Source of the DNA: a virus
DNA length: 24,451 nt
Virus record (IMG/VR): IMGVR_UViG_3300042509_001135
Coordinates: 1-24,451 of that record
Reading direction: 5' to 3' (one strand)
The notes beneath the pieces are model-generated. The model did no database searches. It was not told the DNA's origin and worked only from the letters and a program-made list of their open reading frames with translations. The position numbers and the translations under genes were made by a program. Of this stretch, positions 1-24,451 are shown one piece after another; positions within the stretch are counted from its first letter, which is position 1, and every line of letters starts with the position of its first letter.

Positions 1-418
1 TCGATTCCTTAAATAGCGGCATACGTGGGTCATTTTGACGCATAAGATTGTTGTCCACCGCCTTGATTTGCTGTTCCGATTGCGCAAGGTAATGTTGGTT
101 ACGTTGCTCGGCCAGCTCCTCTGGCGTCTTGCACAACATCACGTCGCCGACTTGGACGCAATCTTTCCAACGTCCGTCGCCATTGACTAGCAGTGCATAT
201 TGCGGTTGCTCTTCGACCTTGACTGGCTCCCAACCTTCTCTGATTTTGGTAGAGATGTTGCGGGCGTCAGCCTGACCTTGTAGCGTCACGCGAATCCAAC
301 GGTATTTGTAACCCGGTTGCTTATCTGGTTCTGGCAGAAGCTCCGGCGGCCTCCACTGCTGGGGACGCTGCGTTTGGTTACGGCTTTCTGTACTACGTGG
401 CATACGGTTCTCGGCCAT
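1..418 (-). CDS. Unknown phage protein (C-terminus cut by window edge)
   Basis: Reading leftward from the ATG at 418, the frame stays open to the window edge (about 139 residues visible). The protein begins MAENRMPRSTESRNQ, with a polar, Pro- and Gln-rich N-terminus. A more ordered part follows around residues 45-105 (motifs YRWIRVTLQG, GWEPVKVEE and VGDVMLCKTPEELA). The ATG directly follows the scaffold stop (419-421), and a GGAGGG Shine-Dalgarno lies inside the last scaffold codons, so the two are probably translationally coupled. Position next to the scaffold gene suggests a head-assembly or virion role. I do not recognise the family. Confidence 0.8.
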   Translation of the reverse strand, partial: MAENRMPRSTESRNQTQRPQQWRPPELLPEPDKQPGYKYRWIRVTLQGQADARNISTKIREGWEPVKVEEQPQYALLVNGDGRWKDCVQVGDVMLCKTPEELAEQRNQHYLAQSEQQIKAVDNNLMRQNDPRMPLFKES

Positions 419-1360
419 TTATCTACCCTCCAGTTTCATCATTTCCTGTACGTATTTCTCCAACGGCACACCCAGTTTTTTGGCTGTGTTTACTGCCGAC
501 TGCGGCACCTTGATCTTTTTGGATCCGGTACTTCGCGTTGCAGGAGCAACGACAGGGGCGGGTTTCTCGCGCTGGGGTTTTGTGTCCTGCGCAGGGGCTT
601 CGTCCCGATCTGCAAATTGCTCTGGGAATCGACGGCGCATGGTCTCGTCGACCTTCTTCCAGTATTCATCCGTGGACGGATAAGACGCCCCGTACTGACT
701 GACCAACTTCTGATGCAAGCCCAGAGCTAAGCTGGTCATCTCCTCGTCCTTACCGAACCATTGGTTGCGCTCTTGCCACGCAACTGCCCTCTGGTCAGGA
801 CGAGGTACTGGATTTGTTGCGGGTTGTACATCAGTTTCGATTTCATGTCTAGACGGAACAAACTCGGCAACGCGCTGCAACTTCATCTGCGCCCTGTTGA
901 GTTTCTCCTGTGCATCAATCAGCAAATCAGAGTCACCCAAGTCGTAGGCCTCTTTGTAAGCCCTCTTGGCTGAATCCAACTCCAACTCCGCTGCCGTCTT
1001 TGCCGTCTCGACAAACACTTGCTCGCCCTGTGTCAGGCGGCCTTTCAGAGAATTGTTCTCTTCTAGCAACCGCTTGGCGTAGGCCAAGGCTTCCTGCTGT
1101 TCACGCAGAGCGGCCTCTTTCTCCCGGCGCTCGTCGTGCCACACCTTCTTCATCTGCTTCAGGCGTAGCTTGACGTTGTCGGAATACTCTTCCAGCTCGT
1201 CGCCATCTAGCTCTTCAACGATCTCCTTCGGCATCGGCTCGCGGCCTCTGTCCTCCGGCGGAGTATCGTCCTCTATCTCAAATTCAAAGTCGTCGGCGGA
1301 CGCCTTAACGTCTTCCTGCTCGTCAGGGAATTTGAACTCCTCACGATCTTGTTCTGCCAT
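419..1360 (-). CDS. Putative capsid scaffolding / head-assembly protein
   Basis: The 313-residue protein probably directs procapsid assembly. The N-terminus (about 1-60) is very acidic. A long charged coiled coil covers about 62-168, and the C-terminus is Pro-rich and then basic (about 255-313). The segment AVAWQERNQWFGKDEEMTS (about 192-210) resembles the W-x-x-RNPWFG-x-D-EMT motif I know from podovirus scaffold-like proteins. An AAAGGAG Shine-Dalgarno sits just before the ATG. Its place between the portal/co-chaperonin genes and the window edge, where a major capsid gene would be expected, fits this role. The composition and position are visible; the scaffold function is inferred. Confidence 0.65.
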   Translation of the reverse strand: MAEQDREEFKFPDEQEDVKASADDFEFEIEDDTPPEDRGREPMPKEIVEELDGDELEEYSDNVKLRLKQMKKVWHDERREKEAALREQQEALAYAKRLLEENNSLKGRLTQGEQVFVETAKTAAELELDSAKRAYKEAYDLGDSDLLIDAQEKLNRAQMKLQRVAEFVPSRHEIETDVQPATNPVPRPDQRAVAWQERNQWFGKDEEMTSLALGLHQKLVSQYGASYPSTDEYWKKVDETMRRRFPEQFADRDEAPAQDTKPQREKPAPVVAPATRSTGSKKIKVPQSAVNTAKKLGVPLEKYVQEMMKLEGR

Positions 1361-1374
1361 TTGTTTCTCCTTTG

Positions 1375-1776
1375 TTAGGCGCGACTAATGCCGCGAGGAT
1401 CCTGCACGACCGCTTCGACCACGTCGTCGTTGATGAGCCTGAACTCTTGACCGTGAATCTTCAGCCGCGTGCCAGTGTTAGGACGGGCGAGAATAAAATC
1501 CCCTTCCTTGCACCATGGACCGTTTGGAAACCGCTTCTCATCTTTGTAGCAATCCGGACCCATCTTCAGGACAAAAAAGACAGTAGCCAGTACCTTTTCC
1601 TCGTACATAGTTTGGTCTGCTTTGACGAGACCGCTGTCGAATTTCTCCTCGGCAGGCGGAAGCGCTACTAGGATGTGATACCCAGTCGGCTCCGGCAGTT
1701 GCTTTGCTTTCTCCTCGGCTGTTTCTGGCAGCGTTGAAGTCTCGCCATCTTGACTGGCGATTAATAGTTCACTCAT
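1375..1776 (-). CDS. groES: GroES-like co-chaperonin (Cpn10 family)
   Basis: A 133-residue phage Cpn10 homologue, likely a heptameric lid that helps host GroEL fold capsid proteins, as T4 gp31 does. The Cpn10 core spans about residues 31-125. It starts EPTGYHILVALPP, has a mobile-loop region at about 43-60 with SGLVKAD where GroES has GGIVL, and ends with the strand pattern EGDFILARPNTGTRLKIHG, equivalent to GroES VGDxVLFxxxxGTxIKxDG, then NDDVVEAVV. The N-terminal 30 residues are an acidic extension absent from bacterial GroES. I chose the ATG at 1776 because GGAG lies 7 bases upstream; a longer reading from 1800 has no such site. It overlaps the preceding gene by 8 bases. Confidence 0.85.
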   Translation of the reverse strand: MSELLIASQDGETSTLPETAEEKAKQLPEPTGYHILVALPPAEEKFDSGLVKADQTMYEEKVLATVFFVLKMGPDCYKDEKRFPNGPWCKEGDFILARPNTGTRLKIHGQEFRLINDDVVEAVVQDPRGISRA

Positions 1777-1960
1777 CAGAAAACTCCATTTTTTTTGCAA
1801 GGTCCAAGATAAAACCCTCCGCTAGCGATAGACCTCGGATCTCGCCGCAAAGTTTTTGATAGTCCGCAAAGTCTTTGGCCGCGTTGTTAGCCACCGCCTC
1901 GACTATCTGTTCGCGCTTGTCACGCACCTGTTTGAGGATGATTTCAAACGCCTTTTCCAT
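1769..1960 (-). CDS. Small conserved phage protein, 63 aa
   Basis: A short, charged, mostly helical protein beginning MEKAFEIILKQVRDKREQ. It contains DYQKLCGEIRGLSLAEGFILDLAKK, a pattern I have seen in small proteins that follow portal genes in podovirus-like genomes. It starts 3 bases after the portal stop and its last codons overlap the GroES-like start by 8 bases, so it is embedded in the head operon. The function is unknown; a portal- or connector-associated role is only inference. Confidence 0.8.
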   Translation of the reverse strand: MEKAFEIILKQVRDKREQIVEAVANNAAKDFADYQKLCGEIRGLSLAEGFILDLAKKMEFSDE

Positions 1961-1963
1961 TGA

Positions 1964-4432
1964 TTACCCTTTCGGTTTTGTCGGTCTGGGTTCTGGCCTA
2001 GACAACTCGGCGCGTTCCTTGGCGATTCTGGAACCAAGCTCCACACCCTTGAACTCCATCTCCGCTTCCAATCTGGCCTTCTCTGCCGCTGTTTTGACAC
2101 CGGCTTGAACGCCTGCAATACGCTCTTGCGCCTCGATTCGAGCACGCTCGACTTCGATCTGGTCTGCTTTTGCCGCAGCGTCGACCGCAATCTTCTGCTT
2201 CTTGATCTCGATTTCCTGCGCTTTGAGCGCCAACTCCTGCTGCTGCATCTGCACCAGCGGATCCTGCGCTGCCTGCATAGCCTGCTGCTGCGCCATCTCT
2301 GCCTGATCCTTCTGCAACAGTTTGGCCGCAGCGGCTGCCATCATGCGGCTGACCTCGACTTCCACCTCTTCCGGCAACTGCTTGTCCATCTCCGGCAGCG
2401 GTACGCCCAACTGCTTTTCGATTTCTATGCGGTACTGGAATGCCACATGCTCGTTGATGTGCGCCATCGCTGCTGCCATGATCATCTGCGCTTTCGGGTT
2501 TTGGCCGACGAGTTGCGCAACCTTCGGATCCTGCATGGCTGCTTGATGCACTGCTATGTGAGCTTCGTGATCCTGGTAGATAAACGCCTTCACGGGCTTG
2601 CCGTTTAGGACGTTCATGTTTTCTGTAACTGGATCTGTCGGCTTGAGGTCGTGTGCGCTCGGCACTAGCTTGCCGATGTTCTTAATACCCAACACCTCCA
2701 GCATCTGACGGTTCAACTCCACCATGTCATAAATCTGTGGGTTGGCCTGCGCCATCTGCATCACAGCCTGGTACTGCACCACCTTCTGCGCCATCGTGGC
2801 CGAGTTGGGATCCGATACCGGGATCACATCCACATCGTCGTAGTCCGACTTCTTGGCGCGGGGCGTACCCTCTATCGGTTGGTAGTCGTACTCGTCCGGC
2901 GTGTAGTCACGGATGATGTCCTTCAGGAGCTTCAACTCCTGCTTCATCGCGTAGTGAATACGAGCCTGCACCGCCGACATGACTTTCAGCGTGCGCTCAA
3001 GGATAGCCAGCGTGGTGCCGACCGGCGAGTTGGCCGACATGTCTGCGATCTTGAGGTCAGCCGCCGCAGCAAATCGGCGTCCTTCCTCAACGATCTGGTT
3101 CATCAAGCCTAGTAGAACTTGGCTTGGCTCTTTGTACGGAAGCGGGAGAATATTGTCGCGGATCGTTCCGGCGGCAACGTCCACATCTCGGAATTCGCCG
3201 GGAGCAATTGGAGTGTCATCTCCCTTGACGCGCATTCCTTTGGTTTTAAGACCACCCGGAAGGTTCGATAAAGTACCAGCATCGACAAGCTGACGAATAA
3301 TAGAAGTACCAGACTTAGCGAAAGCACCGATAAGATGAATAAGGCCGAAGGCATAGAAGCCAAAGCCGGGAATGTATGGGTAGTGAACAAAGTGATTCCT
3401 CTTCTGATACGTATCGTCGTCAGGCCGCCAGTTGCGTCTGATAGCCAAAATCTCTTGTGAAGTTTTTTCGATAGTTACAATGTATGGCAGGCCGATCTCT
3501 GTCTTCTCGCCGTCGTCGTCCGTATCCTCGAACCCCGGCAGATCCAGATACACCTGCATCTCCAGCAACTTGTAGCGGTCATCCGTCGTTGCGCGGAAGC
3601 CCATCTTCTCGGCGATCTCGCGCTCAATATCGTCCAGCGAGTTCTCTGGTTCTGGCAGGTCAATGTCCCGATAGAAGCCAGCAACCATCAGCCGACGCAG
3701 TTCGTTCTTCGTCTTCCTCATGACATGCGTCACGCGGGGTGCTGATTCCAGATTACTTGCCCCGTACGGCACCACCACATCTTCTGCCGGTACAAAGATC
3801 GACACCTGCCGCCCCAGCGACGGGTCGAAGTACACCTTCTTAAACGCATTACCCGCCAGACCCAAGCCCCACAACATGCGCTCGTGTTCAGGCCGGTACT
3901 CGGTCATTACTTCCGTGAGCTGGTAGTTCATATCCTCGCGGACACGCTCTGCCGAATCTCTTTTCTCCGGCGTTTCCTTGCCGATGATCTTGGTCTTAAC
4001 GGGACCCGAAGCCGGGAACGTCTCCATGATCGTCTCGGCTTGAAACTTAACAAGCGCTTCAGATAGAAGGGGATGATAGACACCGCAGGCTCCTTCCCAT
4101 GGCTCTGATCTTTCCTCGATCTTCATGCCGAGCAGCTCAAGGCCGTCGACATACGTCTTCATCCAGTCCTTGCGGGCGTCGATATCGTCCTGAAAGTCAC
4201 CGAGCAGGTCGCCAGCCAAGGATTGCAGCTCTTTCTCGTCCATCTCCTCGGCCAGGTTGGAGGCAAACTCGTCTTCGTCCTCGACGACCTCCATATCTAT
4301 CTGTAAATCGCCGATCCCGATGGACACCGCCTCCGGATCCTCGATCTCAATCTCAATCGGCTCCGCCTCCATCACGTCCTCACCGATTCCGGCAGGTAGT
4401 TGGTACAGCGCCTTGTCAATATTTGTCGCCAT
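1964..4432 (-). CDS. Portal protein (large podovirus type)
   Basis: An 822-residue protein likely forming the dodecameric portal through which DNA is packaged and ejected. The N-terminal 70 residues are very acidic. Typical portal segments follow: a DWMKTYVDGLELLGM helix, WEGACGVYHPLLSEALVKFQ, and FPASGPVKTKIIG, then WGLGLAGNAFKKVYFDP and VPAEDVVVPYGASNLESAPR (about 185-230). The region with FHYPYIPG-like HFVHYPYIPGFGFYAFGL and the following stem helices is in the middle. The last ~130 residues are a Gln/Ala/Glu-rich coiled coil, a common barrel or crown extension in large portals. I placed the start at ATG 4432, preceded by AAGGA; an in-frame TTG 6 bases upstream is less likely. It begins 2 bases after the cupin-like gene stop. 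Confidence 0.85.
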   Translation of the reverse strand: MATNIDKALYQLPAGIGEDVMEAEPIEIEIEDPEAVSIGIGDLQIDMEVVEDEDEFASNLAEEMDEKELQSLAGDLLGDFQDDIDARKDWMKTYVDGLELLGMKIEERSEPWEGACGVYHPLLSEALVKFQAETIMETFPASGPVKTKIIGKETPEKRDSAERVREDMNYQLTEVMTEYRPEHERMLWGLGLAGNAFKKVYFDPSLGRQVSIFVPAEDVVVPYGASNLESAPRVTHVMRKTKNELRRLMVAGFYRDIDLPEPENSLDDIEREIAEKMGFRATTDDRYKLLEMQVYLDLPGFEDTDDDGEKTEIGLPYIVTIEKTSQEILAIRRNWRPDDDTYQKRNHFVHYPYIPGFGFYAFGLIHLIGAFAKSGTSIIRQLVDAGTLSNLPGGLKTKGMRVKGDDTPIAPGEFRDVDVAAGTIRDNILPLPYKEPSQVLLGLMNQIVEEGRRFAAAADLKIADMSANSPVGTTLAILERTLKVMSAVQARIHYAMKQELKLLKDIIRDYTPDEYDYQPIEGTPRAKKSDYDDVDVIPVSDPNSATMAQKVVQYQAVMQMAQANPQIYDMVELNRQMLEVLGIKNIGKLVPSAHDLKPTDPVTENMNVLNGKPVKAFIYQDHEAHIAVHQAAMQDPKVAQLVGQNPKAQMIMAAAMAHINEHVAFQYRIEIEKQLGVPLPEMDKQLPEEVEVEVSRMMAAAAAKLLQKDQAEMAQQQAMQAAQDPLVQMQQQELALKAQEIEIKKQKIAVDAAAKADQIEVERARIEAQERIAGVQAGVKTAAEKARLEAEMEFKGVELGSRIAKERAELSRPEPRPTKPKG

Positions 4433-4434
4433 GA

Positions 4435-4893
4435 TCAATCCTTAAATTTGCTAGGGCAGTTGCCTCTCGTAACCCCATTGATATCAATCCAATCATTTCC
4501 TACGCAAGTCGGTGGCGTGTCATTTAGCCATCTCTGAATGGATAAAAAAGAACCGCCCAAGTCGCCCGTCACGCCTTCGTGCCAGTAGCTTGGATAAATA
4601 CGTACCGGCGTGGGCGCAGCAGTGATTTCCTTGTGGCTGTACACAACACCGTTGATAACAAAATCCAAATCCCCCGACAAGTACAACTCGTAGCTGTCTA
4701 CATTCGGGTGAATATGCGATGGAGCCGACGAGTTTGGCTGCGCCGTGAACATCTGCACCTGATACGGACCGCTGCGGTACAGGCAAACACCCGTCATATT
4801 GTCGTATACCGTGATGGCAGCAGGCGGCGGACTCAACGGCCTGTTAGTTAAGTACCACTGGGCAAATGCCGACAGCTCGTCAAACTCAATCAT
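4435..4893 (-). CDS. Cupin-like protein between terminase and portal
   Basis: A 152-residue protein with a cupin-like metal-site pattern. SHIHPNVDSYELYLSG gives H60, H62 and E69 in an HxH-x6-E arrangement, and PSYWHEGV gives H105 in the second motif. The surrounding sequence is rich in beta-prone segments (DLDFVINGVVYSHKEI), as expected of a small beta barrel. Substrate and reaction cannot be told from the sequence. It lies 7 bases downstream of terL and immediately upstream of the portal, inside the packaging operon, so a virion or head-decoration role is as plausible as enzymatic activity. The motif is seen; the fold is inferred. Confidence 0.6.
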   Translation of the reverse strand: MIEFDELSAFAQWYLTNRPLSPPPAAITVYDNMTGVCLYRSGPYQVQMFTAQPNSSAPSHIHPNVDSYELYLSGDLDFVINGVVYSHKEITAAPTPVRIYPSYWHEGVTGDLGGSFLSIQRWLNDTPPTCVGNDWIDINGVTRGNCPSKFKD

Positions 4894-4900
4894 CCGGTCC

Positions 4901-6376
4901 TCAGTAGTAATTCCGTCTGCGTCGCAGGTCTAACGGCTCATCTTCCTCGTCGGAACCCAGCCGCAGGAAGCCGCCCTGCCTAAATCGCATCAACGCCTGC
5001 ACACCCGAGTCAACCAAGTCATCGTGCTCGGCGTTCGGGAACCTGGCAAACTCTTCAATCACCTCTTCTGCCCAGCGTTTATCAGGTGCCCACACTTTAC
5101 CGGAAGAAAATAGGTCTGTAACGCTGTTCAGACGCACGAACTTGTCGTTGCCACGGGTCGGCGTGAAGTCCTGAACCATCACGCCCATGCGCCGCAGCTC
5201 AAATATCAGCGGAGCCCCCGCCGCTTTCGCTTCAATAATGCAAGCATCGGGCTCCCAGTCGTCGTACATCTCCTTTGCCTTCTGTTTCAGGTCAGGAAAC
5301 TCCACCTTCCCCTTCCACGCATCCAGCAAAATGATGTTCACATCGTTCTCATCCTCGTCTTTGTGGAAAACACCCCATGTCGTACACGCGGAATAGTCGC
5401 TCCGCTGGTTTTTTGTGTACGCCGTGTCCCAACTTTGGATGATAAATTCGCACGCAGGCGCTCTGTCCCCCTCCCACAACTGCCACCAGTCCCGTTTTAC
5501 CAGCGCACCCTCTTCACCCGTGGGCTTTTGCTGGTACTGGGCGTTCCATTTATAGGCGGGAAGCTCCTCTTTCAGCGCTAACAGCTCATCCACCGGCCAA
5601 AACTCCGGCCACAGGCTGTTCCCCGACGGCAAAATCGCAGGAAATTCGATCACTTCCCACTCTGTCGCGTCTGATTTCAACACCCGGCCAGTCAGATCCT
5701 TGTCCGACCAGCGTGTCATCACCACCACAATCGCCCCACCCGGCTGTAAACGCTGCCGTGGACCCGACGTATACCATTCATACACACTATCAAACACCGT
5801 CGGATCACCCTGCGCCAACCTCGCTTCCTGTTCTGAGTGCGGGTCATCAATAATCAGCAGATCCGCGCCCTTACCCGTCACCGTACCGCCGACACCAATC
5901 GCGAAATAATCGCCACCGTGACTCGTCGCCCAGCGGCCAGCCGCTTTCGAATCCGCCCGCAAACCCACGTTCGGGAACACTTTCGAGTACTGGTCACTGT
6001 CCACCAGGTTCCTGACCTTCCGGCCAAACCCCACCGCCAGTTCAGCCGTGTTCGACGTCTGGATTACCTTCTTATCCGGGTGCCGCCCCAGATACCACGC
6101 AGGTAACAGGTAACTTGCAAACTCACTTTTGGTGTGTCGCGGCGGCATGTTGATTATCAGCCGCTTCAACTTCCCTTCCGCAATCTCCTCGAACTTCTTT
6201 GCCATGATGGCATGGTGCCGTCCATGGATAAACCCCGGCCACATCTCTTTCACGAACGACATGAACTTACCCTGCGCCCGCTCCCGCACGACCGCATCCC
6301 GGTACTGACTCACCTGCTCCAGTAACTTGTCCTGCTCTACCGGCGGTAACTTCCCTATCAGCTCACTTAAGTCCAC
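4901..6376 (-). CDS. terL: Terminase large subunit (packaging ATPase/nuclease)
   Basis: The 491-residue motor ATPase and headful nuclease. The N-terminal ATPase shows a P-loop variant NMPPRHTKSE (76-85), Walker B LLIIDDP (173-179) and motif III VVVMTRW (217-223). The C-terminal RNase H-like nuclease shows QSWDTAYTKNQRSDYSA with D317, IIEAKAAGAP with E382, and HDDLVDSGVQA with D453/D456. The length fits the family. The frame is open upstream to 6610, but that part overlaps the preceding small gene and reads as unrelated sequence. The likely start is GTG 6376, which overlaps the end of the 68-aa gene and has GAGAGAGG upstream. Confidence 0.92.
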   Translation of the reverse strand: MDLSELIGKLPPVEQDKLLEQVSQYRDAVVRERAQGKFMSFVKEMWPGFIHGRHHAIMAKKFEEIAEGKLKRLIINMPPRHTKSEFASYLLPAWYLGRHPDKKVIQTSNTAELAVGFGRKVRNLVDSDQYSKVFPNVGLRADSKAAGRWATSHGGDYFAIGVGGTVTGKGADLLIIDDPHSEQEARLAQGDPTVFDSVYEWYTSGPRQRLQPGGAIVVVMTRWSDKDLTGRVLKSDATEWEVIEFPAILPSGNSLWPEFWPVDELLALKEELPAYKWNAQYQQKPTGEEGALVKRDWWQLWEGDRAPACEFIIQSWDTAYTKNQRSDYSACTTWGVFHKDEDENDVNIILLDAWKGKVEFPDLKQKAKEMYDDWEPDACIIEAKAAGAPLIFELRRMGVMVQDFTPTRGNDKFVRLNSVTDLFSSGKVWAPDKRWAEEVIEEFARFPNAEHDDLVDSGVQALMRFRQGGFLRLGSDEEDEPLDLRRRRNYY

Positions 6377-6573
6377 GGACTGTTCGCCCTCTCTCGCATC
6401 GCCACTATAGAAAGACTCTCCTGCCGCACAGGCTTGTCCAGTCTCTTCTGTATCTTCGCGATCGTCGGATATATCGACACCGGCCTGTAATACCGCCGCC
6501 CCGACTTCTGCTCCCGGTACACCTGGTACAACAACCGGAACGCTTCCAACATCAACTCTTCGTCGTAGCTCAT
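6367..6573 (-). CDS. Unknown 68-aa protein between wHTH gene and terL
   Basis: Starts with the ATG of an ATGA overlap with the stop of the winged-helix gene and ends overlapping the terL start by 10 bases, so it sits in a chain of coupled translation. The protein (MSYDEELMLEAFRLLYQ...) begins with an acidic helix and ends basic, with RRYYRPVSIYPTIAKIQKRLDKP. The latter half could be a small helical DNA-contacting region, but no family is recognised. Conserved overlap on both sides argues that it is real. Confidence 0.7.
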   Translation of the reverse strand: MSYDEELMLEAFRLLYQVYREQKSGRRYYRPVSIYPTIAKIQKRLDKPVRQESLSIVAMRERANSPWT

Positions 6574-6899
6574 TCCAGATTCCTAAACTGGATATACACC
6601 GGCCGCACACTCCGCTGCCCGCGCGTCACCTTCTTCACAACCCCCAACTTCACCAACCGCTTAATAATCTCGTGCGTATTCCCCAACCCACCCTTACCCC
6701 TGATCTCACATATATCCCGAATCGACGGCCCAAACCCATACTGCTTCCACCACTCGTCCACAATCAAAAACACTTCCTTCTGCGCCTGCGTCATCCCTAC
6801 CTCCATACACTCCTCAAACGTCATCTCCCGACGCCTCGCTACCATCTCCCTATTTATTTCCACCGCTCTTGGCAACGTTGCCATGAAGGACTTGTTCAT
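6570..6899 (-). CDS. LexA-type winged-helix DNA-binding protein
   Basis: A 109-residue protein whose C-terminal two thirds (about 36-98) resemble the LexA N-terminal DNA-binding domain. MTQAQKEVFLIVDEWWKQY is followed by GFGPSIRDICEI (compare LexA NGYPPSVREIAEA), THEIIKRLVKLGVVKK and a basic wing. The LexA protease domain with its Ser-Lys pair is absent. I placed the start at ATG 6899 in the ATGA overlap with terS; a longer in-frame reading to 7031 would lie inside terS. Between terS and terL it may be an operon regulator or an accessory packaging DNA-binding protein; the latter is speculation. Confidence 0.75.
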   Translation of the reverse strand: MNKSFMATLPRAVEINREMVARRREMTFEECMEVGMTQAQKEVFLIVDEWWKQYGFGPSIRDICEIRGKGGLGNTHEIIKRLVKLGVVKKVTRGQRSVRPVYIQFRNLE

Positions 6900-7624
6900 T
6901 TGGTAACTTCGTCGTTTTCGCCAAAAATATCCCCCCCAGGGGTCTGCGTTTCTGAAGGTGACGGGGGGTCTTCCGATAAATGGGGGGATGGTTCGTGGGG
7001 AATAGTATGTATATGCGCGTCGGAGTCCCATTCTGCATCTTGGGGGGTGGCCCCAGGGTGGGGTTCGGGGCCGGACAATTCTTCGAGCAGCGAATTTGCG
7101 TCAACGTCTTGTACGTCACTCGATGCGAGCATCATCGTTTTAAGCTGGTCCAATATCTGCGCTCGTATCGCGCCGCTGTCTTTTATGTGCGTGATTTCCT
7201 TGCGCTCGGTAAATGCTGCAACCTCTGTTACTTGGCCGAGGACCTTAGCCGCCTGGATGCGTGTTGCTGGTTTGGTGTCGGGATCGATGAGTGCCTGGGT
7301 GAGTGAAGAAATAACCAGAGAGCGCAAAGCCTCTGCGGTATGCAACGCAGCCACCTGTTTAGCCTGTTCCAGCGCGACCATTTCCATTTGTATTCTGCTA
7401 TCGGCCTTCAACCGGCTGGCATTGTTCCCGATGGTTTTCGGTGTTCCCTTGTTGCTGTATGCCTTGCGGTAACTATCAGCACCGGTCAACCCTTCCAGGA
7501 CTATCCCCTCTGCGAACTTCTTTTGCTTTGCTGTGAGGCCGGTTCTACCTAGACGTAACGCAGAATCAATACCTTTACTCTGTATTGTTTCCCTTACCTG
7601 TTGTCTTATGGCTTTTCTACTCAT
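6896..7624 (-). CDS. terS: Terminase small subunit
   Basis: A 242-residue protein that likely recognises phage DNA for packaging. Residues about 28-90 (GLTAKQKKFAEGIVLEGLTGADSYRKAY, then TIGNNASRLKADSRIQ) match the Terminase_2-type helix-turn-helix family. A helical oligomerisation region follows (about 90-180). The last 60 residues are low-complexity and acidic/Pro-rich (SGPEPHPGATPQ, PHEPSPHLSEDPPSPSE), as is usual for flexible TerS tails that contact TerL. I chose ATG 7624; an in-frame TTG at 7666 lies almost at the predicted transcription start and lacks a Shine-Dalgarno. The Shine-Dalgarno of ATG 7624 is itself weak. Confidence 0.8.
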   Translation of the reverse strand: MSRKAIRQQVRETIQSKGIDSALRLGRTGLTAKQKKFAEGIVLEGLTGADSYRKAYSNKGTPKTIGNNASRLKADSRIQMEMVALEQAKQVAALHTAEALRSLVISSLTQALIDPDTKPATRIQAAKVLGQVTEVAAFTERKEITHIKDSGAIRAQILDQLKTMMLASSDVQDVDANSLLEELSGPEPHPGATPQDAEWDSDAHIHTIPHEPSPHLSEDPPSPSETQTPGGDIFGENDEVTK

Positions 7625-7677
7625 GGCCTGATGTTCGCTGCGCTCACTTGCCCGCCCGCCGGACAATCACGCGCCCG

Positions 7678-7707
7678 AAGATACAGGAACAAATAAGGAA
7701 TAGTCAA
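7678..7707 (-). promoter_or_regulatory. Promoter for leftward packaging/head operon
   Basis: Read on the minus strand, TTGACT (7707-7702) is followed by 18 bases and TATCTT (7683-7678). This would start a transcript near 7671, giving a leader of roughly 47 bases before the terS ATG. Sigma-70-like; weak to moderate match. Confidence 0.45.
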
Positions 7708-7783
7708 CGCCTATCGAATCTCACCCACCAATTGCAATGCTATCGATACCAGCGAATCGATTAAAAAATACCATGAAGAAACC

Positions 7784-7824
7784 TATTGCATACCCCTTGA
7801 CTTATGTATTGCATCGACTAATAT
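7784..7824 (+). promoter_or_regulatory. Rightward promoter with flanking TATTGCAT repeats
   Basis: TTGACT (7797-7802), a 16-base spacer and TAATAT (7819-7824) form a sigma-70-like promoter about 40 bases before the first rightward gene. TATTGCAT occurs twice, at 7784-7791 and 7807-7814, 23 bases apart (about two helical turns), on both sides of the -35 box. The pair could be a repressor or activator operator. Confidence 0.5.
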
Positions 7825-7869
7825 GCCACTCATGCGCTGCGCCCTGTAGCGCCCTTCAGGAGATACGCC

Positions 7870-8127
7870 ATGAAACGAACACATATCAAAGCATTTAACG
7901 AACTGAAGAAACTTGGTTGCCCTGTATTCGTTCACCACTCTGCGCCGGATTACTTCGATATCAGCGCAGAGGAAAGCAACAGTTACCAGTGGGCCGACTA
8001 CTACTCAGGCGACTACAACGAAGGCTGGATTTTTGGCACTCACCCGACACTCGACGCTGTACTCCGCAAGCATGGCCTGTTAGCTGAATGGGTGAACCCT
8101 GCTCACCTGCGAGTGTACGAAGCCTGA
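7870..8127 (+). CDS. Unknown 85-aa phage protein
   Basis: The first gene of the rightward small-gene cluster, with a strong AGGAG Shine-Dalgarno 7 bases before the ATG. The protein (MKRTHIKAFNELKKLGCPVF...) has an N-terminal helix, a Tyr/Asp-rich centre (YQWADYYSGDYNEGWIFG) and a C-terminal helix (LDAVLRKHGLLAEW). The composition is that of a small soluble acidic protein. I have seen similar small proteins in phages without known function. A stable hairpin follows its stop. Confidence 0.75.
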   Translation: MKRTHIKAFNELKKLGCPVFVHHSAPDYFDISAEESNSYQWADYYSGDYNEGWIFGTHPTLDAVLRKHGLLAEWVNPAHLRVYEA

Positions 8128-8138
8128 TAACTCGACCC

Positions 8139-8157
8139 GCCCGCTTCGGCGGGCTTT
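8139..8157 (+). terminator. Tetraloop hairpin, possible weak terminator
   Basis: GCCCGC, loop TTCG and GCGGGC form a 6-bp G/C stem closed by a stable tetraloop, followed by only TTT. It lies between two co-directional genes, so it may be partial termination, mRNA protection or a translation-spacing element. A near twin is at 8587-8602. Confidence 0.5.
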
Positions 8158-8171
8158 ACTGGACCCCGACC

Positions 8172-8399
8172 ATGCAGACCTACACCGCCGCCGAATTACT
8201 GAGCATTTCCCGAACCGCGCAAAAACTGCGCGATATCACCAGCGAACTTGCCGCCCGCGATTCAAAAGAATATCGGGATGCTTGCCAGCTTGAAGATATC
8301 GCCCACCGCTTACGCCAAGCCGCCGATGTTATGCAATACGACCCCGAAGGGGCTGAACTCATGATGATGAGCCTGATTCGCCCACTACAGACCGCCTGA
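8172..8399 (+). CDS. Unknown 75-aa helical protein
   Basis: Starts at ATG 8172, directly after the leader GGACCCCGACC, which also precedes the gene at 9004. An in-frame upstream start at 8088 would overlap the preceding gene and cross the hairpin, so it is unlikely. The protein (MQTYTAAELLSISRTAQKL...) is mostly helical, with ITSELAARDSKEYRDACQLEDIAHRL and a Met-rich C-terminal helix. No family is recognised. Part of a co-directional series of tiny genes. Confidence 0.7.
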   Translation: MQTYTAAELLSISRTAQKLRDITSELAARDSKEYRDACQLEDIAHRLRQAADVMQYDPEGAELMMMSLIRPLQTA

Positions 8400-8413
8400 A
8401 AGGAAACCCGACT

Positions 8414-8578
8414 ATGAACGACTACCAAGCAAACGGATTCGCTAGCCGCCGCGATTATCTGGAATCACTCGCCGAGGAATACCCGCGCGATGCAGTTTTC
8501 GCGCTGGCATCAATACTCGGACCCAACGAGGACTTCGACGGGCTGATTACCAGCTTAGAAGATGAATTCGACTACTAA
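8414..8578 (+). CDS. Unknown 54-aa acidic protein
   Basis: A short frame from ATG 8414 to TAA 8576-8578, preceded by AGGAAACCCGACT, which supplies a Shine-Dalgarno (AGGA) and resembles the local GGACCCCGACC leaders. The product begins MNDYQANGFASRRDYLESL and ends LITSLEDEFDY: acidic, helical and soluble. No function can be assigned. The spacing between the flanking genes and the leader support it being real. Confidence 0.65.
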   Translation: MNDYQANGFASRRDYLESLAEEYPRDAVFALASILGPNEDFDGLITSLEDEFDY

Positions 8579-8586
8579 CCCGACCC

Positions 8587-8607
8587 GCCCGCGCAAGCGG
8601 GCATTTT
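8587..8607 (+). terminator. Second tetraloop hairpin, possible weak terminator
   Basis: GCCCGC, loop GCAA (a GNRA tetraloop) and GCGGGC form a 6-bp stem identical to the one at 8139-8154 but with a different stable loop. It is followed by ATTTT. Both hairpins are preceded by CGACCC, showing a duplicated intercistronic element. Confidence 0.5.
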
Positions 8608-8621
8608 CTGGAGTTACTGCC

Positions 8622-8783
8622 ATGCCGACCATTAAACAAACCATGACCACCGCGACGATTTTTCTAGCTGGCTTTTGCGCCGCTGCCTGGGCTTACGGCC
8701 AAGTGGACCACGCTTCCGGCCTGATCTGCACCGCGACCAGCTTTTTTATGGCTGCACTATCCCACGCACAACCCGACATTTGA
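8622..8783 (+). CDS. Small membrane protein, 53 aa
   Basis: Starts at ATG 8622 with GGAG 8 bases upstream; the frame is open further upstream but that part runs through the hairpin and the previous gene. The product is hydrophobic, with two likely membrane segments: ATIFLAGFCAAAWAYG (about 11-26) and ASGLICTATSFFMAAL (about 31-46), joined by a short QVDH turn. It looks like a tiny two-pass inner-membrane protein. A holin is conceivable by shape only; there is no neighbouring lysin, so I do not call it one. Confidence 0.6.
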   Translation: MPTIKQTMTTATIFLAGFCAAAWAYGQVDHASGLICTATSFFMAALSHAQPDI

Positions 8784-8792
8784 GGCCGACCT

Positions 8793-8990
8793 ATGCGAAA
8801 CGACCCTTACTTCACCCGCGCCCGCTTTCCTTCACTTTGCGCCGAAACGGGCCGCAAGATTGAAAAAGGCGACGAAATAGCCTACTACCCGCGCGACCGC
8901 AAGGTTTACCACGCCGAGAGCAAGCAAGCCGCCGAACTGCGCGGACTGCAATTCAACGCCGCTTTCAATATGCCCGATGCTAACTGGTAA
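8793..8990 (+). CDS. Conserved small phage protein, 65 aa
   Basis: The product (MRNDPYFTRARFPSLCAETG...) contains CAETGRKIEKGDEIAYYPRDRKVYH, a pattern I recognise from small proteins widespread in phages and plasmids whose role is unknown. One Cys with nearby His might be a remnant of a treble-clef-like fold. A GAGG Shine-Dalgarno lies in the leader GAGGCCGACCT. It begins 9 bases after the previous stop. Confidence 0.75.
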   Translation: MRNDPYFTRARFPSLCAETGRKIEKGDEIAYYPRDRKVYHAESKQAAELRGLQFNAAFNMPDANW

Positions 8991-9003
8991 AGGACCCCGA
9001 CCA

Positions 9004-9240
9004 ATGCTCATCAACTACCACGCCAAAAACGACAAACAAGGTTGGCAGCTTGTTTGCAGCTTCCCGATTGACTCCGACCAATGGGGCGAAACCGACCGCA
9101 GCTTCATTGACGAGATGCTCAAGCAAGGCCAGCGCGTTATTACCTGCGGTTGGAATATGTGGGAAATCGCGCCCGACTTGGAACCGATCAAACCCTACCG
9201 CCCGATCAATCGGGGCCAGCAACCACTCGACCTAGATTAA
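9004..9240 (+). CDS. Unknown 78-aa protein
   Basis: Starts at ATG 9004 after the leader AAAGGACCCCGACCA, almost the same as that before the gene at 8172. The product (MLINYHAKNDKQGWQLVCSF...) is a soluble mixed alpha/beta protein with Trp and Cys residues (VITCGWNMWEI) and a polar C-terminus. No family recognised. It is the last gene before the leader type switches to AGGAGATCAGAC. Confidence 0.7.
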   Translation: MLINYHAKNDKQGWQLVCSFPIDSDQWGETDRSFIDEMLKQGQRVITCGWNMWEIAPDLEPIKPYRPINRGQQPLDLD

Positions 9241-9256
9241 CCAGGAGATCAGACCC

Positions 9257-9574
9257 ATGAAAACCACGCTATCCGTTTACGACTTCCGCGATGCCTTCCA
9301 CCGCTGCGGCAGAGGAGATCAGTTTTCCTATGACGCGCTCGGCATTATTTACGATTGGCTAGAGGAAAATGACCCAGATTTTGAACTCGACGTTATCGGC
9401 CTATGTTGCGACCTTGCCGAGGATGAGCCACGCGGCATCGCCGAGGATTATTCCATCGACGTTAGCGGCATGGATGACCAGGAAACCGAACAAGAGGTTT
9501 TGAACTACTTGCACGATCAGACCACCGTTTTAGGACAAACGAAAGCCGGAACAATAATTTATGTTCAATTTTAA
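9257..9574 (+). CDS. Conserved acidic phage/plasmid protein, 105 aa
   Basis: The first gene with the AGGAGATCAGAC leader. The product (MKTTLSVYDFRDAFHRCGRG...) carries FRDAFHRCGRGDQFSYDALGIIYDWLEE and FELDVIGLCCDLAEDE. This matches a small acidic protein family that I know from phages and plasmids (FxxAFxRxGRxNQFSYE...ELDVIALCC), function unknown. The protein is strongly acidic throughout. It may bind a host protein, but nothing in the sequence says which. Confidence 0.8.
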   Translation: MKTTLSVYDFRDAFHRCGRGDQFSYDALGIIYDWLEENDPDFELDVIGLCCDLAEDEPRGIAEDYSIDVSGMDDQETEQEVLNYLHDQTTVLGQTKAGTIIYVQF

Positions 9575-9586
9575 AAGGTTATTAAA

Positions 9587-9784
9587 ATGAAAATTACCAT
9601 TCGCGCCGACAAAAATTATGGGGTCCTGACCTACTACCCCGCTTGCCCCGCCGCTGAGATATTCGCCCGCATCGCCGGAACTAAGACGCTCACAACCCAC
9701 GCGCTGCGAGATATTGCCGCACTTGGATACGAGATTGAGATCGAGCAAACCGCGCCAAAAACATTCCGCGCACTAGCCGCCTAA
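9587..9784 (+). CDS. Unknown 65-aa protein with atypical leader
   Basis: Begins MKITIRADKNYGVLTYYP and contains FARIAGTKTLTTHALRDIAALGYEIEIEQ, a beta-strand then helix then strand arrangement. It is the only gene of the block between 9257 and 11773 without the common leader. Instead it has an AT-rich AAAAGGTTATTAAA before the ATG, which suggests that it arrived separately or lost the element. No known family. Confidence 0.7.
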   Translation: MKITIRADKNYGVLTYYPACPAAEIFARIAGTKTLTTHALRDIAALGYEIEIEQTAPKTFRALAA

Positions 9785-9799
9785 CAGGAGATCAGACCC

Positions 9800-10099
9800 A
9801 TGAATAAATTTTCAATCGCGCCGTGGAAATCGGCTATCGCTTTCGACCGCGCATACATCCGCAACATTAAAGACGCGCAAGGCGAAATCATCGCGCAAAT
9901 TCCAGACTGGGAAGATGGACTAGAGGAAACCACCGCCAACGCCCGATTAATGGCCGCCGCGCCTGATTTGTTGGCCGCACTCCGCGACTTGCTCGACGAG
10001 GCCGATTTAAATGAGGTTGACGAGTACACCGCGCCCAAAGTAGAAGCCGCCCGAGCCGCTATCGCGCGCGCGACAGGCGATCAGACCATCCCCGCTTAA
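9800..10099 (+). CDS. Conserved phage protein with NARLMAAAPDLL motif, 99 aa
   Basis: Contains NARLMAAAPDLLAALRDLL (about 47-65), the signature of a very common small phage protein family of unknown function, followed by EARAAIARATG. Its last residues, ATGDQTIPA, are encoded by a one-mismatch copy of the block's leader (10075-10086), so the C-terminus seems to have been extended by read-in of an old leader. The normal leader is at 9786. Confidence 0.8.
   Translation: MNKFSIAPWKSAIAFDRAYIRNIKDAQGEIIAQIPDWEDGLEETTANARLMAAAPDLLAALRDLLDEADLNEVDEYTAPKVEAARAAIARATGDQTIPA
10075..10086 (+). repeat. Decayed leader copy inside coding sequence
   Basis: AGGCGATCAGAC differs from the common leader by one base. 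It lies 26 bases upstream of an intact copy and inside the 3' end of the gene at 9800-10099. The two tandem copies suggest a former tiny gene or a recombination scar. Confidence 0.7.
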
Positions 10100-10114
10100 T
10101 AGGAGATCAGACCG

Positions 10115-10285
10115 ATGTTTACTTTTTACTACAACGGAATGTATATCAACGGCAGCTTTTCCCGCCCTGACTGTTATGTAACCGACGATACATTTCATTT
10201 TTTAGGCCGCAGATTCAGCAGCACACACGCCGCCAAGATAGCAATCACCCGCGCCCGCAAAGCCGGAATACCCGCCAGCCGATAG
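10115..10285 (+). CDS. Unknown 56-aa protein
   Basis: ATG 10115 follows an intact AGGAGATCAGAC leader, and the TAG stop is the first part of the next leader. The product starts MFTFYYNGMYINGSFSRPDC and ends with a basic helix (THAAKIAITRARKAGIPASR). The basic C-terminus could contact nucleic acid. No family is recognised. Leaders on both sides support it strongly. Confidence 0.75.
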   Translation: MFTFYYNGMYINGSFSRPDCYVTDDTFHFLGRRFSSTHAAKIAITRARKAGIPASR

Positions 10286-10297
10286 GAGATCAGACCG

Positions 10298-10645
10298 ATG
10301 GAATTCAATTACATAACCAGCACAGGTGTTGCACTCGACGATTTTGGCAACGAAGTGCGCGACGAAAGTGGCGCAGTAGTTATCGTGCCAGAGGATGAAC
10401 GAGCAAATTACGACATCGCATTTAGGTCAGACGGTAGCGAACAAAAGGCCGTGACGCTGCCCGATGGTGACTACAAAGCAGAGGACTATTGCAATGTATG
10501 GATAGACGTTCGCGGGTTTACCGTAAATCTGAAAACGACTGACGAGGGAATAGTCGTTGACGTTTTCAACGCCGAGCAACTACGGACAGAGCCGTATGCC
10601 GAGCCGGTAGCATCGACTTACGCATTCGATCATGAATTAGCCTGA
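10298..10645 (+). CDS. Unknown 115-aa acidic protein
   Basis: A strongly acidic, beta-rich protein (MEFNYITSTGVALDDFGNEV...), with DGDYKAEDYCNVWIDVRGF and TVNLKTTDEGIVVDVFNAEQL resembling strands of a small sandwich or OB-like fold. I recognise similar small phage proteins but no function. Common leader upstream, next leader starting 1 base after its TGA. Confidence 0.75.
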   Translation: MEFNYITSTGVALDDFGNEVRDESGAVVIVPEDERANYDIAFRSDGSEQKAVTLPDGDYKAEDYCNVWIDVRGFTVNLKTTDEGIVVDVFNAEQLRTEPYAEPVASTYAFDHELA

Positions 10646-10661
10646 TAGGAGATCAGACGAT

Positions 10662-10805
10662 ATGAACATCACAGAAAAAGAACTGCGCGACATGGCCGCC
10701 TATATTGCCGACTATCTCGCCGAGGAAAACGTTGCCGAGGTTGATTCTTGGCTTATCTGCCGCGCGATGGATGCTTATCTCGGCGGCGCAGCCGAGCAGA
10801 ACTAA
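10662..10805 (+). CDS. Unknown 47-aa helical protein
   Basis: Read from ATG 10662 after the leader at 10647, here with a GAT spacer, to TAA 10803-10805. The product (MNITEKELRDMAAYIADYL...) is acidic and helical: AAYIADYLAEENVAEVDSWLICRAMDAYL. The length and leader support a true gene. A helical hairpin binding a host protein is only a guess. Confidence 0.7.
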   Translation: MNITEKELRDMAAYIADYLAEENVAEVDSWLICRAMDAYLGGAAEQN

Positions 10806-10819
10806 TAGGAGATCAGACG

Positions 10820-10993
10820 ATGAAATATCAAGTGCTTTTTGATGGCGAAAATGTTTGGCAAATAGACGGACAGCCGCATTATTTCGACAGCTTTGAAGAA
10901 GCCGGAAAAGAACTAGACGAGCATTTCGCGGACATGGATGACGCTGGCATGGACTATGAACCAGCGGATTACAGAATTGAAATCGTGAACTAA
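10820..10993 (+). CDS. Unknown 57-aa acidic protein
   Basis: Starts at ATG 10820, one base after AGGAGATCAGAC; the frame is open upstream but reads through the previous gene. The product (MKYQVLFDGENVWQIDGQP...) has two beta strands then an acidic helix (FEEAGKELDEHFADMDDAG) and a last strand (YRIEIVN). Very acidic, DNA-mimic-like in charge, but no match to a known inhibitor is claimed. Confidence 0.75.
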   Translation: MKYQVLFDGENVWQIDGQPHYFDSFEEAGKELDEHFADMDDAGMDYEPADYRIEIVN

Positions 10994-11007
10994 CAGGAGA
11001 TCAGACG

Positions 11008-11181
11008 ATGACCAACTATCAGAAAGCCATTGAAACGTACGAGCGCGGCGGCCAATACGCCGTTTACACCGCCGTTCTATCAGGCGAATTGATGGCCGAT
11101 TGCTGGAGTCAATGCCGCCCTTGTGAGGATGAAACGCCGCACGAAGATGGCACTTGCTTAGTGTGCGGAACCAACAACTAA
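11008..11181 (+). CDS. Small zinc-ribbon-like protein, 57 aa
   Basis: Begins at ATG 11008 after the leader at 10995. The C-terminal half has CRPC (C36, C39) and CLVC (C50, C53), with an extra C32, which would form a zinc knuckle or ribbon. The N-terminal half is helical (YQKAIETYERGGQYAVYTAVLSGEL). It may be a zinc-bound adaptor or nucleic-acid contact protein; the partner is unknown. Confidence 0.75.
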   Translation: MTNYQKAIETYERGGQYAVYTAVLSGELMADCWSQCRPCEDETPHEDGTCLVCGTNN

Positions 11182-11195
11182 CAGGAGATCAGACG

Positions 11196-11372
11196 ATGAA
11201 TCAGCTTATCGAAAATTATGCAAACCATCTCGTTGACAGCATGGACATGAGTTCGCTTTGCCAATTTGCCTACGAGCAAATTTGCGAGAACCTAGAACAA
11301 ATGGATGAAAACGAACTGATGGACAGCATACAAGAGTGCGCCCCGCACCTGTTAGATGACGCCAAACAATAG
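11196..11372 (+). CDS. Conserved small helical phage protein, 58 aa
   Basis: The product (MNQLIENYANHLVDSMDMSS...) has LVDSMDMSSLCQFAYEQICENL followed by an acidic tail (ENELMDSIQECAPHLLDD). I recognise this pattern from small proteins in many phages, role unknown. Common leader at 11183; the TAG stop overlaps the next leader. Confidence 0.8.
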   Translation: MNQLIENYANHLVDSMDMSSLCQFAYEQICENLEQMDENELMDSIQECAPHLLDDAKQ

Positions 11373-11384
11373 GAGATCAGACCC

Positions 11385-11555
11385 ATGATTCTTGACGCAT
11401 ACGTTATTGAAAATGAAACAGACCCTAGTTTGCTTTGGTGCAACGCATGGGGTTGGACAGATGGAGATGACTTCGACGTTTTCAGTTATGACGAAAAAGA
11501 GGAATTCACTTTACCGATAGAGGGTAAGTGGATGCAGCTAGTTGTTACCGCTTAA
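11385..11555 (+). CDS. Unknown 56-aa acidic protein
   Basis: From ATG 11385, after the leader at 11371 with a CC spacer, to TAA 11553-11555. The product (MILDAYVIENETDPSLLWCN...) is very acidic and beta-rich with several Trp residues (LLWCNAWGWTDGDDF). No family is recognised. Confidence 0.7.
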   Translation: MILDAYVIENETDPSLLWCNAWGWTDGDDFDVFSYDEKEEFTLPIEGKWMQLVVTA

Positions 11556-11569
11556 CAGGAGATCAGACG

Positions 11570-11773
11570 ATGAACACCTACAACGTCACAATCAAAGCAG
11601 AAGTTTATAAAACCATAACAGTCGATGCAGACAATGAAGATGCAGCCTACATCGCCGCGCATGAACTGTTTACGGTCGCGCCCGATTTTGTGTGGCCTGA
11701 GAGTTACAACGAAGAAACCATCGGGATTGAACTGATAGAAGATCAGACGGTGCTATCCTGCGCCCATGACTAG
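11570..11773 (+). CDS. Conserved small phage protein, 67 aa
   Basis: The last gene with an intact leader (11557). The product (MNTYNVTIKAEVYKTITVDA...) shows the pattern NVTIKAEVYKTITVDADNEDAAYIAAHELF, shared with small phage proteins of strand-strand-helix type and unknown function. Its C-terminal LIEDQTVLSCAHD runs through a one-mismatch leader copy (11737-11748). It overlaps the next gene by 8 bases. Confidence 0.75.
   Translation: MNTYNVTIKAEVYKTITVDADNEDAAYIAAHELFTVAPDFVWPESYNEETIGIELIEDQTVLSCAHD
11737..11752 (+). repeat. Decayed leader followed by a GTG remnant
   Basis: AGAAGATCAGAC differs by one base from the common leader, and the expected ATG position holds GTG (11750-11752), followed by just six more codons and TAG. 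It looks like the wreck of an eleventh cassette, now read in frame by the gene at 11570. Confidence 0.65.
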
Positions 11774-11966
11774 CAAAAAGATGTTCACCCTGTACCTGAT
11801 CGAGAACGACGAGGGTCAGGTCAGGGTGATAACCGACTACTCTGGAGAAGGCGACCGCTGCCTTGCCCTGGGTGTTGAAATCATGCAGTCGCTTGCCATC
11901 ATCCAGCCCCATACAGGCGGCGGCCTATCCTTCGTAATGCCGAGCCAGACCGATGTTGAGCATTGA
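11766..11966 (+). CDS. Unknown 66-aa protein, last of the rightward cluster
   Basis: Starts at ATG 11766, overlapping the preceding gene by 8 bases. The product (MTSKKMFTLYLIENDEGQVR...) has beta-prone KMFTLYLIENDEGQVRVITDY followed by a helix (CLALGVEIMQSLAII). There is no clear Shine-Dalgarno of its own apart from the decayed leader about 20 bases upstream. Its last 42 bases overlap the 3' end of the primase-like gene on the other strand. Confidence 0.6.
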   Translation: MTSKKMFTLYLIENDEGQVRVITDYSGEGDRCLALGVEIMQSLAIIQPHTGGGLSFVMPSQTDVEH

Positions 11967-12779
11967 CTGGGTCAGGCTTTGGCTAAAATCGAACAATCCA
12001 ACCCGACGATGGTAGTCGTTAGCATCCTCGCCTACACGATCAGACATCCAAACCGGCCAGCCTATTTCCTCTGCCGCCCGCTGCCCTGTGCCGGACTCGT
12101 CGTTATCTGCAATGACCAACCCCTGCTCTAGCCCCTCTGCTACGCGCACCATGTTGCCAGCCGAGAAGCAAACATGAAGTGTGTACCTGCGCTTCAACTG
12201 CTTCATTGCCGCACGAACGGACAGCGCAGTAGCGTACCCCTCGCACACAATGTTTACGCCCTTGTTATCGAAGGTAAAGGTCGCGCCGCTTGTGCGCTGG
12301 CCGTACAAAAACTTCTTCGTGCCATCCTCCCATATCTGCTGGACCCCGACCAGGCTCTTGCCGCATCTCATGGGTATGAGAAGGACAGGCTTGTTCTCGA
12401 TCCGAAGAACGCTACCCTGCTCATCAGGAAACCCCTTGCTTGCAAGGTATTCGTGGGTGCTGTACCCGCTATCGTTCAGCATACGCACCGCTTTGCCGAC
12501 AGCCTCGGTCGCCAGCTTCTTACGCTGCTGATCTGCCTGCGCCTGACTGATGACGATGGATCGTATATCCAAGTTCAGACGGTCGCTTGAGTCAGGCTTC
12601 CACAAACTGGTGACGGTAGATAGTGCATGGTTCTGCACGAACCCATGCGTACCCATGTATTTGCACGCGCCGTTGCGCTTGCGCGGGTGATCCTCTGTTG
12701 GATACCGCTTCCACACGCCGATCTCTGGCAGCTCGTTAATGATGATGCCGTGTGATCTGGCAAATTGAATAAAGTCCAT
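11925..12779 (-). CDS. DNA primase-like protein with Toprim domain
   Basis: A 284-residue protein likely making primers with the neighbouring helicase. The Toprim core is visible: NIVCEGYATALSVRAAM (E180), GLVIADNDESGTG (D225 and D227), and EDANDY (252-257). N-terminal residues 1-65 contain KYMGTHGFVQNHALSTVTSLW, as in the start of phage and plasmid-type Toprim primases, but no zinc-binding Cys set is present. I placed the start at ATG 12779 within TGATG, overlapping the helicase stop; a TTG 3 bases upstream is less likely. The helicase is separate rather than fused, unlike T7 gp4. Confidence 0.8.
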   Translation of the reverse strand: MDFIQFARSHGIIINELPEIGVWKRYPTEDHPRKRNGACKYMGTHGFVQNHALSTVTSLWKPDSSDRLNLDIRSIVISQAQADQQRKKLATEAVGKAVRMLNDSGYSTHEYLASKGFPDEQGSVLRIENKPVLLIPMRCGKSLVGVQQIWEDGTKKFLYGQRTSGATFTFDNKGVNIVCEGYATALSVRAAMKQLKRRYTLHVCFSAGNMVRVAEGLEQGLVIADNDESGTGQRAAEEIGWPVWMSDRVGEDANDYHRRVGLFDFSQSLTQSMLNIGLARHYEG

Positions 12780-14266
12780 CAACCCCTCCCGATTGATTTC
12801 ATAAACTGCTTTAACTTCTTGTCGATGAACCGCTTGGTTTCTGCCGTGACCATCGCCGGTTCGTTGTCGATCAGACCTCTCGGCCAGACCCCAAACTTGT
12901 CGCGGTATGTATGACTAGCCCGACCCTTCGACCAGCCCTGATAGCGCATCAGCCAGACCATCTGGTTCCAGAAGTCCTGCTTACTTTCGCGCGGCATCCC
13001 GTTAGACAGCTCGACCATCTTGCCATCCACTTCAGTCACCAGGTTCTTGCGCTCACGAACGTGGCCGCAGTTGTAGCAGGTGTCACTACCAGACGGCCAG
13101 AGCGCAGCACAGACGGGGCATTTGCTTTCTTTCTTCTGTCGTTCAGACGGTTCTTTCTTCGCCTTCTCTTTGCCATCTTCTAGCTTGCTGACACCATCCT
13201 CGAACAGCTCATCCCAATCCTGCCGGAACCGGAGATAGTTGCCGCTGTGATCCAACCAAACGGCAAACGGCTTGGCCTCTGGATTGTGTACGTTGGCACG
13301 CATCACCCTGCCCATCTGCTGCACATGAGAGGAGAACGACTTCGAGAATGGCCGAGCAGATACGCCGATCTGCACATACTCGTTGTCGAATCCCTTCGTT
13401 AAGATGTCGCACGCTATCAAGCCGATGATCTTACTGTCGGGCTTGGCAAAGTCTTCGATGACCTCGCGCTTCCAGTCCTCGTCATCTTTGTAGGACAGAC
13501 TGACAAAGTTGTAGCCGAGTGCTTGAAACTTGGCCGCAAGATCAGCACCATGCGCGACACCTGCTGCGAACACCACCGTCTTGCGCGGCTCACCAAATAT
13601 CTCGCGGGTTTTCTTTGCCCACTCGGTGACAACGTCGCCGGTAATCTTCATGCCGCGCTCGGTCGCATCAGCCTGGCTCCACTCACCCGCAACTTTCTTC
13701 GCCCCTTCCATATCAATTTCTCTGGCGATGAACACACGAAGCGGAACCAGACTACCCTGCTCGACTAGCTCTTTGGTGGTGATGGGTGATACGACATTCG
13801 AGTACGTGTTGCCAAGCCCTTTGGTAAACGGACTAGCAGACAACCCGACGACCTTGATGTGCGGATTGTTCTTGATGAACTCGATGGTCTGCTTGCGTTG
13901 CGCGTGGCATTCATCCACGACCAACAGATCCAAGCCAGGAAACGAACCGCGCTTCTCCAGCGTTTGAGCAGAGCAGACTTGGATGTTTTCATAGGGCTTA
14001 TACCGCCAGTGACCGGCTTGCAGTACACCGTGGTCAACGCTGTACTTGTCCAATCGTCTGCTGGTCTGATCGCATAGCACGATACGATCAAGGATCATCG
14101 CGGCTTTGCTGCCCTTCTTCTTTGCCGCTTCCAACATGGCGATGGCAATCTCTGTCTTGCCACCGCCCGTGCCTAGATATAACAACTGACTTCTGTGTCC
14201 CCTTGCAAAACCTTCACGCAACTTCTGTATAGCTTGCTCTTGATAGTCCCGTAATTGCAGCGACAT
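12779..14266 (-). CDS. Superfamily 2 DEAD/DEAH-like helicase with zinc ribbon
   Basis: A 495-residue helicase. Motif Q/N-terminal RDYQEQAI, motif I GTGGGKT (32-38), motif II DECH (118-121), motif III SAS (143-145), and motif VI QQMGRVMR (316-323) follow in order. Between 383 and 400 a CPVC...CYNC zinc ribbon is inserted, followed by a helical C-terminal domain (KQDFWNQMVWLMRYQGW). It resembles phage SF2 helicases of the UvsW/Res type. I chose ATG 14266 because an AAGGAGG Shine-Dalgarno lies directly upstream. It likely unwinds replication or recombination intermediates together with the downstream primase. Confidence 0.88.
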   Translation of the reverse strand: MSLQLRDYQEQAIQKLREGFARGHRSQLLYLGTGGGKTEIAIAMLEAAKKKGSKAAMILDRIVLCDQTSRRLDKYSVDHGVLQAGHWRYKPYENIQVCSAQTLEKRGSFPGLDLLVVDECHAQRKQTIEFIKNNPHIKVVGLSASPFTKGLGNTYSNVVSPITTKELVEQGSLVPLRVFIAREIDMEGAKKVAGEWSQADATERGMKITGDVVTEWAKKTREIFGEPRKTVVFAAGVAHGADLAAKFQALGYNFVSLSYKDDEDWKREVIEDFAKPDSKIIGLIACDILTKGFDNEYVQIGVSARPFSKSFSSHVQQMGRVMRANVHNPEAKPFAVWLDHSGNYLRFRQDWDELFEDGVSKLEDGKEKAKKEPSERQKKESKCPVCAALWPSGSDTCYNCGHVRERKNLVTEVDGKMVELSNGMPRESKQDFWNQMVWLMRYQGWSKGRASHTYRDKFGVWPRGLIDNEPAMVTAETKRFIDKKLKQFMKSIGRG

Positions 14267-14278
14267 TGATTCCTCCTT

Positions 14279-14298
14279 CCGGCACACAAGCCCGCCGG
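14279..14298 (-). other. Hairpin between ParB-like and helicase genes
   Basis: CCGGC (14279-14283) and GCCGG (14294-14298) pair around a 10-base loop, within the 45-base gap before the helicase. An alternative CACAC/GTGTG pairing overlaps it. It may adjust helicase translation; no T-run for termination. Confidence 0.35.
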
Positions 14299-14311
14299 TG
14301 TGGGCGTAGTT

Positions 14312-15118
14312 TTATCCTTCTAGTTTCTTGAGTTTCTTCAGAAGGGATGCGACCTGCTTTTTTAACTCACCGTTCTCACGCTGGTACATATCTCGACTGA
14401 CGGTGATCTCTTTTAATTCTATCTCTAATGCACGAATCTGTGCGCGTAAATCTTTGATGATCGACTGTGCTTTTTCTTTCTGAATGTCATCGATGCTTGC
14501 TGCTTGCACAACTGTTAGTTGATCTTGCAACTCTTCGTTCTCTGTCTTGAGCTGACTGACGAGCGCAGCCATCTGCTCGCGCTGCACCTCTGCTTCGTCG
14601 AACTCGACCGCCGGTTCTTTCTGTGTCTTCTCTGGGTCCTTGCGCGTCACCACCTTGCCCATACGATTAAAGGTGGTCGTCGATTTCGCTTTGCCGAGTT
14701 CCTTACGCACCGCCGAAACAAACGTGTGGCTGAACCCACACTTCACTGCTATGTCACGATCAGACCAATCCTGCCACTCCAGATCAGAAAGCATGGCGGT
14801 AACGATCTTGCGCTTGGTCGCCGCCGATCTTTGCAGACCGTGCGCCTTGTTCGCGCCGAACGAAAACAGAATCGCATCGCGCAGCGTACCCTCGTGCAGG
14901 TTGCACTTAAACCCAGGACTACCTGCCCGCTTGGCTGCGAAGTAACGGTGGAACCCGTCTGCTAGCCAGTAGCTAACACCGTCATGAAACACTTCGAGTG
15001 GTGGGAACTGTGCGCCTGCAAGCATGGCGTCTGCATAGTCGGCAACCACGTTCTCATCAATCTTGTCGCGGCTTTGTGTGCCGCCGTTGATGACAATCTT
15101 TTCTAAATTAATGTTCAC
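14312..15118 (-). CDS. ParB/Srx-fold protein with HTH and coiled coil
   Basis: A 268-residue protein with a ParB-like N-terminal domain: QSRDKIDENVVADYADAM (about 15-32), then YWLADGFHRYFAAKRAG (50-66) with the G-F-H-R motif. A helix-turn-helix follows (DRDIAVKCGFSHTFVSAVRKEL, about 120-141), and then a long coiled coil (about 165-265). There is no ParA partner nearby, so plasmid-type partition is doubtful; a DNA-organising, nuclease or CTP-switch role in replication is possible. The start is GTG 15118, overlapping the 39-aa membrane gene stop (GTGA). Confidence 0.8.
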   Translation of the reverse strand: MNINLEKIVINGGTQSRDKIDENVVADYADAMLAGAQFPPLEVFHDGVSYWLADGFHRYFAAKRAGSPGFKCNLHEGTLRDAILFSFGANKAHGLQRSAATKRKIVTAMLSDLEWQDWSDRDIAVKCGFSHTFVSAVRKELGKAKSTTTFNRMGKVVTRKDPEKTQKEPAVEFDEAEVQREQMAALVSQLKTENEELQDQLTVVQAASIDDIQKEKAQSIIKDLRAQIRALEIELKEITVSRDMYQRENGELKKQVASLLKKLKKLEG

Positions 15119-15234
15119 TCTTCATCTCCCCAAAATAAAGCAACAAATGCAACCAATGCAATTACCAGCATGAGCCCCATACCAATCAACGCGCCGCCAA
15201 TCAGCGGAATGTGCATCGCAAGTTCGTAACTCAT
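15115..15234 (-). CDS. Overlooked 39-aa single-pass membrane protein
   Basis: ATG 15234 overlaps the stop of the GT23-like gene (ATGA), and its TGA overlaps the GTG start of the ParB-like gene (GTGA). The product begins MSYELAMHIPLIGGALIG; residues about 11-34 form a strong membrane helix (GMGLMLVIALVAFVALFW), and the end is GDEE. The chain of overlaps with both neighbours makes a real gene likely. The orientation by charge is unclear. No function is known; it could anchor a replication complex to the membrane, which is speculation. Confidence 0.65.
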   Translation of the reverse strand: MSYELAMHIPLIGGALIGMGLMLVIALVAFVALFWGDEE

Positions 15235-16349
15235 ATGAGCAGATACCTATAAGTAGGGTTAGTCAGACTGTAGTTGTCATCATCTTCTCTGCTCCACTGT
15301 GCAGCGTTGACCAGGTTTGCAGACGGACAGCTGAAGTTATGCTTGGCTTCGACCATTGCCAAATAGTTATGCATGATTGAAATAGAGGTTTGAATCACTT
15401 GCGGATGGTGGTGATATCCGTTCTCTAACTGATTGGCTCGGTTGATGATTTGAAAGTCAAGCCCTTGCACAATGCTTGCCAGATGCGGATCGTCGGACAA
15501 TAGCACACGCCTGCGGCATAGCCGCCTTAACCAATCCAACTCTTTCCTGTAGGTGTGCATCGGTGGCAGGATGGTTTCCGTCTTTAGCTTGTCACCGCCC
15601 CGAACAAAAATGGTCCCAACGTCAGACTCGGTCGGCGATCCTGCGTAATCAGAGATGGCAAAGTACACCTCGTTGTACCAACCCTTCTTGCGCCGCATCA
15701 TCTCTTGCGCCTGATTAAGATCAGCGTCGAAGAACCGCTGCCGCATGTGTTGGAACCGCATGATCGGCAGACCGCCGTTGCAGAATTCAAATACATCTTC
15801 GAAGATGGATTCGAACGGCTCGTCATACGTCCACCAGTTCCCACTTAAATCCACCTTTAGGTTGTACCCATCCTGCTCGGCGATGATGTGCGCGGCAACG
15901 ATGTTCTCGATAACGGAAAAGAAGCCAGAGTTCGGTGGCTGGTAGCTGATGTAGCCATGGATAGCACCCGCACCAGGTGCGACGATGTCGTCGGCAAACC
16001 CTTGCAGGGTGTACCAATCGTCCTCTTCCACATGCCACAGCCGGTTAGCTCGCTCGAACCCCATGCAGCCAGCTATTTCCTGCGCGTACCAGAAATTCTT
16101 TGGCAGCTCTTCCGGCAACATATCGTCGATGTCATCCCAATCGACCGCGCCCCAAAAGGCAAACCGCGCTGCGATAGCACCGAGCCGAGGATGCCTGCCA
16201 TGTTTCGCACCCATTTTGATTAACGTTTCCGTGGGCATGGCTAGCCGTGTGCGGAATGCGTCATCAGTCATCTCGCTGATGAGCGCAAGGATGTCCTCGC
16301 GCAGATCTGCTGGGTCGTCGGGCGATCGATAACGATTAAATTGGATCAT
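15231..16349 (-). CDS. Fucosyltransferase-like (GT23/O-FucT fold) protein
   Basis: A 372-residue protein. Three features recall GT23/NodZ/FUT8-type fucosyltransferases in the right order: SGFFSVIENIVAAHIIAEQ-GYNLKVD (141-167; compare GxxxQLNNVLxAxxYA-x-G-x-x-VVD), TIFVRGGDKLKTET (246-259; compare VHVRRTDKVGTE, with R250 at the donor-binding Arg), and RVLLSDDPHL (281-290; compare VYLATDDPxL). GYHHHPQ and the following helix match the distal donor-site region. The second Arg of the R-R-T-D-K motif is Gly. The N-terminal 130 residues are helical and not recognised. I chose ATG 16349; it overlaps the upstream gene by 14 bases. The acceptor is unknown. Confidence 0.5.
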   Translation of the reverse strand: MIQFNRYRSPDDPADLREDILALISEMTDDAFRTRLAMPTETLIKMGAKHGRHPRLGAIAARFAFWGAVDWDDIDDMLPEELPKNFWYAQEIAGCMGFERANRLWHVEEDDWYTLQGFADDIVAPGAGAIHGYISYQPPNSGFFSVIENIVAAHIIAEQDGYNLKVDLSGNWWTYDEPFESIFEDVFEFCNGGLPIMRFQHMRQRFFDADLNQAQEMMRRKKGWYNEVYFAISDYAGSPTESDVGTIFVRGGDKLKTETILPPMHTYRKELDWLRRLCRRRVLLSDDPHLASIVQGLDFQIINRANQLENGYHHHPQVIQTSISIMHNYLAMVEAKHNFSCPSANLVNAAQWSREDDDNYSLTNPTYRYLLI

Positions 16350-16740
16350 GGGTTTCGCCCTCTGCCGGATAGCGATAGATTTCAACGTCTTTGGTATTGC
16401 GGTTGATGGTCGTGGTGTAGGTTCCCTTACCCCAGCGCACCGTTGCCCACGCGCAGATGTTGGAACGAACAATGTCCGGCGGAAAGTCGCCGCATTTGAT
16501 GGATGTGATGTCGCCCCGCGCTAGGTCTTGAATCTGCGGAACCACAAAGTCACGCATCTCCCCATACTTCAAGCCGATAGGGCTGCCGCGCTTCTTCGGT
16601 TTCACCGGTTTTTTTGCTACCACCAGCGTGCCGTACTCGTCGCTGCCGCAGATGATCTTGAACTCCAGCAGACCGCGCTTTTGCAGTTGATCCAGGTTAG
16701 ATACCGCCTGCTTCAACATCTTTTCAAAAATAGCCTCCAT
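16336..16740 (-). CDS. Unknown 134-aa protein
   Basis: Begins MEAIFEKMLKQAVSNLDQLQ with an N-terminal helix, then KRGLLEFKIICGSDEYGTLVV, a basic linker (KKPVKPKKRGSPIG), and a C-terminal beta region (ICAWATVRWGKGTYTTTINR). AAAGGA before the ATG acts as Shine-Dalgarno and lies in the last codons of the upstream gene. No family is recognised. It is the second gene of the leftward replication operon. Confidence 0.75.
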   Translation of the reverse strand: MEAIFEKMLKQAVSNLDQLQKRGLLEFKIICGSDEYGTLVVAKKPVKPKKRGSPIGLKYGEMRDFVVPQIQDLARGDITSIKCGDFPPDIVRSNICAWATVRWGKGTYTTTINRNTKDVEIYRYPAEGETHDPI

Positions 16741-16742
16741 GT

Positions 16743-16997
16743 CTATTCCTTTCCTTGATTAAGTATTCGGTACGCAATCTCTTCTGATGCGTACTCCCAG
16801 TCCTTACATTGATGACAGATCATGGCCGCACGCTCACGCTCACGCTCCACGATCAGCCCGGCAAACTGCAACAAGCAAGCAAGGTCTCCGTCCATCCCTT
16901 CGTCCGTGTGGAGAAACTGCTTGCCATCCCACTCATGCTTGACCCACGGCAGGATCCCCGCACTCACCGCTAACTCCAGCACCTCTTCTCTCTTCAT
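16743..16997 (-). CDS. Small phage protein, AERE-type helix, 84 aa; first gene of replication operon
   Basis: ATG 16997 has an excellent AGGAGGTG Shine-Dalgarno; a longer in-frame reading to 17060 would cross the promoter and is rejected. The product (MKREEVLELAVSAGILPWVK...) ends with CLLQFAGLIVERERERAAMICHQC, akin to the common phage pattern FAALVAAAEREACAKVC seen here also at 22744-22977. This family occurs widely with unknown function. Confidence 0.75.
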   Translation of the reverse strand: MKREEVLELAVSAGILPWVKHEWDGKQFLHTDEGMDGDLACLLQFAGLIVERERERAAMICHQCKDWEYASEEIAYRILNQGKE

Positions 16998-17015
16998 AGG
17001 CCACCTCCTAGATGT

Positions 17016-17044
17016 AGAGTAATACAGCACATGATTCTTGTCAA
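17016..17044 (-). promoter_or_regulatory. Promoter of leftward replication operon with operator-like element
   Basis: On the minus strand a perfect TTGACA (17044-17039), a 17-base spacer and a poor -10 TACTCT (17021-17016) precede the ATG at 16997. The spacer contains the reverse complement of CACATGATTCTTGT (17028-17041), which recurs with one change at 17978-17991. A weak -10 with a good -35 suggests help from a regulator. Confidence 0.5.
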
Positions 17045-17070
17045 CACCCGTGTATTGCAAGTTCCGTGTT

Positions 17071-17604
17071 TAGGTTCCCCATGGGTGATAGCCCCCTCCT
17101 TGCGGAGCACACTCGGGGTATCTGCCCTGCCCAGCTACTGATCTTGTCAGCAGCCTAGCTGTCCCAGAAGGCAACGATTATCTCGATGGAAGGTATGTCT
17201 CACCACTGGCCCTTCCCTCTTGTGCTATCCCTCGTTGAAGGTAGCGTGGCTCGCAGGCGGGTCAGACCTCGGCCAGTGTTTTCTCTTCGGCAGCCCATGC
17301 AAGCTCTCTGCTTTCGTGGAAGGTACGGTCAGAGGTTGACCGCTTAATGGTGGTGGTGGGTACCGATCTCCCACTGACTGGCTCCGGCGTCACCCCGCCT
17401 GCACCACCATTAAACAGTCAACGCCAAAAGAAAAACCCCAGACAACTTAGGTGGGGCATGGCCCGTTGGCATGGGCAACCCAGTCATATCCCGCGAAGGA
17501 CTTTTCCCTGTTTAAAGGGAAGATAAGACTGAACTACACATGCCCCACCTAAACTGACTGGGGTTGTTTCGTCCTTCGCGCTATGACAGAGTGCCAACTC
17601 TGAC
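17071..17604 (-). ncRNA. Candidate large structured noncoding RNA (or structured origin)
   Basis: No convincing ORF, but many long-range perfect pairings: 17434-17441 with 17558-17565 plus 17447-17460 with 17539-17552 (22 bp, with a 5x5 internal loop); 17492-17501 with 17571-17580 (10 bp, pseudoknot topology); 17335-17340 with 17417-17422 plus 17344-17355 with 17402-17413 (18 bp); 17204-17211 with 17271-17278 (8 bp). Local hairpins are at 17087-17122, 17132-17161, 17224-17245, 17356-17374, 17504-17521 and 17587-17602. The minus orientation is favoured by the promoter at 17611-17639 and by the loop at 17100-17103, which reads GCAA (GNRA) on that strand. The ends are approximate, and no terminator is seen at the left end. 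It may instead be the leader of the replication operon, or a replication origin. Confidence 0.5.
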
Positions 17605-17610
17605 GCGCAG

Positions 17611-17639
17611 ATAATAGGACAAGTCTAGAAGTTATGCAA
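17611..17639 (-). promoter_or_regulatory. Promoter driving the structured region leftward
   Basis: On the minus strand TTGCAT (17639-17634), exactly 17 bases, then TATTAT (17616-17611). The -10 is a 5/6 match and the -35 a 3/6 match. Transcription would start near 17604, just before the first hairpin. Confidence 0.45.
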
Positions 17640-17784
17640 GCGGACTGTATGAGACTTTATTGGACAACATGAGATGGGGTGACTACTCGCTGCACTGGCG
17701 CTTTCTCTCATCCGGTGGTGGTTCCGGGAACTCACCAGCATCCGCTTTCGTCACCCGCAATTATACAGGAACGATCTATTGTAT

Positions 17785-17819
17785 GGGAAAAAAGACCCCG
17801 GCAAGGGGAAGAGCCGGGG
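17785..17819 (-). terminator. Intrinsic terminator, minus strand (second of tandem pair)
   Basis: Stem CCCCGGC/GCCGGGG (17796-17802 with 17813-17819), 10-base loop, then TCTTTTTT when read on the minus strand (A-run at 17788-17793). It is a textbook rho-independent terminator in this direction only. Confidence 0.75.
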
Positions 17820-17824
17820 CTGGG

Positions 17825-17849
17825 AAAAAGCAGCGTCTCTCTCGCTGCT
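17825..17849 (-). terminator. Intrinsic terminator, minus strand (first of tandem pair)
   Basis: Stem AGCAGCG/CGCTGCT (17829-17835 with 17843-17849) with a 7-base loop, followed on the minus strand by TTTTT (17829-17825). With the terminator at 17785 it forms a tandem stop for a minus-strand transcript that carries no obvious gene. Confidence 0.75.
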
Positions 17850-17960
17850 GGTCGCCAGGCATTCGGCAGAAGAGGAGGTTCACACGTGAAGGAGAGTGAA
17901 GTATCTGCCGAGCACCCAGCCCAACGATACCCGATGCACCCGCTCTTGTAAACGTTGACA
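17850..17960 (-). ncRNA. Possible small minus-strand RNA ending at tandem terminators
   Basis: Just upstream (minus sense) of the tandem terminators lies an 8-bp inverted repeat, TCGGCAGA (17863-17870) with TCTGCCGA (17904-17911), whose loop holds TTCAC-AC-GTGAA (17879-17890). No credible coding frame is seen. I found no strong minus-strand promoter, so both the start and the existence of this RNA are inferred from the terminators. The rest of 17640-18004 shows nothing else apart from the CACATGGTTCTTGT element at 17978. Confidence 0.3.
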
Positions 17961-17977
17961 TATACAAACAATTGCAA

Positions 17978-17991
17978 CACATGGTTCTTGT
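17978..17991. promoter_or_regulatory. Operator-like element CACATGGTTCTTGT
   Basis: Matches CACATGATTCTTGT at 17028-17041 in 13 of 14 positions, in the same orientation on the plus strand. One copy overlaps the leftward promoter, and this one lies 14 bases upstream of the rightward -35 box, as for a shared regulator. Confidence 0.45.
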
Positions 17992-18004
17992 TTTATTTCG
18001 ACTG

Positions 18005-18033
18005 TTGACGTATACTAGATCTAGTAGTACAGT
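18005..18033 (+). promoter_or_regulatory. Promoter of rightward recombination operon with palindromic operator
   Basis: TTGACG (18005-18010), 17 bases, then TACAGT (18028-18033). The spacer contains the perfect 14-bp palindrome TACTAGATCTAGTA (18013-18026), a good repressor site between -35 and -10. Downstream, CTATATCTAGGGG resembles CTACATCTAGGAG in the leftward operon leader. Confidence 0.6.
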
Positions 18034-18057
18034 CGCCACTATATCTAGGGGAGCAAT

Positions 18058-18930
18058 ATGAAACTCACCAACAAGCACGGTCTGCCTGACACATTCATCA
18101 ACGTTATCCAACGGCCTACTTATAGCCGTGGCAACAGCGAGATATCTGTTACGGAGATCCTATCACCGCCGCAGCTAGTACTCCTGCGCCGCCGTCATGC
18201 CGATGATATCGAAGTCGATGCGGCAGATCAGGTCTGGAGTCTGTTCGGGTCAGCAGTCCACAACATCCTACAACACGGCAAGGATGAGCATCACGTTGTC
18301 GAGGAACGCCTGTTCACCACGTTCGAAGGCTGGAGTATCAGCGGCGCTATTGACCTGCAAACCTTTCAGCCAGATGGGTCGGTCATCATCTCTGACTACA
18401 AGGTGACATCTGCCTGGGCAGTCCAGCAGCAGAAGACCGAGTGGATAGATCAGTTGAACCTGTACGCATGGCTGATCGAACGGACAAAGGCGCTGCCGGT
18501 TACTGGCCTACAGATCATCGGCATCGTCCGCGACTGGAGCCGCAGAGAAGCAGCCATCAAAGACACCTACCCGCAGGCACCGATTGTCACCATCGACATC
18601 CCGCTCTGGGACGCGGAGACACGCGAGCAGTTCGTGAAGGGTCGTCTGACCCTGCACAACGAAGCTAACTTCTCGGCAGTCAGTGGTGAGATGCCGCAGT
18701 GTACGCCCGATGAAATGTGGGAAAAGCCCACCACCTACGCTGTAATGAAGGAAGGTGGCAAGAGAGCGAAACGGGTATTTGAATCACTTGACCAAGCCGA
18801 AGCGTTCCGGGCTGAACAAACGGGAGCGCACCACATTGAAACGAGAGAAGGCGGCAGGACTCGATGCGAATCTTTCTGTCAGGTCGCTCCATTTTGTCAG
18901 CAGTACAAATCCTACAAGGAGGCAGTATGA
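18058..18930 (+). CDS. RecB/Cas4-like PD-(D/E)XK nuclease with Fe-S cysteines
   Basis: A 290-residue exonuclease-type protein. GSAVHNILQ (H68), SGAIDLQ (D98), IISDYKV (D113, K115) and QLNLYAWL (Q132, Y136) are motifs I-IV of the RecB/Cas4 nuclease fold. C215 with C270, C274 and C280 (RCESFCQVAPFC) form a likely 4Fe-4S site as in Cas4 and AddB. It probably resects DNA ends to feed the ERF annealing protein two genes downstream. GGGGAG supplies the Shine-Dalgarno. No cas1/cas2 or CRISPR array lies in the window. Confidence 0.85.
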   Translation: MKLTNKHGLPDTFINVIQRPTYSRGNSEISVTEILSPPQLVLLRRRHADDIEVDAADQVWSLFGSAVHNILQHGKDEHHVVEERLFTTFEGWSISGAIDLQTFQPDGSVIISDYKVTSAWAVQQQKTEWIDQLNLYAWLIERTKALPVTGLQIIGIVRDWSRREAAIKDTYPQAPIVTIDIPLWDAETREQFVKGRLTLHNEANFSAVSGEMPQCTPDEMWEKPTTYAVMKEGGKRAKRVFESLDQAEAFRAEQTGAHHIETREGGRTRCESFCQVAPFCQQYKSYKEAV

Positions 18931-19076
18931 AATACCTCATCGCTATCTGGGCGCTGACCACAGCAGGCATGGTCTGGGCAAGCTGCACATCCCACACTTT
19001 TTGTGACAGCCGTGGTCGCTGCTCGTTCTGCACCACATGCTGCTACGGCGGCAACTGTACAACCACTTGCAGCTAA
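18927..19076 (+). CDS. Cys-rich exported peptide, 49 aa
   Basis: ATG 18927 overlaps the nuclease stop (ATGA), with AAGGAGG upstream. The product starts with a classical signal peptide, MKYLIAIWALTTAGMVWAS; the mature part of about 30 residues contains eight Cys (C20, 26, 32, 35, 38, 39, 44, 48) and many Thr and Ser. WASC is a poor lipobox, so cleavage by signal peptidase I, or lipid attachment at C20, are both possible. It should be a disulfide-rich periplasmic or surface peptide. The function is unknown; superinfection exclusion is one guess. Confidence 0.65.
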   Translation: MKYLIAIWALTTAGMVWASCTSHTFCDSRGRCSFCTTCCYGGNCTTTCS

Positions 19077-19088
19077 TCAGGAGAAGAA

Positions 19089-19796
19089 ATGAAAAACATC
19101 GCCACGGCACTGGTAAAGGCGCAGCGGGAGTTTGGCCCTGCGCTGAAGACCAGCACCAACCCACACTTCCGCAGCAAGTATGCGGATCTCTCGGCTTGCA
19201 TTGAAGCGGTCATCGATGCGCTCAACAACAACGGCATCTACTTGATGCAGCTCACGGAAGAACACGAAGCTGGTGTGAAGGTAAGCACTACGTTCATCCA
19301 TGAGTCAGGTGAACAACTGTCAGGCGGGTCACTGTTCATGCCTGCTAGCAAGCACGATGCACAGGGCTTTGCTAGCGCACTTTCTTATGCCCGCAGATAC
19401 AGCCTGATGGCTGCCTGCTCTATCGCCCCGGAGGATGACGATGGCAATTCCGCAACGGCTTCAGCGCCACCTAAAGCGGTACCTAAACCGCCGCCTGCGC
19501 CTACGCCTACGCCTGCGCCTACGCCTGCGGTGCCAAAGAAAATATCGGGCAAGGATAGCGAGTGGCAACTTAGCGTATCGGCGCAACCAGACACGAAGTT
19601 TGAAGACTGGCTCGCTGTCGTGGTCGAGGCTACAGTTACAGCGCTTGACACGGCAGAGTCCAAAGATGCGGTGATGAACATCTGGCGCACCAACGCAAAC
19701 ATCTTCAAGCAGATCGAACAACAGGACGAAGCGGCATACAAGGAACTAGTCGCCACGTTCTCAACTTACAAGGAGGCATTCGGCGATGGCAAATAA
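19089..19796 (+). CDS. erf: ERF-family single-strand annealing protein
   Basis: A 235-residue recombinase. The ERF domain covers about 1-121, with NPHFRSKYADLSA (24-36) and the hallmark DAQGFASALSYARRYSLMAACSIAPEDDDGN (90-120). A Pro/Thr/Ala linker (about 127-150) leads to a helical C-terminal domain. It anneals complementary single strands, likely with the nuclease at 18058 and the SSB-like protein whose start it overlaps by 11 bases. A GGAGAAG Shine-Dalgarno lies before the ATG. Confidence 0.92.
   Translation: MKNIATALVKAQREFGPALKTSTNPHFRSKYADLSACIEAVIDALNNNGIYLMQLTEEHEAGVKVSTTFIHESGEQLSGGSLFMPASKHDAQGFASALSYARRYSLMAACSIAPEDDDGNSATASAPPKAVPKPPPAPTPTPAPTPAVPKKISGKDSEWQLSVSAQPDTKFEDWLAVVVEATVTALDTAESKDAVMNIWRTNANIFKQIEQQDEAAYKELVATFSTYKEAFGDGK
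19494..19529 (+). repeat. Hexanucleotide tract CCTRCG x6 in erf linker
   Basis: Six tandem CCTGCG/CCTACG units encode the alternating Pro-Ala/Pro-Thr linker of the ERF protein. Such a tract can change length by slippage in steps of two residues without frameshift. Confidence 0.85.
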
Positions 19797-20085
19797 ATTC
19801 CCCAACAGCGGGCGGCTGAACTACAGCCAGCGCAAGGTACACCCCAAGTCACCTGACCTGTACGGTGACATCACGTTCGACCGTGCGTTCCTACGCAGCG
19901 CGATGGAAGAAGCAGATGGCGACGAGATCACCATCCGGCTGGACGCATGGCAGAACGATGGTCAGTACGGCACGTTCTTCCAGTTGAAGGTGAACACATG
20001 GAAGAAGACAGAGCCTGGACTAGCGCAGGCACCGAAGCCGCCAGCACCACCGGCTCCTGCTGACGACAGTGATATTCCTTTCTGA
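19786..20085 (+). CDS. Single-stranded DNA-binding-like protein
   Basis: A 99-residue protein starting MANKFPNSGRLNYSQRKVHP. The centre (YGDITFDRAFLRSAMEEADGDEITIRLDAWQ) and TFFQLKVNTWKK are compatible with an OB fold, though not a standard EcoSSB. A Pro/Ala linker leads to the acidic tail DDSDIPF, the hallmark SSB tip that recruits partner proteins. Its start overlaps erf by 11 bases, fitting an annealing-plus-SSB pair. The SSB call rests mainly on the tail and context. Confidence 0.65.
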   Translation: MANKFPNSGRLNYSQRKVHPKSPDLYGDITFDRAFLRSAMEEADGDEITIRLDAWQNDGQYGTFFQLKVNTWKKTEPGLAQAPKPPAPPAPADDSDIPF

Positions 20086-20092
20086 GGTAGCC

Positions 20093-20296
20093 ATGGATCA
20101 TCTGATTGATTACCTCCGTCGGGAGTACAAGATCCGTACCGACGCTGAGTTGGCAAAGATGCTGGGGACCAAGCCACCAGCCATATCGAAACTGCGGCAT
20201 GGTGTTTCTACGTTGACCCCAGCCCTCATCCTAAAGATCCATGAGGCATTCGACATGCCGGTCAAGGAGATCAAGCGGATTGCACATGGCAAGTAA
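20093..20296 (+). CDS. Cro/YdaS-like helix-turn-helix regulator
   Basis: A 67-residue protein, MDHLIDYLRREYKIRTDAEL..., with helix-turn-helix TDAELAKMLGTKPPAISKLRHG (about 16-37) and a closing helix set (TPALILKIHEAFDMPVKEIKRI). It matches small Xre/Cro-type repressors. GAGG precedes ATG 20093. It is a candidate for binding the palindrome at 18013-18026 or the shared element at 17028/17978, which would make it an autoregulator of this operon. Confidence 0.8.
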   Translation: MDHLIDYLRREYKIRTDAELAKMLGTKPPAISKLRHGVSTLTPALILKIHEAFDMPVKEIKRIAHGK

Positions 20297-20603
20297 GTCG
20301 CCCACGCAGCGCAGCCTTGAGTACCTGCGAGAGCAAGGTTATTTCTGCGCGGTAGTGGAGAAGTGGAATAGTTTTACCAAGCAGAGGCAAGACTTGTGGG
20401 GCTGGTGCGACATCTTAGCTATTCGTGAGAACGAAGTGTTAGCAGTTCAAGTGACCAGCACGGGTGTCGCCGAGCGCATCAAGAAGATTGAGGACTCACC
20501 CACGGTTGCGTTTGTTCGCAGCGCCGATATCCGAATCGAAGTACACGGATGGCGCAAGAACAGCAAAGGCCGGTACGTATTGAGAGTGGAGGATATATCG
20601 TGA
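20286..20603 (+). CDS. PD-(D/E)XK-like / Holliday-junction-resolvase-like protein
   Basis: A 105-residue protein. SLEYLREQGYFCAVVEKWN (E25) followed by QDLWGWCDILAIRENEVLAVQVTS (D42, Q55) fits the small phage nuclease-like family with a D-x(n)-Q-x-T core; the usual catalytic Lys is replaced by Thr57, so activity is uncertain. IRIEVHGWRK is also typical. I chose ATG 20286, overlapping the HTH gene by 11 bases. Together with nuclease, ERF and SSB it may process recombination junctions. Confidence 0.6.
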   Translation: MASKSPTQRSLEYLREQGYFCAVVEKWNSFTKQRQDLWGWCDILAIRENEVLAVQVTSTGVAERIKKIEDSPTVAFVRSADIRIEVHGWRKNSKGRYVLRVEDIS

Positions 20604-20866
20604 CAGACAAAGAGTTAATGCAGATGGCGCTGGATGCGTTGGAGAAACACGTTTTGGAATACGAAACAGCAGAAGCCCTACGCGCCCGACTAGCGCAGCC
20701 AGAACGCGCATGGCAAGGGCTGACGGAAGAGGATGTCAAGTCCGTGTGGTCGCGGCTTCATTATGAATTGAGCGGCAACAAATTTGATGATGAGCCGTTG
20801 CTCGGTTCTACTGTTTTGTTTGCCCGCGCAATTGAGGAAAAGTTAAGGGATAAGAATGGAGACTAG
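20600..20866 (+). CDS. Small phage protein with WQGLTEEDV motif, 88 aa
   Basis: The start is GTG 20600 in a GTGA overlap, with GGAGG 8 bases upstream; a longer in-frame reading to 20549 would lie in the previous gene. The N-terminal part is helical (MQMALDALEKHVLEYETAEALRARL), and then AWQGLTEEDVKSVWSRL follows. The latter motif and its DNA recur at 23344-23361 in the gene at 23135. This is a common phage family, without known function. Confidence 0.75.
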   Translation: MTDKELMQMALDALEKHVLEYETAEALRARLAQPERAWQGLTEEDVKSVWSRLHYELSGNKFDDEPLLGSTVLFARAIEEKLRDKNGD

Positions 20867-21281
20867 CCACCCACAGTTTGAATCAGTAAAGGTTGGGATC
20901 AAGCAGGATAACTCCGGCTACATCCTCACCCTGCGCATTCACCCGGACGATCTGGATGAGCGGATCATGCGGGACTTCGTCGGCGCACGATACATGACCG
21001 TCATGGTCAGGCTAAACGAGGAGGAGCGCCCGATGAACCGCGAGGCCGAGCTTGCCAAGGACATGGTGCGTGTGTCCGGGATGCTCTGCCGTGATCCAGA
21101 CTTCTGGACATTCTTGCAGGAGTCCGGGCAGATCATTGAGAAATCAGATAAGGAAGCAACGATATGGTTAAAGACATACCTGAAGGTGGAAAGCCGCGCC
21201 GACATTGGAAAAAGTCAGCAGGCGGTGGAGAAGATGCTGGGAATAAAGCAGGAGTTCAACGCATGGAAAAATCGCGGCTGA
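20856..21281 (+). CDS. Conserved phage protein, 141 aa, recombination neighbourhood
   Basis: The product (METSHPQFESVKVGIKQDNS...) begins with strand-rich GYILTLRIHPDDLDERIMRDFVGARYMTVMVRL, then a helical C-terminal half with LAKDMVRVSGMLCRDPDFWTFLQ and YLKVESRADIGKSQQAVEKMLGI. I know this arrangement from phage proteins close to recombination genes, role unknown. It overlaps its neighbours on both sides (11 and 19 bases). Confidence 0.75.
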   Translation: METSHPQFESVKVGIKQDNSGYILTLRIHPDDLDERIMRDFVGARYMTVMVRLNEEERPMNREAELAKDMVRVSGMLCRDPDFWTFLQESGQIIEKSDKEATIWLKTYLKVESRADIGKSQQAVEKMLGIKQEFNAWKNRG

Positions 21282-21544
21282 TCCCGTACTCGGTCTACCT
21301 CGATGCCGACATCCACGAAGCGCTGAAGGAGCGGGCGCGGAACCGTGGTGCTAGCAAGATGGTGCGCGACGCCATCACGATGATCTTGGAAGGCAGCGAT
21401 CAGTTCTCATCTGGCTACAAGCAAGGGGTGCGGGACGCGATGGACATCATCCACAAAGATGCGCTGGCTGCCACGGTGTCTGTTAATGACAAGAAGATTG
21501 GCGACCACCTGATCGACCAGATCGAAGGACTGCTGAATGATTGA
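21263..21544 (+). CDS. Ribbon-helix-helix-like DNA-binding protein
   Basis: A 93-residue protein. RLIPYSVYLDADIHEALKERARNRGASKMVRDAITMIL (about 5-42) fits the strand-helix-helix pattern of RHH/CopG-type regulators. A helical C-terminal part (YKQGVRDAMDIIHKDAL...) may oligomerise. ATG 21263 has AGGAG 7-8 bases upstream; a longer upstream reading lies in the preceding gene. It may regulate this operon or bind DNA structurally. Confidence 0.65.
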   Translation: MEKSRLIPYSVYLDADIHEALKERARNRGASKMVRDAITMILEGSDQFSSGYKQGVRDAMDIIHKDALAATVSVNDKKIGDHLIDQIEGLLND

Positions 21545-22301
21545 CGGCAAGCCAACCATCATGATCGGCACCCCTGCCTACGGCGGTGCCATGTTCATGG
21601 AGTACGTGGATAGTCTGGTGCGCAACATCGGCTTCCTCGAAAGCCAAGGCATCAAGACCCGCTGGCAGTTCATGAACAAAGAGGCACTGATTACTCGCGC
21701 CCGCAACGAGATCGCCCGCTACTTCCTCGATGAAACACAGGATGACTATCTTATGTTCATCGACGCGGACATCTGGTTCCCGACCGACGGCATCTACAAG
21801 TTGCTACAGCACGAGAAGGAAATGGTGTGCGGGATCTATCCCAAGAAGTTCATGTTCTGGAACCGCATCCGTGACGCCGCGCTGCGGGGCGAGAAGGATA
21901 TTGAGAAGTTCGGCTGCTCGTATGTACTGAATGCCGTGGACGACCGGGGTGATCCCGACGCTGTGCCGCTTGGACCTGACGGACTGGTGGAAGTCCTGCA
22001 CGGTGGCACCGGCTTCATGATGATCCACCGAAACGTGTTCAAACAACTGCGATTCAAAGTGCCAACGTACCGCACCAGCCTGATCCAGGATAACGGCCAG
22101 TTCTTGGCACCGCTGACCCGCGAGTTCTTCGGCACCAGCATTACCGAGCTTGGCCTGCTGTTGTCAGAGGATTACCACTTCTGCGAGCTGTGGAAAAAAG
22201 AGGGCGGTAGAATTTACGCTGATCCCACAATTGAGTTACGTCACGTAGGCCAACATGTCTATGCGGGTGATCTCATGCGGGCAGGTAGAAACAACACATA
22301 G
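21537..22301 (+). CDS. GT-A (family 2-like) glycosyltransferase
   Basis: A 254-residue enzyme. IMIGTPAYGGAM (8-19), LITRARNEIARYFL (51-64), and YLMFIDADIWFP (71-82) with the D76-x-D78 metal/nucleotide-sugar motif mark a GT-A fold. LHGGTGFMMIHRNVF (154-168) and SEDYHFCELWKKEGGRIYADP (210-230) supply the acceptor/base region, and HVGQHVYAGD ends the domain. It should transfer a sugar from an NDP donor; the acceptor (DNA base, protein or envelope glycan) is unknown. It overlaps the RHH gene by 8 bases. Confidence 0.8.
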   Translation: MIDGKPTIMIGTPAYGGAMFMEYVDSLVRNIGFLESQGIKTRWQFMNKEALITRARNEIARYFLDETQDDYLMFIDADIWFPTDGIYKLLQHEKEMVCGIYPKKFMFWNRIRDAALRGEKDIEKFGCSYVLNAVDDRGDPDAVPLGPDGLVEVLHGGTGFMMIHRNVFKQLRFKVPTYRTSLIQDNGQFLAPLTREFFGTSITELGLLLSEDYHFCELWKKEGGRIYADPTIELRHVGQHVYAGDLMRAGRNNT

Positions 22302-22310
22302 GAGATTGGA

Positions 22311-22550
22311 ATGCTAAGAGATGGACAGTTCATCAAAGAGCCGCCACCAAAGATCGGCAGCCACTACGTACCCAAGTACTACCAGACCGTTATCGAAGGC
22401 CAGCCGATAGAAGGCGAGAGCCGGTGGGAAGCGTTCTACCGCAAGAACATTTCGCCGTTCGATGTCGGCGCGATCATGATCCTAATGTACGTGGTCTTGG
22501 CGGTGGTAGTTGCTGTCTTGCGTGAGTTGTTTCACCTGCTGTTTGGATGA
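22311..22550 (+). CDS. Small membrane protein, 79 aa
   Basis: A polar N-terminal part (MLRDGQFIKEPPPKIGSHYV...) is followed by one strong membrane helix, about 51-72 (VGAIMILMYVVLAVVVAVL), and a short C-terminal end. TAGGAGATTGGA precedes the ATG. It begins 9 bases after the glycosyltransferase and may anchor or assist it; this is inference from position. Confidence 0.7.
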   Translation: MLRDGQFIKEPPPKIGSHYVPKYYQTVIEGQPIEGESRWEAFYRKNISPFDVGAIMILMYVVLAVVVAVLRELFHLLFG

Positions 22551-22747
22551 CCCGCAAACTATTCGAGATGGCTAACCGAGCGGCGGAAGATGAGGGACTG
22601 GTCTACGCCCCGGACTCTGCGGCGATGTCTTGGATGCGCAAGTTCTCCAAGATGATCGCCGTGGCAGAGCGCGAGCGGTGCGCCCGGCTATGTGAGGAAG
22701 CAGGGCAGCACGACATGGCAGCAGTTATTAGAAGGGGAGAGGAATGA
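22547..22747 (+). CDS. Small phage protein, AERERC helix, 66 aa
   Basis: ATGA overlaps on both sides (with 22311-22550 and 22744-22977). The product (MTRKLFEMANRAAEDEGLVY...) contains KMIAVAERERCARLCEEAG, the common AERE-x-C helix of small phage proteins of unknown role. Similar helices are found at 16743-16997 and 22744-22977. Confidence 0.75.
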   Translation: MTRKLFEMANRAAEDEGLVYAPDSAAMSWMRKFSKMIAVAERERCARLCEEAGQHDMAAVIRRGEE

Positions 22748-22977
22748 ACAGAGATGACATTATCCGCATGGCGCGGGAAGCCTGTGGTGAACCTGCATGG
22801 TCTGGCGGCGTTGAGTGGACTTGGGATGAGGTTCAATGCTTTGCCGCCCTAGTCGCAGCAGCGGAGCGCGAGGCGTGTGCGAAGGTGTGTGATGAGCTAG
22901 TGCTGGAGCACCCCGGCAGAGCAGACTTAACAGCAAAGCAATGCGCGTTCGCTATCCGCGAGAGAGGTGCGCCATGA
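22744..22977 (+). CDS. Small phage protein, AEREAC helix, 77 aa
   Basis: The product begins MNRDDIIRMAREACGEPAWS and contains CFAALVAAAEREACAKVCDELV, the typical form of this abundant phage family; the function is unknown. Starts in an ATGA overlap, with AAGGGGAGAGGA upstream. Confidence 0.8.
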   Translation: MNRDDIIRMAREACGEPAWSGGVEWTWDEVQCFAALVAAAEREACAKVCDELVLEHPGRADLTAKQCAFAIRERGAP

Positions 22978-23138
22978 CCACATACACGATTGAAGTAACC
23001 CACGACAAAGAAGGTGTAACCGTGGTGATTAAAGACCTTGACCCTAACACGATGGAAGAAGATCGTGCGGCGATTGAGTATGCGTTAGAAGAAGCATTAC
23101 GTATAACCAAAGAACACAGCCCGATGAGGTTCCAATGA
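22974..23138 (+). CDS. Unknown 54-aa protein
   Basis: ATG 22974 overlaps the preceding stop (ATGA) and its own TGA overlaps the next start. The product (MTTYTIEVTHDKEGVTVVIK...) has two strands and an acidic helix (EEDRAAIEYALEEALRITKE). An upstream in-frame ATG at 22941 lies inside the previous gene and is rejected. No known family. Confidence 0.7.
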   Translation: MTTYTIEVTHDKEGVTVVIKDLDPNTMEEDRAAIEYALEEALRITKEHSPMRFQ

Positions 23139-23479
23139 CCGTCACAAATAAACGGCTGGTTGAAATACTGACCACGGCAATGGAGAAACCTGAGATAGCA
23201 AACGCCCTGATACAGCGCGTGATAAATACATTGAATCAGCAGGGGCAGGAAACAATAGCCAAATGGATAAAAACAAACACCGAACACAGAGAGTGGTACA
23301 TCTGCCCCAAGTGCAGTCACCAAACGCCGCGATTCAAAGACGAATGGCAAGGGCTGACGGAGAATGAAATCAAACACCTTTGGTACGAAGCGTGTCAGAC
23401 AAATCTTGAATTAACTTCACAACTTATTGTGCATTTGGCTAGAAACATCGAAGCCAAGCTGAAGGAGAGGAACACGTGA
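23135..23479 (+). CDS. Phage protein with CxxC and WQGLTENEI motif, 114 aa
   Basis: The N-terminal half is helical (KRLVEILTTAMEKPEIANAL); the centre has YICPKCSHQTP, one half of a zinc knuckle; the C-terminus has EWQGLTENEIKHLWYEAC, as in the gene at 20600. The 18 bases ATGGCAAGGGCTGACGGA are identical in both. The role is unknown. It starts in an ATGA overlap. Confidence 0.75.
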   Translation: MTVTNKRLVEILTTAMEKPEIANALIQRVINTLNQQGQETIAKWIKTNTEHREWYICPKCSHQTPRFKDEWQGLTENEIKHLWYEACQTNLELTSQLIVHLARNIEAKLKERNT

Positions 23480-23640
23480 GCAACTTTATTGCTGGCGTTC
23501 TTTGTTGTCTGTTTGCGCCACTTGCATGGATGTGCCGTATGTGTAAACACCCCTTTAGGTCAGAGTGGGACGAGCGAAGCGACGGTTTATATGACCATTG
23601 CAAAGTGTGCGGAACCTTAATTAAACAGGAGAACACATGA
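23476..23640 (+). CDS. Membrane-anchored zinc-ribbon protein, 54 aa
   Basis: Starts with GTG 23476 (GTGA overlap) after GGAGAGGAACAC; the stop overlaps the next ATG. The product begins MSNFIAGVLCCLFAPLAWMC, a short hydrophobic segment, followed by CRMC (C20, C23) and CKVCG (C42, C45), which make a zinc ribbon. It looks like a tiny membrane-associated zinc protein. The overlaps support a real gene; the function is unknown. Confidence 0.65.
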   Translation: MSNFIAGVLCCLFAPLAWMCRMCKHPFRSEWDERSDGLYDHCKVCGTLIKQENT

Positions 23641-23843
23641 CTAAAGAAGAAGCATGGCTCCTGTGGATGAAAGAATCCAAGCACTACGTTGAGTACGACT
23701 GGGACATGATCAAGAAGTCCTCGCACTGGGAAGCGTTTTCCCATGGTTGGGATGCGGCATCTGTCAACGTTAACGGATGGGACGATGCCTACAAGATGGG
23801 CATGGAGGCAGGAAAAGAAATGGAGAGGAACCATGCAATATAA
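23637..23843 (+). CDS. Unknown 68-aa protein
   Basis: An acidic, Trp-rich product (MTKEEAWLLWMKESKHYVEY...) with FSHGWDAASVNVNGWDDAYKMGMEAGKE. The repeated G-W-D-A-A pattern resembles small phage proteins in which short helices end in Trp-Asp. The role is unknown. It starts in an ATGA overlap, with AGGAG upstream, and overlaps the next gene by 11 bases. Confidence 0.7.
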   Translation: MTKEEAWLLWMKESKHYVEYDWDMIKKSSHWEAFSHGWDAASVNVNGWDDAYKMGMEAGKEMERNHAI

Positions 23844-24003
23844 AAAGGAACTCATACGCGAGCTGCGCGATGTAGCAATCCTGTTCCACGCGAGTCAGGA
23901 GCTACCGTACAAGTTGTTGGCAGTGCTTGATAAACACCTGCCCCACATCGGCGACGTGTGCTGTGAGCGGGGTTGCATTGAGTATCAGGAGAAGAACCCT
24001 TGA
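23833..24003 (+). CDS. Unknown 56-aa protein
   Basis: ATG 23833 is preceded by GGAGAGGAACC, inside the previous gene. The product (MQYKKELIRELRDVAILFHA...) is helical and has a Cys cluster near its end (DVCCERGC). Its TGA overlaps the TTG start of the following glycosyltransferase-like gene. No family is recognised. Confidence 0.65.
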   Translation: MQYKKELIRELRDVAILFHASQELPYKLLAVLDKHLPHIGDVCCERGCIEYQEKNP

Positions 24004-24451
24004 AGGTCGCCGTCCATAACCACTACGAGTTCATTACCCGCGACGGGTTCCTGTTCAAGAACGAGAACAGCAACGTCGGGCACAACCTGCTGCGCCCGTG
24101 GGTAGAGCTGTACAAACTGTGCCAGTCCACCGGCATAGAGATGTACACGCTTGACCAAGTTGACCCAACAGAGCTGGACTTCGTTATCTACATGGATCGC
24201 CCGCAGGTAGAGCCAGAGATCGGCAACGCAAAGAAGGCACTGATCCTGTACGAGCCAGAGCTTGTCCTGCCGCAGAACTGGGATGCTGCCTATCACGATC
24301 AGTTCATGAAGGTGCTGACATGGGATGACAAGCTGGTCGGGCGCGGCAACTATGAGAAGCACAACTTCACCGTGGACTGGAACAGCCGTACGCAACCCAT
24401 CATCGACTGGAACAAACGCAAGCTGCTGTGCATGATCCAGACGGCCAAAAA
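24000..24451 (+). CDS. GT10-like (alpha-1,3-fucosyltransferase family) protein, C-terminus cut
   Basis: Starts with TTG 24000 (TTGA overlap) after AGGAGAAG; 150 residues are visible before the window ends. MKVAVHNHYEFITRDGF is followed by KALILYEPELVLPQNWDAAYHDQFMKVLTWDDKLV (79-113) and a stretch ending NKRKLLCMIQTAK (138-150). This matches the GT10 pattern I recall (YEPPxVxPENYxxxYxxxFDxIFTWxDxLV ... KxxxxxxIxxNK). The catalytic C-terminal half is outside the window. It would transfer a sugar, perhaps fucose, from a GDP donor; acceptor unknown. Confidence 0.6.
   Translation, partial: MKVAVHNHYEFITRDGFLFKNENSNVGHNLLRPWVELYKLCQSTGIEMYTLDQVDPTELDFVIYMDRPQVEPEIGNAKKALILYEPELVLPQNWDAAYHDQFMKVLTWDDKLVGRGNYEKHNFTVDWNSRTQPIIDWNKRKLLCMIQTAK

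Follow-up and report, generated by a model that had tools for sequence, protein, structure and literature searches.

The locus and its putative RNA

Does the gap of about 1 kb between two divergent phage operons encode a structured RNA and, if so, of what kind? The gap lies in a 24,451-base IMG/VR virus record, which was analysed over its whole length and is referred to here as the window. Its genes on the minus-strand side include those of a portal protein (phrog_1216), a terminase (phrog_38), a helicase, a Toprim protein and a ParB-like protein, and those on the plus-strand side include a nuclease and an Erf protein. The sequence evidence supports a putative two-part noncoding structured RNA of a new family, encoded at 17604-17066 on the minus strand; no transcript has been seen, and both the function and the expression of this RNA are inferred only, no RNA having been measured. 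The parts of the locus are as follows:

17611-17639, minus strand: promoter TTGCAT-N17-TATTAT, read from the sequence, with the transcription start expected at ~17604
17427-17604, minus strand: variable 5′ domain, comprising the P1 hairpin, segment X, the A/A′ hairpin with X′ in its loop, and a U-run
17335-17422, minus strand: extra hairpin (18-bp stem) between the 5′ domain and the core, found as an inverted repeat
17071-17327, minus strand: conserved core RNA of ~257 nt, delimited by nhmmer and covariation, with a conserved tail that reaches ~17066
17016-17044, minus strand: separate promoter of the left operon, TTGACA-N17-TACTCT, identified by eye just past the RNA and absent from the consensus scan

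Inverted repeats were found at 17431-17460/17539-17568 (30 nt, 87%), 17335-17355/17402-17422 (21 nt, 90%) and 17492-17501/17571-17580 (10/10), together with more pairs of 8-12 nt. The helices listed in an earlier sequence-only reading of this DNA, among them stems of 22 and 18 bp, do exist as repeats, but both of these stems lie in the least conserved half of the region, the strongly conserved part being 17071-17327. The GNRA-type loop GCAA that this reading had noticed was found in the hairpin CUCC-GCAA-GGAG, which starts at 17107. The folding energy of the minus strand over 17060-17620 was −235.6 kcal/mol, compared with −201.1 ± 6.2 in 100 shuffles (z −5.6, 0/100 as low). Since the plus strand of this region also folded low (z −4.8), the strand could not be identified from folding alone.

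Homology and distribution of the core

A total of 40 loci were obtained by a flanking-nuclease search for relatives. When these were compared with the gap by blastn, L004 matched it at 97% over 17000-17327 and at 96% over 17676-18057, with nothing between, L006-L009 matched from 17020 to ~17330 at 85-89%, and only right-hand parts of the gap were matched by L005 and L010. The region is therefore modular among the nuclease relatives, 17020-17327 being kept in some of them and 17328-17640 in none. The middle region of L004-L010 had a single architecture (promoter, X, long A/A′ hairpin with X′ in the loop, U-run), and past the U-run several loci had ~260 nt in common with the window.

A 5′-domain pattern derived from L004-L010 found 84 stretches in viral contigs, and a second pattern, containing only the core tail, found 60 viral stretches. 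A first core alignment, built by pattern from 14 unique sequences, yielded only a poor consensus in RNAalifold and was replaced by a wider set. The core profile, made from 14 tail-holding sequences with the window excluded, gave 94 hits in 243 loci, and the window core matched it over 17327-17071 with 97.4 bits (nhmmer, E=4.2e−28). Two more scans with core motifs returned 43 stretches, of which 26 were new loci; the core was present in 26/26, of which 2 were only partial, but as these loci had been fetched with core motifs, this result shows only the specificity of the motifs. The covariance model R1 scored 174.9 bits on the window core, the window being part of the model. Moreover, cores were detected by the covariance model at E≤1e−3 in 18 of the 56 loci searched, 13 of them absent from the profile list; none of the 18 had been used in model building, and they are independent of the core alignment A1 described below. 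In 17 of these 18 loci, a 5′ domain of the type labelled RNA1 was followed downstream by the core on the same strand, within ~10 nt in 14 cases and at 175-320 nt in 3.

Altogether, the core was tallied in ~128 viral records, the window and MW202674.1 included, with contigs counted once but not de-replicated and with some hits partial. Matches to the 3′ tail of the core alone were seen in L199 (2176-2107), L210 (1786-1855) and L243 (5332-5263), perhaps as remnants left after gene replacement. Searches of isolate phage DNA gave no match with the window intergenic region or with two 5′-domain queries; one of the core queries found MW202674.1 and another found nothing. In GTDB, the 5′-domain pattern returned 61 stretches, of which 4 passed a rough filter, none of these 4 being a real member, and R1 found no core in 399 genomes of one order or in 289 genomes of one class. 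As only 6 and 9 candidates were scored per genome, these bacterial negatives for R1 are weak.

Fold of the core and covariation

The alignment A1 comprised 53 of the 81 near-full-length hits after removal of near-duplicates (effective number 28), with the window as one row. Its strongest covarying columns form the helices H0 to H6, including the pseudoknots H1 and H6, which in window coordinates are:

17315-17327, minus strand: H0 hairpin (17327-17325/17317-17315), from covariation
17322-17319 with 17288-17285, minus strand: H1 pseudoknot involving the H0 loop, from covariation
17290-17306, minus strand: H2 hairpin with loop UGCAUG, showing covariation between the loop and A1 columns 61 and 63
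17247-17275, minus strand: H3 and H3b, the latter weakly supported
17224-17245, minus strand: H4 hairpin, with all six positions standard pairs in 53/53 sequences
17188-17216, minus strand: H5 stem enclosing the near-invariant GGUGAGACA, from covariation
17172-17237, minus strand: H6 pseudoknot between the H4 loop 17237-17232 (CAACGA) and 17177-17172 (UCGUUG), from covariation

For the 38 pairs of these seven helices, 91.8% of cells were paired across the 53 homologues, compared with 65.9 ± 0.7% in shuffles and 33-41% in slid control versions of the helices, and double changes occurred in 553 cells versus 180 ± 12. When pairs were counted in which a double change occurs at all, the alignment was barely above the shuffles (33 vs. 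30.2; 2/500), and it should be noted that the alignment used for the pair counts is also the one from which the helices had been derived. Compensatory changes in homologous regions, which the sequence-only reading had proposed as a check, thus proved abundant. In the window, which belongs to A1, 38/38 positions were standard pairs, one of them U-G, and the minimum-energy fold contained 27/28 nested pairs and 0/10 pseudoknot pairs. The weakness of H3b is due to the A1 pairs 71-86, 72-85 and 73-84, which fail in 15, 26 and 14 sequences, respectively. The data support a predicted core structure in which seven or more helices covary and two of them are pseudoknots, and loop contacts within it are likely, with A1 columns 37-63 being G-C in 28 sequences and A-U in 25, and columns 41-61 being G-C in 38, C-G in 8 and unpaired in 7; the covariation of the H2 loop with columns 61 and 63 is a possible tertiary contact. 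Furthermore, covariation between columns 155 and 361 of the full alignment (CAA/UUG vs. CAU/AUG) ties window position 17082, in the tail, into the fold. The conserved tail GGGGAACCU may be similar to helix 45 of 16S, a likeness that was not used as evidence.

Over the seven helices (H3b excluded), 1,590 pair cells were Watson-Crick, 83 were G-U, 12 were A-C and 91 were other combinations. The excess of G-U over A-C (p=3e−14, with cells that are not independent) indicates that the selected molecule is an RNA from the minus strand. The view that the region holds no credible gene was borne out, as the core was open throughout in just 10 of 318 frame-rows (53 homologues × 6 frames); a conserved protein frame, which would have refuted a structured RNA, was looked for across these 53 core homologues and none was conserved. 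Compensatory changes, the strand-specific G-U excess and the lack of a conserved frame all back the proposal that the minus strand encodes a large structured RNA.

The variable 5′ domain

The elements of the 5′ domain in the window are:

17587-17602, minus strand: P1 hairpin, with a loop GUUGGCA able to pair with UGCCAAC at 17471-17465 (P4 loop)
17571-17580, minus strand: X, 5′ strand of the pseudoknot, CGCGAAGGAC, forming a 10-bp helix with 17492-17501
17539-17568, minus strand: A, 5′ arm of the terminator-like hairpin
17492-17501, minus strand: X′, 3′ strand of the pseudoknot, GTCCTTCGCG, within the A/A′ loop
17431-17460, minus strand: A′, 3′ arm, with the U-run at 17435-17431

A predicted pseudoknot built on a terminator-like hairpin is supported for this domain. 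The A/A′ stem followed by UUUUU at 17435-17431 fits an intrinsic terminator (stem, then U-run), termination itself being inferred; it was not listed by the simple terminator scan, which allows loops of 3-8 only. No minus-strand terminator was listed by the scan near the 3′ end of the window core. Because the hairpin and its U-run split the RNA into 5′ domain and core, the full-length transcript is an inference. A 5′ domain of the window type was found in L255 and L261 (identical there) with 87% identity over 187 nt. Most X/X′ positions were rewritten between the window (CGCGAAGGAC/GTCCTTCGCG) and L255 (TACGCTAATG/CATTAGCGTG) with 10 pairs retained, which amounts to one independent comparison. 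The P1 loop contact, with 7 pairs in the window and 5 in L255, lacks support from compensation in the window subtype. The hairpin at 17335-17422 was absent from L255 and L261, where the core came directly after the U-run, so this 18-bp hairpin looks like an insert.

Across the loci collected, the U-run was retained in 80 rows, some of them from duplicated contigs. Among the 59 distinct rows, the X/X′ complement had at least 10 letters in 55, 9 letters in 1 and 5 letters in 2, and was cut by the contig end in 1. The alignment A2 (56 rows) had 97.7% of cells paired versus 89.8% in shuffles, with changes on both sides in 135 cells versus 35. As an X/X′ complement of at least 8 was required of its rows, the X/X′ count in A2 is biased, and the 59-row count is less so. 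Upstream sequence was long enough to be assessed in 68 distinct core loci: at least five Ts within 60 nt upstream of the core were found in 45 (vs. 8.4% of shuffles), and a U-run with a helix of at least 9 bp ending there, no more than 60 nt before the core, in 44 (vs. 0.8% of shuffles), the gap from U-run to core often being 7-20 nt. The window is not one of these 44 because of the insert between its 5′ domain and core; the terminator-like element was missing at the tested distance in 24/68 loci, some of which have an insert (the window, L004 and L007) and in others of which none was found. The longest X/X′ helix averaged 7.9 versus 5.65 in shuffles (56 of the 68 loci, where the search was possible). 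Since L194 has no pseudoknotted domain and L205 no U-run before the core, the 5′ domain is usual but not required. In 15 of the loci found with the core-tail pattern, the 5′ domains were mostly of other sequence.

In the close relatives L005 (4800-5480) and L010 (1830-2450), the 5′ domain was kept and the core was replaced by other unclassified sequence; R1 found no core in either locus. An 88-aa frame lies between 5′ domain and core in L004 (5150-5480) and, by eye, also in L007, L049, L072, L258 and L259; the L004 protein had no match in Pfam or PHROGs.

Promoters and gene neighbours

The minus-strand promoter TTGCAT-17-TATTAT pointed out by the sequence-only reading is present at 17639-17611, although it is too weak to appear in the consensus scan. 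Its segment was found with 92% identity over 93 nt in L051 and, over 82 nt, with 91% in L107 and 90% in L083, followed in all three by another type of 5′ domain. Where the 5′ domain is of the RNA1 type (56 loci), the mean upstream promoter score was 8.43 versus 6.89 in shuffles, and scores of at least 9 were obtained in 24/56 versus 3.9% of shuffles. By eye, a separate promoter-like pair was seen within ~60 nt after the RNA in the window (17044-17016), L189 and L226, and another ~30 nt before the core in L194, with no pseudoknotted domain between.

No gene was common to the core neighbours, which included a Cro-like regulator (P22_Cro) in L189, RusA in L191, HNH in L045, a ParB-like gene in L194 and, together with the helicase, in the window, and Erf and SSB on one side of the core in MW202674.1. 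In L222 (terminase by Pfam) and L197 (by likeness), the core was found beside a terminase and a giant gene. The core was not linked to a single replication gene in the 12 loci examined. The genes downstream of the core and their spacing varied among loci. The next ORF of at least 90 aa was codirectional with the RNA in 27 of the 35 loci with enough flank, and most of the other 8 resembled shadow frames; in L196, a convergent 1183-aa frame lies downstream of the core. In MW202674.1 (L245, 3956-4192), two short hypothetical proteins are annotated over the core RNA on the opposite strand, and these are probably false genes.

Comparison with known RNA families

None of the 4,227 Rfam 15 families reached its gathering score over the whole window. 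The covariance models of GOLLD and ROOL, with which the sequence-only reading had compared the region, gave no match at gathering score over the window and none at E≤10 over 16950-18080, and, even at E≤10, no other family matched the window region convincingly. Nine matches at this threshold were taken as chance, the best being mir-4847 (E 0.045, 22 bits vs. a cut-off of 100) and another a C4 antisense RNA (E 8.8). Rfam at E≤10 gave two weak opposite-strand matches (E 2.2 and 3.2) in one of two diverse members and none in the other. At gathering score, 25 relative loci gave only RF02932 (L046) and one tRNA (L233, away from the core).

Bacteria and phages have few known RNAs that are both large and structured, and the phage RNAs GOLLD and ROOL remain functionally unexplained (PMC12286853). 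GOLLD is a large phage or prophage RNA whose 3′ part is conserved and whose 5′ part is less so, its members often exceeding 800 nt and often, though not strictly, lying near tRNA genes, and ROOL is phage-borne, with several pseudoknots and no identified protein partner (PMC12286853). These two are the nearest in spirit among known RNAs: the window RNA resembles GOLLD in being a large phage RNA whose 3′ part is the more conserved, but it is ~540 nt long and no tRNA gene was found in the 24-kb window; it is phage-borne with several pseudoknots like ROOL, but has no ROOL match at E≤10.

Betaproteobacteria-1 (RF02932, cut-off 49.4 bits) had no match in the window, while in L046 (1785-2015) it was found at 93.7 bits directly behind a phage-type 5′ domain, of the same type as that preceding the core in relatives. 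However, R1 gave no match in L046, and the one bacterial copy read (L248) has no such 5′ domain. Among 300 genomes sampled from a single bacterial order, 6 had RF02932 at E≤0.001, 4 of them above the cut-off. The putRNA of HK022 is a small cis element, whereas the window RNA spans hundreds of nucleotides with a fold of its own. As a phage RNA, putRNA is an element within early transcripts and has its effect on termination (PMC9378689).

Literature searches on phage RNAs, RF02932 and its source, and putRNA gave no description of the window RNA among the matches listed, subscription journals being mostly, and bioRxiv preprints wholly, outside their coverage. The RNA class is called new because it matched no Rfam 15 family and nothing alike was found in the literature searched; its newness rests on absence within what was searched, which is not proof, and the broad kind, the large ornate phage RNA, is already known. 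What is added is an RNA family with deep covariation, ~128 viral records and pseudoknots in both core and 5′ domain, for which alignments are ready for structure work on large phage RNA. Moreover, the swapped 5′ modules are a natural experiment on how phages control a large RNA, and recurrence beside unrelated genes suggests a general task in infection.

Proposed mechanism and alternatives

The reading towards which we lean, with only modest confidence, is that the RNA acts in trans and carries an attenuator-like module at its 5′ end; a role in trans is favoured by the widely differing neighbour genes. A dedicated σ70-type promoter (17639-17611) would make the RNA early in infection, and some transcripts would end at the U-run (17435-17431) as a ~170-nt RNA. 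The X/X′ pseudoknot, formable before A′ is made, might tune the share that reaches the ~540-nt form. Once made in full length, the compact RNA would act in trans, either by itself or as part of a multimer or a complex with protein (these last two being no more than a guess), and its task would be one on which phages with widely differing gene orders depend. As relatives swap 5′ domains and keep promoter and core, the 5′ domain would be a replaceable control module and the core the effector. The points counted for trans action were core homology, covariation, the strand test, the ordered covariance-model hits, X/X′ rewriting, promoter enrichment, the terminator-like element and the diverse neighbours, and also the convergent 1183-aa frame of L196 and the L194 core ~30 nt behind a promoter-like pair. 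Against it, the RNA has yet to be seen as a transcript, most transcription may already end at the U-run, ahead of the core, 27/35 next ORFs are codirectional, 24/68 loci lack the terminator-like element, no 3′ terminator is listed and the double-change measure is 33 versus 30.2. A bolder version, put forward tentatively and with more doubt than belief, is a widespread undescribed large phage RNA: its core would work as an RNA machine in many different phages, whether as a self-assembling scaffold, as an RNA-protein particle or as a ribozyme, and its expression would be set by an exchangeable pseudoknotted 5′ attenuator that can be traded between large RNAs.

The main rival, which we consider possible but rather unlikely, is a cis-acting leader at the operon head, working on its own RNA polymerase or on the downstream genes as an attenuator or as a processive antiterminator, like HK022 putRNA but larger. 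The codirectional next ORF in 27/35 loci, the terminator-like hairpin within the inferred transcript in 44/68 and the position of the L189 RNA after a Cro-like gene (P22_Cro) are what such a leader would have in its favour; however, a separate promoter-like pair no more than ~60 nt after the RNA (window, L189 and L226; by eye) means that the operon may not need read-through, the downstream genes and spacing differ among loci, a long convergent frame comes next in L196, and the core lies after the terminator-like element rather than before it. A more doubtful possibility, which overlaps both the trans and the cis readings, is that the locus makes two independent RNAs, one being the short terminated 5′ domain and the other a core that is processed on its own. 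The U-run after a strong hairpin, the L194 core without a pseudoknotted 5′ domain and the L046 5′ domain before RF02932 would suit it, but in 44 loci no more than 60 nt, and often 7-20 nt, separate the U-run from the core, leaving little room for a promoter between, and the covariance-model hits come in a fixed order.

The sequence-only reading had named a replication origin as the main alternative, and an RNA primer or regulator of an origin in the divergent control region agrees with the place of the window locus, which is flanked by two replication-type operons, one with the helicase and Toprim genes and the other with those of the nuclease and Erf. That alternative is weakened by the RNA-level, strand-specific pairing, by the copies in L222 and L197, which adjoin a terminase gene instead, and by the core not being bound to one replication gene in the 12 loci, so that we regard it as improbable. 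Hairpins acting at the DNA level (a single-strand origin, recombination sites or protein-binding sites) would account for both strands folding better than shuffles, but G-U outnumbers A-C by 83:12, the pseudoknots covary and the promoter-like sequences are codirectional, and a DNA-level explanation is strongly disfavoured, to the point of being hardly tenable.

Other elements in the control region

Further elements were noticed elsewhere in the gap. At 17930-17785 on the minus strand, a helix was, by eye, rewritten yet still paired (TCGGCAGA/TCTGCCGA vs. GACATTCC/GGAATGTC in L006), with C-rich loops including ACCUCCU and an end formed by a GC-rich hairpin and U6; a −35/−10 pair was given for this element by the consensus scan at 17952-17924, and a second small RNA is likely here. 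Moreover, a promoter-like TTCCCA-18-TATAAT (10/12) at 17789-17760 on the minus strand precedes a GGTGAC...GTCACC stem, and the stretch 17789-17676 may hold a third RNA, located upstream of the RNA described above. Finally, both divergent promoter regions, 17007-17049 and 17975-18049, contain like elements (CACATGATTCTTGT/CACATGGTTCTTGT and CTAGATGTAG/CTATATCTAG), which are perhaps shared operators.
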